A stretch of DNA of 64,000 bases from Catenulispora acidiphila DSM 44928 (GTDB lineage: Bacteria; Actinomycetota; Actinomycetes; Streptomycetales; Catenulisporaceae), in the NCBI RefSeq assembly GCF_000024025.1, contig NC_013131.1:6448001-6512000 (forward strand), in the 5' to 3' direction. Each line of letters opens with the position of its first letter. Within the stretch, counting starts at the first letter, position 1. This document shows, in pieces, positions 1 to 64,000 of the stretch. The position numbers were made by a program, and so were the translations under genes. Below the pieces are notes generated by a model. It ran no database searches, was not told the DNA's origin, and saw only the letters and a program-made list of their open reading frames with translations.

Positions 1-615
1 GGCGACCTGGGCAAGCAGGACGCGGCGCGCGCCAAGCAGCTGCTGGACCAGGCGGGCTGGACCAGCACCGACGGCGGCAAGACCCGCACGAAGAACGGCA
101 AGCCGCTGAACCTGCGCTTCGTCATCAACGCCACCAGCGACTCCAACAAGCAGCTGGCGGAGATCGTGCAGAACCAGCTGGCGGCGATCGGCGTGCAGAT
201 CACGATCGTCCCGGTGCCCGGCGACGACTACTACACGAAGTACGTCAACGTCGGCGACTTCGACATCGCGCAGGTCGTCTTCGGCGGCAACGCCTATCCG
301 CTGAGCACCGCGCAGCCGGAGTTCGCCAACCCGACCACCGGCTCGGACGGCACGCTGAACATCCAGCAGAACTACGGCCGCATCGGCGACCCGGCGATCG
401 ACACGCTGTTCACCGAGGCGCTGAGCTCGCTGGACCGCACCAAGGCGGAGTCCTACGCGAACCAGGCGGACGCGGCGATCTGGAAGCTGGACACGGTCGT
501 GCCGCTGTTCCAGCGCCCGCAGATCGTGGCGACGAACACGAAGCTGGCGAACTACGGCGCGCCGGGCGTGCAGGACACGATCTACGAGAACCTGGGCTTC
601 GTGAGCGGGAGTTGA
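1..615 (+). CDS. ABC transporter substrate-binding protein, family 5 (C-terminal part)
   Basis: The frame is open from the first base of the window, so the N-terminus lies outside. The visible 204 residues resemble the C-terminal lobe of oligopeptide/dipeptide-binding lipoproteins (SBP family 5): a segment with KQLLDQAGW near the start, then LRFVINATSDSN and an IQNQLAAIGVQITIVPV-like stretch typical of the lobe that closes on peptide ligand. The protein would be anchored outside the membrane and deliver substrate to a permease pair. No permease or ATPase gene follows; the next gene is on the opposite strand, so any partner genes lie upstream of the window. The substrate cannot be told from this part. 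The stop is TGA at 613-615. Confidence 0.85.
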   Translation, partial: GDLGKQDAARAKQLLDQAGWTSTDGGKTRTKNGKPLNLRFVINATSDSNKQLAEIVQNQLAAIGVQITIVPVPGDDYYTKYVNVGDFDIAQVVFGGNAYPLSTAQPEFANPTTGSDGTLNIQQNYGRIGDPAIDTLFTEALSSLDRTKAESYANQADAAIWKLDTVVPLFQRPQIVATNTKLANYGAPGVQDTIYENLGFVSGS

Positions 616-642
616 GTGCTGGAGTTCGGCGCCACTAGCGGG

Positions 643-1392
643 TCACCGGTTCGGCCGGTGGCCCGCTTGCGTCCGGGTGATGAAGACGTACTCCTTCCCC
701 ATCCGGTCCGGAGCCTCGCGCACGTCGACGATCTCGAAGCCGCACGCGGCCAAACTCGCCTCCACTTCCTCGCGGTCGCGGAAGCGCAGGGTGGACTCCG
801 AACGCAGGACGGAGCCGTCGGGGAATCGATAAGCGCCGCGGAAGTACACATACGGCAGGTCGACCCTGAGTTCTTCTCTTCGCTCCTCTACGATGCCGAC
901 GCCCGGAACCTCGCGCACCACAGGCGCGCTGTCGACCGTCCACTCCTCCCACGCGCGCCGCTCGGGACGCCGGGTCTCGAAGACGAAGTGCCCGCCGGGG
1001 CGCAGGGCGGCGGCGATGGCGCGCAGGGTTCCGGTCCAGTCCTCGTCGGTGAGGAAGACCTGCGCGACGTTGCCGGTCATCAGCGCGATGTCGGCGTGCA
1101 AGGACGGGAGCGCGGTGGCGTCGCCCTCGATCCAGGTGACGGCGTCCGCGTGCGGCTTGGCGCGCGCGACGGCGAGCGAGGCGGCGGCCGGGTCGACGCC
1201 GGCGACGGCGTGCCCCAGCGCGGCGAGCCGGACGGCGAGGTTGCCGGTGCCGCAGCCGACATCCACGACGGAAGCCCTCCCACCAGCGAACTCGGCCGTG
1301 ATCGCGACGTAGGCGTCCAGGTCGGCGCGGTCGCCGTCGAAGGTGTCGTAGATCTCTGCGAGGCGGGGGTGGGCGAAGATCGCATCGGGCAT
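643..1392 (-). CDS. class I SAM-dependent methyltransferase
   Basis: This 249-residue protein carries the SAM-binding motif VDVGCGTGNLAVRLA near residue 40, the acidic residue at the end of strand 2 (AGVDPA), and a later LRPGGHFVFETR motif, all standard for methyltransferase fold 11/25 proteins. It also has a C-terminal beta-rich part that may shape the acceptor site. The acceptor is unknown. I chose ATG at 1392 because the fold begins right after it; the same frame stays open for a further 660 bases upstream, but that stretch lies antisense to the next gene. It is divergent from the pentapeptide-repeat gene, with 67 bases between them. It is a single gene with no obvious operon partner. Confidence 0.85.
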   Translation of the reverse strand: MPDAIFAHPRLAEIYDTFDGDRADLDAYVAITAEFAGGRASVVDVGCGTGNLAVRLAALGHAVAGVDPAAASLAVARAKPHADAVTWIEGDATALPSLHADIALMTGNVAQVFLTDEDWTGTLRAIAAALRPGGHFVFETRRPERRAWEEWTVDSAPVVREVPGVGIVEERREELRVDLPYVYFRGAYRFPDGSVLRSESTLRFRDREEVEASLAACGFEIVDVREAPDRMGKEYVFITRTQAGHRPNR

Positions 1393-1459
1393 GTCCGCGA
1401 CGCTACGCGCTCGGCGGGGCGCTCCGGAAGCCTGCGGCGGGGTCGCCCGGTCGGCCACA

Positions 1460-2125
1460 ATGATCAGCATGCCATCTTCACAACCGATCCCGCCGGCCCG
1501 CCCCGACCTGCCGCCCTTAGCCGAGCTGGCGCCGTTGGACTCCCGGGTGCGCGACGAGGGCCAGTACGAATACCAGCGAGTCTCGGAGGTGAGCTGGGAC
1601 GACGTCTTCGCCAGCCACGCCCGGTTCAGCCAGTGCCTGCTGGCCGAGGTGACGGTGGTCGGCGGGGAATGGAGCAAGACCACGTTCGCCGACGTCCGCC
1701 TGGAGGATTCGCGGCTGCTCGGACCGGACCTGTCGGCCTCGCACTGGCGGGACACCGAACTGGTCCGCGGCATCGCCTCCGGCGTGCAGTGGCACGACGC
1801 GGACGTGCGGCGCGTGCACTTCGACCAGGTGAAGCTGGACGCGGTGAACTTCCGCGGCGCCGCCCTGACCGACGTGGTGTTCACCGACTGCCTGTTGCGC
1901 GAGGCCGATTTCGGCGGCGCCAAGCTGACGCGCGTGCGCTTCCCGGGCTGCACCTTCGAAGAGGCCGACTTCAGCCGCGCCAAGCTCGCCGACGTGGATC
2001 TGCGCGGTGCGCGCCTGCACTTCAAGGCCGGGCTGGACGCGTTGCGCGGCGCCACGATCGACGGCGGTCAGCTGGTCGAGCTCGCGCCGGCGATCGCGGC
2101 GCATCTGGGACTGCGGATCGGGTGA
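1460..2125 (+). CDS. pentapeptide-repeat protein
   Basis: The 221-residue product contains degenerate A(D/N)LXX repeats through about residues 60-190, for example VNFRGAALTDVVF, ADFGGAKLTRVRF and ADFSRAKLADVDLRGARL, which should fold as a right-handed quadrilateral beta-helix. The family includes gyrase-protecting Qnr proteins, but many members have no known function, and nothing here proves a gyrase role. The N-terminal 30 residues are Pro-rich and unstructured-looking. Start ATG at 1460 is taken; ATG at 1469 in the same frame is equally possible, and neither has a strong ribosome-binding site. It is divergent from the methyltransferase gene and is followed by a short hexamer repeat. Confidence 0.8.
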   Translation: MISMPSSQPIPPARPDLPPLAELAPLDSRVRDEGQYEYQRVSEVSWDDVFASHARFSQCLLAEVTVVGGEWSKTTFADVRLEDSRLLGPDLSASHWRDTELVRGIASGVQWHDADVRRVHFDQVKLDAVNFRGAALTDVVFTDCLLREADFGGAKLTRVRFPGCTFEEADFSRAKLADVDLRGARLHFKAGLDALRGATIDGGQLVELAPAIAAHLGLRIG

Positions 2126-2162
2126 GGGATCGGTGCTGGCGCAGATCGGTGCCAGCGCACGC

Positions 2163-2199
<37 letters not shown>

Positions 2200-2204
2200 C
2201 GCGC

Positions 2205-3029
2205 CTAATTCTCCTTCACCCGGAAATAGAACGGCGCGACCTCGTCGAACCCGACCCGGCCGTACAACCGCATAGCGCCCGCGTTCTCGTGCTCGACCTG
2301 CAAGTACATCCGCGGCGCGTCGTTCACCGCGGCCCAGTCCGCCAACGCGGCGAGCACCGCGCCGGCCGCTCCCTTGCCGCGCGCCTCGGGGCGGGTCGCC
2401 ATGCTGAACACGCCTGCCCAGCCGGCGTCGGCGACCGCGCGTCCGACCGCGATCGTCTCGGCGCCGAGTTCCACGCTGGCGTACGCGGCGCGGCCCTCGA
2501 CGCGTTGCAGCAATCGCCACTGCGGATCGGGGTCTCCGCCGACCACGCTGTTCCAGGCTTCGAACCATTCGCGCGTCGGCTGATCGTCGAGGCGTATCCG
2601 CAGCGCGTCGGCGCGCGGTGCGAGTGCCACCACCTCGGAGGTCATCGCCGTCTGGAGCGAAACAGAGGCCTGACGTTCATAGCCGCGCGTTTCCAGGACC
2701 GCGTCCAAGTCCGGGTGCACGGCGCCGGGCGTCATCTGGAGCAGCGTCGGGATATCGCGCTGCGCTGTGTAGTGCTCGGCTGCCGCGATCAGGCCTTCGA
2801 GCTCGGCTCGGGAGTGGACCGCGTTGTTGTGCGGCAACACCGAGCCGATCCACCATGAGCACCCCGGCGCGTGCCGCAGCCACCAGCCACCGATCCGCTC
2901 CGCGAACTCGGCGGGCACCGCTCGCGCCGCACGCTCCTGAAGCTCGGCCTCCAGACCCAGACTCACCCGCGCCACGCCTTCCCCTTCGCGATGCCCGATC
3001 GGCGACACCCGATCAGTGACGCCCACCAT
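2205..3029 (-). CDS. GNAT-family N-acetyltransferase
   Basis: A 274-residue two-part acetyltransferase. The C-terminal GNAT domain (about residues 180-274) shows the acetyl-CoA pyrophosphate loop MATRPEARGKGAAGAVLAAL and the following YLQVEHENAGAMRLYGRVGF, the usual motif A/B pair. The N-terminal half has Trp-rich segments (GGWWLRHAPGCSWW) seen in a group of actinobacterial GNAT proteins. The acceptor is unknown. ATG at 3029 was chosen because family similarity starts soon after it, and it leaves an 83-base divergent promoter region before the oxidoreductase gene; longer in-frame starts would run into that gene. The end is TAG at 2205-2207. Confidence 0.85.
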   Translation of the reverse strand: MVGVTDRVSPIGHREGEGVARVSLGLEAELQERAARAVPAEFAERIGGWWLRHAPGCSWWIGSVLPHNNAVHSRAELEGLIAAAEHYTAQRDIPTLLQMTPGAVHPDLDAVLETRGYERQASVSLQTAMTSEVVALAPRADALRIRLDDQPTREWFEAWNSVVGGDPDPQWRLLQRVEGRAAYASVELGAETIAVGRAVADAGWAGVFSMATRPEARGKGAAGAVLAALADWAAVNDAPRMYLQVEHENAGAMRLYGRVGFDEVAPFYFRVKEN

Positions 3030-3111
3030 AGTGCCGGAGCGGACATTTCCTCGGCGGCGTCCGCGGCGGGACAATGGCCGAGCCGAACCACCGAGGCAAA
3101 GGAGCCCGCAC

Positions 3112-5403
<2,292 letters not shown>

Positions 5404-5480
5404 GGGTGCTGCGGGGCGGGGCTGCGCCGGGGCGGGGCGGGCGTCAGTGTTCTGGTGTCGCCGTCCCCCGCATGCCGAAA

Positions 5481-5510
5481 GCCCCGTCTCCCTGGTGAGA
5501 GAGTCGGGGC
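5481..5510 (-). terminator. hairpin after rbpA
   Basis: GCCCCG at 5481-5486 pairs with CGGGGC at 5505-5510, extended by CTC/GAG after one mismatch. On the minus strand it is followed by TTTCGG. It lies about 20 bases past the rbpA stop codon. Confidence 0.6.
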
Positions 5511-5532
5511 GACAGCGCGTGCGGCACGGTCC

Positions 5533-5868
5533 TCAGAGCTGGCCGCGCAGCTTGGCGAGGGCCTCGGCCAGGATCTGGTCGCCGTCCTCGGCCGAACGGC
5601 GCTCGCGGACGTACGCCAGGTGGGTCTTGTAGGGCTCGGTACGCGAGCGCGCCGGCGGGTTGTCCTTGTCCGGGCCCGCGGGGAAGCCGCAGCGGGGGCA
5701 GTCCCAGGTGTCGGGAATCTGCGCGTCGCTGGCGAAGGAGGGCTTGGTCTCGTGCTTGTTCACGCACCAGAAAGAGACGAACACCCGAGGGGCGCTCTCG
5801 CCGCGCTCGGCCTCCCCCATCGGTCCCGCACCGACGCGGCTGCCTCGGATCGCGTTTCCACTTGCCAC
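5533..5868 (-). CDS. rbpA: RNA polymerase-binding protein RbpA
   Basis: 111 residues, matching the actinobacterial RbpA family from end to end: an IRGSR(V)GAGPMGE N-terminal tail, the core domain FWCVNKHETKPSFASDAQIP followed by WDCPRCGFPAG with four zinc-ligand-type cysteines, and the C-terminal basic linker plus sigma-interacting helix THLAYVRERRSAEDG. RbpA binds RNA polymerase and the principal sigma factor and stabilises open promoter complexes. The start is GTG at 5868, with GGGAG at the right distance; MASGNAIRGS is the known family start. In related genomes I expect this gene close to secG; here it is separated from it by about 7.4 kb. It is transcribed alone from a likely promoter at 5949-5977. 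Confidence 0.95.
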   Translation of the reverse strand: MASGNAIRGSRVGAGPMGEAERGESAPRVFVSFWCVNKHETKPSFASDAQIPDTWDCPRCGFPAGPDKDNPPARSRTEPYKTHLAYVRERRSAEDGDQILAEALAKLRGQL

Positions 5869-5948
5869 TGTCTGGTCTCCCTTGGGTTCCGATCTACACG
5901 CCCCGCCGCCCCAGGGAGCCCGAGCGCCCGTGAAGATGCGGTGCAGAC

Positions 5949-5977
5949 AGTGTAGGCATGTGCTGATGCACGATTCA
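5949..5977 (-). promoter_or_regulatory. probable rbpA promoter
   Basis: Read on the minus strand there is TGAATC (5972-5977), 17 bases, then TACACT (5949-5954), about 80 bases ahead of the rbpA start. The -10 is good, the -35 only fair. An inverted TGCTGA/TCAGCA pair overlaps the -35. Confidence 0.45.
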
Positions 5978-6379
5978 GCAGGACCAGCCGGAAATCGCCG
6001 CCTTGGCGCTGCGATAAACGGACAAATAGGGGCGGAAGTCAGGCTTTCGTTATCGAAGCGCGACAGCCCCACCACCGGCCCCAACCCCCACCCACCGCAC
6101 CCCCACACCCAAAAAACCGAGCAAGCACAACAGATTCCGGCCACAAGCCGCGCGCCACCGAACACACTCCGCGAGCGGCACCGGAAGGCGCAACAGCACC
6201 GACCGATCCGGCCCACACCGGACCGGACCGAATGCACTAGCGATGCATAATCGAGAACTCGCGCCACACGATCAGCACCGCGCATCGAGCCCGAGCGATG
6301 CCGGATCGAGACCTGTGACCGCGGAGGCACGAGCTGCGACTGGCAACACGCACTCAAGGCCTACGACAGCCGATCCGCG
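5978..6379. other. intergenic region, no gene seen
   Basis: Roughly 400 bases upstream of rbpA with an unusually A-rich and C-rich composition (runs such as CCCACACCCAAAAAACC). No open frame with codon use like the neighbours and no RNA gene was recognised. Confidence 0.5.
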
Positions 6380-6720
6380 CTCCGGACTGCCGACCTGTTG
6401 CTGAGACCTGCGACCGGCAAGCAGCACCCCGCGACGGCTGACCGAAGCCCCGCGACCAGCGAGCTACAAAACCACGACACCGACCTCAGCCCAGCGACCA
6501 GCGACCAGCGACCAGAAAGCCACGATCACCGACTCCCGGGCGAGGCTCGCCGCAGCCGATCCACACCCCGGACCGCCGACCTGCGCCCGAAATCCGCGAC
6601 CGCCGGCCCGTGCCCGAGACCGGCGACCGCCGATTCGCGCCCCGCGGCTGTCAGCCCGCACCCGAGTCTCGCAACAGCCGGCCCGCCAGCCCTTCAGCCG
6701 CACCGGCACCCGTCCCGCAC
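6380..6720. repeat. degenerate low-complexity repeat tract
   Basis: This stretch is built from imperfect units around GCGACC, for example GCGACCA repeated in tandem at 6492-6515, and longer CGACCGCCG / CGCGACC blocks towards 6700. It ends at the stop of the response-regulator gene. Open frames across it on both strands are by-products of the repeats and lack credible starts. Confidence 0.5.
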
Positions 6721-6722
6721 CC

Positions 6723-7454
6723 TCACCCCACCGCCGAATACCGGTGCTCCGGCCGCCCCGTCGTCCCGTAGCGCAGTTGCAGCCGCACCACGCCGTGGCG
6801 TGTCAGGTAGCTGAGATAGCGTTGGGCGGTTGGGCGGGAGATGCCTACGCGTTCGGCTACCTCGGATGCGGATATGTCGCCGGGGGCTGCGCGGACTGCG
6901 CTGCGGACCAGTTCGAGGGTGGGTGCTGAGTGGCCTTTGGCGGGGAGGGTGGGGAGGGCTGGTTGACCTCGGAGGAGGCCGAAGAGTTCGTCGACGTCGG
7001 CTTGGTCGGCGTCGGCGGTGTTCAGGGTTTGCATGCGGCGGCGGAGGTCGAGGTAGGAGGTCAGTTTTTCGGCCATGGCCGGGTAGCCGAAGGGTTTGAC
7101 CAGGTAGTGGACGGCGCCGAGCTGCATTGCGGTGCGGACTGTGCTGACGTCGCGGGCTGCGGTGATCACCATGAAGTCTGGGTGCGGGCCTGATGCGGCG
7201 GATTCGGGGGCTTCCAGGAGTTTGCGGATCACGGTGAGGCCGTCGCCGTCGGGGAGGTAGACGTCCATCAGGACCAGGTCGGGGCGGATGGCGGCGACCA
7301 GGTGGAGGGCTTGGGCCGCGGAGTGGGCTTGGCCGGCGACGGTGAAGCCGGGGATGCGGTCGACGTAGGCGGCGTGGATTTTGGCGACGCGGTAGTCGTC
7401 GTCGACGACCAGGACGGTGACCGGCGCGGTGGCGCGCGAGGGGGCGGTGCTCAT
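6723..7454 (-). CDS. response regulator, CitB/DctR type
   Basis: 243 residues. The receiver domain (about 12-130) has VLVVDDDYRVA, the phospho-acceptor Asp in DLVLMDVYLPD and the conserved Lys in YLVKPFGYPA. The C-terminal part ends with a winged-helix-like HTH (SASEVAERVGISRPTAQRYLSYL), the arrangement of the CitB/DpiA/DcuR family that works with CitA/DcuS sensors. ATG at 7454 overlaps the kinase stop by four bases (ATGA), so the two are translationally coupled. It probably controls the divergent ABC importer 1.8 kb away, which is inference from position. The C-terminus ends at the edge of the repeat tract. Confidence 0.93.
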   Translation of the reverse strand: MSTAPSRATAPVTVLVVDDDYRVAKIHAAYVDRIPGFTVAGQAHSAAQALHLVAAIRPDLVLMDVYLPDGDGLTVIRKLLEAPESAASGPHPDFMVITAARDVSTVRTAMQLGAVHYLVKPFGYPAMAEKLTSYLDLRRRMQTLNTADADQADVDELFGLLRGQPALPTLPAKGHSAPTLELVRSAVRAAPGDISASEVAERVGISRPTAQRYLSYLTRHGVVRLQLRYGTTGRPEHRYSAVG

Positions 7455-9100
7455 CGGGGTCTGGTGCCTCCTCCGGTGCTCAGCAGCGCCGCGCGCTCCG
7501 CGGCGGTTTCGGGGCGCTGGTCGGGCAGCCGGACGGTGAACACCGCGCCGGGGCCCTCGGTCGCGGCGATGGTACCGCCGAGGCGCTGCACCAGCCGGTG
7601 GACCAGGGCCAGACCGAGACCTCTTCGCATCGATCCCGTGGCCGGCTTGGTGGTGAAGCCGTCGGTGAAGACGTGCTCGGCGGCGCCGGCGGGGATGCCG
7701 GGTCCGTTGTCGGCGACGCGGACGGTGATCCCGTCGTCGTCCTCGACGATCGCGACCAGGACCCGGCCGGGCTTGCCCGGATCGACGCCGGGTCCGGACA
7801 CCGCGTCGAAGGCGTTGTCGATCAGGTTGCCCAGGACCGTGGTCAGCGCCTGCACCTTGTCCGGGGTGTCGCCGAGCCAGGTGTCCTCGGTCAGCTCCAG
7901 CTCCACGCCGCGCTCGCCGGCGACCGCGGCCTTGGCCAGGATCAGCCCGACCAGTACCGAGGGGGCGATCCGCGCGCGCACCGAGTCGGCGAACTCCGCC
8001 TCGGCGCCGGACAGGTCGGTGAGGTATTGCAGCGCCTCCTCCGGCTCCCCCAGCTCCAGCAGGCCGGCGACGGTGTGCATGCGGTTGGAGAACTCGTGCT
8101 GCTGGGCCCGCAGCGCGTCGGTGAGGCTGGTGACGCTGTCCAACTCGCGCAGCAGTCCGGACAGCTCGGTGCGGTCCCGCAGGGTCACCACCGCGCCGTG
8201 CGGCTTGCCGGCCAGCGTCACCGGCATGCGGTTCACCGTCAAGCAGTACTCGTCGGTCAGCACCACCTGGTCCTTGCCCTCGATCTCGCCGGAGAGCAGG
8301 TCCCGCAGCCGCCCGGCGGGGACCACGTCCGCCAGGTGGCCGCCGACGCCGCCGAACATCGGCAGGCCCAGCAGCCGCCGCGCCTCGTCGTTGACCATGG
8401 TGACCCGGCCGGCGCGGTCGAAGGCGATCATGCCCTCGCGGATGCCGTGCAGCACCGCCTCGCGCTCCTGCAGCAGCTTGGCGATCTCGTCGAGTTCCAG
8501 GCCGAAGGTGCGCTTCTTCAGGCGGCGGGCCAGCACGTAGGAGGCCAGCGCGCCGACCGCGAGCGCGGCGCCGAACCAGGCCGCGTACACCGGGAGCTGG
8601 CCGATGAAGACCGAGGTGACCGAGGCGACGCGGCGGCCGACCGAGACCTCGCCGATCTGGTCGCCGAGCGGGCTGTACAGCGGGACCCGGCCGTTCACCG
8701 ACTCCCCGACGCTGCCCGGGTCGAAGCGCACGTCGGGCTTGGTGACCAGGGGTTCCTCGATCGGCCGGCCGATCAGCGCGGCCTTGGGGTGGGTGTGGCG
8801 GATCCGGTGCTCGTCGACGATGACCACGTAGTCGGTCCGGGTGTCGCGCTGGAGCCGCGCGGCGATGCTCTGCAGCGTCCCGTCGCAGGAGATCGACGGG
8901 AACGCGATGCAGCTCTTGACCTCCGGGGTGTCGGCCACGGTCTGCGCGATCTGCAACGCCTCGTCCATGTACTGCCGGTCGACCTGCCGCCGCTCCTGCA
9001 CGGCGAACAGCCCGAAGCCCACCAGCACCACCGCCAGCAGGATCGACACCTGGCTGACGAAGATCTGGCTGCTGAGCCGTCGTCCCGATCCGCGTCGCAT
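7451..9100 (-). CDS. sensor histidine kinase, CitA/DcuS type
   Basis: About 549 residues from ATG 9100; the frame is open to a GTG-type start at 9166 that would add 22 residues. It has an N-terminal membrane helix, an extracytoplasmic PAS-like sensor (residues about 40-160) with the family segment TDYVVIVDEHRIRHTHPKAA and two Cys that could form a disulfide, a second membrane helix, a cytoplasmic PAS, the phospho-acceptor region QQHEFSNRMHTVAGLLE, and ATPase boxes NLIDNAFDAV, DNGPGIP and GLGLALV. Family members sense citrate or C4-dicarboxylates at the cell surface. It is coupled to the response regulator and divergent from the ABC importer. The actual ligand is unknown. Confidence 0.93.
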   Translation of the reverse strand: MRRGSGRRLSSQIFVSQVSILLAVVLVGFGLFAVQERRQVDRQYMDEALQIAQTVADTPEVKSCIAFPSISCDGTLQSIAARLQRDTRTDYVVIVDEHRIRHTHPKAALIGRPIEEPLVTKPDVRFDPGSVGESVNGRVPLYSPLGDQIGEVSVGRRVASVTSVFIGQLPVYAAWFGAALAVGALASYVLARRLKKRTFGLELDEIAKLLQEREAVLHGIREGMIAFDRAGRVTMVNDEARRLLGLPMFGGVGGHLADVVPAGRLRDLLSGEIEGKDQVVLTDEYCLTVNRMPVTLAGKPHGAVVTLRDRTELSGLLRELDSVTSLTDALRAQQHEFSNRMHTVAGLLELGEPEEALQYLTDLSGAEAEFADSVRARIAPSVLVGLILAKAAVAGERGVELELTEDTWLGDTPDKVQALTTVLGNLIDNAFDAVSGPGVDPGKPGRVLVAIVEDDDGITVRVADNGPGIPAGAAEHVFTDGFTTKPATGSMRRGLGLALVHRLVQRLGGTIAATEGPGAVFTVRLPDQRPETAAERAALLSTGGGTRPR

Positions 9101-9299
9101 ATCTGCCGATTGTCTGCTGTTCACGCAGCTGAGGACAAGGGCCGGACCGCTGAGCAAAACGCACACAACCGCGAGTAACGCGGCAAACGCGGGTTGCGCA
9201 CGAAACCGCGACGTAACCCGGCGGCCGCGCCTAGTTTCGCCTCACCCCGCCACCGACGCGGCGGAGGGCACCAGGCAAGCAGCAAGGGAGACCGATGCC

Positions 9300-10103
9300 A
9301 TGGCAGGCACCGCGATCGAGATCACAGACGTCACCAAACGGTTCCTCACGCCCAAGGGCGAGGTGTTCACCGCGATCCGGGATGTGTCGTTCACCGTCGA
9401 ACCGGGCCAGTTCTGCGCGGTGGTCGGACCGACCGGCTGCGGCAAGTCCACGGCGCTGTCGCTGGTCTCGGGTCTGGACCAGCCCAGCGAGGGCTCGGTC
9501 TGGGTGGACGGCAGGCAGGTCGAGGGGATCACCGACGGCGTCGGGTTCATGTTCCAGGCCGACGCGCTGCTGCCGTGGAAGACGGTGCTGCAGAACGTCG
9601 CGCTCGGCCTGATCTTCCGCCGGGTCGGCAAGAAGGAGGCGGTCGAGCGGGCCCGCGACTGGATTCGCCGGGTCGGCCTGGCCGGCTTCGAGGACCGCTA
9701 CCCGCACCAGCTCTCCGGCGGCATGCGCAAGCGCGTGGCGATGGCCGCGGCGTGGATCACCGAGCCGCGGGTGCTGCTGATGGACGAGCCGTTCGGCGCC
9801 CTGGACGTGCAGACCAAGGCGATCATGTCCACCGAGCTGATGCGGCTGTGGGAGGGCTCGCGGCCCTCGGTCCTGTTCATCACGCACGACCTGGAGGAGG
9901 CCATCGCGCTGGCCGACCGGGTGGTGGTGATGACCTCCTCCCCCGGCGGCGTGAAGGAGGTCTTCGACATCGACATCCCGCGGCCGCGCGGCTCGGTGCA
10001 GGAGATCCGCTTCGGCAGCCGCTTCCTGGAACTGCACCACGAGATCTGGGCCACGCTGCGCGACGAGGTCGAGCGCGCCTACGCCCGCACGGCAGGAGTC
10101 TGA
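9300..10103 (+). CDS. ABC importer ATP-binding protein, NitT/TauT type
   Basis: 267 residues with Walker A GPTGCGKST, Q-loop FMFQADALLPW, signature LSGGMRKRVAMA, Walker B VLLMDEPFGALD and the H-loop THDLEEAI. The FQ-x-D-x-LLPW and PFGALD-x-QT signatures are those of the nitrate/sulfonate/taurine (SsuB/TauB) class. ATG at 9300 follows GGGAG with nine bases of spacing; a nearer ATG at 9295 is in another frame. It is the first gene of a three-gene operon (ATPase, permease, binding lipoprotein) that ends at a strong terminator. Confidence 0.95.
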   Translation: MAGTAIEITDVTKRFLTPKGEVFTAIRDVSFTVEPGQFCAVVGPTGCGKSTALSLVSGLDQPSEGSVWVDGRQVEGITDGVGFMFQADALLPWKTVLQNVALGLIFRRVGKKEAVERARDWIRRVGLAGFEDRYPHQLSGGMRKRVAMAAAWITEPRVLLMDEPFGALDVQTKAIMSTELMRLWEGSRPSVLFITHDLEEAIALADRVVVMTSSPGGVKEVFDIDIPRPRGSVQEIRFGSRFLELHHEIWATLRDEVERAYARTAGV

Positions 10104-10106
10104 TTC

Positions 10107-11015
10107 ATGAGCGAGGCCATCCTCTCCCCCACTGACACCAACGCTGACACTGACACCGACACCGTCGCCGCCGGCCAGCAGCGGCTGGACGAGCGCACGC
10201 GGCGGGCGACCGTCGCCTTCCGCCGCCGCAAGCAGCAGATCTGGGGCGCCCGGGCGCTGCTCGCGGTGGTCGTCATCGGCGGCTGGCAGTGGTTCACCGC
10301 GGCCGGCTGGGTCGACAAGTTCTTCTACGCCCAGCCCTCCGGCATCTGGAACCGGCTGTGGGACTACTTCCAGAACGGCACCGAGTTCGGCTCCTACCCG
10401 GCGCAGATCGAGACCACGATGCAGGAGGCGCTGTACGGCTTCCTGATCGGCACCGGCGTCGGCGTGGTGCTGGGCGTCGCGCTGGGGATGAACCGGTTCC
10501 TGGCCGAGGTGCTGGATCCGTACATCAAGATCGTGAACGCCGTCCCGCGCATCGTGCTCGGCTCGATCTTCATCGTCGCCTTCGGCGTCGGGATGGCGCC
10601 GAAGGTGCTGCTGGCCGCGGTGCTGGTGTTCTTCATCGTGTTCTTCAACGCCTTCCAGGGCGTGCGCGAGGTGGACCGCAACGTGCTGAACAACGCCAAG
10701 GTGCTGGGCGCCAGCCGGTGGCACACGATCCGGCATGTGATCATCCCCTCGGCCCTGACCTGGATCATCGCCTCCCTGCACAGCGCGTTCGGCTTCGCCA
10801 TCGTCGGCGCGGTCGTCGGCGAGGTGCTGGGCGCGCAGAAGGGCCTGGGCCTGCTGATCAAGTCGGCGCAGGGCAACTTCGACCCCTACGGCGTGTTCGC
10901 GAACATGTTCGTGATCGCCGCCCTGGTGCTGATCGTCGAGTTCGTCATCGAACGCGTCGAGCGCCGGCTGCTGGCGTGGCGGCCGAAGGTCCAGTCCGAG
11001 ACCGTCCTGGTCTGA
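10107..11015 (+). CDS. ABC importer permease, NitT/TauT type
   Basis: 302 residues with about six membrane helices and the permease-ATPase coupling loop around LGASRWHTIRHVIIPSAL (EAA-like motif). It belongs to the SsuC/TauC BPD-type permeases. The N-terminal cytoplasmic tail of about 45 residues is unusual: it starts with a run of Asp-Thr repeats coded by a GACACC hexamer repeat, then a basic stretch. The start ATG at 10107 is only three bases after the ATPase stop and its ribosome-binding site GCAGGAG lies inside that gene, so the two are coupled. It would form the channel for the substrate captured by the following lipoprotein. Confidence 0.94.
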   Translation: MSEAILSPTDTNADTDTDTVAAGQQRLDERTRRATVAFRRRKQQIWGARALLAVVVIGGWQWFTAAGWVDKFFYAQPSGIWNRLWDYFQNGTEFGSYPAQIETTMQEALYGFLIGTGVGVVLGVALGMNRFLAEVLDPYIKIVNAVPRIVLGSIFIVAFGVGMAPKVLLAAVLVFFIVFFNAFQGVREVDRNVLNNAKVLGASRWHTIRHVIIPSALTWIIASLHSAFGFAIVGAVVGEVLGAQKGLGLLIKSAQGNFDPYGVFANMFVIAALVLIVEFVIERVERRLLAWRPKVQSETVLV

Positions 11016-11054
11016 TCCGCCCCGGCGCGGTCGGTCCTGGTCTGATCCGCCCCG
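11004..11054 (+). repeat. 21-bp direct duplication across the permease stop
   Basis: Bases 11004-11024 and 11034-11054 are identical 21-base copies, 30 bases apart. The first contains the last codons and the TGA of the permease gene, so the second is a duplicated gene end lying in the gap before the lipoprotein gene. Confidence 0.85.
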
Positions 11055-11092
11055 CTCCCCCTCCCCTCACCCCGTCCGAAAGGCGATCCCTG

Positions 11093-12223
11093 ATGAGCTC
11101 TGCCATATCCAAGAAATCGGCTGCGACGAAGATGCTGATCGTGGCCGCCGCCGGCGCCCTGAGCCTGACCGCGCTGAGCGCCTGCTCGTCCTCGAAGAGC
11201 TCGAGCAGCTCCGCGGCCTCCGGCACCGCCGGCGTCTCGAAGACCACGCAGCACGTCACGCTGATGGTCGGCGGCATCGACAAGCAGATCTACCTGCCCT
11301 ACAAGCTCGCCGACCAGCTCGGCTTCTACAAGAAGTACAACGTCGACGTCACGCTGAGCACCGAGCAGGACGGCGGCGTCGGCGCCGAGGAGGCCATGGT
11401 CTCCGGCCAGGTCGACATGGCCGGCGCGTGGTACAACCACGCGATCGACTTCCAGATGAAGCACAAGAACGTCGAGGACCTCGTGCAGCTCTCCGGTGCC
11501 CCCGGCGAGCGCGAGATGTGCGGCAACAAGGCCACTGTGCACACCGGGGCAGACTTCGCGGGCAAGACGATGGGCGTCACCGACCTGGGCTCGGGCACCG
11601 ACACCCTGACCCAGCTGATCGCGGCGCAGAGCGGCGTGGCCAAGAACAAGTTCAGCCGCACCGGCGTCGGCGCCGGCTCCACGGCGCTGGCCGCGCTGAA
11701 GAACGGCTCCATCTCCTGCGTCATGACCACCCAGCCGACGGTCACCGCCATCGAGAAGCAGAACCTCGGCTACTCCGCGATCGACCTGGCCACCACCGAG
11801 GGCGCCACCAAGGCCCTGGGCGGCGCGTGGCCCGCGGCCGGCGTGCTGGCCCGCACCGACTGGGCCAACCAGCACCAGGAGGCCGTGCAGGACGTGGTGG
11901 ACGCCCTGGTGGCCACCATGCACTGGATCAGCACGCACTCGGCGACCGACATCGCCAACGCCCTGCCGGCGAGCTACACGAACAACGCGATCATCTCCAA
12001 GGCCGACTACATCGCCGGCCTGACCATGGACAAGAGCCAGTTCCTGCCCGACGGCATCATGCCCGCCGGCGGCCCGAAGGTGGTCCTGACCACCGAGAAG
12101 CTGATCGGCAACGCCGACGACTCGGTGAACCTCGGCGCCACGTTCACGAACACCTACGCGATCAAGGCCAACCAGCTCGAGGGCTTCACGACCACCACGA
12201 CGCCGGCCGGTCCCACCGGCTGA
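11093..12223 (+). CDS. ABC importer substrate-binding lipoprotein, NMT1/TauA-like
   Basis: 376 residues. A lipoprotein signal (positively charged start, hydrophobic stretch, LSAC lipobox with Cys31) is followed by a Ser-rich linker, then a periplasmic-binding fold of the NMT1/TauA class: YLPYKLADQLGFYKKYNVDV, then GQVDMAGAWYNHAIDF and GVTDLGSGTD. This class binds sulfonates, nitrate analogues or pyrimidine precursors; which one applies here is not visible. Start ATG at 11093 has AAAGG upstream. It is the last gene of the importer operon and ends 48 bases before a strong hairpin terminator. The two-component system on the other side is the natural candidate regulator. Confidence 0.93.
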   Translation: MSSAISKKSAATKMLIVAAAGALSLTALSACSSSKSSSSSAASGTAGVSKTTQHVTLMVGGIDKQIYLPYKLADQLGFYKKYNVDVTLSTEQDGGVGAEEAMVSGQVDMAGAWYNHAIDFQMKHKNVEDLVQLSGAPGEREMCGNKATVHTGADFAGKTMGVTDLGSGTDTLTQLIAAQSGVAKNKFSRTGVGAGSTALAALKNGSISCVMTTQPTVTAIEKQNLGYSAIDLATTEGATKALGGAWPAAGVLARTDWANQHQEAVQDVVDALVATMHWISTHSATDIANALPASYTNNAIISKADYIAGLTMDKSQFLPDGIMPAGGPKVVLTTEKLIGNADDSVNLGATFTNTYAIKANQLEGFTTTTTPAGPTG

Positions 12224-12270
12224 CCCGAACCGCCCGACACCCGGGTTCCCCCTCCCCTCGCACCCGGGTC

Positions 12271-12310
12271 GCCGCCGTCTCCTGACTGCCCTTCAGGAGA
12301 CGGCGGCTTT
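12271..12310 (+). terminator. rho-independent terminator of the ABC importer operon
   Basis: A perfect 15-bp stem (12271-12285 with 12293-12307), seven-base loop, then TTT. It separates the importer operon from the hydrolase gene. Confidence 0.93.
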
Positions 12311-12354
12311 GTGGCGCAGACCGCGGTCGGCGCCGCCGGTATACGCTCCGGCAC

Positions 12355-13161
12355 ATGCCGAATACCTCAGTGTCCTTCTACGCCGGTCGCGACGGAGCGC
12401 GCCTCGCCTACCGCGAGCTGGGCGAAGGCAGACCGCTGGTGCTGCTGCACGGGGCGATCGGCGACGGGACGATGTGGACGCGGCACGGGCAGGCTGAGAC
12501 GTTCGCAGGGCACGGATATCGCGTGATCCTGCCGGACTTTCGCGGACATGGCAGCAGCGACAAGCCGCAAGGCGCCGATGCCTATCCCGGCGACATCCTG
12601 ACCGACGACGCCCTCGCGCTGCTGGAGCACCTCGGGCTCGAAGAGCCGGAAGCCAAGACGGAAACGGACTCCCTGCACACCCCGGCCGCCTACGACCTCG
12701 GCGGCTACTCCCTCGGCGCGCGCATCGTCGTGCGCATGCTGGTGCGCGGTGCGACACCGGGGCGTGCGGTGGTCGCCGGCCAGGGTCTCCAGCAGGTGCT
12801 CGGGTTCGGCGGCGGCGTGGGAGAGATGCTGCGGCGGATCGTCACCGCGACCGAGCCCTTCGAGCCGGGCTCGCAGGACGAGCGGACCGCGGCGTGGCTG
12901 AAGGCCGGTGAGGAGGACCCGGTCGCGCTGCTGCACGCGGTGGAGTCCGTCGTGGCCACGCCGGTGGAGGACCTGAGCCGCGTTCAGGTCCCGACGCTGG
13001 TGGCGATGGGAACCGAGGACGCGCGCGCGGAATCGTACGAGGCACTGATCGCCGCCCTGCCCAACGCCGCCGGAGCGCGAATGCCCGGGAACCACGGCAG
13101 CGCGGCAGCCGCGCCGGAACTGGTCACAGCGATGGTGGAGTTCCTCACCGCCCAGAGGTGA
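12355..13161 (+). CDS. alpha/beta hydrolase
   Basis: 268 residues of the alpha/beta-hydrolase fold: oxyanion segment LVLLHGAIGDGTMW, the DFRGHGSSDKP loop, the nucleophile elbow GGYSLGA (Ser), an acidic residue in MGTEDARAES and the catalytic His in MPGNHGSAA near the C-terminus. All three catalytic residues appear to be present. It is cytoplasmic with no signal peptide. Substrate unknown; esterase, lactonase or epoxide-type chemistry are all possible. It sits alone between two terminators and is convergent with secG. Confidence 0.9.
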   Translation: MPNTSVSFYAGRDGARLAYRELGEGRPLVLLHGAIGDGTMWTRHGQAETFAGHGYRVILPDFRGHGSSDKPQGADAYPGDILTDDALALLEHLGLEEPEAKTETDSLHTPAAYDLGGYSLGARIVVRMLVRGATPGRAVVAGQGLQQVLGFGGGVGEMLRRIVTATEPFEPGSQDERTAAWLKAGEEDPVALLHAVESVVATPVEDLSRVQVPTLVAMGTEDARAESYEALIAALPNAAGARMPGNHGSAAAAPELVTAMVEFLTAQR

Positions 13162-13195
13162 TCAGCGACACCCGACAACCGCGTCCCGGGGCACG

Positions 13196-13232
13196 AAAAA
13201 GGCGCCAGCCCGGACGAATCCGGGCGGGCGCC
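13196..13232 (-). terminator. rho-independent terminator after secG
   Basis: On the minus strand a 13-position stem (13227-13232 and 13220-13225 pairing with 13201-13206 and 13208-13213, one mismatch) is followed by five T (13196-13200). It closes the tpiA-secG end of the glycolytic cluster. Confidence 0.92.
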
Positions 13233-13253
13233 AGCACATCTGCCCCGTGCCGC

Positions 13254-13499
13254 TTAGACGTTGTGCTTGTACAGCAGCGCGAGAGCCACGATGCAGGAGA
13301 TCCAGACCGACGACAGGACGACGCTGATCCGGTCCAGGTTGCGCTCCACCACGGAGGAACCCTGCAGGCCGCCGGACACGCCGCCGCCGAACATGTCGGA
13401 CAGGCCACCGCCCTTACCCTTGTGCAGGAGCACCGACATGATGAGGAGCAGGCTGGTCGCGACCAGGATGCCTGAGACGATCCACTGGTAAAGAGTCAC
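13254..13499 (-). CDS. secG: preprotein translocase subunit SecG
   Basis: 81 residues with two membrane helices (about 5-24 and 52-71) joined by the diagnostic loop LLHKGKGGGLSDMFGGG followed by SSVVERNLDRI. SecG is the small accessory subunit of the SecYEG channel. I take GTG at 13499 because the family starts just before the first helix; a second GTG at 13547 in frame would add 16 residues that do not look like SecG. Neither has a clear ribosome-binding site. It follows tpiA by about 85 bases, the order known from Streptomyces. Confidence 0.95.
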   Translation of the reverse strand: MTLYQWIVSGILVATSLLLIMSVLLHKGKGGGLSDMFGGGVSGGLQGSSVVERNLDRISVVLSSVWISCIVALALLYKHNV

Positions 13500-13584
13500 T
13501 TCGGCGGTCCACTCGCTTTTCCGATAAGGACAGGGACGGGATGCCACAGCACCCCGCCCCTACATTACGCAATGGAACCGGTGC

Positions 13585-14376
13585 TCAGCCAGCGGCGACA
13601 GCAGAATCCCTGAAACGCACGATCCGCGTGAAGTCCGCGGCGTCCAGCGACGCCCCGCCGACCAGCGCGCCGTCGACGTCGGGCTGCGCCATCAGCTCGG
13701 CGGCGTTGGCGCCCTTCACCGAGCCGCCGTAGAGAATCCGGGTGTTCGCCGCGACGCTCTCGTCGAACAGCGTGGCCAGCTCGGTCCGGATCGCGGCGCA
13801 CACCTCCTGGGCGTCCTCCGGCGTCGCGACCTCGCCGGTGCCGATCGCCCAGACCGGCTCGTAGGCGATGACCGAGGCCTGGACCTGCTCGGCGCTGAGC
13901 CCGGCGAGCGAGCCGCGGGTCTGCTCGACACAGTGCGCGACGTGCGCGCCGTCCTTGCGGACCTGCAGGTGCTCCCCGACGCAGACGATCGGCGTGATCC
14001 CGTGCTTGCGCGCGGCGACGGCCTTGGCCGCGACCAGCGCGTCGGTCTCGCCGTGGTACTGGCGGCGCTCGGAGTGGCCGACGATCACGTAGTGGCAGTC
14101 CAGCTTGGCCAGCATCGGCGCGGAGATGTCGCCGGTGTAGGCGCCCGAGGGGTGCTGGGAGACGTCCTGCGCGCCGTACTGGATGCGCAGCTTGTCGCCC
14201 TGCACCAGGGTCTGGACCGAGCGGAGGTCGGTGAAGGGCACCAGAACCGCCACGTCGACGGCGTCGAAGTCCTTGTCCGTCAGCGAGAACGCCAACTCCT
14301 GGACGTGCTTCATGGCCTCGAAGTGGTTGAGGTTCATCTTCCAGTTGCCAGCCATCAACGGCTTGCGGTCAGTCAT
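13585..14376 (-). CDS. tpiA: triosephosphate isomerase
   Basis: 263 residues of standard TIM barrel length. Catalytic residues are visible: the N-terminal Asn/Lys in MAGNWKMN, the electrophilic His in VGHSERR, the Glu in [10 protein letters not shown], and the phosphate loop [11 protein letters not shown]. It interconverts dihydroxyacetone phosphate and glyceraldehyde 3-phosphate in glycolysis. ATG at 14376 lies six bases after the pgk stop, so it is co-transcribed with pgk. Confidence 0.98.
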
Positions 14377-14382
14377 GAGAGC

Positions 14383-15576
14383 TCAGTTCCCTTCCTCAAG
14401 CACGGCCAGGCCCGGGAGGGTCTTGCCCTCCAGGTACTCCAGGCTCGCGCCGCCGCCGGTGGAGATGTGGCCGAAGGAGGCCTCGTCGAAGCCCAGCTGC
14501 CGCACCGCCGCCGCCGAGTCGCCGCCGCCGACCACGGTGAACGCGTCGGAGTCGATCAGGCCTTGGGCGACGGCGCGCGTGCCGCCGGCGTACGGCTCCA
14601 TCTCGAACACGCCCATCGGGCCGTTCCAGAAGATGGTCTTGGCGGTGGAGAGCTTGTTGGCGAACAGCTTTCCGGACTCCGGGCCGATGTCCAGGCCCAG
14701 CCGGTCGGCCGGGATCGCCGAGGCCGAGACCACCTCGTGGTCGGCGCTCGCGGAGAACTCCGTGGCCGCGACGATGTCGATCGGCAGGACGAACTCCACG
14801 CCGCGCTCGGCGGCGCGCCGCAGGTAGCCCTTGACCGTGTCGAGCTGGTCCTCCTCCAGCAGCGACTTTCCGACCTCGAAGCCCTGCGCCTTCAGGAAGG
14901 TGAACAGCATGCCGCCGCCGACCAGGATGCTGTCGGCCTTTTCCAGCAGGTTCGCGATGACCGCGAGCTTGTCGGAGACCTTCGAGCCGCCCAGGACCAC
15001 CGCGTAGGGGCGCGCGACGTCGTCGGTGAGCTTCTTCAGGACCGTGACCTCGGCCTGGATCAGCAGGCCGGCGCCGGCCGGGAGCCGGGTGGCGATGTCG
15101 TAGACCGAGGCGTGCTTGCGGTGCACCGCGCCGAAGCCGTCGGAGACGAACACGTCGGCCAGCGCGGCCAGCTGGTCGGCGAACGCGCCGCGCGCGGCGT
15201 CGTCCTTGGCCGTCTCGCCGGCGTTGAAGCGCACGTTCTCCAGCAGCACCACCGAGCGCTCCGGCATCGCGGCGACGGCAGCCTGCGCCGATTCCCCGAC
15301 GGTGTCGGAGGCGAAGGTCACCGAGGCGTCCAGCAGCTCGCCGAGGCGCTTGGCCACCGGCGCGAGGCTGTACTTCGCCTCCGGCTCGCCCTTCGGGCGG
15401 CCCAGGTGCGCCGCGACGATCACCCGGGCGCCCTTGTCCAGCAGCGCGTTGATAGTCGGGACCGAAGCCCGGATGCGGCCGTCGTCGGTGATGCGGTCCC
15501 CGTCCAGCGGGACGTTCAGGTCCGAGCGCAGCAGGACCTTCTTGCCGGCGACGTCGAGGTCGTCGAGGGTCTTCAT
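14383..15576 (-). CDS. pgk: phosphoglycerate kinase
   Basis: 397 residues, normal family length. Motifs include [12 protein letters not shown], the substrate-binding HLGRPKG, the hinge [18 protein letters not shown], and the nucleotide-site [13 protein letters not shown] followed by [14 protein letters not shown]. It makes ATP from 1,3-bisphosphoglycerate in the cytoplasm. ATG at 15576 has AAAGGA upstream on the minus strand. A hairpin in the 83-base gap after gap may lower read-through from gap, so pgk-tpiA may also have their own supply of transcripts. Confidence 0.98.
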
Positions 15577-15602
15577 AGGGCGTCCTTTATTTCTTCTCCA
15601 CG

Positions 15603-15640
15603 AAAGAACCCGCACGAGCCCGGAACGGGGCTCGTGCGGG
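15603..15640 (-). terminator. hairpin between gap and pgk
   Basis: A perfect 13-bp stem (15628-15640 with 15609-15621) around a six-base loop, followed on the minus strand by TTCTTT. It may act as a partial terminator or as a 3' stabiliser of the gap message. Confidence 0.8.
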
Positions 15641-15659
15641 CACGGAATCCTGCTGTCGG

Positions 15660-16799
<1,140 letters not shown>

Positions 16800-17957
16800 C
16801 TATCGCGAACCCGGTGAGGACAGAGCACCCGGCCCGACCTGCGAGACGCTCGCAGAATCCGTACTCGCCGGTAAATCGTCGGACCTCTGCCCGGCGAACT
16901 CGGCCGAAACCGCGCCTGCCTGCACCGGGACGCCGAGCCGCACCATGCCGGTGTCGTCCTTGGCGTAGACGGACTGCGGTCCGTATGCCGAACCCGAGGC
17001 CGGAACGTCGGTCCCGTCCACCCCGAGCTCGAACGCCCGGCGGTCGGCCATCGCCAGCAGCCGGCGGATCCGGCCGGCGATCGCGTCCTTGGTCAGCGGC
17101 GGGTCGGCCAGGGTGCCCAGCTCCTCCAGGGAAGCCTGCTTGTGGTCCAGGCGCAGCCGGCCGGCGGCGGCCAGGTGTTCCGGGGCGTCCTCGCCGAGGA
17201 TGTCCAGGGCGCGGGAGACCCGGGCGCCGGCGGCGACCGCGGCGCGCGCGCTGCGGCGCAGGTTGGCGTCGTCGAAGTTGGCCAGCCGGTTGGCGGTCGC
17301 GCGCACCTCGCGCCGCATCCGGCGCTCCTCCCAGGCCAGCACGGCCTCGTGCGCGCCGAGCCGGGTCAGCAGCGCGCTGATCGCGTCGCCGTCGCGCAGC
17401 ACCACGCGGTCGCTGCCGCGCACCTCGCGGTGCTTGGCGCCGGGGATGCCGAGCCGGCGCGCGGCGCCGGCCAGCGCGATCGCCGACTCCATGTTCGGGC
17501 AGTTGATCTCCAGCGCCGAGCTGCGGCCGGGCTCGGTGAGGCTGCCGTGCGCCAGGAACGCCCCGCGCCACACCGCCTCGCAGTCGCACAGCGGACCGTT
17601 GACCAGGTAGGGCGGCAGCCCGAAGGCCGGGCGGCCCTGGCCGTCGACCATCCCGATCTGCCGCGCCATCGCCTCGCCGCCGGCGGTGACCCGCAGCTGG
17701 TAGCGGTGGCCGCGGCGCAAGCCCCCGGGGGACTGGATGACCAGCTCGGCGCGGTGGGAGTAGACCTCCCAGATGTCCTTGCGCAGGCGCCGGGCCGCGG
17801 CTCCGGTGTCCAGCTCGGCCTCGATGGCGATCCGCCCCGAGACGATGTGCAGAGACCCTCCGTACCGGAACACCGAGGCCACCTCGGCCTTGCGGCAGCA
17901 GGGCTTGGTCACCGCCAGGCGGCTCAGCTCGTCCTTGACCGCCGCCGTCATCGCCAT
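16800..17957 (-). CDS. whiA: sporulation regulator WhiA with extended C-terminus
   Basis: 385 residues. The first part matches WhiA closely: [13 protein letters not shown] start, the LAGLIDADG-homing-endonuclease-like core ([15 protein letters not shown] to [11 protein letters not shown]), and the C-terminal HTH region [20 protein letters not shown] followed by [21 protein letters not shown]. WhiA works with WhiB to switch Streptomyces hyphae to sporulation septation. Streptomyces WhiA is about 330 residues; here about 55 additional residues follow the HTH, rich in Ser, Gly and Ala and probably disordered. ATG at 17957 gives the conserved [10 protein letters not shown] start. Placement between yvcK and gap is conserved. 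Confidence 0.97.
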
Positions 17958-18197
17958 CGCGCAGCTACCCCTTTTTCGCCTGTTTCCGCAGCTCAGCCCG
18001 CCGAGCTGGAATCTTTCCCTGTGACCGGTCCACCCTAGCCAACACGAACAGGCGCCCGGTGCTTCCGCCCGGCGCATTCACGAGGTTGGATGACGCTCGT
18101 TCGGCCTAACGGACGGTGCGGCGGCGCGGTTTGGCGAGCTTGTAGGAATAGACGGACGGGCAGCCCGGGCGGTTCCCGGCCGGCTCGTACGCTGCGG

Positions 18198-18280
18198 CTG
18201 GGGTCTGGGGTCTGGGGTCTGGGTCTGGGGTCTGGGTCTGGGGTCTGGGTCTGGGGTCCGGGTCTGGGGTCCGGGTCTGT
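18198..18280. repeat. CTGGGGTCTGGGT-type tandem repeat
   Basis: About six imperfect copies of a 12-13 base unit, alternating TCTGGGG and TCTGGG, then drifting to CCGGG. It fills much of the gap between whiA and the SGNH hydrolase gene, just past the latter's stop codon. The rest of this 240-base gap holds no gene I can support. Confidence 0.8.
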
Positions 18281-18317
18281 GGTCGCGGGGCGGTCGGAGG
18301 ACCCGAAGCTTCCGCGG

Positions 18318-19175
18318 CTAGGACCCGAGCCGGCCGGCGATCATCGCGGCCACCGCGCTCTGCCCGGCGGGATTCGGGTGCACGGGAGCGGCGGGCTGCG
18401 CCGGGATCACCGGCTCGACCCAGCGCGTCCACGGCAGCTGGCAGGCGTCGCGTCCGGTGACGCCGTTGGGGTTCACGCTCAGCGCGCCGTCCGCGGCAGC
18501 CCGGGAGGACAGCATGTCGTTCAGCTTCTGCTGGATCCCGTGCAGCCACGGCACGTCGCCGATCGCCACCGGCACGCTCGGCCAGCAGCCCCAGGAGGCG
18601 GGCAGCACCGGCAGGTAGCCGACCACGACGACAGTCGCGTGCGGCGCTCGTTGGTGGATCCCGGCCAGGACCGCGTCGATCGTCGGCGCCAGCGCGTCGA
18701 TCCGCGCCGCGAGCTGATCGGTCCCGCCGGAGGTGAAGTGCTGCCGGCAGGGATCGCCCAGCGGGCTGGTGAGCGAGAGCTCGCCGCAGGTGGTCACGAT
18801 GTCGCCGAACCCGATGTCGTTCCCGCCGATGCCGACGGTCACCAGGTCGGTGTCAGGGGTCAGCGAGGCGAACTGCGCGGGGTTGGTCCCGCCGAGGACC
18901 GACTGCGGACCGGTCATGTCTGCGGTGACGGCGCCGCCGCAGGAGGCGTCGACGAGGTCTGCGACGTGCAGTGACGCCGCCAGGTCGTGCGGGAAGTTCA
19001 CGGTGCTGCGAAAGCAGCCGAGCGGTCCGTCCGCGGGCTTGAGCAGATCGCCGACCGCGGTATAGGAATCGCCGAGTGCGACGTACTTGTGGAAGCCGCC
19101 GGCTTGGGCCTGCGTCGGCGCCGCGACCAGGGCCGCTGCCGCAAGGGAGGTGAACGCCAGGAACGTACGCAGCAT
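18318..19175 (-). CDS. secreted SGNH/GDSL hydrolase (lipase/esterase)
   Basis: 285 residues. A signal peptide (MLRTFLAFTSLAAAALVAAPTQ region, cleavage after about AQA) is followed by the SGNH blocks: VALGDSYTAVG (catalytic Ser), TVGIGGNDIGF (Gly/Asn) and VHPNPAGQSA (catalytic His). Six or more Cys residues suggest disulfides as in secreted Streptomyces GDSL lipases. It probably cleaves lipid or acyl esters outside the cell. ATG at 19175 is used; a start at 19211 would push charged residues ahead of the signal. No strong ribosome-binding site is seen. It interrupts the yvcK-whiA neighbourhood. Confidence 0.9.
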   Translation of the reverse strand: MLRTFLAFTSLAAAALVAAPTQAQAGGFHKYVALGDSYTAVGDLLKPADGPLGCFRSTVNFPHDLAASLHVADLVDASCGGAVTADMTGPQSVLGGTNPAQFASLTPDTDLVTVGIGGNDIGFGDIVTTCGELSLTSPLGDPCRQHFTSGGTDQLAARIDALAPTIDAVLAGIHQRAPHATVVVVGYLPVLPASWGCWPSVPVAIGDVPWLHGIQQKLNDMLSSRAAADGALSVNPNGVTGRDACQLPWTRWVEPVIPAQPAAPVHPNPAGQSAVAAMIAGRLGS

Positions 19176-19227
19176 GAAGGTCAGTATGCTGCGACGCCCC
19201 TGCCTCGACAATCACTCTAAAGAGTGG

Positions 19228-20514
19228 TCAGCCCTGGGCGAAGACCCCGCGGAAGGCCCGCGCCAGCAGCGCGTGATCGTGCCGCGGGCTCTTGTCCCCG
19301 GCCCGGTACGGCGCGGCGAGCGGCGCCAGCACCACCCGCGCGCCGAGCGCCGCGGCGGCCTTCTCCATCGGGCCGTGGACGCGCGGCGCGCCGCAGGACG
19401 TCTCGTCGGCCAGGACCAGGTCCAGGCGCAGGCCCGGGCAATGGTCGGCCAGGACCTCGATGTGCTGCTCGGCGGAGAAGCCGTCGGTCTCGCCGGGCTG
19501 CGGGGACAGGTTGAAGACCAGCAGCTTGCGCGCCTTGGTCTCGGCCAGCGCCGCGCACAGTTCGGGGACCAGCAGGTGCGGGATGACGCTGGTGAACCAG
19601 GAGCCCGGGCCCAGGACCGTCCAGTCGGCGGCGCGGATCGCGGCGGCGGCCTCGGGCGCGGCGGGCGGCTCCGGCGGGCTCAGCCGGACCGAGAGCACGC
19701 GGCCGGGCGTCACCGCCAGCTCGTGCTGGCCGCGGATGACGCCGGTGGCGCCGGGGGCGGCCGGGTCCGCGCCGGCCACCAGGGCCTCGATCTCCAGCGG
19801 CACCGTCGACATCGGCAGCACCCGGCCGCGCGCGCCGAGCAGCCGTCCGACCCAGTCCAGGGCGCGGACCGGGTCGCCGAGCCGCTCCCACAGCGCGGCG
19901 ATGAGCAGGTTGCCGACCGCGTGGCCGTGCAGTCCGCCCTCGGACGGACCGCCGAAGCGGTGCTGCAGGACGTCGGCCCAGGTGCGTCCCCACTCGTCGT
20001 CGCCGCACAGCGCGGCCAGCGCCATCCGCAGGTCGCCCGGCGGCAGCCCGCCGAGTTCGCGCCGGATGCGCCCGGAGGAGCCGCCGTTGTCGGCGACGGT
20101 GACGATCGCGGTCAGGGCGTCGGTGACGGTGCGCAGCGCGGCCAGGGTCGCCGACAGGCCGTGCCCGCCGCCCAGGGCCACCACGCTCGGCGCCGGACGG
20201 CCGTCGACGGCCATGTTGTACGCCTTGAACTCGACGGTCGGCGCGTCCTCCAGAGCCGGGTCGGACCAGTGCGCGGCAGCCGCCGCGGCTCCGGTCATCG
20301 GCGTTCCGGGCAGCGGCGGCGGGACCGTGCCGCCGAGCGGGTTCCCGCCGGGCGGAGCCGCGTGAGCACCGGAAACCGCGTGAGCGCCGGGGACAGCATT
20401 CGTGCCGGGAGCCAGGGGGGTCGCCGGGTCCGGGCGGAACAGGTTCCCCGAGATGGTCGGAACCACCTCGTTCTGTATGACGCGCCTGGAATCCGCCCGG
20501 TCGCCCGGGATCAC
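19228..20514 (-). CDS. yvcK: gluconeogenesis factor YvcK/CofD-like, with long N-terminal extension
   Basis: 428 residues. The CofD/YvcK core starts near residue 109 with SVVALGGGHGLSATL, then TVADNGGSSGR, GLPPGDLRMALAAL, and HAVGNLLIAALW. YvcK proteins bind UDP-sugars and are needed for cell-wall growth on gluconeogenic carbon. The GTG at 20514 overlaps the rapZ TGA in the sequence GTGA, which fixes this start by coupling. About 105 residues before the core are Pro/Ala/Gly rich and not found in the shorter Streptomyces protein (about 340 residues). An internal start cannot be excluded. Confidence 0.95.
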   Translation of the reverse strand: MIPGDRADSRRVIQNEVVPTISGNLFRPDPATPLAPGTNAVPGAHAVSGAHAAPPGGNPLGGTVPPPLPGTPMTGAAAAAAHWSDPALEDAPTVEFKAYNMAVDGRPAPSVVALGGGHGLSATLAALRTVTDALTAIVTVADNGGSSGRIRRELGGLPPGDLRMALAALCGDDEWGRTWADVLQHRFGGPSEGGLHGHAVGNLLIAALWERLGDPVRALDWVGRLLGARGRVLPMSTVPLEIEALVAGADPAAPGATGVIRGQHELAVTPGRVLSVRLSPPEPPAAPEAAAAIRAADWTVLGPGSWFTSVIPHLLVPELCAALAETKARKLLVFNLSPQPGETDGFSAEQHIEVLADHCPGLRLDLVLADETSCGAPRVHGPMEKAAAALGARVVLAPLAAPYRAGDKSPRHDHALLARAFRGVFAQG

Positions 20515-21491
20515 TCGCGACCCATGTCGCGGTGCACCACCTGGGTGTCCACGCCCTCGGCGGACAGCCGCGCGGCGATCTGCTCGGACATCGCGACGCT
20601 GCGGTGCTTGCCGCCGGTGCAGCCGATCGCCAGGGTCATGTAGCGCTTGCCCTCGCGGCGGTATCCCTCGGTGATGATGTTCAGTACCTCCGCGTACCGT
20701 TCGAGGAACTCCTTGGCCCCGTGCTGGGACAGCACGTACCCGCTCACCTCAGGGTCCTGACCCGTGCGCGGACGGAGCTCGGGCACCCAGTGCGGGTTTG
20801 GCAAGAACCGTACATCCGCGACGAGGTCGGCGTCGACGGGCAGTCCGTACTTGAATCCGAAACTCATCACGGTCGCCCGCAGCGGCACCTCGCCGGGGTC
20901 GCCGAACGCCGACTCGATGGCCGTGCGCAGCTCGTGCACGTTGCGTGCCGAGGTGTCGATCACCAGGTCGGCCTCGCCGCGCAGCTCGCGCAGCAGTTCG
21001 CGCTCGCGCTCGATGCCGTCGGTGACCCGGCCCTCGCCCTGCAGCGGATGCGGCCGGCGCACGCCCTCGTACCGGCGGATCAGCACGTCGTCCTCGGACT
21101 CCAGGAACACGATGCGGTGGTTCAGCCCGGCCGAGTCCAGCTCGTCCAGGGTGCTGCGCAGCGTGTCGAAGAACGCCCGGCCGCGCACGTCCACCACGAA
21201 GGCCAGCCGGTCGGTGCTGCGCGACTCGCGCATCACCAGGTCGATCATCGGCGCGATCAGCGTCGGCGCCAGGTTGTCGACCACATACCAGCCGAGGTCC
21301 TCGAAGATCTTCGCCGCGGTGGACCGGCCGGCTCCGGACATGCCGGTGACGATCACCAGCTCCGGAGCGTGCGGTCCGTCCTGCGCCGCGTCGTTCCCGG
21401 CGTCCTCGGAGCCTTCCGGCTCCTGGACCGCCTGGTCCGGCTCGTCCTGCGCGTCCCTGCCGCTCGGCCTGTTCGCCCTCACGCCCGTCAC
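20511..21491 (-). CDS. rapZ: RNase adapter/nucleotide-binding protein RapZ
   Basis: 326 residues: Walker [13 protein letters not shown] near residue 50, Walker-B-like [13 protein letters not shown], then [23 protein letters not shown] and the C-terminal [12 protein letters not shown] characteristic of RapZ/YvcJ. In E. coli RapZ binds GlcN6P and guides RNase E to the sRNA GlmZ; in actinobacteria the role is less clear, but it stays beside yvcK and whiA. GTG at 21491 overlaps the uvrC stop in GTGA. The first 40 residues are acidic and variable. Confidence 0.97.
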
Positions 21492-23479
21492 TCCTCGTCC
21501 GGCCCGTTCCTGCTCTCTCCCCCGTCCAGGATCTCACCTGTCGCGGCGTTCACAGCACGACTTACCGGAAGCTCTGCGAGCGCCGAGTGGATCTGCCGCG
21601 CGGTGGCAGGCCCGATACCAGGCACTTCAGCGATTTCTGCCACTTGTGCCGCGCGCAGTTTGCGAAGTGTTCCGAAGTGGGCCAACAAGGCTTTGCGCCG
21701 TACTTCCCCCAGACCGGGCACATCGTCCAGGGCGCTGGCGACCATGGACTTGGAGCGCTTCTGCCGGTGGAAGGCGATGCCGAAGCGGTGCGCCTCGTCC
21801 CGGACCCGCTGGAGCATGTACAGGCCCTCGGAGCTGCGCGGGAGCAGGACCGGGTCGTCCTCGTCCGGCAGCCAGACCTCCTCCAGGCGCTTGGCCAGGC
21901 CGACCAGGGTGACGTCGCTGATCTCCAGGTCGGCCAGGGCCCGCGCGGCGGCCGCGACCTGCGGCTGGCCGCCGTCGACGACGACCAGCTGCGGAGGATA
22001 GGAGAATTTCTTGCGATCGCCGATGGTCGCGTCGATCAGCTTCTCCTCCTCCTGTTCCTTCAGGAAGGCCTTGAAGCGGCGGGTGATGACCTCGTGCATG
22101 TTGCGCACGTCGTCGTTGGTGGCGCCGTTCTCATCGGAGCCCTTGATGGTGAAGCGGCGGTACTCGCTCTTGCGCGGCAGACCGTCCTCGAAGACCACCA
22201 TGGAGGCGACGACGTTGGTCCCCTGCAGGTGGGAGATGTCGTAGCACTCGATGCGCAGCGGCGCCTGGTCCATGCCGATGGCGTCGGCGAGTTCCTGCAG
22301 CGCGACCGAGCGCGTGGTCAGGTCCGAGGCGCGGCGGGTCTTGTGCAGCGCGAGGGCCTGCTTGGCGTTCTGCGCGACGGTCTCCATCAGCGCGGCCTTG
22401 TCCCCGCGCTTGGGGATCCGGACCTCGACCTTGGCGCCGCGCCGCGCGGACAGCCATTCCGTTATGGCCTCCACGCTGCCGGGCAGCTCCGGGACCAGGA
22501 TCTCGCGCGGCACGGTCTCGGTGTCGATCCCGGGCTCGCCCTGCTCGGAGCCGTAGAGCTGCTGCATGAAGTGCTCGACCAGGCCGGCGGTGTCGACGTC
22601 CTCGACCCGGTCCACGACCCAGCCGCGCTGCCCCCGGATCCGTCCGCCGCGCACGTGGAACACCTGGACCGCGGCCTCCAGCGGGTCCTCGGACAGCGCG
22701 ATGACGTCGGCGTCGGTCCCGTCGCCGAGTACGACAGCGTTCTTCTCCAGGCTCTGTTTCAGGGCTTGGAGATCGTCGCGCAGGCGGGCCGCCTTCTCGA
22801 ACTCCAGCTCCTTGGCAGCCTCCTTCATCTCCTCTTCCAGACCCCTGATGTAGCGGTCTGTGCGCCCGGCCATGAAGGACACGAAGTCGTCCACGATCTC
22901 CCGGTGCTCCTCGGCGCTGACCCGGCCCACACACGGCGCGGAGCACTTGCCGATGTAGCCCAGCAGGCACGGCCGCCCGGTCTGCGCGGCGCGCTTGAAC
23001 ACCCCGGAGGAGCAGGTCCGGATCGGGAAGACGCGCAGCAGCGAGTCCAGCGTCTCCCGGATCGCCCAGGCGTGGGAGTACGGGCCGAAGTAGCGCACGC
23101 CGGGCCGCTTGGGACCGCGCATGACCTGCGCGCGCGGGAACTCCTCGCCGACCGTGACGGCCAGGGAGGGGTAGGACTTGTCGTCCCGGTATTTGACGTT
23201 GAAGCGCGGCTCGAACTGCTTGATCCAGGTGTACTCCAGCTGCAGCGCCTCGACCTCGGTGGCCACGGTGGTCCACTCCACGCTGGCCGCGGTGGTGACC
23301 ATGGTCTGGGTGCGGACGTGCAGGTTCGCCAGGTCCTGGAAGTAACTGGTCAGGCGCGAGCGGAGGTTCTTGGCCTTGCCGACGTAGATCACCCGGCTGT
23401 GCGGGTCACGGAATTTATAGACGCCGGGCGAGGTCGGGATCTCGCCGGGTTTCGGGCGATAGGTTGCCGGGTCTGCCAC
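21488..23479 (-). CDS. uvrC: excinuclease ABC subunit C
   Basis: 663 residues. Domain order: GIY-YIG nuclease (about 15-95, with PGVYKF and [11 protein letters not shown]), the Cys-containing segment, the UVR/UvrB-binding helix ([27 protein letters not shown] region), the RNase-H-like second nuclease ([21 protein letters not shown]) and tandem helix-hairpin-helix motifs ([28 protein letters not shown]). It makes both incisions in nucleotide excision repair with UvrAB. GTG at 23479 ([13 protein letters not shown]) is preferred; a GTG at 23509 is also in frame and neither has a clear ribosome-binding site, so translation may be leaderless. First gene of uvrC-rapZ-yvcK. Confidence 0.97.
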
Positions 23480-23571
23480 AGGGGAAAGCCTACGCGGCCG
23501 GGGGGACACGACGGGGTGGCTGGTGCCTGTCCGGCGTCTGTCCCCCCGATGCGGGGTTCTGGGTCACCCGC

Positions 23572-24129
23572 TCACAAGCAGACGGGTTCGGTGACGAACT
23601 GCGTGCTCCCCTCGGTCAGCACGCCGACGACACAGCGCGCGGTCGGCGCCATCGGCGCGACCGGCTGGGAGTACGGCCAGGCGAAGGTGTTCTCGCTCTG
23701 CGGGTCGAGCACGAACGCGCCGTTGTCGTCGTCCCCGCCGCCCTTGACCGCGCCGGTCTTGTCGGCCCAGCGCCAGTGGAAGCGCAGGCTGCCGGCGCGC
23801 GGGCCGTCGACCTTGAGGTAGCTGTCGCGGACCATGCTCACGGTGCGCTTGGCCGCGTCGCCGCAGACCTCGACGACCAGCAGGTTCTTGCCCGTGCCGA
23901 GGCGGTGCAGGCCCAGGCCGAGGTAGGTGCCGTGGTCGTGGCACACGGTGATGGCCATCGGCGAGGGAGTCGGGGCGGCGGGCGCGCCGGCGGTGCGGCC
24001 GGGGACGGCGCCGGTACCGGTGGAGCCGGAGCCCGTCCCGCTGGCCGAGACCGGCCCGGCGCCCAACAGCGCCGCCCCGACCAGCGTCATCCCGACGGCG
24101 AGAGCCCTGCGGAACCTGCGGATGCTCAC
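23572..24129 (-). CDS. secreted protein of unknown function
   Basis: 185 residues. A clear signal peptide (MSIRRFRRALAVGMTLVGAA, Ala-rich cleavage region) leads to a Gly/Ser/Thr/Pro linker and a small Cys-containing domain with VCHDHGTYLGLGLHRLG, LKVDGPRAGSLRFHWRW and a C-terminal PVCL. Four Cys could give two disulfides. GTG at 24129 has AAGGGAG at good spacing. I do not recognise the family. It lies between uvrC and the Rieske lipoprotein and ends 92 bases from uvrC, so it may be transcribed towards uvrC. Confidence 0.8.
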   Translation of the reverse strand: MSIRRFRRALAVGMTLVGAALLGAGPVSASGTGSGSTGTGAVPGRTAGAPAAPTPSPMAITVCHDHGTYLGLGLHRLGTGKNLLVVEVCGDAAKRTVSMVRDSYLKVDGPRAGSLRFHWRWADKTGAVKGGGDDDNGAFVLDPQSENTFAWPYSQPVAPMAPTARCVVGVLTEGSTQFVTEPVCL

Positions 24130-24306
24130 TGTGATTGTCTCCCTTGTGCGGTGGTCGGCGACCACGGTCACTAGGGGTATCGGACGCACCGCGCGGGCGC
24201 TGAACAGGGCAGCGGGTCACCCGATCGGGGCGAATGACGGGATGTTTCTTTGTTAGGTGCCGCGACGGTCACCCTTACGCGTCACCGGGTTCCGCCGCGG
24301 CGCATA

Positions 24307-24360
24307 CGCCCTACTTCGCCCGCCCTATTTCGTCTGCCCTACTTTGCCCGCCCTACTTCG
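24307..24360 (-). repeat. 14-bp tandem repeat carrying the Rieske stop codon
   Basis: Four copies of a 14-base unit of the form CGCCCTACTTCGCC. On the minus strand each copy contains the end of the Rieske gene (AAGTAG or AAATAG). The repeat therefore looks like slippage of the gene end into the 3' region. Confidence 0.85.
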
Positions 24361-24832
24361 ACGCGCCGGTGACGTCCACGTTCTCGCCGTTCACCGCGGC
24401 GGTCATCGCCGACAGCGGCGAGGTCGCCGGGCCGTTGATCACCGAGCCGTCCGTCGCGCTGAAGACCGAGCTGTGGCAGGGGCAGACGATCCGGTTGTTC
24501 GTGACGCTGGCGACCGTGCACCCCTGGTGCGTGCACACCGCGGTGAACGCCTTGTACTGCCCGGCCTCCGGCTGCGTCACCACGACCAGGTTCGACTTGT
24601 CGATGTAGCCGCCGCCGACCGGCACCGAGGACACCGGCACGGACACCGAGCCGTTGCCGCTGCCGCTGCCGCTGCCGCCGCCGCTCCCGGAGGACGAACT
24701 CTTCGACGACGAGCTGCTGGCGCACGCCGCGACCGTGCCCACCCCGGCCACCGGCACCGCGACCAGAGCGGCGGCCTTCATGACGGACCGGCGGCCCGGT
24801 CCCGACTCCTCGACCTCAACGTGATCAGACAT
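24353..24832 (-). CDS. Rieske [2Fe-2S] lipoprotein
   Basis: 159 residues. The twin Arg in GRRSVMKAAALVA followed by a hydrophobic stretch and VAAC suggests a Tat-type lipoprotein signal. A Ser/Gly spacer leads to a small Rieske domain with both cluster boxes, CTHQGC and CPCHSS, each supplying Cys and His. It would sit on the outer face of the membrane as an electron-transfer protein; the redox partner is unknown. Related proteins lie between uvrC and uvrA in Streptomyces. ATG at 24832 is used; the longer frame upstream lacks a signal-like start. The stop lies in a 14-bp tandem repeat. Confidence 0.93.
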   Translation of the reverse strand: MSDHVEVEESGPGRRSVMKAAALVAVPVAGVGTVAACASSSSSKSSSSGSGGGSGSGSGNGSVSVPVSSVPVGGGYIDKSNLVVVTQPEAGQYKAFTAVCTHQGCTVASVTNNRIVCPCHSSVFSATDGSVINGPATSPLSAMTAAVNGENVDVTGASK

Positions 24833-24928
24833 GGGCAGTAGTCCATCATGCCCGTCTGTGAGAATTCTTTGAGGCTCCGCCCTACGGCGTCTGCGCGCCG
24901 GGAAAGGGCATCTGAGCAGGGAAGACGA

Positions 24929-24966
24929 CGGGCCCGCACCGATCGTCACCGATCAGTGCGGGCCCG
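24929..24966 (-). terminator. hairpin after uvrA
   Basis: An 11-bp perfect stem (24929-24939 with 24956-24966) with a 16-base loop, 30 bases past the uvrA stop. No T-run follows. Confidence 0.7.
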
Positions 24967-24996
24967 AGATCGCCGCTGTAGCTTGTTCGCCGCGCT

Positions 24997-27900
24997 CTAC
25001 TTCTTCGCTGCGGCCTTCTTGGCCGGCACCTTCTTGGCGGCCGCCGACTTGGCCACTGTCTTGGCTACTGCTGTCTTGGCCACCGACTTGGCCGCCGCCG
25101 GAGCCTTCGCGTTCGACGCCGCCGCCGTCTTGGCCGCCGGTGTCCGGCCGGCCGCCGTCTTCTTCTTCGCTGCCGCGCCGGCGCTCGCGGCCGCCGCGGC
25201 CTTCGGCGCGTTGCTCCGCTTCGCCGCCTCGATCGCCTTGGCGACCTTCGGCTTGCGCGCCTGCGCCGCGGTCAGCGCGGCGGTCGCGGCGTTCGCCTCG
25301 CCGTGCAGGATCGGCTCCAGGAAGCGGCCGGTGTGGCTGTCCGCGACCTTCGCCACGTCCTCCGGCGTGCCCTCGGCGACCACGATGCCGCCGCCGCGCC
25401 CACCCTCCGGACCCATGTCGACCAGCCAGTCGGCGGTCTTGATGACGTCCAGGTTGTGCTCGATCACGATCACCGAGTTGCCCTGGTCCACCAGCCGCTG
25501 CAGGACCCCGAGGAGCTTGTTGATGTCCTCGAAGTGCAGGCCGGTGGTCGGCTCGTCCAACACGTAGACCGTGCGGCCGGTGGCCCGGCGCTTGAGCTCG
25601 GCGGCCAGCTTCACGCGCTGCGCCTCGCCGCCGGACAGCGTCGTCGCCGACTGCCCCAGGCGCACGTAGCCCAGGCCGACGTCGACGAGGGTCTGCATGT
25701 GCCGGGAGATCGCCGGGACGGCCTCGAAGAACTCCGCGGCCTCCTCGATCGGCATGTCCAGGACCTCGCCGATGTTCTTGCCCTTGAAGTGGACCTCCAG
25801 GGTCTCCCGGTTGTAGCGCGCGCCGTGGCAGACCTCGCAGGGCACGTACACGTCAGGGAGGAAGTTCATCTCGATCTTGATCGTGCCGTCGCCCTGGCAG
25901 TTCTCGCAGCGCCCGCCCTTGACGTTGAAGGAGAACCGGCCCGGCTGGTAGCCGCGGACTTTGGCCTCGGTGGTGTTCGCGAACAGCTTGCGGATGTGGT
26001 CGAACACGCCGGTGTAGGTGGCCGGGTTGGAGCGCGGGGTGCGGCCGATCGGCGACTGGTCGACGTGCACGACCTTGTCCAGCAGGTCCACGCCGTCCAC
26101 CCGGGTGTGCCGGCCGGGCACGGTGCGCGCGCCGTTGAGCTCGCGGGCCAGCGTGGAGTACAGGATGTCGTTGACCAGGGTGGACTTGCCCGAGCCGGAC
26201 ACGCCGGTGACCGCGACGAAGACGCCGAGCGGGAAGGCGACGTCGATGTCGCGCAGGTTGTTCTCCCGCGCGCCGCGCACCACCAGCTGCCGCTTCTTGT
26301 CGATCGGCCGGCGCATCGCCGGGATCTCGATCCGGCGCCGCCCGGAGACGTACTGGCCGGTCAGGGAGTCCTCGGAGGCCAGCAGGTCCTCCACGGTCCC
26401 GGAGACCACGACCTGCCCGCCGTGCTCGCCGGCGCCCGGGCCGATGTCCACGACCCAGTCGGCGATGGCGATGGTGTCCTCGTCGTGCTCCACCACGATC
26501 AGGGTGTTGCCCAGGTCGCGCAGCCGGATCAGGGTCTCGATCAGCCGGTGGTTGTCGCGCTGGTGCAGCCCGATGGAGGGCTCGTCGAGCACGTACAGCA
26601 CGCCGGTCAGGCCCGAGCCGATCTGCGTGGCCAGCCGGATGCGCTGGGCCTCACCTCCCGCCAGGGTGGCGCTGGCGCGGTCCAGCGAGAGGTAGTCCAG
26701 CCCGACGTCGACCAGGAACTGCAGGCGCTCGTTGACCTCCTTGAGCACCCGCGCGGCGATCTGCGCCTCGCGGTCGGTGAGGGTCAGCTCCCGCAGATAC
26801 TGCGCGCACTCCCCCACCGGCAGCGCCGCGATCTCGTCGATCGAGCGGCCGCCCTCGGAGCGCTCGCCGCCGAGGGTGACGGCGCGGATGACCGGCTTGA
26901 GGCGGGTGCCGTCACAGGCCTCGCACGGGACCTCGCGCATGTAGCCGGCCAGGCGCTCGCGCGCGCTGTCGCTGTCGGACTCGGCGTAGCGCCGGGTGAT
27001 CCAGGGCTTGACGCCCTCGTAGGTGGTCTCCCACGCGCGCTTGGAGCCGTGCCGGTTGGTGTAGCGGACCGTGATCTTCTTCTTGTAGCCCTCGAGGACG
27101 ACCTTCTGGGCCTTCGCCGGGATCCGCCCCCACGGCGTGTCCATGGTGAAGCCGATCTCCTGGCCGAGCGAGGTGAGCACGTGGCCGAACCACTGCGAGC
27201 CCATGGAGGGGTTGCCCCAGACCGTGACCGCGCCTTCGGCCAGGCTCTTGTCCGGGTCCGGGATCACCAGCTCGGTGTCCACCTCCAGCTTCACGCCCAG
27301 GCCCGAGCAGGTCGGGCAGGCGCCGAAGGGGGAGTTGAAGGAGAACGAGCGCGGCTCGAGCTCCTCGAAGGACAGGTCGTCGTAGACGCAGTACAGGTGC
27401 TCGGAGTACATGCGCTCGCGGTTCGGGTCGTCCTCGGCGAGGTCGACGAACTCCAGCGTGATCATGCCGCCGCCGAGCTGCAGCGCGGTCTCCACCGAGT
27501 CGGTCAGCCGGCGCTTCGCGCTGGCCTTGACCGAGAGCCGGTCCACCACCACCTCGATGGTGTGCTTCTCCTGCTTCTTCAGCGTCGGCGCCTCGGTCAG
27601 CTGCACCACCACGCCGTCGACGCGGGCCCGGCTGAAGCCCTTGGCCTGCAGCTCGCCGAACAGGTCGACGTACTCGCCCTTGCGCTCGCGGACCACCGGC
27701 GCCAGGACCTGGAAGCGGGTGCCCTCCTCCAGCTCCAGGACGCGGTCCACGATCTGCTGCGGGCTCTGCCGGGCGATCGGGCGCCCGCAGACCGGGCAGT
27801 GCGGACGGCCGGCGCGCGCGTAGAGCAGGCGCAGGTAGTCGTACACCTCGGTGATGGTCCCCACGGTCGACCGCGGGTTCTTCGAGGTGGACTTCTGGTC

Positions 27901-28155
27901 GATCGACACCGCAGGGGACAACCCCTCGATGAAGTCGACGTCGGGCTTGTCCATCTGCCCGAGGAACTGGCGGGCGTACGCCGACAGCGACTCCACGTAT
28001 CGCCGCTGGCCCTCAGCGAAGATCGTGTCGAACGCCAGCGAGGACTTGCCCGAGCCGGACAAGCCGGTGAACACGATAAGGGCGTCCCGGGGGAGGTCTA
28101 CCGAGACGTCCTTGAGGTTGTGCTCCCGCGCGCCGCGGACGATCAGCCGATCCAC
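24997..28155 (-). CDS. uvrA: excinuclease ABC subunit A with Lys/Ala-rich tail
   Basis: 1052 residues. Two ABC ATPase modules with Walker [15 protein letters not shown] and [14 protein letters not shown], signature LAGGEAQRI and LSGGEAQRV, and zinc modules CPVCG...CEACDG and CENCQGDG...CEVCHG are all in the expected order. UvrA is the damage-recognition ATPase of nucleotide excision repair. GTG at 28155 is preceded by AGGAAGG. The last 100 residues after GRFLEPIL are a low-complexity Lys/Ala/Thr tail that looks like a histone H1-type or HupS-type DNA-binding tail. It is not part of the usual UvrA core. Divergent from the mycothiol-family gene. Confidence 0.97.
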
Positions 28156-28326
28156 TAGTGCAACCTTCCTGAAGACATGACTCGCACTGATGCTAGACGG
28201 GGGCTCTGACAAGTTCGGGTTTCCGCCTCCGACACCGGGAAATCCGTATCGGCTCTCGCAGATCCCCGAGGCGACACTTCAAGACCGGTGTGGCACCAGG
28301 GCCCCGGGTACGGAAGAGTTACCGCC

Positions 28327-29097
28327 GTGACCGAATCACCGACCATCCCCGCCTCCTTCGACGCCGCCGCGGGCCTCGAGCAGATCACCGAGGCCACCGC
28401 GCACCTGCTGGCGACCGTCGCCGATCTCACCGACGACGACCTGCGCGCGCCCTCCTTGTGCGAGGGCTGGACGCGCGGCCATGTGCTGACGCACATCGCC
28501 CGCAACGCCGACGGCCTGTCCAACATGCTCAACACCGCGGCGACCGGTGAGGTCACGCCGATGTACGCATCCGATGCCAAGCGCAACGCCGACGTCGAGG
28601 CCGGCTCTTCCCGGCCGGTCGCGGAGCAGGTGGCGGACCTGCGGGAGTCCGCCGGACGCTTCGCCGAGGCCTACGCCGCCGCCCAGGCCGCGGGCCGCTG
28701 GGACACCCCGGTGTACCGGACGCCGGGTGCGACACCGTACCCGGCCCACCTGGTGCCCGCCAAACGGCTCGGCGAGGTCCTGATCCACCACGTCGACCTG
28801 GACCTGGACTTCACCCCGGCGCACTGGTCGGACGCCTTCACCGACCAGTGGTTCGCCGACACCCTGGCCCGCTTCCAGGACCGGGACGACTTCCCCGCGC
28901 TGCGCCTGGACGCCGAGGAGGAGGACCACGTCTACGGCGTGAAGGCGGCGCCGCACGACCGCGGCGTGGTGGTGGTGCGCGGACCCAAGCGCGCGCTGCT
29001 GGCCTGGCTGCTCGGCCGCGCCGGCGGCGACGGACTGGTCGCGGTGATCCCGGCCGGCGGCCGCGGACCGCTGCCGAAGCTGCCGGCCTGGGCCTGA
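28327..29097 (+). CDS. maleylpyruvate-isomerase family, mycothiol-dependent enzyme
   Basis: 256 residues with the DinB-like four-helix MDMPI_N domain: LCEGWTRGHVLTHIARNADGL near the start and LIHHVDLDLDF in the middle, supplying the three His metal ligands typical of mycothiol-dependent isomerases and transferases. The C-terminal part matches the MDMPI_C/SCP2-like domain (RGPKRALLAWLLGRAGG). The acceptor substrate is unknown. GTG at 28327 is chosen; the frame is open further upstream to 28288 without a better start. It is followed nine bases later by a metallo-hydrolase gene, probably in one operon, a pairing also seen near uvrA in Streptomyces. Confidence 0.9.
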   Translation: MTESPTIPASFDAAAGLEQITEATAHLLATVADLTDDDLRAPSLCEGWTRGHVLTHIARNADGLSNMLNTAATGEVTPMYASDAKRNADVEAGSSRPVAEQVADLRESAGRFAEAYAAAQAAGRWDTPVYRTPGATPYPAHLVPAKRLGEVLIHHVDLDLDFTPAHWSDAFTDQWFADTLARFQDRDDFPALRLDAEEEDHVYGVKAAPHDRGVVVVRGPKRALLAWLLGRAGGDGLVAVIPAGGRGPLPKLPAWA

Positions 29098-29106
29098 GGG
29101 ACGCCG

Positions 29107-29715
29107 ATGACGTACCACGGCATCGTCCACGCCGGCGGCCCGCCGGCCGTCCACGAACTCGCGCAGCTGATCGTCACCAAGATCGCGGTCGGCCCGCACG
29201 CCGCGAACTGCTACCTCCTGCGCGACCGCCTCACCGGCGAGCAGCTCCTCATCGACGCCGCCGACGACGCCCCAGTCCTGATCCAGCTGGTCAACGGCGA
29301 CCTCGCGGCCGTGATCACCACCCACCCCCACCGCGACCACTGGCGCGCCCTCGCCGAGGTGGCGGCAGCCACCGGCGCGGCGACGATGGCCGGCACCCAC
29401 GACACCGGCGCCATCGAGGTCCCCACCACAGTGCCCCTGGCCGACGGCGACAAGATCCCCCTCGGCCGCTCCCACCTGACAGCCATGCATCTGGCCGGCG
29501 ACACCCCCGGCGCTCTGGCCCTGCTGTACGACGATCCCAAGGGGCATCCGCACCTGTTCACCGGCGACTGCCTGACCGGCGCCGAGCCGCACGCGCCGAA
29601 GCCGGCCGAGCTGCTGACCGGCGCCCTGGCCGCGCTACCGGACGAGACGTGGGTGTACCCGGCGCGGGGGAACGACTCGACGCTGGGCGCGGAGCGGGGC
29701 GGGTTGGGAGTTTAG
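29107..29715 (+). CDS. MBL-fold hydrolase, partly decayed copy
   Basis: 202 residues of the glyoxalase II-like metallo-beta-lactamase fold. It keeps the first metal motif HPHRDH (His73, His75, Asp77, His78) and GDC (Asp154), but two ligands present in the next gene are changed: GDTPGA instead of GHTPGS (Asp132 for His) and PARG instead of PGHG (Arg187 for His). A block of about 15 residues after GDCL is also missing. It therefore probably binds one metal at most and may be inactive or altered. ATG at 29107 follows GAGGG. It is a tandem paralogue of the gene at 29828. Confidence 0.9.
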   Translation: MTYHGIVHAGGPPAVHELAQLIVTKIAVGPHAANCYLLRDRLTGEQLLIDAADDAPVLIQLVNGDLAAVITTHPHRDHWRALAEVAAATGAATMAGTHDTGAIEVPTTVPLADGDKIPLGRSHLTAMHLAGDTPGALALLYDDPKGHPHLFTGDCLTGAEPHAPKPAELLTGALAALPDETWVYPARGNDSTLGAERGGLGV

Positions 29716-29827
29716 GGCTGCGGGCTCGGGCTGCCGCTGCTGCCTTGTTGGGAGGTGATGGCGGCGGCCCGGTCTGTTTCGCTTCAGTTACACCTATACA
29801 TCCCCCAATTCCAATGAATGGACCGGC

Positions 29828-30484
29828 ATGCCCGACTACACCGGCGAAGTCACCCAGGGCGGCCCGCCCGCCGTCCGCGACCTGCCCGCACTGACCATCA
29901 CCAAGGTCTCGGTGGGCCCGGCGGACAACAACGCCTACCTCCTGCGGAGCAAGAGCACCGGCGCCAGCGTCCTGATCGACGCCGCCAACGAGGCACCCAC
30001 CCTCCTGGCCCTGATCCCCGACGGCCTCCAGGCGATCATCACCACCCACCGCCACGGCGACCACTGGCAAGCCCTGGCAGCCGTCACCACCGCCACCGGA
30101 GCCCCCACCTACGCAGGCCGCGCCGACGCACCAGCCATCCCCGTCCCCACCACCACCCCGGTCGACGACGGCGACACCCTCCACATCGACGACATCGAAC
30201 TCACCGCCATCCACCTGGTCGGCCACACCCCCGGCAGCATCGCCCTGCTCTACCAGGTCCCCACCGGCACCCCCCACTTGTTCACCGGCGACTGCCTCTT
30301 CCCCGGCGGCGTCGGCAACACCTTCGGCGACAGCAAGGCCTTCACCACGCTGTACGACGGCGTCGTGACAAAGATCTTCGACCGCCTCCCCGACGACACC
30401 TGGGTCTACCCCGGCCACGGCAAGGACACGACGCTGGGCGCGGAGCGTCCGCAGCTGGCGGAGTGGCGCAAGCGGGGTTGGTAG
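29828..30484 (+). CDS. MBL-fold metallo-hydrolase (intact copy)
   Basis: 218 residues with a full glyoxalase II-type ligand set: HRHGDH (His74, His76, Asp78, His79), GHTPGS (His133), GDCLFPGG (Asp155) and PGHG (His197). It should bind two metals and hydrolyse a thioester, phosphodiester or similar bond; the substrate is not evident. It shares the N-terminal GGPPAV and C-terminal TLGAER blocks with the preceding copy, so the two arose by tandem duplication. The mycothiol context makes a mycothiol thioesterase plausible, but this is inference. 112 bases separate the copies, so it may have its own promoter. Confidence 0.92.
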   Translation: MPDYTGEVTQGGPPAVRDLPALTITKVSVGPADNNAYLLRSKSTGASVLIDAANEAPTLLALIPDGLQAIITTHRHGDHWQALAAVTTATGAPTYAGRADAPAIPVPTTTPVDDGDTLHIDDIELTAIHLVGHTPGSIALLYQVPTGTPHLFTGDCLFPGGVGNTFGDSKAFTTLYDGVVTKIFDRLPDDTWVYPGHGKDTTLGAERPQLAEWRKRGW

Positions 30485-30511
30485 CCGGCAGCCGCGAACC
30501 CCAATCGCGGT

Positions 30512-30555
30512 ATTGACAATCGGTGATGACTCAGATCGTTTCGGTAACGATCTGA
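30512..30555 (+). promoter_or_regulatory. TTGACA followed by an 11-bp inverted repeat
   Basis: TTGACA at 30512-30517 is a consensus -35 box. Downstream lies the palindrome CTCAGATCGTT/AACGATCTGAG (30529-30539 and 30545-30555) with a five-base loop and no T-run. It may be the operator of the small membrane-protein gene at 30638 or the 3' hairpin of the preceding gene. Confidence 0.5.
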
Positions 30556-30637
30556 GCCGACCGGCCGGTAGCAGCCGGGAGGTCGCCGTACCGTGGCGCT
30601 GTCGCACGGGGGATCAAAACATTCCTTGGGGGGAATC

Positions 30638-31210
30638 ATGGATCAACGCGACACGCAATCAGGGCTGCCATTCGGCACGCCGTCCGACGAACCGCCTCAG
30701 CCCGCGCCGTCCTACGCACCGCCGTACGCACCACCGCAGCGCGCATCGTTCTACGTTCCGCCGCAGCGGATGGCGGACAAGCCGACCGTCCGGCGCCGCA
30801 CCGCGATCATCGGCAGCGCCGGAGGCCTGGTCCTCGGCATCGCCATCGGCGCCGCCGGAGGCGGCACCGCGAAGACCGGCGACACCGCGGCCGGTACGCC
30901 GCCGGCGGCGAAGACGACCGCGGCACCGATACCGACGGTGGTGTTCTCGACCTCTGGCAACGGCATCAAGAAGACCGCGAGCTTCACCACCGGGCCCGAA
31001 TGGTTCGTCACGTACACGTTCGACTGCTCCAACGAGTACGGCGGCAAGGGAAACTTCATCCTCGGCGTGGACACCGACTTCGGCGGCGACCTCGCCGACT
31101 CACTCGCGGCCGAGGGTGGCGACACCAGCTACGAGCATGGCAACCCAGGCTCGCACTACCTGTCAGTGAACTCGGAATGCGACTGGACGTTGAAGGTGAG
31201 CAACGACTGA
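30638..31210 (+). CDS. membrane-anchored protein of unknown function
   Basis: 190 residues. A Pro-rich cytoplasmic N-terminus (about 1-50, PSYAPPYAPP-like) is followed by RRRTAIIGSAGGLVLGIAIGAA, a single membrane helix, then a Thr/Ala linker and an extracellular domain of about 100 residues with two Cys (FDCSNEYGG and NSECDWTLKV). The layout is common for actinobacterial surface proteins of unknown role that end with this type of Cys-pair beta domain. ATG at 30638 has a GGGGGG ribosome-binding site. It is convergent with the kinase gene across a shared terminator. Confidence 0.8.
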   Translation: MDQRDTQSGLPFGTPSDEPPQPAPSYAPPYAPPQRASFYVPPQRMADKPTVRRRTAIIGSAGGLVLGIAIGAAGGGTAKTGDTAAGTPPAAKTTAAPIPTVVFSTSGNGIKKTASFTTGPEWFVTYTFDCSNEYGGKGNFILGVDTDFGGDLADSLAAEGGDTSYEHGNPGSHYLSVNSECDWTLKVSND

Positions 31211-31227
31211 CCGCTCCCGCGAACAAC

Positions 31228-31259
31228 GGCCCGGCCACCCCTCTCCGGGTGGCCGGGCC
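31228..31259. terminator. bidirectional terminator
   Basis: A perfect 13-bp stem (31228-31240 with 31247-31259) with loop CTCTCC between two convergent genes. Confidence 0.85.
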
Positions 31260-31264
31260 TCACC

Positions 31265-33802
31265 TCACATCTTCCAGAAGTACAAGACCGCGTTCTGGTC
31301 GTTTCCGCTCCCGTCGCGCTTCACCGCGGCGGCGAGCAGGGTGCCGTCGGGGCTGAACGCGAGGTCCTCGACGAAGCCGCTGTCGGCGGCCAGGCGGGCG
31401 ACTTGGCGGGGCTGGGCGGCGTCGGTCATGTCCCAGACGGTGGCGGCGCCGGTGCGGGCGTCGCCGACGGCGATGACGGGGAGCTTCGGGTGGAAGGCCA
31501 GGGCGCCGGAGGTGGTGGGGAGGTACCAGACCTTGGTGGGGGTCTGGGGTTGGGTGAAGTCCAGGAACTGGAGGTCCTGGCTGTTGGAGTCGGCGCTGAC
31601 CATGCCGACGGCGAGCATGTGCCAGGGTCCGGTCTCGGCGGCGTAGAGGGCTGAGCCGATCCTCGTCGTCGAGTCGTCGCCGGTGTCGTACCAGGGGGTG
31701 GAGGTGACGGGCTGGACGTTGTGCGGGTCCGCGGCGTTCCAGAGCTGGAACTTCGGGGAGCCGCCGCCGGATGTCGTCGTGGCTATGTACTTGTCGGCGT
31801 GGGTGAACAGCGCGTACTGCAGCGTCGCGTCGTCGGCGGGGGTCAGGGCGCTGAGTTGGCTGGGGTTGGTCTTCGGGTCGCTGACGTCCAGGACGCAGCT
31901 GCCGGTGTTGTTGTCGGCCACGGCGACGACCAGCTTCGTGCCGTCGTGGTTGAAGGCGACGTCGGCGACCTTCTGGCCGTTGACGTTCGGCACGCTCGCC
32001 TGCTGCACCGGGTTCTTCGGGTCGTGCACGTCCACCAGCGACAGACCGCCCGCGCCGCCGAGCACCAGCAGGTTGCGCTGGGCGTTGTAGTCCAGGTGCA
32101 GCATCGGCTGCAGGTTCCCGTCGGACAGCGGCACCGGGATGCTGGAGGCCTTGTGCGGCCCGGCGGGGTTGGACACGTCCACGATCTGCACGCCGTTGGC
32201 GTCGTCGGCGACGACCAGCGCCGCACCGTTCGCGATCCACTGGATCGCGATCGTCGGCTGCCCGGCGACGTCCAGCGAACCCACCGGCGTGCCGGCCGGC
32301 TTGATCGTGACCTGCGAGCCGCCGGCCGGTGCCTCGGCGCCGGAGGAGGACGCGGTCGTCGCCGGGGTGCCGGCGGAGGTCTCCGGCGCCGAGGAGGTAT
32401 CAGAGCTCGACGGTGCCGAGGTGACCGCGGCGGCCGAGCTGCTGGCCGCGACGTCCGCGGCGCTGCTGCTCTTAGCGAGCGGGGTACTCGCGCCGGACTT
32501 CTTGCCGCCGCCGCCGACCGCGGCATACGCACCGCCACCGGCCGCCACGACACCGGCCAGGCCGCCGACGCCGAGCAGCAACTTGCGCCGGGATATGCGG
32601 GAGCCGGGCTTGTCCGGGCCCTGAGTCGACGACGCCGACCCGCCCCGACCGCCGAACTCCTCGGGGACGACATGGGTCGGGGAATGGGCGCCGACCTCGG
32701 TCGGCGGGTGGGTCGGATTCGGCATCGGAATGTGCTGAATCGGGATGGGAGCGGGAGTGGAAGGAGTGACAGGAGCAGGAGCCGGAGTCGGAGTGTGCGG
32801 AGTCGCCATCGCCGCCTGCTGAATCCCAGGCACCTCAGTAGGCTGATTCGCCACGGCCGCCGCGTCGACCACCGTCGGCTCCACTGCCGGCACCGTCGCG
32901 GCGACAGTGGCAGCAGCAGCCGCACCGACGCCAGAAGCGGCCGTCCCGGCAGCCTTAGGCGCCGGCAGCATCCCCTCCAGCGCCTCGCGCACCACCTGCG
33001 CCCCGGCGGGCCGCGCCGCCGGATCCTTCGCCAGCAGCGCCAGCACCAGCCGGTCCAGCTCCGGCGGCAGCCCGGGCCGGTGCCGGCTCGGCGGGTCCGG
33101 CGTGCCGTTCAGCTGGAGCTGCACGGTCCCGAGGAACGACTCGGTGACGAACGGCGGCCGGGCCGTGACCAGGAAGTACAGCAGACACCCGAAGGAGTAC
33201 AGGTCGCTGCGGGCGTCCGCGGGCTTGCCGGCCGCCTGCTCCGGCGACATGTACTCCGCGGTACCCATCACCGTGCCCTCGGCCGTCAGGCCGGCGCGCG
33301 TCGCGTTCTCCTCGACCACGCGGGCGATGCCGAAGTCGAGCACCTTCAGCGCGCCGTCGTCGGTCACCATCACGTTGCTCGGCTTGATGTCGCGGTGGAC
33401 CACGCCGGCCCGGTGCGCCACCTCCAGCGCCGCGCACACCTGCGCGCCCCACGTCAGCACCCTGCGGGAGTTGCGCTCGTCGTTGCGGACGGCGGCCAGC
33501 GTGCGGCCCTGGAGCAGCTCCATGACCAGATACGGCACGTCGCGCCCGTTCAGGTCGCCGTGCCCGTAGTCGTGCAGCGTGACGATCAGCGGGCTGGACA
33601 GCCCGCCGGCCACACGCGCCTCACGCTCGAACCGCGCCACCGCCTCCTCGCTCATCCGCAGATCGAGCAACAGCTTCACCGCGACGTCGCGCCCGATCCG
33701 CTGGTCCCGACACCGCCACACCTCGCCCATACCGCCCGCGCCGAGCCGCTCTTGAAGTAGATAGCGGCCGTCGAGCACCAGCCCCGTCAGATCGCCCTGC
33801 AT
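31265..33802 (-). CDS. Ser/Thr protein kinase with C-terminal beta-propeller-like sensor
   Basis: 845 residues. Kinase domain (about 10-270): LGAGGMGEVW, AVKLL, catalytic HRDIKPSNVM, DFGIARV and the APE-like SPEQAAG, so it should be active. A Pro/Thr-rich juxtamembrane stretch (about 300-400) leads to RRKLLLGVGGLAGVVAAGG, a membrane helix, then a Ser/Ala linker. The extracellular C-terminal 300 residues have repeats such as VQIVDVSNPAGP, LSLVDVHDPKNP and SCVLDVSDPKTNP, i.e. LVIVD-type repeats that build a beta-propeller. It is a PknD-like receptor kinase; the ligand is unknown. ATG at 33802 starts the conserved N-terminus. Antisense of the kinase Pro-rich region yields long spurious frames. 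Confidence 0.93.
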   Translation of the reverse strand: MQGDLTGLVLDGRYLLQERLGAGGMGEVWRCRDQRIGRDVAVKLLLDLRMSEEAVARFEREARVAGGLSSPLIVTLHDYGHGDLNGRDVPYLVMELLQGRTLAAVRNDERNSRRVLTWGAQVCAALEVAHRAGVVHRDIKPSNVMVTDDGALKVLDFGIARVVEENATRAGLTAEGTVMGTAEYMSPEQAAGKPADARSDLYSFGCLLYFLVTARPPFVTESFLGTVQLQLNGTPDPPSRHRPGLPPELDRLVLALLAKDPAARPAGAQVVREALEGMLPAPKAAGTAASGVGAAAAATVAATVPAVEPTVVDAAAVANQPTEVPGIQQAAMATPHTPTPAPAPVTPSTPAPIPIQHIPMPNPTHPPTEVGAHSPTHVVPEEFGGRGGSASSTQGPDKPGSRISRRKLLLGVGGLAGVVAAGGGAYAAVGGGGKKSGASTPLAKSSSAADVAASSSAAAVTSAPSSSDTSSAPETSAGTPATTASSSGAEAPAGGSQVTIKPAGTPVGSLDVAGQPTIAIQWIANGAALVVADDANGVQIVDVSNPAGPHKASSIPVPLSDGNLQPMLHLDYNAQRNLLVLGGAGGLSLVDVHDPKNPVQQASVPNVNGQKVADVAFNHDGTKLVVAVADNNTGSCVLDVSDPKTNPSQLSALTPADDATLQYALFTHADKYIATTTSGGGSPKFQLWNAADPHNVQPVTSTPWYDTGDDSTTRIGSALYAAETGPWHMLAVGMVSADSNSQDLQFLDFTQPQTPTKVWYLPTTSGALAFHPKLPVIAVGDARTGAATVWDMTDAAQPRQVARLAADSGFVEDLAFSPDGTLLAAAVKRDGSGNDQNAVLYFWKM

Positions 33803-33968
33803 GGCCGGTCATTCTGTCAGGTCACCGGGGGATAGTGGAATCACAGGAGCGTGCCAGTCTGACCGGACCAGAGCGCCGCGCGTCTCCTGGCTGTCTGCCG
33901 GCTGCCTCTTGGCTGCCTCCTGGCGCGCCTGCACCGCCCGCGCCCGGGATCGCGCCATCCTGATCTCC

Positions 33969-34703
33969 GTGGCGCGATTGTGGAAGGTGCCCGGGACCGC
34001 GGGGCTGATGGTGCTGCTCACGGCTGTCGCGGGGTGGGTGGACTCGGTCGCCTACGTGCGCTCCGGCTCGGTGTTCGTCGCGAACCAGACCGGCAACGCG
34101 GTGTTCCTGGCGGTGCAGGTGGCAGAGCGCTGGGTTCCGGGGGTGCACCCCGCGGGCGTCGTCACCGAGCCCGACACCTACGGGCCCTTCTCCTCGCTGC
34201 TCGGCTTCTGCGTCGGCGTCGCGATCGCGGTGCCGCCGCTGCGCCGCTCGCGCCGCGCCGACGACCCCGAAGTCCCCTGGATCCTGCTGGTGATCGAGGC
34301 GCTGCTGCTCGCCTCAGTGATCGTGCTCGCCTCCGCGCCGCGTGAACTGCGGCTCGGGGTGGAGGCCGCGGCGATGGGAGTGCAGAGCGCTTACGCCGCC
34401 GGGGTCGCGATGCGCGGGGTCTCGACCACCACGCTCACCGGCACGCTCGTGACGCTGATCTCGGCGTTCGCCGAGGAGCCGGGACGCCGCGCGCGCAAAG
34501 CCATCGTGCTGCTGACGACGGTCTGGGCCGCTTACACGATCGGCGCCTGGGGCGGCGCGGCAGCCGGGCTGTCCTGGTCGATCGGGACGGTGCACGGTTG
34601 CGCCGCCGCGGCCGTGGCGCTCGCGGCGTTCGCCGTGTGGCGGGACCGGCGCACCCGGCAGGACCGGCACGACCGGCGAGAAAGCCGCCGCCGCCCGGCC
34701 TGA
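33969..34703 (+). CDS. DUF1275 (YoaK-like) membrane protein
   Basis: 244 residues from GTG at 33969, with about six membrane helices. DUF1275 features are visible: TAVAGWVDSVAYVRSGSVFVANQTGNAVFLA near the N-terminus and VQSAYAAGVAMRGVSTTTLTGTLVTL in the middle. The function of the family is unknown; a small-molecule transport role has been suggested. The frame stays open up to 33801, but the extra residues look unlike a membrane protein, so I prefer the later GTG; its ribosome-binding site is poor. It is divergent from the kinase gene and ends in a terminator. Confidence 0.85.
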   Translation: MARLWKVPGTAGLMVLLTAVAGWVDSVAYVRSGSVFVANQTGNAVFLAVQVAERWVPGVHPAGVVTEPDTYGPFSSLLGFCVGVAIAVPPLRRSRRADDPEVPWILLVIEALLLASVIVLASAPRELRLGVEAAAMGVQSAYAAGVAMRGVSTTTLTGTLVTLISAFAEEPGRRARKAIVLLTTVWAAYTIGAWGGAAAGLSWSIGTVHGCAAAAVALAAFAVWRDRRTRQDRHDRRESRRRPA

Positions 34704-34720
34704 GCGGACCGGGCGGCGGC
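34687..34720. terminator. terminator between DUF1275 and chitinase genes
   Basis: A 12-bp perfect GC stem (34687-34698 with 34709-34720); the DUF1275 stop codon is in its loop. It serves two convergent genes. Confidence 0.75.
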
Positions 34721-34752
34721 AGCGACGACTGACACACCAGCGCTGAAGCGTC

Positions 34753-36033
34753 TCAGCAGGCGCCGTCGTCCTTCCAGATGTTCCATGCGATGGCCGAGCC
34801 CGGCGTCACACCGGTCGACCAGTACGTCGCGGTCCACGAGTGGCCGTTGTACGACACGACGTCGTTCGGCACGTACGAGGTGCTCGCGCTCCACGGCGCG
34901 GCCGAACAGCTACCGCCGCCGGTGGTTCCGCCAGTGGTCCCGCCGGTCGTTCCACCGGTGGTCCCGCCCGTCGTGCCACCGGTCGTGCCGCCCGTGGTCC
35001 CGCCGGTCCCGCCACCGCTACCGGTGTACGGGACGAACGCGTCCGCGAAGGCCAGCTTGGCGTTGCCCACGCCGCTGCACGTCGAGGAGGCACCGCCGCC
35101 GGACCCGCCGGGGCACGGCTGGTCGCGGTCGATCGACCAGTACGCGAGCCGCCCGACGCCGTTGGCGGAGGCGAACTGCTCGACGGTGGCGGCGTTGGCC
35201 GCGGTGAACACCGAGCCGTCGTCGTTCACGCCGATCATCGGCGTGATGCCGACGTTGGCGTAGGTGTAGCTGGAGTCCACGGCCTTCATCTGCGCCAGCG
35301 TGCTCTGCGCGGCCTTGACCGCCGCCGCGCCCATGTCCTGCTGGCCCTGGTAGTAGTCCATGGTCATCAGGTTGACCACGTCGATCTTCACGCCGTTGTT
35401 CTTGGCGGTCTGCAGGATGTTGACGCCGTCCTGCGTCAGACCCGAGGGCAGCACCGGCAGCGTCATCGAGAACTGCAAGCCGGGGTTGGCGGACTTCAGC
35501 GCCTTCATCGCGGTGAAGTTCCGCGCGGCCGCGCTCTGGTCGGCCACGGCGGCGCCCTCGACGTCGAAGTCGAGCTGCTTCACCCCGTAGTCGCTGATGA
35601 TCGCCTGATAGCCGGCCTGGATCGAGGACTGGTTGGTGCAGGTCCAGGCCAGCGCCTCGCCGGCGGCGCCGCCGGAGGAGATGATGACCGAGGCGCCCTC
35701 GGACTTGGCGCGGGCGATCTCGGGGTCGGTGAAGGAGTCGTTGCCGACCGGGAGGGTGTCGCCCCACTCCTGGTTGCAGCCGACGCCGATGATGAAGGCC
35801 GCGGTGTAAGCCTTCAGGCCGTGGCCGGTGATCGCGGTGTCCAGGACCGGCTCCTGGCCGTTGGACATGTCGACGTACGGGGCGACCGAGAAAACGCTGC
35901 TGCCGGCGGCCGCCGCCTGCGGGCTGGCCGAGGCGCTGTGCGACAGCGCGGTGGCGGTGGCGGCTATCGCGGCGACGAGCAGTGCGCCGGACCGCACCGC
36001 CATGCGGCGGCGGCCCGGGCCTGGGGTCTTCAT
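34753..36033 (-). CDS. secreted GH18 chitinase with C-terminal CBM5/12
   Basis: 426 residues. A signal peptide with twin Arg (GRRRMAVRSGALLVAAIAAT) precedes a GH18 barrel with the SxGG strand (VIISSGGAAGE) and catalytic LDFDVEG (D-x-D-x-E; Glu near residue 155). A linker of GGTT repeats follows, then a carbohydrate-binding module of the CBM5/12 type (WSASTSYVPNDVVSYNGHSW). It would cut chitin outside the cell. ATG at 36033 with GGAAAGG upstream. It is divergent from a second chitinase; the shared 284-base region carries DasR-like sites, so both should be induced by chitin breakdown products (inference). Confidence 0.94.
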   Translation of the reverse strand: MKTPGPGRRRMAVRSGALLVAAIAATATALSHSASASPQAAAAGSSVFSVAPYVDMSNGQEPVLDTAITGHGLKAYTAAFIIGVGCNQEWGDTLPVGNDSFTDPEIARAKSEGASVIISSGGAAGEALAWTCTNQSSIQAGYQAIISDYGVKQLDFDVEGAAVADQSAAARNFTAMKALKSANPGLQFSMTLPVLPSGLTQDGVNILQTAKNNGVKIDVVNLMTMDYYQGQQDMGAAAVKAAQSTLAQMKAVDSSYTYANVGITPMIGVNDDGSVFTAANAATVEQFASANGVGRLAYWSIDRDQPCPGGSGGGASSTCSGVGNAKLAFADAFVPYTGSGGGTGGTTGGTTGGTTGGTTGGTTGGTTGGTTGGGSCSAAPWSASTSYVPNDVVSYNGHSWTATYWSTGVTPGSAIAWNIWKDDGAC

Positions 36034-36106
36034 GGGAGAGTCGTACCTTTCCGTGTGGGGGCAGGAAGGTGACAGTGCGGGGCGATGTAACCGCCCTGAC
36101 ACACAA

Positions 36107-36122
36107 AGTGGATTAGACCACT
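36107..36122. promoter_or_regulatory. dre-like DasR site 1
   Basis: AGTGGATTAGACCACT matches the Streptomyces DasR palindrome AGTGGTCTAGACCACT at 14 of 16 positions. It lies 74 bases ahead of the minus-strand chitinase. Confidence 0.75.
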
Positions 36123-36132
36123 CGCCGCTGTC

Positions 36133-36148
36133 AAGGGTCTACACCACT
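36133..36148. promoter_or_regulatory. dre-like DasR site 2
   Basis: AAGGGTCTACACCACT matches 13 of 16 positions of the DasR consensus and is 10 bases after site 1. Confidence 0.55.
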
Positions 36149-36231
36149 GATCTTTTCTCGCAGGTCAGCCGAGCGATCACCCGCGCTTGACCGTTATTTG
36201 CCGGGCCTTTACCCGGAACCCTTGACGGGGA

Positions 36232-36247
36232 GCTGGTCTAGTCCAAT
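36232..36247. promoter_or_regulatory. dre-like DasR site 3
   Basis: GCTGGTCTAGTCCAAT holds the core CTGGTCTAG and matches 13 of 16 positions of the degenerate consensus. It lies 70 bases ahead of the plus-strand chitinase. Confidence 0.65.
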
Positions 36248-36317
36248 CATGATTCGCGACTCCGGAGTCTGAACATCCTCCCTCCCTCTCCCTCCCCGCC
36301 ACTCGTTCGGAGACCCC

Positions 36318-37583
36318 ATGGCAACCGCGAGTTTGAAGCGGCGATTGGCCTTGCCCACAGCGGCACTGGCTCTCGCCGCCGGCACCACGATGGCGCTCGC
36401 CGCCACCGGCCACGCCGCGCCCGGCACGGCCGCGCTCAGCAGCACCTGGTACGCCTCGGCGCCGTATCTGATGCCCGAGGACAACTCCCCGCCGGACATC
36501 TCAGCGGTCATGGACGCCACCGGGCAGAAGGCCTTCCAGCTGGCGTTCATCCTGGCGCCCAACGGCGGCGGCTGCTCGGCGACCTGGGGCGGCACCAGCC
36601 CGATCGGCTCGGACACGACCATCCCGGCGGTCATCAGCACCATCCGCGGCAAGGGCGGCGACGTCTCGGTCTCGGTCGGCGGCTACGGCGGCACCAAGCT
36701 GGGCCAGACCTGCGGCAGCGTCGCGGCCACCGCGGCGGCCTACCAGCAGGTCATCAGCACCTACTCGCTGCACGCGATCGACTTCGACCTCGAAGAGCCG
36801 GAGTATGAGAACACCGCGGCCATCGCCAACGAGCTCGGCGCCGCGCAGACGCTGCAGCGCAACAACCCGGGGCTGTACGTCTCGGTGACGATGCCGGGCA
36901 CCTCCGCCGGCACCGGCTGGTTCGGCACGCAGCTGCTGGACCAGGCGCACTCGATCGGGTTCGCGCCGAACAACTTCTCCATCATGCCCTTCGACGGCGG
37001 CTTCAGCGGCGCGGCTTCTCAGGTCTCGGCGCTGGAGGCCTTCCACGGGCTGCTGGAGTCCCACATGGGCTGGGACTCCACGACCGCCTACCAGCACGAG
37101 GGCGTGTCGATGATGAACGGCCGCACCGACGCGGCAGAGTTCTTCTACCAGTCGGACTTCCAGACCGTGCTGAACTACGCCACCAGCCACGGCCTGGCGC
37201 GCTACACGTACTGGTCGGTGAACCGCGACCGGCAGTGCAGCCCGCCGGACAACAACGGCACCCTGTCCGGCAGCTGCTCCTCGGTCCCGCAGAACAACTG
37301 GGACTTCACGAAGTTCACCGCGCAGTTCGCGGGCGCGGCCACCCCGCCCCCGCCGCCGCCGACCTCCAGCACCCCGACCACCACGCCCCCGAGCTCACCG
37401 ACCTCCTCCACCACCGGCGGCGGCGGCGGAACCTGCACCGCGGCGGCATGGAACTCCTCCACCGCGTACACCGGCGGCCAGAAGGTCTCCTACAACGGCC
37501 ACCAGTGGACGGCGAAGTGGTGGACCGAGGCCGACATCCCCGGCGGTTCCGCCGGCGTGTGGACCGACAACGGACCCTGCTGA
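36318..37583 (+). CDS. secreted GH18 chitinase with C-terminal CBM5/12
   Basis: 421 residues. A signal peptide (SLKRRLALPTAALALAAGTT, then Ala-rich cleavage site) leads to a GH18 catalytic domain with SVSVGGYGG and IDFDLEE supplying the D-x-D-x-E triad. A Pro/Thr/Ser linker (residues about 345-375) leads to a CBM5/12 module (WNSSTAYTGGQKVSYNGHQW). It is a ChiC/ChiD-like secreted chitinase, only distantly similar to the divergent one at 34753, so they are not recent duplicates. ATG at 36318 with CGGAG upstream. Ends before a T-rich terminator. Probably under DasR control through site 3. Confidence 0.94.
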   Translation: MATASLKRRLALPTAALALAAGTTMALAATGHAAPGTAALSSTWYASAPYLMPEDNSPPDISAVMDATGQKAFQLAFILAPNGGGCSATWGGTSPIGSDTTIPAVISTIRGKGGDVSVSVGGYGGTKLGQTCGSVAATAAAYQQVISTYSLHAIDFDLEEPEYENTAAIANELGAAQTLQRNNPGLYVSVTMPGTSAGTGWFGTQLLDQAHSIGFAPNNFSIMPFDGGFSGAASQVSALEAFHGLLESHMGWDSTTAYQHEGVSMMNGRTDAAEFFYQSDFQTVLNYATSHGLARYTYWSVNRDRQCSPPDNNGTLSGSCSSVPQNNWDFTKFTAQFAGAATPPPPPPTSSTPTTTPPSSPTSSTTGGGGGTCTAAAWNSSTAYTGGQKVSYNGHQWTAKWWTEADIPGGSAGVWTDNGPC

Positions 37584-37699
37584 CCTGCCGACCCTGCTGA
37601 CCCGACGAACGCGCGGACGCCGACGCCGGCTCCCAGTGCCACCACCGGCGCCGGCGCCCGCGCCCCAGCCGGACCGCCCGCCACGGTTCCGGTGAGTTC

Positions 37700-37745
37700 C
37701 CTGATGCCCCGCACGCCGACCCCGCTGCGGGGCATCAGGCTTTTG
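37700..37745 (+). terminator. rho-independent terminator after the second chitinase
   Basis: A perfect 13-bp stem (37700-37712 with 37727-37739), 14-base loop, then CTTTT. The next 60 bases are unusually T-rich. Confidence 0.92.
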
Positions 37746-37859
37746 GTTCGGGTGCTTTGGCTCGGGGTGCTTTTGGTTTTGGCGCCTCTAATTTTTTTCC
37801 GGCTCACGCCAGCTCAGCGAGCACGATCCCGAGCGACGTTCTGCGCGCCACTCTCCCGC

Positions 37860-38414
37860 TCAAGCCAACTGCGCCAGCACCGCATCCAGCGGATACGGCA
37901 CCTGCTCCAGCGGCACCGTCTCGACCAGCAGCCGCGCCCAGCGCTCCTTGCCGCCGGTGCGGCCGCCCATCATGCGGCGCAGCTGGTGGACCAGGCTCTT
38001 GTCGCGCATGGCCGGCTGGCGCTGGAGGGTTCGGAAGGAGCGCTCCTCCCCCTCGGCGACGACCAGGCGCAGGACTTCGTCGGCGCCGACGGCGCGGATG
38101 AGTTCGTCCTCCAGATCGGCGCGGCAGACGAAGAAGCCGAGCTCCTCCAGGTCCTCGGTCTTGGGTCCGGGGTCGAAGCCGGCGCGTTCCAGGCCGAGGC
38201 GGAAGAAGCGTTCCTCGGCCTCGTCGAACAGGCCGGCCAGGAGCACGCCGCAGCCGGCGGGACCGTAGTCGTGCAGGTAGCGCGCGGCGTTCGTGGCGCC
38301 GTCCATGGCGACCACCTCGATGCCCTCGGCGGGCAGGTCGCGGCCGCGGCGCAGGGCCAGCGCGCGCAGCGCCGCCTGGTCGCTCACTCCCTCGACGAGG
38401 ATGGCCGCGCGCAT
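37860..38414 (-). CDS. stand-alone TOPRIM-domain protein (OLD-like)
   Basis: 184 residues. The N-terminus ILVEGVSDQAALRAL carries the conserved TOPRIM Glu, followed by VVAMDGATN and LLAGLFDEAEE for the acidic pair that would bind Mg2+. The rest (EELGFFVCRADLEDELIRA, TLQRQPAMRDKS) resembles the TOPRIM part of OLD-family endonucleases, but there is no ATPase domain. Whether it cuts DNA is not shown. Proteins of this type are common as single genes in actinobacteria. ATG at 38414; the membrane-protein gene upstream stops 26 bases before it on the same strand. Confidence 0.85.
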   Translation of the reverse strand: MRAAILVEGVSDQAALRALALRRGRDLPAEGIEVVAMDGATNAARYLHDYGPAGCGVLLAGLFDEAEERFFRLGLERAGFDPGPKTEDLEELGFFVCRADLEDELIRAVGADEVLRLVVAEGEERSFRTLQRQPAMRDKSLVHQLRRMMGGRTGGKERWARLLVETVPLEQVPYPLDAVLAQLA

Positions 38415-38439
38415 GCGTCGAGGATAGATCAGCGGCCGA

Positions 38440-38904
38440 TCAGATGCTGAGGATAAGCGCCACGGGCACCACCACCAAGATCATGGCCACCAGCAGGTAC
38501 AGGCTGAACAAAGCGCCGTAGCCCGCCAGGTGGCGCAGGGGATGCGCGGGCACGGCCGGCTCGGGACCCTCGTCGGGCACCTCGCCGTGCCGGGCGCCGT
38601 GCACCGCCAGCACGACCACTCCCGCGGCGAGCCAGCCCAGCACCGCCCCGCGCACGTCCCCGCCGATGCCGCCGGGTCCCCAACCGGAGGCCCAGTACAG
38701 CGCCCAGGCGCCGGCCGCGGCCACCGGCGGCCACACCAGCAGCGCGATCTCGTGCGCGGCGGCGTGCAGCGCCTCGGCGGACCACACCACACCGCGCCGC
38801 TCACCCCGCGTCCGCAGCCGGCTCCACGCCAGCCACAGCGGCAGGAGCACCGGAAAACAGATCGCGGAGACCACACGGGCCGGGACGGACAACACGCGCG
38901 CCAT
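38440..38904 (-). CDS. small integral membrane protein
   Basis: About 154 residues with four predicted membrane helices (VVSAICFPVLLPLWLAW; ALLVWPPVAAAGAWALYWA; VLGWLAAGVVVLAVHG; FSLYLLVAMILVVVPVAL). There are no recognised motifs. Start ATG at 38904 is taken; a GTG at 38913 in frame is as good and neither has a clear ribosome-binding site. It may share a transcript with the TOPRIM gene downstream. Confidence 0.7.
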   Translation of the reverse strand: MARVLSVPARVVSAICFPVLLPLWLAWSRLRTRGERRGVVWSAEALHAAAHEIALLVWPPVAAAGAWALYWASGWGPGGIGGDVRGAVLGWLAAGVVVLAVHGARHGEVPDEGPEPAVPAHPLRHLAGYGALFSLYLLVAMILVVVPVALILSI

Positions 38905-39069
38905 GCCGGTCACCGTAGGGCTGCGGCGACACGCGCGGGATCGGAATTGCTACCTCAGCGACTACGTATTCGACCCTTGATACAGTGCTCTGACTTTCCC
39001 CCGCCCCTGGACGATCGGTCCCCGCGGATCGAAGCTCTAAGGAAACCATCCCGATCCGAGGAGTCGCAC

Positions 39070-39162
39070 ATGTTCCCCATGGGCCTGGTCATCCTCATCG
39101 CCGCCGTCGTCACCGTGGCGCTGGCGTTCATCTGCCTGATCGACGCACGCTCGGATCGCTAG
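39070..39162 (+). CDS. 30-residue single-helix membrane protein
   Basis: A small ORF with a strong ribosome-binding site (GAGGAG, six bases before ATG). The product begins MFPMGLVILIAAVVTVA and has one hydrophobic helix followed by a short basic end (DARSDR). It overlaps the stop of the convergent SDR gene by four bases. I know no family for it; the ribosome-binding site and clean single-helix composition argue that it is real. Confidence 0.5.
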   Translation: MFPMGLVILIAAVVTVALAFICLIDARSDR

Positions 39163-40016
39163 CGGCGCGGACGCCGGTCACCGGCACGCGGGTTCACCCG
39201 CACGAACAGATCCCAATACGTCGCGGGGAACAGCCGGGCCAGCACGTCCGGCACGCGCGCCGACAGCGCGATCAGCACCCTGCCGCGCCGCTGCCGCACG
39301 CCCTCGATGATCCGGGTCGCGGCGCGGTCGGCGGGGTAGGTCAGGACCTTGGTGAAGGCGCGCATCGCCTTCACGCTCTGCTCCTGGTCGGCGCCGGCGG
39401 CGACGCGCGCGTCCAGCGCGATGCGGGTCTTGATGCCGCCGGGGTGCACACACGTCACGCCGACCTCGCCGGTCAGCTCGTGGCGCAGCGCCTCGGTGAA
39501 GCCGCGCAAGGCGAACTTGCTGGCCGAATACGCGCTCTGCCCGGGCGGGGCGATCAAGCCGAACAGGCTGGAGGTGTTCACCACATGGCTGCCGTCCGAC
39601 TCACGCAGCCGGGGCAGCAGCGCACGCGTCAAGGCCACCGGGGCGGCGAAGTTGACCGCCATCACCCAGTCGAACTCCTCGGCGGAGGTCTCGGCGAACG
39701 TGCCCGCCAGCGCCACGCCGGCGTTGTTGATCAGCAGGTTGAGAACCGGTTCGGCGTCGAGGATGTCGGCGGCGAGCTTGCCGACCGCGGCGGCGTCGGA
39801 CAGGTCCGCGACGAAGGTCCGCACTCTGGTTTCCGGACGCCGCCGCGTCACGGTCGCGGCAACCGTCGTCAGCCGCTCGGCATCGCGGTCCACCAGCACC
39901 AGGTGCGTGCCGCGCAGCGCCAAGCCGTAGGCGAGCTGCTCCCCCATCCCGCCGGCGGCGCCGGTCACCACCGCGACCGCGCCGTTGAAGCGGAACGGCG
40001 CCATCATCGGCGTCAC
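39159..40016 (-). CDS. short-chain dehydrogenase/reductase (SadH-like)
   Basis: 285 residues of classical SDR type: TGAAGGMGEQLA cofactor loop, LINNAGVAL, catalytic Ser in NTSSLFGL and YSASKFALRG (Tyr-x3-Lys). An Asp in VLVDRDAE suggests NAD over NADP. GTG at 40016 overlaps the monooxygenase stop as GTGA, so it is translationally coupled to that gene. The FMO-SDR pair resembles the Mycobacterium mymA operon, where the monooxygenase (Rv3083) and SadH (Rv3085) act on fatty or alkyl substrates. The function here is inferred from that pairing. Confidence 0.9.
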   Translation of the reverse strand: MTPMMAPFRFNGAVAVVTGAAGGMGEQLAYGLALRGTHLVLVDRDAERLTTVAATVTRRRPETRVRTFVADLSDAAAVGKLAADILDAEPVLNLLINNAGVALAGTFAETSAEEFDWVMAVNFAAPVALTRALLPRLRESDGSHVVNTSSLFGLIAPPGQSAYSASKFALRGFTEALRHELTGEVGVTCVHPGGIKTRIALDARVAAGADQEQSVKAMRAFTKVLTYPADRAATRIIEGVRQRRGRVLIALSARVPDVLARLFPATYWDLFVRVNPRAGDRRPRR

Positions 40017-41512
40017 GAGCTCACCCCTGCCTTCTCACGCCGCGTGGGACGCAGCGTCCGGTCCAGATCGGTCCGCATCGTAGTTGCCGCGTCCAGAATG
40101 TAGTTCTGGCGCACCCGCCACGGACTGCGGTGCCCGGAGCGCGGGAACTCCTGGATCGAGCGCTGGATGTAGCCCGAACTCAGGTCCAGCAACGGCCGCT
40201 CGCGCAGTGTGCCGTCCGGGACCGGGACCACCGAGGAGTACCCGCGCGCCTTCATGTGGTTCAGCACCTTGCAGACCAACCGCGAGGTGAGGTCGCCGCG
40301 CAGCGTCCAGGAGGCGTTGGTGTAGCCGATGCACACCGCGAAGTTCGGGATGCCGGTCACCATCGCCCCGCGCCACACGAACTGCTTGGCCAGCGGCACC
40401 TCGACGCCGTCGACGCTCGGCGCGATCCCGCCGAGCGCCAGCAGCCGCAGCCCGGTGGCGGTGACCACGACGTCCGCCTCGAGCACCTTGCCCGAGACCA
40501 GCCGGATGCCTTCGGGCATGAACGCCTCGATGTGGTCGGTGACCACGTCCGCCTTGCCGCCGCGGATCGCGCGGAAGAAGTCGGCGTCCGGCGCCGCGCA
40601 CAGCCGCTGCTCCCAGGGGTTGTAGGTCGGCGTGAAGTGCTCGCGCACCATCTGCTCGTCCTTCAGGAACCGGTTCGCCAGCTTGGTGAGCATCTTGCGC
40701 GCGGCGGCGGGCCGGCGGCGGCAGAACTGGTAGACGCCGATGGTGAAGGCGATGTTCTTGGCGCGGATGATCCGGTGCGCGACCCGCGGCGGCAGCACGG
40801 CGCGCAGCTGGTCGGCCAGCTTGTCCCGGCCCGGCACGGCGCCGATCCAGCTCGGCGAGCGCTGCAGCATCGTGACGTGCTCGGCGTCCCGCACCATCGA
40901 GGGCACCAGCGTGACGGCGGTCGCGCCGCTGCCGATGATGACGACGCGCTTGCCGGCGTAGTCCAGGTCCTCGGGCCAGAACTGCGGGTGCACGACGGTG
41001 CCCTGGTAGTCGGCGACGCCCGGGAAGTCGGGGGTGTAGCCGCTGGCGTAGTCGTAGTACCCGGTGCAGGAGTACAGGAAGTCGCAGGTCAGCGTGCGGC
41101 GCTCAACGGCGGCATCGGCGGCATCGGCGTCGGCGGCATCAGCGACGCTCTGCTCGACGGTGACGGTCCAGCACGCCTGCTCGCTGGACCAGTCGGCGGC
41201 TACCACCCTGGTCCGGAAGCGGATCTTCTCCTCGATCCGGAACTGCTCGGCGGTGCTGCGGATGTAGTCCCGGATGGTGTCCCCGTCGGCGATGGACTTG
41301 GCCTCGCGCCAGGGCCGGAAGGCGTATCCCAGCGTGAACATGTCGGAGTCCGACCGCACGCCGGGATACCGGAACAGGTCCCACGTCCCGCCGATGGCGT
41401 CCCGGGCTTCCAGGATCACGTAACTGCGCTCTGGGCATTCGGTCTGCAGCCGGTATCCGGCTCCGATCCCGGACAGACCCGCGCCGACCACGACCACGTC
41501 GAAGTGCTCCAT
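40013..41512 (-). CDS. FAD-dependent monooxygenase, EthA/MymA-type (Baeyer-Villiger-like)
   Basis: 499 residues. FAD-binding GAGLSGIGAGYRLQ at the N-terminus, then the family block FRYPGVRSDSDMFTLGYAFRPW, the Baeyer-Villiger fingerprint YQGTVVHPQFWPED (aromatic-x-G-x3-H-x3-W-P), and the NADPH-binding GSGATAVTLVPSM. An insertion of Ala/Asp repeats (about residue 130-145) interrupts the middle. It inserts oxygen in ketones or sulfides using NADPH. ATG at 41512 has GAGGGG. It is followed by an SDR gene overlapping by four bases and preceded at 68 bases by a tiny basic ORF with a strong promoter. Confidence 0.93.
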   Translation of the reverse strand: MEHFDVVVVGAGLSGIGAGYRLQTECPERSYVILEARDAIGGTWDLFRYPGVRSDSDMFTLGYAFRPWREAKSIADGDTIRDYIRSTAEQFRIEEKIRFRTRVVAADWSSEQACWTVTVEQSVADAADADAADAAVERRTLTCDFLYSCTGYYDYASGYTPDFPGVADYQGTVVHPQFWPEDLDYAGKRVVIIGSGATAVTLVPSMVRDAEHVTMLQRSPSWIGAVPGRDKLADQLRAVLPPRVAHRIIRAKNIAFTIGVYQFCRRRPAAARKMLTKLANRFLKDEQMVREHFTPTYNPWEQRLCAAPDADFFRAIRGGKADVVTDHIEAFMPEGIRLVSGKVLEADVVVTATGLRLLALGGIAPSVDGVEVPLAKQFVWRGAMVTGIPNFAVCIGYTNASWTLRGDLTSRLVCKVLNHMKARGYSSVVPVPDGTLRERPLLDLSSGYIQRSIQEFPRSGHRSPWRVRQNYILDAATTMRTDLDRTLRPTRREKAGVSS

Positions 41513-41580
41513 GCCCCTCAGTGTGGCCGAGGATGGTTTACGCGACAAGGGTTTGTGTAAAGAAGATGTCCGGCGTGTCG

Positions 41581-41685
41581 CTAGCCGAGATGCCGGCCGT
41601 GCAGGCGGTGCTTGCGGATGTGGGCGATGGTGCGATGGCGGCGGATTTTGCCGTGGCGTCGCCGGAGTTTCCGCTTCTGGTTCAC
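41581..41685 (-). CDS. 34-residue Arg/His-rich basic protein
   Basis: Starts at GTG 41685 with AAAGGGG six bases before it, and stops with TAG at 41581. The product begins MNQKRKLRRRHGKIRRHRT and contains 10 Arg, 4 Lys and 6 His out of 34 residues with no acidic residue. A near-consensus promoter sits directly upstream, so the ORF is well supported. The size and charge recall small ribosomal proteins such as bS22, but the sequence does not clearly match. It could also be a leader peptide for the monooxygenase-SDR operon 68 bases downstream. I cannot assign a function. Confidence 0.6.
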   Translation of the reverse strand: MNQKRKLRRRHGKIRRHRTIAHIRKHRLHGRHLG

Positions 41686-41704
41686 CGACGTCCCCTTTCG
41701 CAGA

Positions 41705-41746
41705 GTTCGACTGACTCGAACCTAGTCACGGGACGTGCCCAGTCAA
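41705..41746 (-). promoter_or_regulatory. promoter of the basic small ORF / monooxygenase operon
   Basis: On the minus strand TTGACT (41741-41746), 16-base spacer, TAGGTT (41719-41724). The spacer holds the inverted repeat CACG/CGTG, and just past the -10 lies GTTCGA-N5-TCGAAC (41705-41721), both possible operators. Confidence 0.75.
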
Positions 41747-41766
41747 TACCTGTGCGCGATGGCGAG

Positions 41767-43047
41767 TCAGCGGTCCGCGCCGCCCAGCACCGGATCCACC
41801 GAGGCCACCACCGCCACGACGTCCGCGAGCATGCCGCCCTCGGCCATCGCCGACACCGCCTGCAGGTGCGTGAACGAGGGGTCGCGCAGGTGCACGCGGA
41901 ACGGCCGTGTGCCGCCGTCGCTGACGACGTGCGCGCCGAGTTCGCCGCGCGGGGACTCCACGAAGGAGTACACCTGCCCGGCCGGCACCACGAAACCCTC
42001 GGTGACCAGCTTGAAGTGGTGGATCAGCGCCTCCATCGACTGCGCCATGATGTGGCGGATCCACTCCTCGGAGTTGCCCAGCCCGTCGCCGCCGAGCGAC
42101 AGGCGCGCCGGCCAGGCGATCTTCGGGTCGGCGAGCATGACCGGTCCGGGTTCCAGGCGGTCCAGGGCCTGCTCGATGATGCGCAGCGATTCGGTCATCT
42201 CGTGCAGGCGCACCAGATAGCGGCCGTAGGCGTCGCAGCCGGTGTCGGTCGGTACCTCGAAGTCGTAGGTCTCATAGCCCAGATACGGGTCCGACTTGCG
42301 CAGGTCGTGCGCGAGTCCGGCGGCGCGCAGCACCGGGCCGGTGACGCCGAGCGCCATACAGCCCGGCAGGTCCAGATACCCGACGCCCTTGGTGCGTCTG
42401 ACGAACACCGGGTTGGCGCTCAGCAGGCGTTCGTAGTCCAGGATCCGTTTGGGGAACTCGACAATCAGGGCTCTGATCTGCTCGACGACGCCGTCGGGGA
42501 GGTCCTGCGCGAGCCCGCCGGGACGGACGTAGGCGTGGTTCATCCGGTTCCCCGTGACCGCCTCCAGGACGTCCAGGATCGGCTCGCGGTCGCGGAACCC
42601 GTTGGTCATCACCGTCATCGCGCCGAGTTCCATGCCGCCGGTGGCCAGGGCCACCAGGTGCGAGGAGATGCGGTTCAGCTCCATCAGCAGGACCCTGATG
42701 ACGTTCGCGCGCGGCGGCACGTCGTCCTCGACGCCGAGCAGCGCCTCGACCGCGCGGCAGTAGACGGTCTCGTTGAACAGCGGCATCAGGTAGTCGGCGC
42801 GGGTCAGGAAGGTCACCGCCTGGGTCCAGTTCCGGTACTCCAGGTTCTTCTCGATGCCGGTGTGCAGGTAGCCGATGCCGCAGCGGGCCTCGATGACGCT
42901 CTCGCCCTCGATCTCCAGGATCAGGCGCAGCACGCCGTGGGTCGAGGGGTGCTGCGGTCCCATGTTGACGACGAGGCGCTCTTGGCCGTCGCCCCCGGCT
43001 CCGGGGGTGCGTTCGGCATCGCGCAGGACTTCGTCCCAGTCGTACAC
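41767..43047 (-). CDS. nuoD: NADH-quinone oxidoreductase subunit D (orphan copy)
   Basis: 426 residues matching the 49-kDa subunit: [15 protein letters not shown] near the start, [39 protein letters not shown], and a C-terminal [15 protein letters not shown]. NuoD sits in the peripheral arm near the quinone site and works with NuoC and NuoB. No other nuo genes are near: the flanks are an unrelated DUF5990 gene and the basic small ORF. It is probably a second copy beside a full nuo operon elsewhere (inference). Start GTG at 43047. It cannot make complex I alone. Confidence 0.92.
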
Positions 43048-43415
43048 ATGGGGCGTTTTTCCCTATTGGCAGCGATGAAACTGTTATGCGATGCGCTGGC
43101 GGGGCGAGTCTGGAATGGCGCAGGTCGGGGCGGGTGCGCGCGGTGCCCTGAATGGGGGAGGCCCGGTCACCGTCAGCGATGCTCAACTCCCTCGGGCGCG
43201 GCACCGCCGGAGACGCCCGGTTCGCGCGTATATTCGAAGAAGCGGACTGCCGCCGGGTGTCCTGCATGTACTACCTGGCGGTGCCGGCGCGGGTGGGGCG
43301 CGGGTTCGCGCGGCCGCTCGTGCCGGCCCTGGGCGGTCGGCGTCCCGGTTCGCCGGGGCGGCCGGCCGCCGCTTCTTCTCCCCACTATGTCAGGCCTCTG
43401 ATTCGGGGAGTCTCA
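43048..43415. other. 368-base gap upstream of nuoD
   Basis: Holds AT-rich spots (GTATATTCGAAG near 43226; TTTTTCCCTATTGG near the nuoD start) that may belong to the nuoD promoter. No open frame has plausible coding character, and no RNA gene was recognised. Confidence 0.4.
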
Positions 43416-43844
43416 TCACGGGGCGCCGACGGTCCACTCCACCGCCGGCGGCAGCAGCCGGGCCACGACCGGACCACCCTTGCGTCCGGTCAGCCCGAGG
43501 CGGGCCCGCAGCGCGCCGGCGGCGACGCCGGCGTCGAACACGTCCTGCGGGATGCCGGCGATCATCAGCTTCGAGCGGCAGAACATGGTGTAGCCGCCGT
43601 CCTCGCCGACGCGGTTCCACGACAGGTAGACGAAGCGTCCGCCGATACCGTCCTGGACGTGGCGGCCGCGCAGCGTGCGCTCGCCGCGCTTGGTGGTGAA
43701 CGGCTCGACCGTCAGATCCCACACCGCCTCGGCGGCGTCGCCGGCCACCGGGTCCAGCAATTCCGCCGGCTTGTCCCTGGCCTGGACCGCGACCACGACG
43801 CCCGGCAGGCCCGGCAGCTCGCGTCCCTCGATGCGCAGCAGCAT
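43416..43844 (-). CDS. DUF5990-family protein
   Basis: 142 residues. It matches the actinobacterial DUF5990 pattern: MLLRIEGRELPGLPGVVVAVQ at the N-terminus, WDLTVEPF, RGRHVQDGIGGRFVYLSW and the C-terminal LTGRKGGPVVARLLPPAVEW. The family is of unknown function and often found near single-domain regulators. The product is a small soluble beta-rich protein. ATG at 43844 is the start; the long upstream frame is the antisense of the next gene. Confidence 0.8.
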   Translation of the reverse strand: MLLRIEGRELPGLPGVVVAVQARDKPAELLDPVAGDAAEAVWDLTVEPFTTKRGERTLRGRHVQDGIGGRFVYLSWNRVGEDGGYTMFCRSKLMIAGIPQDVFDAGVAAGALRARLGLTGRKGGPVVARLLPPAVEWTVGAP

Positions 43845-43937
43845 GTGACCATGCTCGCATGCCGGGCAGACAGGTCCCCGGCGCCGCCGCGCTGCGTATC
43901 CTTTTGCGGTGAACACGCAAGCGACGGGGGCGGGGCG

Positions 43938-44444
43938 ATGACCATCTGCGAAGTCCGGCAGCCGGCCGACCACCACACGGTCGAGTCCTGGCAGCGCCGC
44001 GAACCGGCCCTGCGAGCGGCAGCCGTCCTCGGCATAGGCCCGGTCGCCACAGCCCTCGCCGAAGCAGCCCAAGCCCTCCTCGCCGAAGGCACCCCCCTCC
44101 GCCTGGTCACCGACCCCGAGTACCTGGTCGTCCTCGGCGAGGAACCAACCCTCCCCTGGGTCGAGGGCGCCCGCTACCTCGGCTGGGACGGCAAAGCCCT
44201 GACCCTCACCACCCACCAGGTCCTCCCCGCCCCAGACCTGTGGCGCGAGGCAGCCCTCGCCGCCGGCACGGCCCAGCCGGGCTCCTTGGTGATCGTGCTG
44301 CCCGACCAGGTCCTGATCGCGGCAGGTGAGCATGCGGACGACGCGGCGATCGCGGCGCCGACGGCTGCGACAGCGGCTGCTACTGCGACTGCGACTGCGA
44401 CTGCGACAGCGGCTGCGACAGCGATAGCGGTGCAGCAGGCCTGA
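43938..44444 (+). CDS. bpX5-like domain protein (MoxR-vWA-beta-propeller system type)
   Basis: 168 residues. The segment WQRREPALRAAAVLGIGPVA through LVVLGEEPTLPWVEGARYLGWDG and LVIVLPDQVLIA looks to me like the bpX5 domain of the MoxR-vWA-beta-propeller ternary systems, but I assign this from memory and only tentatively. No MoxR ATPase or vWA gene is in the window, so it would be an orphan. The C-terminus is an Ala/Thr repeat of about 30 residues coded by a GCGACT hexamer repeat. ATG at 43938 has a G-rich ribosome-binding site. Confidence 0.65.
   Translation: MTICEVRQPADHHTVESWQRREPALRAAAVLGIGPVATALAEAAQALLAEGTPLRLVTDPEYLVVLGEEPTLPWVEGARYLGWDGKALTLTTHQVLPAPDLWREAALAAGTAQPGSLVIVLPDQVLIAAGEHADDAAIAAPTAATAAATATATATATAAATAIAVQQA
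44364..44430 (+). repeat. GCGACT/GCGACA hexamer repeat at the gene's 3' end
   Basis: About ten imperfect hexamers, including four perfect GCGACT copies, code the Ala-Thr tail of the preceding gene. Confidence 0.85.
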
Positions 44445-44561
44445 GGGGCATGAGCGCTATCGGCTGAGCGGTTCAGCCTGACCGCACCGCAATCGCAACC
44501 GCCGGGCGAGCAGCAGACATCACAAGCCAAGCAGCCGCCTCGCCATCGCCGGCCGCGCTCC

Positions 44562-45791
44562 CTAATCCGCCCACAGCACCTTCCCCCGAGCCGCGACGCG
44601 CTCCACCATCCGCTTCCCGGCCTCCGCCACCGACATGGGCTCCAGTTTCCGTCCGTCGCGCAGCCGGATCGCGACCGCGTCCGCAGCCGCCTCGCGTCCG
44701 CCGATGACCGCCTGGTACGGCACCAGGCGTGCCTCGCGGATGCGCGCGCCGAGGCTGCCGCGCTCGGGGTCCATCAGCTCCGAGCGCAGGCCGAGGTCGA
44801 GGCACAGGTCGTGGAACGCTCGGGCCGCGCCTGCCTCGTCCTCGCCGACCGGCAGGACCGCCACCTGCACCGGTGCGAGCCAGGCGGGAAACGCGCCGCC
44901 GTGCTGCTCGATCAGGTGGGCCACGACGCGCTCCATGCTGCCGACGATGCTGCGGTGGACCATCACCGGGCGGTGGCGGGCGCCGTCGGCGCCGATGTAC
45001 TCCAGGGCGAACTGCTCGGGTTGGTGGAAGTCGATCTGGACGGTGGACAGGGTCGACTCGCGGCCGGCCGGGTCGGCGATCTGGATGTCGATCTTCGGGC
45101 CGTAGAACGCCGCCTCGCCTTCGGCCTCCTCGTACGCCAGGCCCGAGGCGTCCAGGACCTCGCGCAGCATCGCGGTGGCGCGCTGCCACATCTGCGGCTT
45201 GTCGACGTACTTGCCGCCCGGGCCGGGAAGCGACAGCCGGATGCGGGCCGCCTCGATGCCGAGCGCCTCGTAGGCGTCGCGGATCAGCTTCAGCGCGTCC
45301 TGCGCCTCCTGCGCGACCTGCTCCAGGGTGCAGAAGATGTGCGCGTCGTTCAGGGTGATGGCGCGGACGCGGGTCAGACCGCCGAGCGCGCCGGACATCT
45401 CCGAGCGGAACATGCCGCCGATCTCGGCCATGCGCAGCGGCAGTTCGCGGTAGCTGTGCGCGCGGGAGCGGTAGATCAGCGCGTGGGTCGGGCACAGGCT
45501 CGGGCGCAGCACCATCTGCTCGGCGCCCAGATCCATCGGCGGGAACATGTCCTCGCTGTAGTGCGACCAGTGCCCGGAGATCTCGTACAGCTCGCGTTTG
45601 CCGAGCACCGGCGAGTACACGTGCTGATACCCGGCACGTCTCTCAACGGACCGGATGTACTCCTCCACCGCATGCCGTACCACCGCGCCGTCGGGCAGCC
45701 AGTACGGCAGCCCGGCGCCGATCAGCGGGTCGGTGTCGAACAGGCCGAGCTCGCGGCCGAGCCTGCGGTGGTCGTGCTGGATCTCGCTCAT
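44562..45791 (-). CDS. short threonyl-tRNA synthetase (no TGS or editing domain)
   Basis: 409 residues against about 640-660 for full ThrRS. It begins directly at the catalytic class II core: motif 1 region (YQHVYSPVLGKRELY), SGHWSHYSEDMF, CPTHALIYRSRAHSYRELPLRMAEIG, motif 2 FRSEMSGALGGLTRVR, and motif 3 (VMVHRSIVGSMERVVAHLIE), followed by an anticodon-binding domain (VAVLPVGEDEAGAA). TGS and N2 editing domains are missing, so mischarged Ser-tRNA could not be cleared by this protein. It is probably a second, conditionally used ThrRS; such short forms occur in Streptomyces and some confer resistance to ThrRS inhibitors. ATG at 45791 with GAGGAG. Preceded by a Thr leader peptide and an attenuator. 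Confidence 0.93.
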   Translation of the reverse strand: MSEIQHDHRRLGRELGLFDTDPLIGAGLPYWLPDGAVVRHAVEEYIRSVERRAGYQHVYSPVLGKRELYEISGHWSHYSEDMFPPMDLGAEQMVLRPSLCPTHALIYRSRAHSYRELPLRMAEIGGMFRSEMSGALGGLTRVRAITLNDAHIFCTLEQVAQEAQDALKLIRDAYEALGIEAARIRLSLPGPGGKYVDKPQMWQRATAMLREVLDASGLAYEEAEGEAAFYGPKIDIQIADPAGRESTLSTVQIDFHQPEQFALEYIGADGARHRPVMVHRSIVGSMERVVAHLIEQHGGAFPAWLAPVQVAVLPVGEDEAGAARAFHDLCLDLGLRSELMDPERGSLGARIREARLVPYQAVIGGREAAADAVAIRLRDGRKLEPMSVAEAGKRMVERVAARGKVLWAD

Positions 45792-45868
45792 GGGACTTCT
45801 CCTCGCTGGCATCAACTGGCATCGACTGACATCAGGTGTGCGGGAGGGGCGAGGGTCCCGGGAGAACG

Positions 45869-45902
45869 ACGAAGCCCCGGGGCACTCGCCCCGGGGCTTC
45901 GT
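45869..45902 (-). promoter_or_regulatory. attenuator hairpin of the short thrS gene
   Basis: A perfect 15-bp GC-rich stem (45888-45902 with 45869-45883) with a four-base loop, starting 14 bases after the leader-peptide stop and 78 bases before the synthetase start. On the minus strand it is followed by CGTTCT. A smaller CGCCGG/CCGGCG hairpin overlaps the leader codons and could compete with it. Confidence 0.75.
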
Positions 45903-45916
45903 TGCTGGTTCAGGAA

Positions 45917-45967
45917 TCAGCGCGCCGGGACGGTGTCCGGCGTCGTCGTCTGCATAGCGCGCTTCAT
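45917..45967 (-). CDS. Thr-rich leader peptide
   Basis: A 16-residue ORF, MKRAMQTTTPDTVPAR, with four Thr including three consecutive ACG codons, in front of the attenuator of a threonyl-tRNA synthetase gene. Ribosome stalling at the Thr codons when charged tRNA-Thr is scarce would favour read-through into the synthetase. The promoter places the transcript start at or next to its ATG, so it is likely a leaderless message. A shorter version from the second ATG at 45955 is possible. There is no T-box sequence. Confidence 0.75.
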   Translation of the reverse strand: MKRAMQTTTPDTVPAR

Positions 45968-45974
45968 GCCGTCA

Positions 45975-46003
45975 ACGGTAGCAGAGAGGTGGCAGACAGG
46001 TCA
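45975..46003 (-). promoter_or_regulatory. promoter of the Thr leader
   Basis: On the minus strand TGACCT (45998-46003), 17 bases, TACCGT (45975-45980). The expected start falls at about 45967-45968, on the leader ATG. Confidence 0.55.
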
Positions 46004-46016
46004 TACAAGGGATACG

Positions 46017-47717
46017 TCATGCAGATGACACGTCCCGCCGCCGGAACCCGACCAGCCCGACCGCCGAGAGAACCGCGGCCACCGCCGTCATCCACACCAG
46101 CGGCGTCCAGTGGAACACCCCGCCGGGAACCTTCGGAATGTGCGTGAACGGCGTCAGGTCCAAGAACCACTGCCCAGCGTTCACCAACGGGCCCAGATAA
46201 GCGATGAACACCAGCACGCCGAACACCCCATACGCCCCCGCCGTCCACTTCGGCATCAGCCCGAACAGCGCCACCGCGACCGCCGCGATGATCCACAACG
46301 CCGGCGTGGTGATCAGCCCGGCTCGCACCATCCGTCCGACCCACCCCCAGAAATCCCCCAGCACCGCCCCGGCGCCGACCCCCACCCCGAGCCCGCCCGC
46401 CGCCATCACCAGCGCGCTGCCGACCGCCGGGAACACCAGGTGGCTGCCCGCCCACGCCAGCCGCCCGGCCGACCCGGACAGCACCGGCTCGGCACGCCCC
46501 GAGGTCTCCTCCCCGCGCAGCCGCAGCACCGCCTGCACCGCGTAGAACGCCGCGGCCATCCCCAGGAAGCTGACGGCGGTCGCCAAGTAGGAGTCGGTCA
46601 GTCCCTGCACCCCGCCATAGCGACCGATGATCTTCTCAACCTGCTGATTGTCGTTCAGCAACTGGTCGATGCCCTTGGCGATGGATCCCATGACGATCCC
46701 GAACACGAAGATCCCAGCCATCCACCCCAGCAACGTCGGCTGCTGCAAACACCGCCCCAACCCGAACACGCCGCGCAACCCGGGTCCGGCACTCGCCGGT
46801 CCCGGACGCTGCGGCAACAGCCCGCTGCCCAGATCCCGCGCGTTCTGCACCCGATAGCCGACGGCAGCGGCCACGACCCCGGCGGCCAGCGTCACACCGA
46901 GGACCCACCACCGGTTCCCGGCCCACGGATGCACCCGCTCGATCCACCCGAACGGCGACAGCCACGCCACCCACCCGGCGCCGCCGCTGTTCCCCGCCGC
47001 GTCGCCGACCGTACGCAGCAGATACGCCACGCCGAGGACGAGCGCCCCGATCCCGTTGGCGGCGCGCCCGGTCTCGGTGAGCTGCACCGCGACCGCCTGC
47101 GTCCCGGCGAACGCCACGCCGACGGCGAACAGGCACGCCCCGAATGCCAGCGCGCCGCCCGCGCCCTGACCCAACGCCACCATCACCACAGCGGTTAGCA
47201 GCCCGATCCCGAAGCAGACGCCGACAGCGATGGAAAGCGCCGCGCTCAACGGCGCGTTACGTCCCACCGCGCCGGACCCGAGCAGCTCTAGCCGCCCGGA
47301 CTCCTCCTCGGCGCGAGTGTGCCGGGTGATCAGCAGGACCACCATGATGCCGATCAGCAGGCCGCCGAAACCCAGCGTGCGCCAGGCGGTCAGGGCGCCG
47401 AGGCTGTGGGTGTCGTAGAGCGGGCCGTACAGCGCGCGCAGCGAGGGGTTCGTGCCGATGCTGGCGCCGAGCTTGTCGCGGTCGCTCTGCGCCGGATACA
47501 GCTTCTTCAACGAGTACGCGGTCCCGCCGACGGTCGCCAGCAGCGCGTAGATCCACACCGGCAGCATGATGCGGTCGCGGTGCGAGGCGAGCTTGATCAG
47601 GGTACGAAGACCGCTGTCGGAGTCGGCCTGCGCGCCGGGTTCGGTGGCGAACTTGGAGGTCTTGGTGGAGGCCTTCTTGTCGCTCTTCTTCGGCTCCGAC
47701 GCCGTCTCGGCACTCAC
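46017..47717 (-). CDS. ABC-2 type exporter permease
   Basis: 566 residues with about twelve membrane helices in two halves, as in the actinobacterial 'polyketide antibiotic' exporter permeases. A Lys/Ser-rich cytoplasmic N-terminus (about 35 residues) precedes the first helix ([17 protein letters not shown]). Other helices include [30 protein letters not shown] and [18 protein letters not shown] at 47717 overlaps the ATPase stop as GTGA. It exports an unknown compound, possibly a drug, with the partner ATPase; the divergent MarR-type regulator probably controls both. Confidence 0.9.
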
Positions 47718-48610
47718 TGCTGCGCCCCTTCGGGCTCGTAGTGCCGCAGGAACAGCTCCTCCAGCGTCGGCGGCCGGCTGACCAGCGTCTTCACGCCGAC
47801 CGCGGTCAGCGCCTTGAGCACGCCGTCGAGGTGGTCGGTGTCGACCTGGCCGGCGAACGTCGCGGCGCCGACCTTGGCGTCGTGCACGCCGGGCAGGTCC
47901 GCGATCCCGGTCGGCGCGCCGGCGAGTTCGGCCTGGACGGTGGTGCGCGTCAGGTGCCGCAGCTCGGCCAGCGAGCCGGTCTCCACGGTCTTGCCGGCGC
48001 GGATGATGTTCACCCGGTCGCACAGCGCCTCGACCTCGGACAGGATGTGGCTGGAGAGCAGGATGGTGCGGCCGCGCTCGCGCTCGTCGGCGACGCACTG
48101 CCGGAACACGTCCTCCATCAGCGGGTCCAGGCCGGACGTCGGCTCGTCGAAGACCAGCAGCTCCACATCCGAGGCCAGGGCTGCGATCAGCGCGACTTTC
48201 TGGCGGTTGCCCTTGGAGTACTGGCCGCCCTTCTTGGTCGGATCCAGCTCGAACCGCTCCAGCAGATCGGCGCGGCGGCGCGCGTCGACCCCGCCGTGCA
48301 GCCCGCCGAGCAGGTCGATCACCTCCCCGCCGGACAGGCTCCGCCACAGGGTGACGTCGCCGGGCACGTAGGCCAGCCGCTTGTGCAGGGCCACACGGTC
48401 GCGCCAGGGATCGCCGCCGAGCAGCGCCGCCTGCCCGGCATCGGCGCGGATCAGGCCCAGCAGGACCCGGATCGCCGTCGACTTGCCTGCCCCGTTGGGT
48501 CCCAGGAAGCCCAGGACCTCCCCCTCCTGGACGGTCAGGTCCAGGCCGTCGAGCGCACGGGTCCGGCCGAACGTCTTCACCAGGCCGGACGCGCTGATCG
48601 CAGTCGTCAT
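47714..48610 (-). CDS. ABC exporter ATP-binding protein, DrrA-type
   Basis: 298 residues: Walker [11 protein letters not shown]-loop YVPGDVTLW, signature [15 protein letters not shown] (SKGN form), Walker [14 protein letters not shown] and H-loop [13 protein letters not shown]. The DrrA/CcmA type is typical of drug and lipid exporters. The C-terminal 80 residues form the regulatory domain seen in this class. ATG at 48610. It is the first gene of the two-gene exporter operon and is divergent from a MarR-type regulator 76 bases away. Confidence 0.95.
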
Positions 48611-48632
48611 GCGGCCGATGCTACTCCGAATC

Positions 48633-48648
48633 TTCAGAGATTTGTGAA
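48633..48648. promoter_or_regulatory. candidate operator of the exporter/regulator pair
   Basis: TTCA-N8-TGAA palindrome (TTCAGAGATTTGTGAA) in the AT-rich divergent promoter region. The half-sites are short, so support is limited. Confidence 0.35.
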
Positions 48649-48686
48649 TGTTATGAAAGCGCGAGCGGGACCGCTACCGTGGGGGG

Positions 48687-49268
48687 ATGACCGAGGACGC
48701 CGCGGACCGCCCGGCACCCGACCGGCTGCCGGCCTACGTCGAGCGCTTCGCCAGCGTGCTGACCGACAGCGGCATCCCGCGCATGCCCTCCCGGGTCTTC
48801 GCCGCGCTGATCACCCGCGACGACGGCCGCCTGACCTCCCAGGAACTGTCGGACCTGCTCGACATCTCCCCGGCCGCGGTCTCCGGCGCCATCCGCTACC
48901 TGTCCCAGGTCAACCTGGTCACCCGCGAACGCCAGCCCGGCACCCGCCGCGACCGCTACCGCGTCCTGGACGAGGTCTGGCAGGACGCGCTGTTCGAGCG
49001 CGACACGCTGATGGCGCGCTGGGAGGCGAGCCTGACCGAGGGCGCCGCCGTGGTCGGCGCCGACACCCCGGCCGGCCGCCGGCTGACCGAGTCGGCGCAG
49101 ATGTTCCAGTTCCTGCGCGGGGAGCTGACCGGGATGCTGGAACGCTGGCAGGCGCGGCGCGCGGAGCTGCGTGCTGAGGCGGCGCGGGACGACGCGGGGC
49201 GGGGCGAGCCAGAGCCTGCCGGATCGGGGCTGGCCGAAATCAAGGCTGGCCGAAGCGGGGCGGGCTGA
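48687..49268 (+). CDS. MarR/GbsR-type transcriptional regulator
   Basis: 193 residues. The N-terminal winged helix (LTSQELSDLLDISPAAVSGAIRYLSQVNLVTRERQPGTRRDRY) has the MarR/GbsR pattern, with a C-terminal helical dimerisation region (LRGELTGMLERWQARRAELRAE). It is very likely the local repressor of the divergent ABC exporter. ATG at 48687 directly follows a G-run, so spacing for a ribosome-binding site is poor; the transcript could be leaderless. The last 25 residues run into the 15-bp repeat array and look like repeat-coded extension. Confidence 0.9.
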   Translation: MTEDAADRPAPDRLPAYVERFASVLTDSGIPRMPSRVFAALITRDDGRLTSQELSDLLDISPAAVSGAIRYLSQVNLVTRERQPGTRRDRYRVLDEVWQDALFERDTLMARWEASLTEGAAVVGADTPAGRRLTESAQMFQFLRGELTGMLERWQARRAELRAEAARDDAGRGEPEPAGSGLAEIKAGRSGAG

Positions 49269-49500
49269 ATCAGAGCGCGCTAGATCGGGACGGGCCGCAT
49301 CAAGGCTGGCCGAATCAGGGCGGGCCGAATCAGCGCGGGCCGAAATCAAGGCTGGCCGGATCGGGGCGGGACCAGTCAGGACGCGCCGGATCGGGGCTGG
49401 CCAAAGCGGGGCGCGCCGAATCAGGGCCAACAGAATCAGGGCGGGACCAGTCAGGGCGCGCCGAATCAGGGTCAGCTGAACCGAGGCGACCTGAAGCGCG
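49213..49500. repeat. array of about nineteen degenerate 15-bp repeats
   Basis: The unit is close to CGGGCCGAATCAGGG, with variants such as CTGGCCGAAATCAAG and CGCGCCGGATCGGGG. About nineteen copies run from inside the end of the MarR-type gene through most of the gap to the LysE gene. Unit length 15 keeps every frame open in five-codon steps. Bases 49501-49605 hold no other feature except AGGA before the LysE start. Confidence 0.85.
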
Positions 49501-49605
49501 GCGCCGGCCCGGTCGCGCAGACGGCGGCCTCGGCGAAGACCGAGGGCTGAGACAGCCGCGAAAAGACCGGCCGGCCGGCGAGGGCCGCGTGTCAGGATCG
49601 CGATT

Positions 49606-50241
49606 ATGCCGATAGATCTGCATCTACTGACCCTGTTCGTCCTCACCACCGCCGTCGCCTGTCTGGCACCCGGTCCCGACATGCTGTTCGTGCTGGGTGT
49701 CGGCATGCGCGGCGGTCCTCGCGCGGGCCTGCTGGCCACCACCGGCATCGCCACGTCTGAGGTGATCCATGTGACCGTCGCCGCCGCCGGGCTGACGGCC
49801 TTCTTCGCGGCGGTCCCGGTGGCGTTCACGGCGTTCCGCCTTGGCGGCGGCGCTTATCTGGTCTACCTCGGGGTCCAGGCGATCCGGCACCGCGGCGCCG
49901 AGGACGGTGCACTGTCGGCCGGCGATGCCACGCCGGTCTCGGGGCGTCAGGCGTATCTGCGAGGCCTGCTGACCAACCTGCTGAACCCGAAGATGGTGAC
50001 GTTCAGCGTCGCGTTCCTGCCGCAGTTCGTGGACCCGCGGCTGGGCTGGCTGCCGGTGCAATTCGCGGTGCTCGGCGCGGTGCTGATCGTGATCGAGTTC
50101 CTGGTGGACGGCACGGTCGGGATGCTCGCCGGACGTATCGGCGGCTGGCTGGCGCACCGGCGCGCGGCCCGGCGCCGGATCGACGTGGCCACCGGCGGGC
50201 TGTTCATCGGGCTGGGAGTGCGGCTGGCGGTCGAGCGGTAG
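49606..50241 (+). CDS. LysE-family amino acid exporter (RhtB-like)
   Basis: 211 residues with about six membrane helices and the family start LHLLTLFVLTTAVACLAPGPDMLFVLGVGMRGGPRAGL. The block LLTNLLNPKMVTFSVAFLPQFVDP is typical of LysE/RhtB/ArgO exporters, which expel amino acids or homoserine lactones. The substrate is unknown. ATG at 49606 with AGGA upstream. Alone, with the repeat array before it. Confidence 0.92.
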   Translation: MPIDLHLLTLFVLTTAVACLAPGPDMLFVLGVGMRGGPRAGLLATTGIATSEVIHVTVAAAGLTAFFAAVPVAFTAFRLGGGAYLVYLGVQAIRHRGAEDGALSAGDATPVSGRQAYLRGLLTNLLNPKMVTFSVAFLPQFVDPRLGWLPVQFAVLGAVLIVIEFLVDGTVGMLAGRIGGWLAHRRAARRRIDVATGGLFIGLGVRLAVER

Positions 50242-50326
50242 GGCTCGCTCGCACTCGCCTCACCCACGTCACCGTCTCACCCGCGTGACGTCTCATCCGC
50301 GTCACCGCGTCACCGCATCACCGGCC

Positions 50327-51001
50327 TCAGACCCGGATGCTCCGCGGCAGCTCCGAGTCCGCGACGTACCCGATCCCGCGCACCGTCCGGATCAGGTCCG
50401 GCACGCCGAGCTTGGCGCGCAGCGTCGCGATGTGGACCTCCAGTGTGCGGTTCGCCGACTTCTCGGTGGTGTGCCACACCTTCCGCAGTATCAGCTCCCG
50501 GCACAGCACCGCGCCCGGCGTGCTCGCCAGCAGGTGCAGCAAGTCGAACTCCTTGCGGGTGAGCACCACCGGCTGGCCGTGCACGTTGACCCGGCGCTCC
50601 TCGGCGTCCACCACCACCGGGCCGACGCCCAGGTGGTCGGGGCGCTCGGTCGGCGTGCGCACCGCGGCGCGGATGCGGGTCGACAGCTCGGTGAGGCCGT
50701 AGGGCTTCACCACGAAGTCGTCCACGCCGATCCGCCGGCCCTCGATCCACAGGCCGCGGTCGGCGCGCGCGGTGATCGCCACCAGTGCGGCCTCGGTCTG
50801 GCGGCGGATGCGCTCGCACAGGGCCAGCGCCTCCTCGTCCAGCAGCCCGAGGTCCAGCAGGACCGCGTGCGGCGAGAACGCCGCCATGCCCGGAAGGTCG
50901 TCGGCACGCAGCCGCCGGACCGCGAACCCGTCTAGGCGCAACGCGTTGTCCAACGCCGGTTGCACCCGGTCGTCTCTTCGGCCGGCCACTACTAGCCTCA
51001 T
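50327..51001 (-). CDS. orphan OmpR-type response regulator
   Basis: 224 residues. The N-terminal receiver (about 1-115) has the phospho-acceptor Asp in AVLLDLGLLDEEA and the Lys in VVKPYGLTE, though the usual acidic pair after the first strand is not present (VVAGRRDDR instead). The C-terminal winged helix (about 125-222) is of standard OmpR/PhoB form: LTRKEFDLLHLLASTPG, REL..KVWH, RTLEVHIATLRAKL and IRTVRGIGY. No histidine kinase is adjacent. ATG at 51001 has GAGGTGA upstream. Confidence 0.92.
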   Translation of the reverse strand: MRLVVAGRRDDRVQPALDNALRLDGFAVRRLRADDLPGMAAFSPHAVLLDLGLLDEEALALCERIRRQTEAALVAITARADRGLWIEGRRIGVDDFVVKPYGLTELSTRIRAAVRTPTERPDHLGVGPVVVDAEERRVNVHGQPVVLTRKEFDLLHLLASTPGAVLCRELILRKVWHTTEKSANRTLEVHIATLRAKLGVPDLIRTVRGIGYVADSELPRSIRV

Positions 51002-51369
51002 CGCCTGTCACCTCACAGCGCTGTCAACGCGCCCGTTTCGCACAAAAACAGGGTAATTCGTTAATAATGTTTGCCAGGGTTCTGCCATTCTGCTCACCCA
51101 GCGTGCCGGAAGGCAATACCGCGCGTGTGGGTTTTCTCAATACGACCTCAAGTCGGAATACTCCACCGGGGGTGGAAGAATACTGAGAGTAAGGACCGCG
51201 CCGGGACACCCGTGCGAGGTCAAGCACGACATTCAGGCATCGGACCGGCCACAGACCGCAGAGACGGCAGAGTGTGGAGGATCAGACGAATACGCCGAAT
51301 GCATGACCCCGCGCTGCGCCACGCGGTGCGGAAGCAGGATTCGGCGGCGGCGTCGGCGAGGGTGGCGGC
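51002..51369. other. intergenic region, divergent promoters
   Basis: The first 60 bases are AT-rich (TTCGTTAATAATG) and probably contain the regulator's promoter. A small TCCACC-GGG-GGTGGA hairpin lies near 51160. No coding frame with a convincing start was found. Confidence 0.4.
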
Positions 51370-51783
51370 ATGATCGTCGACGGCTCGTACACGGCATGGG
51401 TGCGGCCCACGCGCCGGGTCCACTTCGCCCTGTCCCTCGGGATGACCCTCACCGGCGCCATCCTCATCGCGGCCGGCGCCGCCGGCGGTTCGGGCGCGGC
51501 ACGACCGGCGCCGCTGATCGGACGGACCGCGGACAGCTTCGTGAGTGGCGACAACGGAGCGTCGGGCAGCCAGGTTCCGGCGGCGCCGCTGCTGCCCGTT
51601 GCTCCGCCACAGGTCAAGACCCCGCCGCACCCGGTGGCGAAGCCGCACCCGAAGTCGCGCCCGCATCCGCACCACACGATGTCGACGCCGACGCGCCCCG
51701 CTGAGCTTCTCCGTCCGGCTGCGCCGCCGGTGCGCTCCGTGCCCTCCTCGGCAGAACCGCGGCCTCACCGGCTCAATCACTGA
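51370..51783 (+). CDS. small membrane-anchored Pro/His-rich protein, hypothetical
   Basis: 137 residues: a short N-terminus, one hydrophobic helix (ALSLGMTLTGAILIAAGAAGG) and then a Pro/Ala/His/Arg-rich tail that looks unstructured. It may be a signal-anchored surface protein. GTGG/GAGGG sequences before ATG at 51370 give weak ribosome-binding support. The codon use is acceptable but the composition is low-complexity, so I am not sure. It ends 36 bases before the BlaI-type gene. Confidence 0.5.
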   Translation: MIVDGSYTAWVRPTRRVHFALSLGMTLTGAILIAAGAAGGSGAARPAPLIGRTADSFVSGDNGASGSQVPAAPLLPVAPPQVKTPPHPVAKPHPKSRPHPHHTMSTPTRPAELLRPAAPPVRSVPSSAEPRPHRLNH

Positions 51784-51806
51784 TTCCGGCGCCGACCAGC
51801 CTGGTC

Positions 51807-51812
51807 TAGGCT
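51807..51812 (+). promoter_or_regulatory. -10 box for a leaderless blaI-type transcript
   Basis: TAGGCT ends eight bases before the GTG of the BlaI-type gene, so transcription should start at the start codon. No good -35 was found. Confidence 0.5.
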
Positions 51813-51819
51813 AACGGCC

Positions 51820-52221
51820 GTGGCGATGCGACAACTGGGGGATCTGGAAGCGGCGGTCATGGACCGCATATGGCGGCGCAACCGCCCGGTGCTGGTGCGC
51901 GACATCCTCGACGACCTGAACACCGACCGTTCCCTCGCCTACACCACGGTCATGACGGTCATGGACAAGCTGCACCGCAAGGGGTGGCTGCGCCGTCAGC
52001 CGCAGGGGCGGGCGTACGTCTATGAGGCGGTCGCCTCGCGCGAGTCGTACACCGCGCGGCTGATGCGGGACGCCTGGGCGACCAGCGACAACCAGGCGGT
52101 GGCGTTCGTCCACTTCCTGGAGCAGCTGTCCGACGAGGAAGCCAAGGCGCTGCGCGCGGCGCTCGAGATCTGCCCACCGGCGTCGCCCCACCCGGCTCCG
52201 GAGGAAGAGCGGATGCAGTGA
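51820..52221 (+). CDS. BlaI/MecI-family repressor
   Basis: 133 residues with the BlaI winged helix: LGDLEAAVMDRIWRRNRPVLVRDILDDL, YTTVMTVMDKLHRKGWL and the long helix with FVHFLEQLSDEEAKALRAAL. Such repressors are cleaved or released when the partner M56 membrane peptidase senses a signal. GTG at 51820 (in-frame ATG at 51826) seems leaderless from the -10 position. It overlaps the next gene by GTGA. No beta-lactamase gene is near, so the target is probably something else. Confidence 0.95.
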   Translation: MAMRQLGDLEAAVMDRIWRRNRPVLVRDILDDLNTDRSLAYTTVMTVMDKLHRKGWLRRQPQGRAYVYEAVASRESYTARLMRDAWATSDNQAVAFVHFLEQLSDEEAKALRAALEICPPASPHPAPEEERMQ

Positions 52222-53234
52222 CGGCCGTGCTCCTCCTGGTCGTCTACGCTCTGGCTGTGGCGGTCCTCGCCCCACCGTTGCTGGCCCGGCACTGGCCGTC
52301 GGACCGTGCTCCGCGTCTGACGGTGACGCTGCTGCAGATCCTGACCTGCTCGTTCCTGCTGGCCACCGTCGGCGCCGGGCTCGCGCTGGCGTTCACGCTG
52401 GTCGAAGGACTCTCCGAACTGTCGCCGGCCCTGGACTCCTGCGCCGACCAGCTCCCGGTCACCGACCACGGCTCCCTCGGTACGGCCCTGGGCCACCTCG
52501 GCTGGATCTCCGCGGTCCTGCTCTCGGCCCGCCTGCTCTACTGCCTGACCGCCACCTTCGGCACCGCGCACCGCCGCCGCCGCGAGCACAGCCAGATGCT
52601 CCGCATGCTCGCCAAGCGCGACGACGACCTCGGCGTCCTGGTCCTGGACCACCCGTCCCCGGCCTGCTACTGCCTCCCCGACGACGTGGTGATCACCACC
52701 GGCGCCCTGGAACGCCTGAGCGCGAAGCAGCTGGAGGCGGTCCTGCTCCACGAGCGCGCCCACATGTCCGGCCGCCACCACCTGATCATCGCCCTGGCCA
52801 CCGCCATCCGCCGCACCATGCCGCACATCAAGCTCCTGGCCTACGCCGAACGCGAAACCCGCCGCCTGGTCGAACTCATCGCCGACGACGCCGCCGTGGC
52901 CCGCACCGGCGCCCCCACCGTCGCCGCAGCCCTCGCCGTCATTGGCACAGCCCACGCCGAAGACGCACCCCCGGAGTACAACCCGGTCCCCGAAACCGCC
53001 CTCGCCATCGACTCCTCCCCCACCCTCCGCCGCATCCGCCGCCTCCTGCGCCTCGACCAAACCCTGACCCGCCGCACCCACGCCCTGGTCATCGCCGCGA
53101 CAACCGCAGCCACGGTGTTACCGGTCGCGCTCCTGGCAGTCTCCGGCGCGACCCTCTTCCGCCCCTGCCCCCCGGATCTGGACAGCGGCTGGTCGCCGGC
53201 GGTGGTGATGTCGGTGGCCGCGGACGGGAGTTAG
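52218..53234 (+). CDS. M56-family (BlaR1-like) membrane metallopeptidase
   Basis: 338 residues with about four membrane helices and the zinc motif HERAH in LLHERAHMSGRHHL, followed by the expected Glu-containing helix (RLVELIADDAAV). It lacks the extracellular penicillin-binding sensor of BlaR1/MecR1, as in most actinobacterial M56 proteins. It is coupled to the BlaI-type gene by a GTGA overlap and probably relieves its repression by proteolysis. The signal is unknown. Confidence 0.93.
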   Translation: MTAVLLLVVYALAVAVLAPPLLARHWPSDRAPRLTVTLLQILTCSFLLATVGAGLALAFTLVEGLSELSPALDSCADQLPVTDHGSLGTALGHLGWISAVLLSARLLYCLTATFGTAHRRRREHSQMLRMLAKRDDDLGVLVLDHPSPACYCLPDDVVITTGALERLSAKQLEAVLLHERAHMSGRHHLIIALATAIRRTMPHIKLLAYAERETRRLVELIADDAAVARTGAPTVAAALAVIGTAHAEDAPPEYNPVPETALAIDSSPTLRRIRRLLRLDQTLTRRTHALVIAATTAATVLPVALLAVSGATLFRPCPPDLDSGWSPAVVMSVAADGS

Positions 53235-53530
53235 TGCCGTGGCAGGATCAGCACGTGGTTGGTGATGAACAGCCGGATCTCGGGGAGATCGAGGCTCGGT
53301 TCATCGCGGTGGTCGAAGGTCGACTGAGTCGGGACGACGCCGACCGGTGGGCCGCGCGCTGGTTGTTCGATGACACCCTGGCCTGGGACGCGACGGAGTG
53401 CTGGGCGCTGGGCCTGCTGGCGGGCATCGATCTGCGACACGGCCCAGCCGGTGACTTCCTGCACGATGATTCCCAGGTTCGGGCGTGGCTTCAGGAACTG
53501 CGGGAACGCAGCAACAAACGATCTGGCTGA
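53234..53530 (+). CDS. small acidic protein of unknown function
   Basis: 98 residues from GTG 53234, whose G is also the last base of the preceding TAG stop (TAGTG), so it is translationally coupled to the M56 gene. The body includes ARFIAVVEGRLSRDDADRWAARW, TECWALGLLAGIDLRHG and WLQELRERSNK. It is acidic and soluble. I do not recognise it; proteins of this size and Trp pattern are common in Streptomyces without known function. It ends just before a strong terminator. Confidence 0.7.
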   Translation: MPWQDQHVVGDEQPDLGEIEARFIAVVEGRLSRDDADRWAARWLFDDTLAWDATECWALGLLAGIDLRHGPAGDFLHDDSQVRAWLQELRERSNKRSG

Positions 53531-53536
53531 TCATCA

Positions 53537-53568
53537 GGCAGCGTAGCCCGGGCTACGCTGCCGTTTTT
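53537..53568 (+). terminator. rho-independent terminator
   Basis: A 26-base perfect palindrome (13-bp arms, 53537-53562) followed by G and TTTTT. It ends the blaI-M56 operon. Confidence 0.93.
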
Positions 53569-53608
53569 CAGCGTGGTGCGCGTTCCTGGTCATCCTGGGG
53601 CCCGTTAT

Positions 53609-54502
53609 CTACTCCCCCACCCTCGCGACGATCTCCACCGCCAGCTCGCCCAGGAGGCTGCTGTTAGCGAGCATCTCGATGGCGGCGATGCGGCCGTTGA
53701 CGATGGTGAAGTCGAAGACCACCTTGGGCGTGCCGGCGACGGCCCAGATCAGGGAGGGGGTGCCGTCGATGAGGGCGAGCTGGGCGGCCTGGGCGCGGCC
53801 GGAGAACTGCTTGGCGACGCCGCCCGCGCCGCGGACTTCGGCGGTGGCGCCGAAGGCGACGGCTGTCGGGTCGCCGCGGAGGACGACGTCGGGGTCCAGG
53901 AGCTTCAGCAGGCCGGCGAAGTCGCCGCCGCGTGATGCCTTCAGGAAGGCGCTCACGACCTCGCGCTGGCGTCCGCGGTCCGCGTCGGACGCCTCGCCTT
54001 GGCCCTGGACGCGGCGGCGGGCTCGGCTGGCGAGTTGGCGGACGGCTGCCGGGGATTTGCCGACGATGGGTGAGATCTCCTCGAAGGGGACTGCGAACAT
54101 GTCGTGCAGGACGAACGAGAGGCGCTCGGCCGGGCTCAGGGTGTCCATCACGACCAGCAGTGCCAGGCCGACGGAGTCCGACAGCTCGGCGGCCAGTTCC
54201 GGGTCGGCCATCGCGTCGCGCTCCGTGGCCTCGACGGCCTCGACGCCGGCCGGGCCCTCGAGGTCCTCCTCGCCGTGGTTGCGGCGGGCGCGCAGGACGT
54301 CCAGGCAGACCCGGCCGGTCACCGTCGTGAGCCAGCCGGCCAGGTTCTCCACCTCGGCGACGTCCGACCGGTTCAGCCGCAGGTACGCCTCCTGCACGGC
54401 GTCGTCCGCCTCGGCCAGCGACCCGAGCATGCGGTACGCCACCGCCTTCAGGTGCGGGCGCTGGGTCTGGAAGAACTGGGCGAGCTGATCAGCGTCGGTC
54501 AT
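53609..54502 (-). CDS. ECF41/SigJ-type sigma factor with SnoaL-like C-terminus
   Basis: 297 residues. Region 2 (FFQTQRPHLKAVAYRMLGSLAEADDAVQEAYLRL, WLTTVTGRVCLDVLRARR) and region 4 (LSPAERLSFVLHDMFAVPFEEISPIVGKSPAAVRQLASRARRRV) are clear. The C-terminal 110 residues are the SnoaL/NTF2-like fold found in ECF41 sigma factors, where this domain replaces an anti-sigma factor and tunes activity. ATG at 54502. It follows an MFS exporter by 23 bases, so the exporter and sigma factor are probably one transcript; the sigma factor may regulate its own operon. Confidence 0.93.
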   Translation of the reverse strand: MTDADQLAQFFQTQRPHLKAVAYRMLGSLAEADDAVQEAYLRLNRSDVAEVENLAGWLTTVTGRVCLDVLRARRNHGEEDLEGPAGVEAVEATERDAMADPELAAELSDSVGLALLVVMDTLSPAERLSFVLHDMFAVPFEEISPIVGKSPAAVRQLASRARRRVQGQGEASDADRGRQREVVSAFLKASRGGDFAGLLKLLDPDVVLRGDPTAVAFGATAEVRGAGGVAKQFSGRAQAAQLALIDGTPSLIWAVAGTPKVVFDFTIVNGRIAAIEMLANSSLLGELAVEIVARVGE

Positions 54503-54525
54503 GGCTTCACATTCTGCGGACGGAC

Positions 54526-55857
54526 TCAGGCGGTCACCACTTTGACGTCCGCATTCGCGGGAATGTGACAGCCGTCAGGAGCGGATGGATCACGATCATG
54601 GATACCACCGGCACCATCGGCACCACCAGACCCCGAGACGATCTCCGTGCCACCGGAAAGTCCGATACCGGACTCGCGCAGCAGCACCCCGGCCGCCAAC
54701 GCCGCCGCCACACTCAGCACCCCCGTCACCGCGAACCCCCACCGGCTGTCGGTGTGGTCCGTGAGCTCCGCGACCCCCAGCATCACCACCACCGTGGCCG
54801 CCAGCCCCGCGCCGTTCGCCAGCCCGAACACCCGCCCCACGTGCGCCTCGTCCACGCTCGTCATCACCAGCGAGCGCGAAGCGATCCGTGCCGTCCCGAA
54901 CGTGAACGCCCCGATCGCCACCCCCGCCATCAGAAAACCCGGCCCGAACTGCGGCTGCAAAACGAACACCGCATTGCACGCCAGGAACCCGACCACCGCG
55001 ATCCGCAGATCCCCGAACCGCCGCCCCACCACCTTGTAGAACGCGGTCGCCGCCAAGAACCCCAAGCTCCCGACCGCATCGACGAGCCCGAACAACCCCG
55101 CCCCGCGCCCCCACTCCCCCATGACCAGCTTCGGCAGCAGCGCGTTGAACACGGTCACGACCACGCTGCCCTGCGCGTACAGCAGGATCAGCCGCCCGAG
55201 CGGGACTCGCCGGGAAGGAGCAGAACCAGAAACCCCAACCCCCGCAACCGAATCCGCGCCCGTCTCTACCTCCAGCCGCACCGGACGCCGCCCCACCGCG
55301 ACCACCAAAGCCGCCGACACCACGAACGTCCCAGCGTTGAAGACCAGCAGCGGCGACGCCCCCAACCGCTGCACCAGCAGCCCACCCACCGTCGCCGACA
55401 GCAACATCCCACCCTGCGTCGCCATCTCATACGTGGCGTTGAACCGCCGCACCTGAGAAGCCCGCACCCGCTCCTTGATCATCGCGTTGCTCACGGGAAA
55501 GAAGAGCGCCGCCACCACCGCCAACGCGAAGTTCGCCGCGTACACCCCCGGAGCCGTCGCTCCCCCGAGCGTCAGCCACACCGGCAGCGCCAACGCCAGC
55601 ACCGCCGACGTCAGATCGCACCCGATCCACAACCGGCGCCGATCATGCCGGTCGGCCAACCGCCCGAAATACGGCGAGAGCACCGCCTGCGGCACCGCCA
55701 CCGCGACGAACAACAACCCGACCGACACCATCGTCTTGTCGTTCCGGATCATCAACAACGCCCCAGCGATCAGCTGCACGTTGTTGCCCAAAGCGGTGAC
55801 GAACGCAGCCGGCACGAGCAACCGCTCGGCCCGCCGGGTAGCACTAGCGAAGTCCAT
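54526..55857 (-). CDS. MFS transporter
   Basis: 443 residues with about twelve membrane helices in two halves: LLVPAAFVTALGNNVQLIAGALL, GLLFVAVAVPQAVLSPYFGRLADRHDRRRL (MFS motif A), and DAVGSLGFLAATAFYKVVGRR in the middle. It is the drug-exporter-like type. The C-terminal 40 residues after the last helix are Gly/Ser/Asp-rich and cytoplasmic. Start ATG at 55857 is chosen; the frame is open to 55890 upstream. Paired with the sigma factor gene downstream. Confidence 0.9.
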   Translation of the reverse strand: MDFASATRRAERLLVPAAFVTALGNNVQLIAGALLMIRNDKTMVSVGLLFVAVAVPQAVLSPYFGRLADRHDRRRLWIGCDLTSAVLALALPVWLTLGGATAPGVYAANFALAVVAALFFPVSNAMIKERVRASQVRRFNATYEMATQGGMLLSATVGGLLVQRLGASPLLVFNAGTFVVSAALVVAVGRRPVRLEVETGADSVAGVGVSGSAPSRRVPLGRLILLYAQGSVVVTVFNALLPKLVMGEWGRGAGLFGLVDAVGSLGFLAATAFYKVVGRRFGDLRIAVVGFLACNAVFVLQPQFGPGFLMAGVAIGAFTFGTARIASRSLVMTSVDEAHVGRVFGLANGAGLAATVVVMLGVAELTDHTDSRWGFAVTGVLSVAAALAAGVLLRESGIGLSGGTEIVSGSGGADGAGGIHDRDPSAPDGCHIPANADVKVVTA

Positions 55858-55941
55858 ACGCCCCAGTGTCAGGACCATCACTGACATCAACTGTCAGCGA
55901 TAGAAATCCGAAAACGAAGCGCCTCACCGCAACCGGCGGAA

Positions 55942-57882
55942 TCAATCCTCCGGCCGCCGAAAAACCACCACCAACACCCGCAGCGCCAACACACTCGCGA
56001 CCGCGAGAAAGCTGTACCCAAGGAACTGATACAGACTCACCGACTCCCCCACCATCGGCCCGTTCTGCCGCCCGACCATCAGCACCCCCATCAGCCCGGA
56101 CGTCGCCGCCAGCACCGTGATCAGCACCTGGTGCACCAGCCCGGTCACCACATCCCGGTCCCGCCGGTCGGCGAACAGCCGCACGTTCACACTCAGCTTC
56201 CCGCTCTCCAGCGCCCCGACCAGCCGGTCCACCCGCCGCGGCAACCGCCGCAGCATCGGCACCAGCGCCGCCAGCTCGGTCGCCGCCTCCCGCTTCAGCG
56301 CCTCGGGCGTCAGCTGCTCCGCGGCGTACCCGCCGGCCAGCTTGCGCGCCTCGGCGACGATGTCGAAGTCGCGCGCCAGCTCGGTGAGCGTCCCCTCCAA
56401 CGTCCCCAACGCCCGGAACACCGCCGCGACCTCGGCCGGGACCGCCAGCCCGTGCGAGCTGACGATGCGGAACAGGTCGGTGAACATGGCGACGTCGAAC
56501 CCTGATTCGCTGCGCAGATGACGCGCGGTGAACCGTCCCAGGTCCCGCTCCAGCGCGGCCTCGTCGATCTCGTCCGGCGCCATCATGACCTCCAGCACCG
56601 CGTCGCACAGGTACAGCGGGTCCCCGACGTCGACGGCCGCCAGCAGCCGCTGCATCGAGGCACGCAGCGCCGAGTCCAGGCGCCCCACCGAGCCGAAGTC
56701 GAGCATGCCGAGCCGGCCGTCGGTCAGCAGCAGGATGTTGCCGGGATGCGGGTCGGCGTGGAAGACCCCGTCGATCATCACCTGCCGCAGCAAGTAGTTC
56801 AGTAGCCGCTCGGCCAGCTCGCGCGCGACTATCCCGCGCTCAGCCAACTGCGGCAGCGCACACCGCAACGGTTCGCCCTCGAAGCGCTCCATCACCAGCA
56901 CCCGCGCCGAAGAGTGCTCGGTGAACGCCTTCGGAACCGCCACGCCCTCGACCCGCGTCACCGCGACCGCCGCCAGGTTCCGCGCCTCGATGCGAAAATC
57001 CAGCTCCTCGCGCAACGCCACGGCGAAGCCCTCGGCCAGCGCCTTGACGCCCAGCGACCGAGCCCACGACGTGCGCCGCTCCAGCGTCCTGGCCAGCCGC
57101 CGGATGATGTCCAGGTCGCGGCCCACCTGGCTGGTCACGCCGGGCCGGCGCACCTTGACCACCACTTCCTCGCCGGAGACGAGCCGCGCGGAGTGCACCT
57201 GCGCGACCGACGCCGCGGCCATCGGCTCGCGGTCGAAGCGTGCGAAGACGGTCTCGACCGAGCCGTACTCGGCGACCAGCACCGCCTCGATCTCAGCCCA
57301 CGCCACGTAAGCAGCCTGATGCTGCAACAGCGACAGCTCGTCGACCACCTCGGCCGGCAGCAGGTCGCGGCGCGTGGACAGGATCTGGCCGAACTTGATG
57401 AACGTCAGCCCGCCGTCGTTCAGCGCCCCGCGCAACGACCGGCCGATGTTCGCCTGCGGTCGTCGGCCTCGCAGGTACGGACCGAGCCCGTGACGCATGA
57501 GAATCATGGTGAACCGCCAGTAGCGGCGCGAGCGCGCGACCCGGCTGCGCAGCCCTCTGACCCACTCCAGCGGCGTCGGCAGGCTGCCGCTGGGCGCCAG
57601 CGCCTCGGCGACGACCAGGAACACCATGCTGGGCAGCAGGATGACCAGCAGGGACAGGACCAGCAGCAGCGGCTTCTTGGAGTCCTCCAGAGTCCCGTCG
57701 GGCAGTTTGGGACCGAGCATCGCGGTCAGGATCGGCGCGGACATGCCCCAGGAGATCGCGGCGGCCAGGACCAGCCGGGTGGCGGAGAAGCGGACGCCGA
57801 GCAGGCGCCGGACGATCGAGGCCAGCACGACCACGGTGACGATCGCGGTGAGGACGAAGAGGGGTCCCTGCAGAAAGCCCAT
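55942..57882 (-). CDS. ABC1/UbiB-family atypical kinase
   Basis: 646 residues. Two N-terminal helices, then the family hallmarks: FIKFGQILSTRRDLLP (KxGQ motif with Phe), AAASVAQVHSARL (Ala-rich loop replacing the Gly loop), VKVRRPG, FHADPHPGNILL, MLDFGSVGRL, and two C-terminal membrane helices. UbiB/COQ8 proteins are ATPases that support quinone or isoprenoid lipid metabolism rather than protein kinases. ATG at 57882 is the start. A gap of 64 bases separates it from mscL upstream on the same strand. Confidence 0.93.
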   Translation of the reverse strand: MGFLQGPLFVLTAIVTVVVLASIVRRLLGVRFSATRLVLAAAISWGMSAPILTAMLGPKLPDGTLEDSKKPLLLVLSLLVILLPSMVFLVVAEALAPSGSLPTPLEWVRGLRSRVARSRRYWRFTMILMRHGLGPYLRGRRPQANIGRSLRGALNDGGLTFIKFGQILSTRRDLLPAEVVDELSLLQHQAAYVAWAEIEAVLVAEYGSVETVFARFDREPMAAASVAQVHSARLVSGEEVVVKVRRPGVTSQVGRDLDIIRRLARTLERRTSWARSLGVKALAEGFAVALREELDFRIEARNLAAVAVTRVEGVAVPKAFTEHSSARVLVMERFEGEPLRCALPQLAERGIVARELAERLLNYLLRQVMIDGVFHADPHPGNILLLTDGRLGMLDFGSVGRLDSALRASMQRLLAAVDVGDPLYLCDAVLEVMMAPDEIDEAALERDLGRFTARHLRSESGFDVAMFTDLFRIVSSHGLAVPAEVAAVFRALGTLEGTLTELARDFDIVAEARKLAGGYAAEQLTPEALKREAATELAALVPMLRRLPRRVDRLVGALESGKLSVNVRLFADRRDRDVVTGLVHQVLITVLAATSGLMGVLMVGRQNGPMVGESVSLYQFLGYSFLAVASVLALRVLVVVFRRPED

Positions 57883-57946
57883 GCGGCGACCTTATTGGTC
57901 GCCGCATGGCGAACGAGTCGCCGCACACCCCGGCGGCCGCGGCGTC

Positions 57947-58471
57947 TCAGACTGGCTTGGCTTCAGCCGCTGCGGCCGGCTCCCCGAACCTCATCTCCGG
58001 CAGCGCGCTGCGCAGCGCGATCTCGCCGGGGAGTTCGTCGGTGAGGTCCGGGGAGTCCTCGTCGAGGATCGGGGCGACGGTCGAGGTGCAGTAGCTGCAT
58101 CGGCGGGCCCGCGCGGGGATCTGCTGCAGGCATTCCGGGCAGGAGCGCTTGGCGTGGGACAGGTCGTGGTGCGGGTTCAGCTCCTCGGTGAGCTTGTTGA
58201 CCGGCAGCACGATCAGGAAGTACAGCGTCGCGGCGGTGAGTAGGAAGCTGATCCCGGCGTTGACGAACGTCCCGTAGGGGAACGGGGTCTTGCCGAGCGT
58301 GAAGACCTTCTTGCTGTAGTCCCCGATGCCGCCGGTCGCCCAGCCGATCAGCGGTGTGAGGAACGCGGTGGTGAAGGAGGTGACCATCGCAGCGAACGCC
58401 GCGCCGATGACGACGCCGACGGCCAGCCCGATGACGTTGCCCCGCACGACGAACTTCACGAAGCCGTTCAT
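57947..58471 (-). CDS. mscL: large-conductance mechanosensitive channel MscL with zinc-ribbon tail
   Basis: 174 residues. The first 95 residues are MscL: FVVRGNVIGLAVGVVIGAAFAAMVTSF (pore helix), the periplasmic loop and GISFLLTAATLYFLIVLPVNKL (second helix). Instead of the short C-terminal helix of E. coli MscL, it has CPEC-N10-CSYC (Cys111, 114, 125, 128), a zinc-ribbon-like motif, and an acidic tail. MscL releases solutes on osmotic downshock. The ribbon is an addition whose role is unknown. ATG at 58471. Confidence 0.93.
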   Translation of the reverse strand: MNGFVKFVVRGNVIGLAVGVVIGAAFAAMVTSFTTAFLTPLIGWATGGIGDYSKKVFTLGKTPFPYGTFVNAGISFLLTAATLYFLIVLPVNKLTEELNPHHDLSHAKRSCPECLQQIPARARRCSYCTSTVAPILDEDSPDLTDELPGEIALRSALPEMRFGEPAAAAEAKPV

Positions 58472-58574
58472 TGACCCCCCTGGGTCTCACAGGATCCTGA
58501 CGAGATGACGGGATGTGCGCGGCAGCATCCCACATCCGGACCGAACCCGCGAAACGCCAGGTGGGGTAAGGGTT

Positions 58575-59678
58575 TCAGCCCTCGAGCTTCTCCAGCCCGG
58601 CCTCGGTCGGCTCGGTCTCGGTCCGCTCGGTCTCGGTCAGTTCGGTCTCGGTCGGCTCGGCCGCAGCCAGCCCAGCCTCGGTCGGCTCGGTCTCAGCCGG
58701 CTCGTCCTTAGCCGGCTCGACCTCGCCCTCCGCGCGCCGTGTGCTCCACAGGCTGGTCACCGTGGTGATCGCCAGGACCCCGATGATCACGCCGAGCGAG
58801 GCGGCGATGCCGATCGTCGGTACGGTGACCGGTCCGATGTGCTCGACCCCGGAGCCGTGCAGCGCCTCGAAGAGCATCTTCACGCCGATGAAGCCCAGGA
58901 TCACCGACAGTCCGTAGGACAGGTGCACCAGCCGGTCCATCAGCGCGCCGAGCAGGAAGTACAGCTGGCGCAGGCCGAGCAGCGCGAAGACGTTGGCGGT
59001 GAAGACGATGTACGGCTCCTTGGTGAGCCCGAAGATCGCCGGGATCGAGTCCAGGGCGAACAGCAGGTCGGTGGAGCCGATGGCGACCATGACGATCAGC
59101 ATCGGGGTGAAGCGCCGGCGTCCGGCCACGTGGGTGACCAGCCGCGCGCCGTCGTAGTCGTCGGTGGTCTTCACCGCCGTGCGCACCCGGCGCAGCAGGC
59201 GGTTCTCCTTGAACTCCTCCTCGCCGTGCCCGGTGGCCAGCTTGACCGCGGTGTAGACCAGGAAGGCGCCGAAGCCGTAGAAGATCCAGCTGAACTGGTT
59301 GATCACCGCGCTGCCGATGCCGATGAAGATGCCGCGCAGCACCAGCGCCATCACCACGCCCCACAGCAGCACCTGGGACTGGTAGGCGCGCGGGACGCGC
59401 AGCTTGGTCAGGATGATGACGAAGACGAACAAGTTGTCGACGCTGAGGCTGTACTCGGTGATCCAGCCGGCGAAGAACTCGCTGCCGTAGCGGTGGCCGG
59501 TGAAAACCCAGATGCCGATGCCGAACAAGATGCTCGCCGCGACGATCCCGGTGACCCAAACGGCGGCCTCGCGGGTTTTGATCGCGTGCGGGTTCCGGAT
59601 GCCGTGCCACAGGTCCAGGCCGACGGCCACGGCCAAAACGGCGATCGTGGCGATCCAGACGGTCAGGGTGACGTGCAT
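58575..59678 (-). CDS. TerC-family membrane protein with Glu-Thr-Pro repeat tail
   Basis: 367 residues, about nine membrane helices. TerC signatures: EYSLSVDNLFVFVII and STDLLFALDSIPAIFGLT, with acidic metal-binding residues in the membrane. The C-terminal 50 residues are built from ETEPT-type pentads coded by 15-bp repeats. TerC proteins are associated with tellurite resistance and manganese export, the latter matching the riboswitch upstream. ATG at 59678. It is transcribed alone after a yybP-ykoY-type leader. Confidence 0.95.
   Translation of the reverse strand: MHVTLTVWIATIAVLAVAVGLDLWHGIRNPHAIKTREAAVWVTGIVAASILFGIGIWVFTGHRYGSEFFAGWITEYSLSVDNLFVFVIILTKLRVPRAYQSQVLLWGVVMALVLRGIFIGIGSAVINQFSWIFYGFGAFLVYTAVKLATGHGEEEFKENRLLRRVRTAVKTTDDYDGARLVTHVAGRRRFTPMLIVMVAIGSTDLLFALDSIPAIFGLTKEPYIVFTANVFALLGLRQLYFLLGALMDRLVHLSYGLSVILGFIGVKMLFEALHGSGVEHIGPVTVPTIGIAASLGVIIGVLAITTVTSLWSTRRAEGEVEPAKDEPAETEPTEAGLAAAEPTETELTETERTETEPTEAGLEKLEG
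58580..58725 (-). repeat. 15-bp repeats in the terC tail
   Basis: Roughly eight imperfect copies of GAGCCGACCGAGACC on the minus strand encode repeated Glu-Pro-Thr-Glu-Thr pentads of the TerC tail. Confidence 0.85.
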
Positions 59679-59714
59679 TGCGGGACTCCTCCGGCGTTGT
59701 CATGGCGTGCACAA

Positions 59715-59828
59715 GCGCCGAAAGTCTTCTCCACCTGAGACGGTTGAAACCCGCAGCTCAGGCCGGACAACCGGGAACCGAGTGGCTCCGTGATGACGGC
59801 CAGTCCGATTGAGGAGTACTCCCCTTCG
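59715..59828 (-). ncRNA. yybP-ykoY (Mn2+) riboswitch upstream of terC
   Basis: On the minus strand the leader begins CGAAGGGGAGTACTCC, then CAATCGGACTGGCCGTCA, CGGAGCCACTCGGTTCC, TCCGGCCTGAGCTGC, and ends with GGTGGAGAAGACTTTCGGC. These blocks fit the yybP-ykoY element as I know it from actinobacterial terC leaders. It lies 36 bases before the terC start. The element senses Mn2+ and activates genes such as terC/alx and mntP. Confidence 0.7.
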
Positions 59829-59860
59829 ATAGCACCCATCGTCCCAGCAAGCGGGGTGAT

Positions 59861-59921
59861 CGCGCAAACCATCGCGCGCACCATCATGCGAACCGTCACG
59901 CAAACCATCACGCGAACCCTC
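59861..59921. repeat. 12-bp tandem repeat upstream of the terC leader
   Basis: Five imperfect copies of a 12-base unit such as GCGCAAACCATC or ACGCGAACCCTC, between the riboswitch and the dre site; it overlaps the divergent promoter region. Confidence 0.75.
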
Positions 59922-59960
59922 GTACACAGGTACGCCGATCTGCTTTGATGGACCCGGATC

Positions 59961-59976
59961 TGTGGTTTAGACCACA
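59961..59976. promoter_or_regulatory. dre-like DasR site 4
   Basis: TGTGGTTTAGACCACA is a near-perfect palindrome matching the DasR consensus AGTGGTCTAGACCACT at 13 of 16 positions, 51 bases ahead of the SIS-domain gene. A half-site GACCAC follows at 59988-59993, 18 bases further on. Confidence 0.75.
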
Positions 59977-60027
59977 GGCGGGTTTGAGACCACACGCGCC
60001 AGACCAACCGCACCGAGGGAGAAACCC

Positions 60028-60801
60028 ATGGAGTCCCTGCCGCCGGAGCTGTCGCCGACCGGATACCTCGCCGAGGTCCGCCGGGTGCTGGAGCACGTCG
60101 AGAAAACCCAGCTGGACGGGGTCCTGGCCGCCGGAGCGCTGATCGCGGACTCGATCGCGGCCGAGGGCGTCCTGCAGGCCTTCGGGACCGGGCACTCCGA
60201 GGCGCTGGCGATGGAGCTGGCCGGGCGCGCCGGCGGGTTCGTCCCCAGCAACAAGCTGGCGCTGCGGGACCTGATCCTGTTCGGCGGGGAGCCGGTGGAC
60301 TTCCTCAACGACCCCAAGATCGAGCGCCGGGAAGGGCTGGCGAAGCGGATCTACGAGCTGGCGCCGGTGGAGCCGCAGGACGTGTTCGTGATCGCCTCCA
60401 ACTCCGGCGGCAACGGCGTGATCGTGGACCTGGCCGAGCACGTCACCTCCCTGGGCCACAAGCTCATCGCCATCACCTCCTTGGAGCACACCGCGCGCAT
60501 CACCTCGCGCCACTCCTCGGGCAAGCGGCTCAAGGACTTCGCAGACGTCGTGCTGGACAACGGCGCGCCGTACGGGGACTCGGTGCTGCCGCTGCCGTCG
60601 CTGGGGGCGAACGTCTGCGGGGTCTCCTCGGTCGGCAACACGGTCCTGGCGCAGGCCACGATCGCCGAGGCGGTGCGGCTGCTGGCCGAGCAGGGCCTGA
60701 CGCCGCCGGTCTACCTGTCCGCGAACGCCATCGGCGGCGATGCCCACAACGACGTGCTGGAGGCAAGATACGCCGGGCGGATCCGCCGCGCCGCGTCCTG
60801 A
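60028..60801 (+). CDS. SIS-domain sugar-phosphate protein (UPF0309 / NagS-like)
   Basis: 257 residues with one SIS domain: LQAFGTGHSEALAMELAGRAGG, FVIASNSGGNGVIVDLAEHV and LIAITSLEHTARI provide the phosphosugar-binding Ser/Thr loops. It matches the UPF0309 family; the Streptomyces coelicolor member SCO4393 has been reported (from memory) as a GlcNAc-6-phosphate dehydratase, NagS, involved in GlcNAc toxicity. A dre-like site sits just upstream, consistent with an amino-sugar role. ATG at 60028 with GGGAG. Alternative: a sugar isomerase of unknown substrate. Confidence 0.87.
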   Translation: MESLPPELSPTGYLAEVRRVLEHVEKTQLDGVLAAGALIADSIAAEGVLQAFGTGHSEALAMELAGRAGGFVPSNKLALRDLILFGGEPVDFLNDPKIERREGLAKRIYELAPVEPQDVFVIASNSGGNGVIVDLAEHVTSLGHKLIAITSLEHTARITSRHSSGKRLKDFADVVLDNGAPYGDSVLPLPSLGANVCGVSSVGNTVLAQATIAEAVRLLAEQGLTPPVYLSANAIGGDAHNDVLEARYAGRIRRAAS

Positions 60802-60909
60802 AATCGCGCACAGACTCCTCATGGCCGAATCGGAATAGATCACCACTCGTTCGCCGCTGATGGTTAGGCTGGACGTGAACCGCCGGACAGCCACGACGAG
60901 ACGGATGAG

Positions 60910-61842
60910 GTGCTTCAAGTGGTCGCGCGCAAGGATCCGAAGGCTCTGTACGAGCTGGCGCCCGGCACACCGGGCATGGCCGGCGTGGTCTTGCTGCACC
61001 AGATGGAAGGCTTCATGGACGCCGGAGGCGCCGGCAGGCTGGCCTCCGAGCACCTGCTGGACCAGTTCGACCACCGCCTGGTGGCCTCCTTCGACGTGGA
61101 CCGGCTCATCGACTACCGCAGCCGGCGCCCCACGATGACCTTCGACAAGGACCACTACGACCATTACGAGGACCCGGCGCTGGACGTGCACCTGCTCACC
61201 GACGGCGAGGGCAAGCGCTTCCTGCTCCTGGACGGCCTGGAGCCCGACCGCGAGTGGGAACTGTTCGCCCAGGCCGTCCGCAGCCTGATCGAGCACTTCG
61301 ACGTCAGCATCACCGTGGGCATGCACGGCATCCCCATGGGCATCCCCCACACCCGCCCCCTGGGCATCACCGCCCACGCCACCAACCCCGGCCTGGTCGA
61401 CACCGCCGACCAGCCCGTCCTGGACCGCCTCCAGGTCCCCAGCTCAGCGGCGTCCCTGCTGGAGTACCGCCTGGGCGAATGGGGCCACGACGCCGCCGGC
61501 TTCGCCGTCCACGTCCCCCACTACCTGGCCTCCTCCCTGTATCCGCAAGCTGCCATCCGCCTCCTGCGCGCCGTCTCCGAAGCCACCGGCCTGATCCTCC
61601 CCGACGTGGAACTCCGCGACGCCGCCCGCCGCGCCTCCGAAGACATCGAACGCCAGGTCCAGGAATCCTCCGAGGTCGAGGACGTCGTCCGCGCCCTCGA
61701 GCGGCAGTACGACGCCTTCAACGTGACCGACCGCAAGAACCTGCTCAGCGACAACGACGGCCGGATGCCGACCGCGGACGAACTGGCCGAGGAGTTCGAG
61801 CGGTTCCTGGCGGATCAGGACGGTCCGCCGCCGAGCCCGTGA
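60910..61842 (+). CDS. PAC2-family protein
   Basis: 310 residues. PAC2 (proteasome-assembly chaperone 2-like, DUF75) features: GVVLLHQMEGFMDAGGAGRLASEHLL, FDVDRLIDYRSRRPTM, LLLDGLEPDREWELF, HGIPMGIPHTRPLGITAHATN and GFAVHVPHYLA. Actinobacteria with proteasomes usually carry two such genes, but their function is not settled. GTG at 60910 or 60919 could be the start; the first is preceded by GATGAGG. The C-terminal 80 residues form a coiled-coil-like acidic tail ending near ELAEEFERFL. Confidence 0.9.
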   Translation: MLQVVARKDPKALYELAPGTPGMAGVVLLHQMEGFMDAGGAGRLASEHLLDQFDHRLVASFDVDRLIDYRSRRPTMTFDKDHYDHYEDPALDVHLLTDGEGKRFLLLDGLEPDREWELFAQAVRSLIEHFDVSITVGMHGIPMGIPHTRPLGITAHATNPGLVDTADQPVLDRLQVPSSAASLLEYRLGEWGHDAAGFAVHVPHYLASSLYPQAAIRLLRAVSEATGLILPDVELRDAARRASEDIERQVQESSEVEDVVRALERQYDAFNVTDRKNLLSDNDGRMPTADELAEEFERFLADQDGPPPSP

Positions 61843-61876
61843 GGTTTAGGTAAGAACGCTGATTAAGTGGTTCACC

Positions 61877-61917
61877 GACCGCCGCATCCGACGATCATGT
61901 CGGGTGCGGCGGTCTTT
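61877..61917 (+). terminator. rho-independent terminator after the PAC2 gene
   Basis: A 16-bp stem (61877-61892 with 61899-61914, one G-T wobble), six-base loop, then TTT. It stands between convergent genes. Confidence 0.9.
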
Positions 61918-61973
61918 GCTGTATACGGACGCGGCGAGGATGGTGCACGGAGGTCTGGCCGAGAAGCTCCCCG

Positions 61974-63005
61974 CTACAGCACCAAATCCGCCAACCCCCG
62001 CAGCGTCTCCTCCTCCCGAGCCGTCACCAGAAGGGTCGTCACCGGGGACTCGCGCCAGGCCACCAGCCGCTCCTTGATGCGCTCGGGTGGGCCTACCAGG
62101 GAGATCTCGTCGGCGAAGGCGGTGGGGACGGCCATGACGGCTTCGTCGCGTTTGCCGTCGAGGAAGAGTTCTTGGATGTGGTCGGCTTCGGCTTCGTAGC
62201 CCATGCGGACCATGAGGTTCTTGTGGAAGTTGGCGCCCTTGGCGCCCATGCCGCCGACGTAGAAGGCCAGGGCGCCCTTGATGGGCCAGAGGGCTTGTTC
62301 GATGTCGTCTTGGGCGGCGCCGGTGAAGGCCAGGTGGACCATGGCGGTGATCTCGAAGCCGTCTTTGGCGCCGGCGATCTGGTCGGCGTAGACCTCGGGG
62401 CGTTCGGGGACGTAGTAGAGGGGGAGCCAGCCGTCGGCGATTTCGGCGGTCAGGGCGACGTTTTTGGGGCCCTCGGCGCCGAGGATGATCGGGAGGTCCT
62501 TGCGCAGGGGGCGCAGGTTGGTGCGCAGCGGCTTGCCCAGGCCTGAGGAGTCCGGGCCCTGATACGGCAGCGGGTAGAACTCGCCGTCGTTGGTGACCGT
62601 CTCGCGGCGCAGCACCTTGCGGATCACCTCGACGTACTCGCGCGTACGGGCCAGCGGCTTCGGGTACGGCCGGCCGTACCAGCCCTCGACCACCTGCGGT
62701 CCGCTCAGCCCGAGCCCCAGGATCACGCGGCCTCCGGACAGGTGGTCCAGCGTGATGGCGCTCATGGCGGTGGCGGTGGGCGTGCGCGCCGCCATCTGCG
62801 CGATGCCGGTGCCCAGGCGGATGCGGCTGGTCGAGACGGCCAGGTACGCCAGCGGCGTGAACACGTCCGAGCCCCAGGACTCGGCGGTCCACACCGAGTC
62901 GAAGCCGAGGTCCTCGGCGTACCGCGCCAGGCCGACCCAGTCATACTCGGGCGGCTTGGAGGCCCAGTAGCCGAGTTGGAGGCCGAGCTTGAGGTCCGCG
63001 GTCAT
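61974..63005 (-). CDS. LLM-class F420-dependent oxidoreductase (Rv3520c-like)
   Basis: 343 residues of the luciferase-like monooxygenase fold: KLGLQLGYWASKPP at the start, SVWTAESWGSDVFTPLAYLA, LGTGIAQMAARTPTATAM, LDHLSGGRVILGLGLSGPQVVEGWYG and PIILGAEGPKNVALTAEIADGWLP. It resembles M. tuberculosis Rv3520c and would use coenzyme F420. The substrate is unknown, but a KstR-like operator upstream suggests a lipid or sterol setting. ATG at 63005 with GAGGAG. A short repeat of GAAGATGCA lies in the leader. Confidence 0.93.
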   Translation of the reverse strand: MTADLKLGLQLGYWASKPPEYDWVGLARYAEDLGFDSVWTAESWGSDVFTPLAYLAVSTSRIRLGTGIAQMAARTPTATAMSAITLDHLSGGRVILGLGLSGPQVVEGWYGRPYPKPLARTREYVEVIRKVLRRETVTNDGEFYPLPYQGPDSSGLGKPLRTNLRPLRKDLPIILGAEGPKNVALTAEIADGWLPLYYVPERPEVYADQIAGAKDGFEITAMVHLAFTGAAQDDIEQALWPIKGALAFYVGGMGAKGANFHKNLMVRMGYEAEADHIQELFLDGKRDEAVMAVPTAFADEISLVGPPERIKERLVAWRESPVTTLLVTAREEETLRGLADLVL

Positions 63006-63067
63006 GAGGGCTCCTCGACACAGAAGACGGAAGACAGAAGATGCAGAAGATGCAGAAGACACAGAAC

Positions 63068-63081
63068 TAGAACACGTTATA
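63068..63081. promoter_or_regulatory. KstR-like operator
   Basis: TAGAACACGTTATA fits the KstR consensus TnnAACnnGTTnnA at every fixed position. It lies 63 bases ahead of the F420 oxidoreductase start. Confidence 0.55.
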
Positions 63082-63104
63082 GTAGCCGGACGGCAGAATG
63101 CAGC

Positions 63105-63932
63105 CTACGGGTGGTCGCCGCTGGTCGCCAGAGGCGAGACCTCGCGCCATGCCTCCTGCCGGAGGACCCAGCCCGACTCGTGGAAGATCTGCTTCACGGT
63201 GGCACGAAGGTCGGCGTCAGCGCGCGCCTTGGCGATCCAGTCTTGTGGGGAGTCGAACAGCGCGCGCAGGCGTGGCGAACGCTCCAGCAACTCAGCGAGC
63301 AGCGCTTCCTGTGCGCCGGGAACGCGTGGCGTCCCGTCCCGCGCGGCGAGCACCCCTGCGGCGTTGACGTACAGATACGCGGTGTCCACGCGCTCCCCCG
63401 ACGGCAGCGTCATATCAAACTCCGCACCCGACAACAGAACCCTGTGATACCGCGGGAGTTCGGTGTCGTCCACGGCGCAAAGCTGGTCGGCGTCCAGGAA
63501 AGTCAGCACGACGTCGGCCGTGCTGTCCGGGTCGGCGAACGGGGAGTTGGCGACGTATCCGTTGAGCGCCACATGTGCCGAGACGCCGACACCGAGCCCC
63601 GACACGCGCAGCGGCGTCATCGGGACGACGGCGGGCAGGCCGAGGCGAGTCAGCTTGTGATGCAGCTGGGCTGGTGCGGCGTTGGAACCGACGGCGATCA
63701 GCGGATGGCGTTCGCTGGTCGGCGGCGAGTCGAGGTCGGCGAGTACGTCGTCCAGGCTGCAAGCTGGGTTCGTGTCCTGATGTACGCGCCAGCGCCCGAT
63801 CGGCTCGGCAGTCGGCGTCATCCGCAGCAGCTGCGTCCCGCTGAGCAGCGCGGGCCCATCGACGACCCGACCGGGATAGCTCAACGGATCGAGCGCCGGG
63901 ACGCCGTCCATCCCGAGCGCCGCCAAACTCAC
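63105..63932 (-). CDS. protein of unknown function with GGCT-like loop
   Basis: 275 residues. The segment HPLIAVGSNAAPAQLHHKL resembles the YGSNLNP loop of gamma-glutamylcyclotransferase folds, but the rest is not clearly that family. Other blocks are LDPLSYPGRVVDGPALLSG near the N-terminus, AVDDTELPRYHRVLLSGAEFDM and a C-terminal ESGWVLRQEAWREV. Similar actinobacterial proteins exist without known function. GTG at 63932 overlaps the upstream gene's TGA as GTGA, so I prefer it to the TTG at 63935. Confidence 0.8.
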   Translation of the reverse strand: MSLAALGMDGVPALDPLSYPGRVVDGPALLSGTQLLRMTPTAEPIGRWRVHQDTNPACSLDDVLADLDSPPTSERHPLIAVGSNAAPAQLHHKLTRLGLPAVVPMTPLRVSGLGVGVSAHVALNGYVANSPFADPDSTADVVLTFLDADQLCAVDDTELPRYHRVLLSGAEFDMTLPSGERVDTAYLYVNAAGVLAARDGTPRVPGAQEALLAELLERSPRLRALFDSPQDWIAKARADADLRATVKQIFHESGWVLRQEAWREVSPLATSGDHP

Positions 63933-64000
63933 CAATTCCGCCCCCGCGCGTTCGCCAGCATCACCGCGAACGGCGGGATGATCGCCGCCACCACGCTCAT
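63929..64000 (-). CDS. C-terminal end of an upstream gene (partial)
   Basis: The last 23 codons of a minus-strand frame that is open to the window edge, ending TGA at 63929-63931. The residues are hydrophobic (VVAAIIPPFAVMLANA) and then basic, as in a membrane protein's last helix. The reading frame overlaps the next gene by GTGA, which supports it as real. Identity cannot be told. Confidence 0.55.
   Translation of the reverse strand: MSVVAAIIPPFAVMLANARGRNW

Follow-up and report, generated by a model that had tools for sequence, protein, structure and literature searches.

The window analysed here is a 64,000-nucleotide stretch of the genome of Catenulispora acidiphila DSM 44928, which comprises 10,467,782 bases on one contig. 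Its minus strand carries a gene for a short threonyl-tRNA synthetase (ThrRS), preceded by a small open reading frame with a run of threonine codons and by several predicted hairpins (Table 1). Read along that strand, the elements follow one another as a TGC-TACCGT motif, a 7-nt interval, the leader ATG, hairpin A, the leader stop codon, a 14-nt gap, hairpin B, element C, hairpin D and the ATG of the synthetase gene. The leader comprises an ATG start, 16 codons in all and a TGA stop, with threonine at codons 7, 8, 9 and 12, the first three of which are ACG, and the stem of hairpin B is a perfect 15 bp closed by a 4-nt loop. A first-pass annotation, made from the sequence alone, had described this four-threonine leader with its three consecutive ACG codons, the 14-base gap to a perfect 15-bp hairpin, and a second small hairpin overlapping the leader codons, and each of these is present.

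Table 1. Features of the short ThrRS locus, in window coordinates.
Feature	Position	Strand	Basis or remark
-10-like hexamer TACCGT, TGC directly before it	45975..45980	-	7 nt from end of hexamer to leader ATG
Leader ORF MKRAMQTTTPDTVPAR*, ACG ACG ACG at 45949-45941	45917..45967	-	sequence; kept in relatives
Hairpin A, CGCCGG (45942-45937) / CCGGCG (45928-45923), begins within the third ACG	45923..45942	-	
A3' segment GUCCCGG, alternative partner the B 5' arm CCGGGGC (rather than A5')	45925..45931	-	
Hairpin B, 15-bp stem ACGAAGCCCCGGGGC / loop GAGT / GCCCCGGGGCTTCGT, without U-tract	45869..45902	-	
Segment of the B 5' arm and loop, GGGGCGAG, able to pair with element C instead	45885..45892	-	covariation, 133 sequences
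Element C CTCGCCCC, partner either the B 5' arm and loop or the Shine-Dalgarno region	45846..45853	-	
Hairpin D, GGGACCCTCGC (45859-45849) with GCGAGG (45806-45801) and GTCCC (45796-45792), covers part of the Shine-Dalgarno region	45792..45859	-	MFE fold and covariation
Short ThrRS gene, product of 409 aa	44562..45791	-	ATG at 45791

The 186-nt region folds at -84.6 kcal/mol, compared with a mean of -67.6 in 200 dinucleotide shuffles (z -4.3), and none of the 200 folds better. Generic scans of 45700-46300 for sigma-70 promoters and U-tract terminators returned no match, and no Rfam family, including the T-box and the Thr leader, matched in the window at its gathering score. Upstream on the same strand, an open frame that reads as a transporter permease ends at 46017. 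Elsewhere in the window a tRNA-Ala (ggc) is predicted at 35156-35245, its 90 nt being long for such a tRNA.

By Pfam, the short ThrRS consists of a catalytic core and an anticodon-binding domain, with a sub-cutoff HisRS match and neither a TGS nor an editing domain, as the first-pass annotation had proposed in calling it a synthetase that lacks editing. TIGR00418 scores 459.9 on it (cutoff 383.65), matched from position 169 onward. A second ThrRS gene, with a full-length, 673-codon frame whose product is 43% identical to the short ThrRS, lies elsewhere in the genome, and the short gene is therefore a paralog.

Conservation of the leader and its link to the short gene

The short ThrRS is present in 12 of 14 genomes of the host's family, 172 of 391 of its order and 62 of 394 in a sample of its class. 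In the phylum sample, 37 of 386 genomes pass the same cut-off, and 25 of these 37 belong to a single family of another class (f60), with frames of 572-723 codons. The 25 ThrRS of that family are full-length by size and 44-48% identical to the short enzyme; judged by sequence, they are a possible source of the short paralog.

Leaders of the TTTPxxVPAR type precede the short gene in 77 of the 80 named loci. The other three have 17 bases of upstream sequence (L052), 105 bases with the end of a leader visible (L111), and 158 bases (L060). The last of these, from Streptomyces inhibens, has B and D and no leader before the contig ends, which may be a true loss or an assembly artefact. A threonine-run leader is likewise found in 20 of 21 order loci (the exception, L039, has a misread offset) and in 11 of the 12 loci of the family (the contig breaks off at L008), and a threonine leader in 67 of the 68 loci L129-L196 (L172 is too short), with three threonines in 65 and two in L190 and L191; the named, order, family and L129-L196 sets overlap in some genomes. 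Codon use varies little, the second and third threonines of the 77 leaders being always ACG and the first ACG in 71, ACT in 5 and ACC in one. Conservation of these codons in relatives was the test that the first-pass annotation had set for its own reading, and the codons are kept; the leader pattern with a hairpin for which it proposed a search ahead of other short ThrRS genes recurs in many actinobacteria in the TTTPxxVPAR form.

Because the leaders are conserved to this degree, chance is excluded as their origin. The locus might otherwise have been taken for a fortuitous open reading frame beside the terminator of an upstream ABC-transporter gene, a reading to which the permease-like frame on the same strand lends itself. 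The element, however, is found with the short ThrRS in different genera and, as regards layout, outside the class as well; this conservation refutes the transporter-terminator reading, to which we give practically no credence.

A -10-like motif is conserved along with the leader. A TANNNT hexamer lies 5-10 nt before an in-frame start in all 173 extracted leaders (6-7 nt in 163), and TG occupies the extended -10 place in 143 of the 173. Shuffled upstream sequences gave a mean of 4.0 in 173, in a control that tried one start per locus where the real search tried all in-frame starts. The 173 leaders come from 178 loci tried; L143 and L173 were omitted for want of a gene start, and L008, L039, L052, L060, L111 and L172, with short or misread upstream sequence, were left out of the leader counts or the extraction. 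Since TACCGT ends 7 nt before the leader ATG in the window, the transcript is probably leaderless, and the start at the leader ATG predicted in the first-pass annotation thus gains support.

The strong conservation of TTTPxxVPAR would also suit a leader peptide that itself arrests the ribosome through its C-terminal VPAR. Frameshifts in L159 and L187, however, destroy VPAR while the RNA of the A3' segment is retained; variants ending in PPAR, VLAR and VPAPR exist, and five distant loci described below have no VPAR. The frameshifted leaders with their RNA kept disfavour peptide arrest, which we regard as very improbable.

The leader appears to be tied to the short gene. We used 133 leader sequences to build a covariance model (123 positions), which finds a match in all 172 short-ThrRS genomes among the 391 of the order (matches were counted per genome, and some of these genomes also built the model). 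It also matches in 16 of the 219 order genomes that have no called short ThrRS, at 17 places. Nine of these (L201, L202, L204-L209 and L211), judged by reading, are whole or partial leaders whose ThrRS gene is lost, truncated or broken; of the others, L203 lies at a contig end and seven (L210, L212-L217) are weak. L207 has B and D and no A. From these matches the short gene seems to have disappeared repeatedly and to have left its leader behind, and no use of the leader by a different gene was observed. In the host genome the model gives one strong match only (E 2.9e-18), the next, at E 0.02, being the same place on the opposite strand, followed by one at 0.03 and weaker ones, and we rejected the idea that the leader serves other genes. 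The same control was likewise rejected for the full-length ThrRS, the TTTP motif being absent before all 14 full-length genes of the family; a longer open reading frame with TTT occurs before three of these (L002, L016, L021) and one with TT before three more (L023, L025, L026). In L145, L151, L156 and others, the short ThrRS match was flagged with one in-frame TGA, possibly an alignment running beyond the stop codon.

Helices of the leader RNA and their dependence on ribosome position

Covariation was assessed in a main alignment of 133 sequences, 22 of the 155 distinct leader regions having been omitted by hand (long inserts, close relatives of retained rows, and the distant L179, L180 and L181). 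The strongest signal belongs to the helix between element C and the B 5' arm and loop, where 95.1% of cells are paired and 48 show changes on both sides, compared with 11.8 after shuffling; none of 500 shuffles reaches 48, and slid controls give at most 18. The co-changing variants include CGAGTG/CACTCG, CAAGTG/CACTTG, CGGGTG/CACCCG, CGGATG/CATCCG and CGAATG/CATTCG. Hairpin B is paired in 92.4% of cells, with 27 two-sided changes against 5.1 in shuffles and 32 in one slid control. Hairpin D is paired in 84.8%, and its 28 two-sided changes (11.8 in shuffles) exceed all 500 shuffles; slid controls reach 25, close to 28, and D is therefore less strongly supported. Taken alone, D is not clearly more stable than its shuffles (z -0.7 in the window, -0.4 to -2.4 across seven sequences). 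The aligned sequences thus show the leader and the predicted elements A, B, C and D, with compensatory changes in B, in the pairing of C with the B 5' arm and loop and, less strongly, in D.

The A3' segment is able, by its sequence, to pair either with A5' or with the B 5' arm. Hairpin A (99.9% of cells paired) and the A3':B5' helix (97.4%) are nearly invariant in the 133 sequences and carry no covariation signal. The pairing of A3' with the B 3' arm is almost invariant as well (97.2%), and because both A3' pairings vary so little the main set cannot separate the B 5' arm from the B 3' arm as its partner. Duplex folding of the window helices gives -11.2 kcal/mol for A, -12.2 for A3':B5', -34.4 for B, -16.1 for B5':C and -17.1 for D.

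The effect of ribosome position was modelled both in nascent RNA and at equilibrium. In RNA that extends to the B loop, a ribosome masking any of the three ACG codons brings the A3':B5' pairing above a probability of 0.5 in 166 of 167 leaders (mean 0.97), compared with means of 0.35 without a ribosome and 0.00 with a ribosome at the stop codon. When half of the B 3' arm has emerged the values are 0.63-0.77 under a stall and 0.07 without, and once the whole of B is out they average at most 0.02. With the A3' region shuffled, the pairing still averages 0.49 and exceeds 0.5 in 95 of 167, so that part of the A3':B5' signal reflects GC content. At equilibrium, in 76 loci (L116 and L128 being excluded), the probability of B averages at least 0.98 and that of an unpaired Shine-Dalgarno sequence about 0.33 at every ribosome position tried; in L064 a stall lowers Shine-Dalgarno access from 0.38 to about 0.1. 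A simple thermodynamic switch is ruled out by these averages, which do not change with ribosome position. Since the full leaders show no equilibrium change and A3':B5' is gone once B is complete, any switch must be decided during transcription.

The locus has the arrangement that marks an attenuator, a short open reading frame with a run of codons for the regulatory amino acid upstream of a gene for that amino acid, and we judge it reasonably likely that the element works as a leader-peptide attenuator, with charged tRNA-Thr as its signal and an accessory, editing-less ThrRS as its target. Of the first-pass reading, the threonine-codon leader and the competing hairpin stand, but the output is probably not simply a terminator, because element C covaries with the 5' arm and loop of B and has the Shine-Dalgarno region as a further possible partner. 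B lacks the U-tract of a trp-type terminator in the window; of the 77 named loci, 76 have a longest T run of 0-3 within 10 nt after B, and one, L114, where the stem is delimited short, has a run of 5. Given the two alternative partners of C, control probably reaches translation initiation and not termination alone.

We suggest the following sequence of events. With ample Thr-tRNA the ribosome would reach the stop codon and B would form at once, so that C, left unpaired, would close the Shine-Dalgarno region in the form of hairpin D; B may also terminate part of the transcripts. With scarce Thr-tRNA the ribosome would stall on the three ACG codons and cover A5', and A3' would keep the B 5' arm engaged until RNA polymerase had passed. 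Element C would then pair with the 5' arm and loop of B, which would leave the Shine-Dalgarno sequence open and allow the backup synthetase to be made. The order of pairings, A5'-A3'-B5'-C-SD, taken alone predicts the reverse, in that a stall, by forming A3':B5', frees C to close the Shine-Dalgarno sequence, and the ON state must therefore be kinetic or act through relief of termination. We suppose either that A3' keeps the B 5' arm occupied up to the arrival of C or that the gain lies in transcription past B; this is the weakest point of the model.

Outside the class, we examined seven matches from the phylum sample, L218-L224. In L224 (genome G783, from another class) the short ThrRS is 75% identical and has a standard leader, MKRAGMTTTPESVPAR; comparison of the sequences would fit either a recent transfer or contamination, which stands at 5% in that genome. 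L222 is full-length and has no TT leader. The five distant loci that read as short enzymes (L218, L219, L220, L221 and L223) are 48-59% identical, the L219 gene containing two stops. Their leaders (MQHLRALTTTTGAVPEV in L218, MAGLRSTTTTTGLPPAVCRVR in L219, ...VPTTTPERSGVHV in L220, ...SPQTTTGSHPSAVRR in L221 and MFSALATTTPEISGAR in L223) hold 3-5 threonine codons, ACG with ACC in addition in L218 and L219, and a hairpin directly after the threonine run is followed by a second GC-rich hairpin, so that only the layout is kept. The A stem differs in L218, L219 and L221 while occupying the same place, and its core is identical in L220 and L223. Complementarity between A3' and B5' reaches 7 bp in L218 (P 0.006 against shuffles) and 6 bp in L223 (P 0.044) and does not exceed shuffles in L219, L220 and L221; that between B5' and C reaches 10 bp in L218 (P 0.002) and 9 bp in L221 (P 0.009) and does not exceed shuffles in L219, L220 and L223.

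A reading confined to transcription attenuation, in which B is an intrinsic terminator without a U-tract, A3':B5' the antiterminator, and C and D incidental, draws on several of these results. The succession of A, A3':B5' and B resembles a trp-type attenuator, the A3':B5' pairing is stall-specific in nascent RNA, and in four of the five distant loci (L218, L220, L221 and L223) visual comparison, with G-U pairs allowed, shows A3' matching the B 5' arm no worse than the B 3' arm, or better; against shuffles the A3':B5' match is distinct in L218 and L223 only. Against this reading stands the missing U-tract, a U-rich tail being absent also from the S. lividans thrL hairpin in the part of Droste et al. 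(2021; PMC8079986) that concerns it. In addition, the strongest covarying helix, between C and the B 5' arm and loop, lies beyond the point of termination. We consider an attenuator that acts on transcription alone unlikely, if far from negligible.

The short enzyme, borrelidin contacts and promoter-level input

We compared 104 short ThrRS that have a called start or match start, those of the window and of 103 relatives, with 13 full-length enzymes (L026 was omitted). The Cys, His and His that we take to bind zinc, and two motif Arg, are kept in all 104 short enzymes. At the place of E. coli L489 and human L567 every one of the 104 has Gln, where the 13 full-length enzymes have Leu (10), Glu (2) or Gln (1), and at the place of human Q566 the short enzymes have His in 102 of 104. 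At the place of human M411 (Ser98 in the window), Ser in the short enzymes faces Met in the full-length ones, in at least 97% of each, and at the place read as human Q460 (Leu147 in the window) the short ThrRS have Leu instead of Gln, as does S. aureus ThrRS.

These places, which cover part of the 18 borrelidin contacts, include residues described by Fang et al. (2015; PMC4389257), who in the sections available to us list M411, Q460, Q566 and L567 as contacts changed in resistant archaeal enzymes, report that mutation of the E. coli enzyme at H309 and L489 raises the Ki 300- to 1,000-fold, and point out that in S. parvulus the ThrRS, which is self-resistant, has other residues at the Q566 and L567 places. 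Taken with these data on resistant enzymes, the changes at borrelidin contacts make tolerance of the short enzyme to borrelidin plausible. By sequence, the short ThrRS appears nearer to S. aureus ThrRS than to the full-length enzyme of its own genome (403.5 and 317.4 bits, respectively, from different programs). The inducible, indolmycin-resistant TrpRS of S. coelicolor is a parallel case.

A further input may exist at the promoter in some relatives. A GAAAW box, searched with the sixth base free in 25 bases of sequence, is found in 43 of the 137 loci with enough upstream sequence (for example L062, L066 and L073), and in 40 of the 43 it lies 32-34 nt upstream of the -10 hexamer, compared with a shuffled mean of 2.2. 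This spacing fits the geometry of WblC sites, which the extract available of one study gives as GAAAWY placed 3 nt before the -35 (PMC7157823). The same extract places S. coelicolor thrS2, which may be the short paralog, in the WblC-activated regulon (PMC7157823). SCO3778, a threonyl-tRNA synthetase, is listed as a sigma-E binding target in ethanol-stressed cells in the accessible part of another study (PMC10771440).

The WblC-type box and the WblC activation of thrS2 could be taken to mean that the leader senses ribosome-targeting antibiotics or a general slowing of translation, in the manner of the WblC/WhiB7 upstream open reading frame. The residues kept outside the class are nevertheless the threonine codons, and a box of this type would act at the promoter; reading of the sequence upstream of the leader in the window revealed none. 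We consider antibiotic sensing by the leader improbable, and return to an attenuator that responds to charged tRNA-Thr, through which the short ThrRS would be induced when charged tRNA-Thr is low or when a ThrRS inhibitor is present.

Relation to known systems and implications

The first-pass annotation knew of no described case for this gene class, a statement that does not hold. For S. lividans TK24, Droste et al. (2021; PMC8079986) list a thrS that is preceded by a leader, thrL (MKRVRPFLETTPGFVPAR), with leaderless transcription and one hairpin that lacks a U-rich tail. The likeness extends to the MKR...TTP...VPAR pattern of a threonine leader before thrS; thrL has two threonines, as do the short-ThrRS leaders L190 and L191, and its thrS may be the short one. 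The entry as available, one table row and a paragraph, contains no alternative pairings, Shine-Dalgarno element, conservation survey or paralog. Attenuators of trpS and leuS in Streptomyces were predicted by Seliverstov et al. (2005; PMC1262725), who in the part available found no conserved structure for threonine operons. They resemble the present element in setting a leader peptide with regulatory codons, an antiterminator and a terminator ahead of an aminoacyl-tRNA synthetase; the leuS and trp terminators, however, have poly-U behind them, and that part describes no chain that closes the Shine-Dalgarno sequence.

According to the available text of Korolev et al. (2016; PMC4833913), a 2010 attenuation survey from their own group, by Lopatovskaya et al., outlines helix chains and overlap with the ribosome-binding site; it covers amino-acid and synthetase operons. 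That survey may already include thrS, which makes priority uncertain. Anabaena likewise induces a second ThrRS under stress, in its thrS1/thrS2 pair, but there the duplicated gene is under Zur control at the promoter during zinc limitation, and the excerpt available describes no leader peptide (PMC4787780). Nothing on actinobacterial thrS appears in the available portions of the S. clavuligerus Term-seq paper (PMC8269248) or of Naville 2010 (PMC2965389), and a literature search of openly licensed papers found no description of element C or its spread.

Leaders of the erm type, which attenuate translation, also rely on alternative hairpins, by which ribosome stalling exposes a Shine-Dalgarno sequence further along the RNA, as we propose here, but those leaders sense an antibiotic, unlike the amino-acid codon run of the present element. 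What is already known, then, is the idea of a thrL-thrS attenuator in S. lividans and, elsewhere in Streptomyces, of attenuators for trpS and leuS. Judged by the openly licensed literature, the new points are the breadth of the element, the helix chain, the WblC-like box in some loci and the fixed substitutions at borrelidin contacts.

Taken together, these observations lead us to a wider proposal, which we hold tentatively and with some doubt. A widespread chain of five segments, A5'-A3'-B5'-C-SD, in which a single B 5' arm has three mutually exclusive partners, would couple stalling at threonine codons both to transcription past B and to exposure of the Shine-Dalgarno sequence of a backup ThrRS that tolerates inhibitors and lacks editing. 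With a WblC-type promoter added in some relatives, the chain would act as a defence that ThrRS inhibitors induce.

Synthetase attenuators of actinobacteria, so far as we found them in print, are predictions in one or a few species, those of trp and leuS with poly-U terminators. The element described here is traceable from genus to genus and, as a layout, outside the class, with strong covariation for a downstream anti-sequestor, and it offers a testable case for the idea that leader-peptide attenuation in GC-rich bacteria works partly through closure of the ribosome-binding site. A backup ThrRS without the usual proofreading domain, and with fixed changes where borrelidin binds, would be induced by stress. 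If this is true, these bacteria would possess an inducible defence that trades lower proofreading for survival under ThrRS inhibitors.
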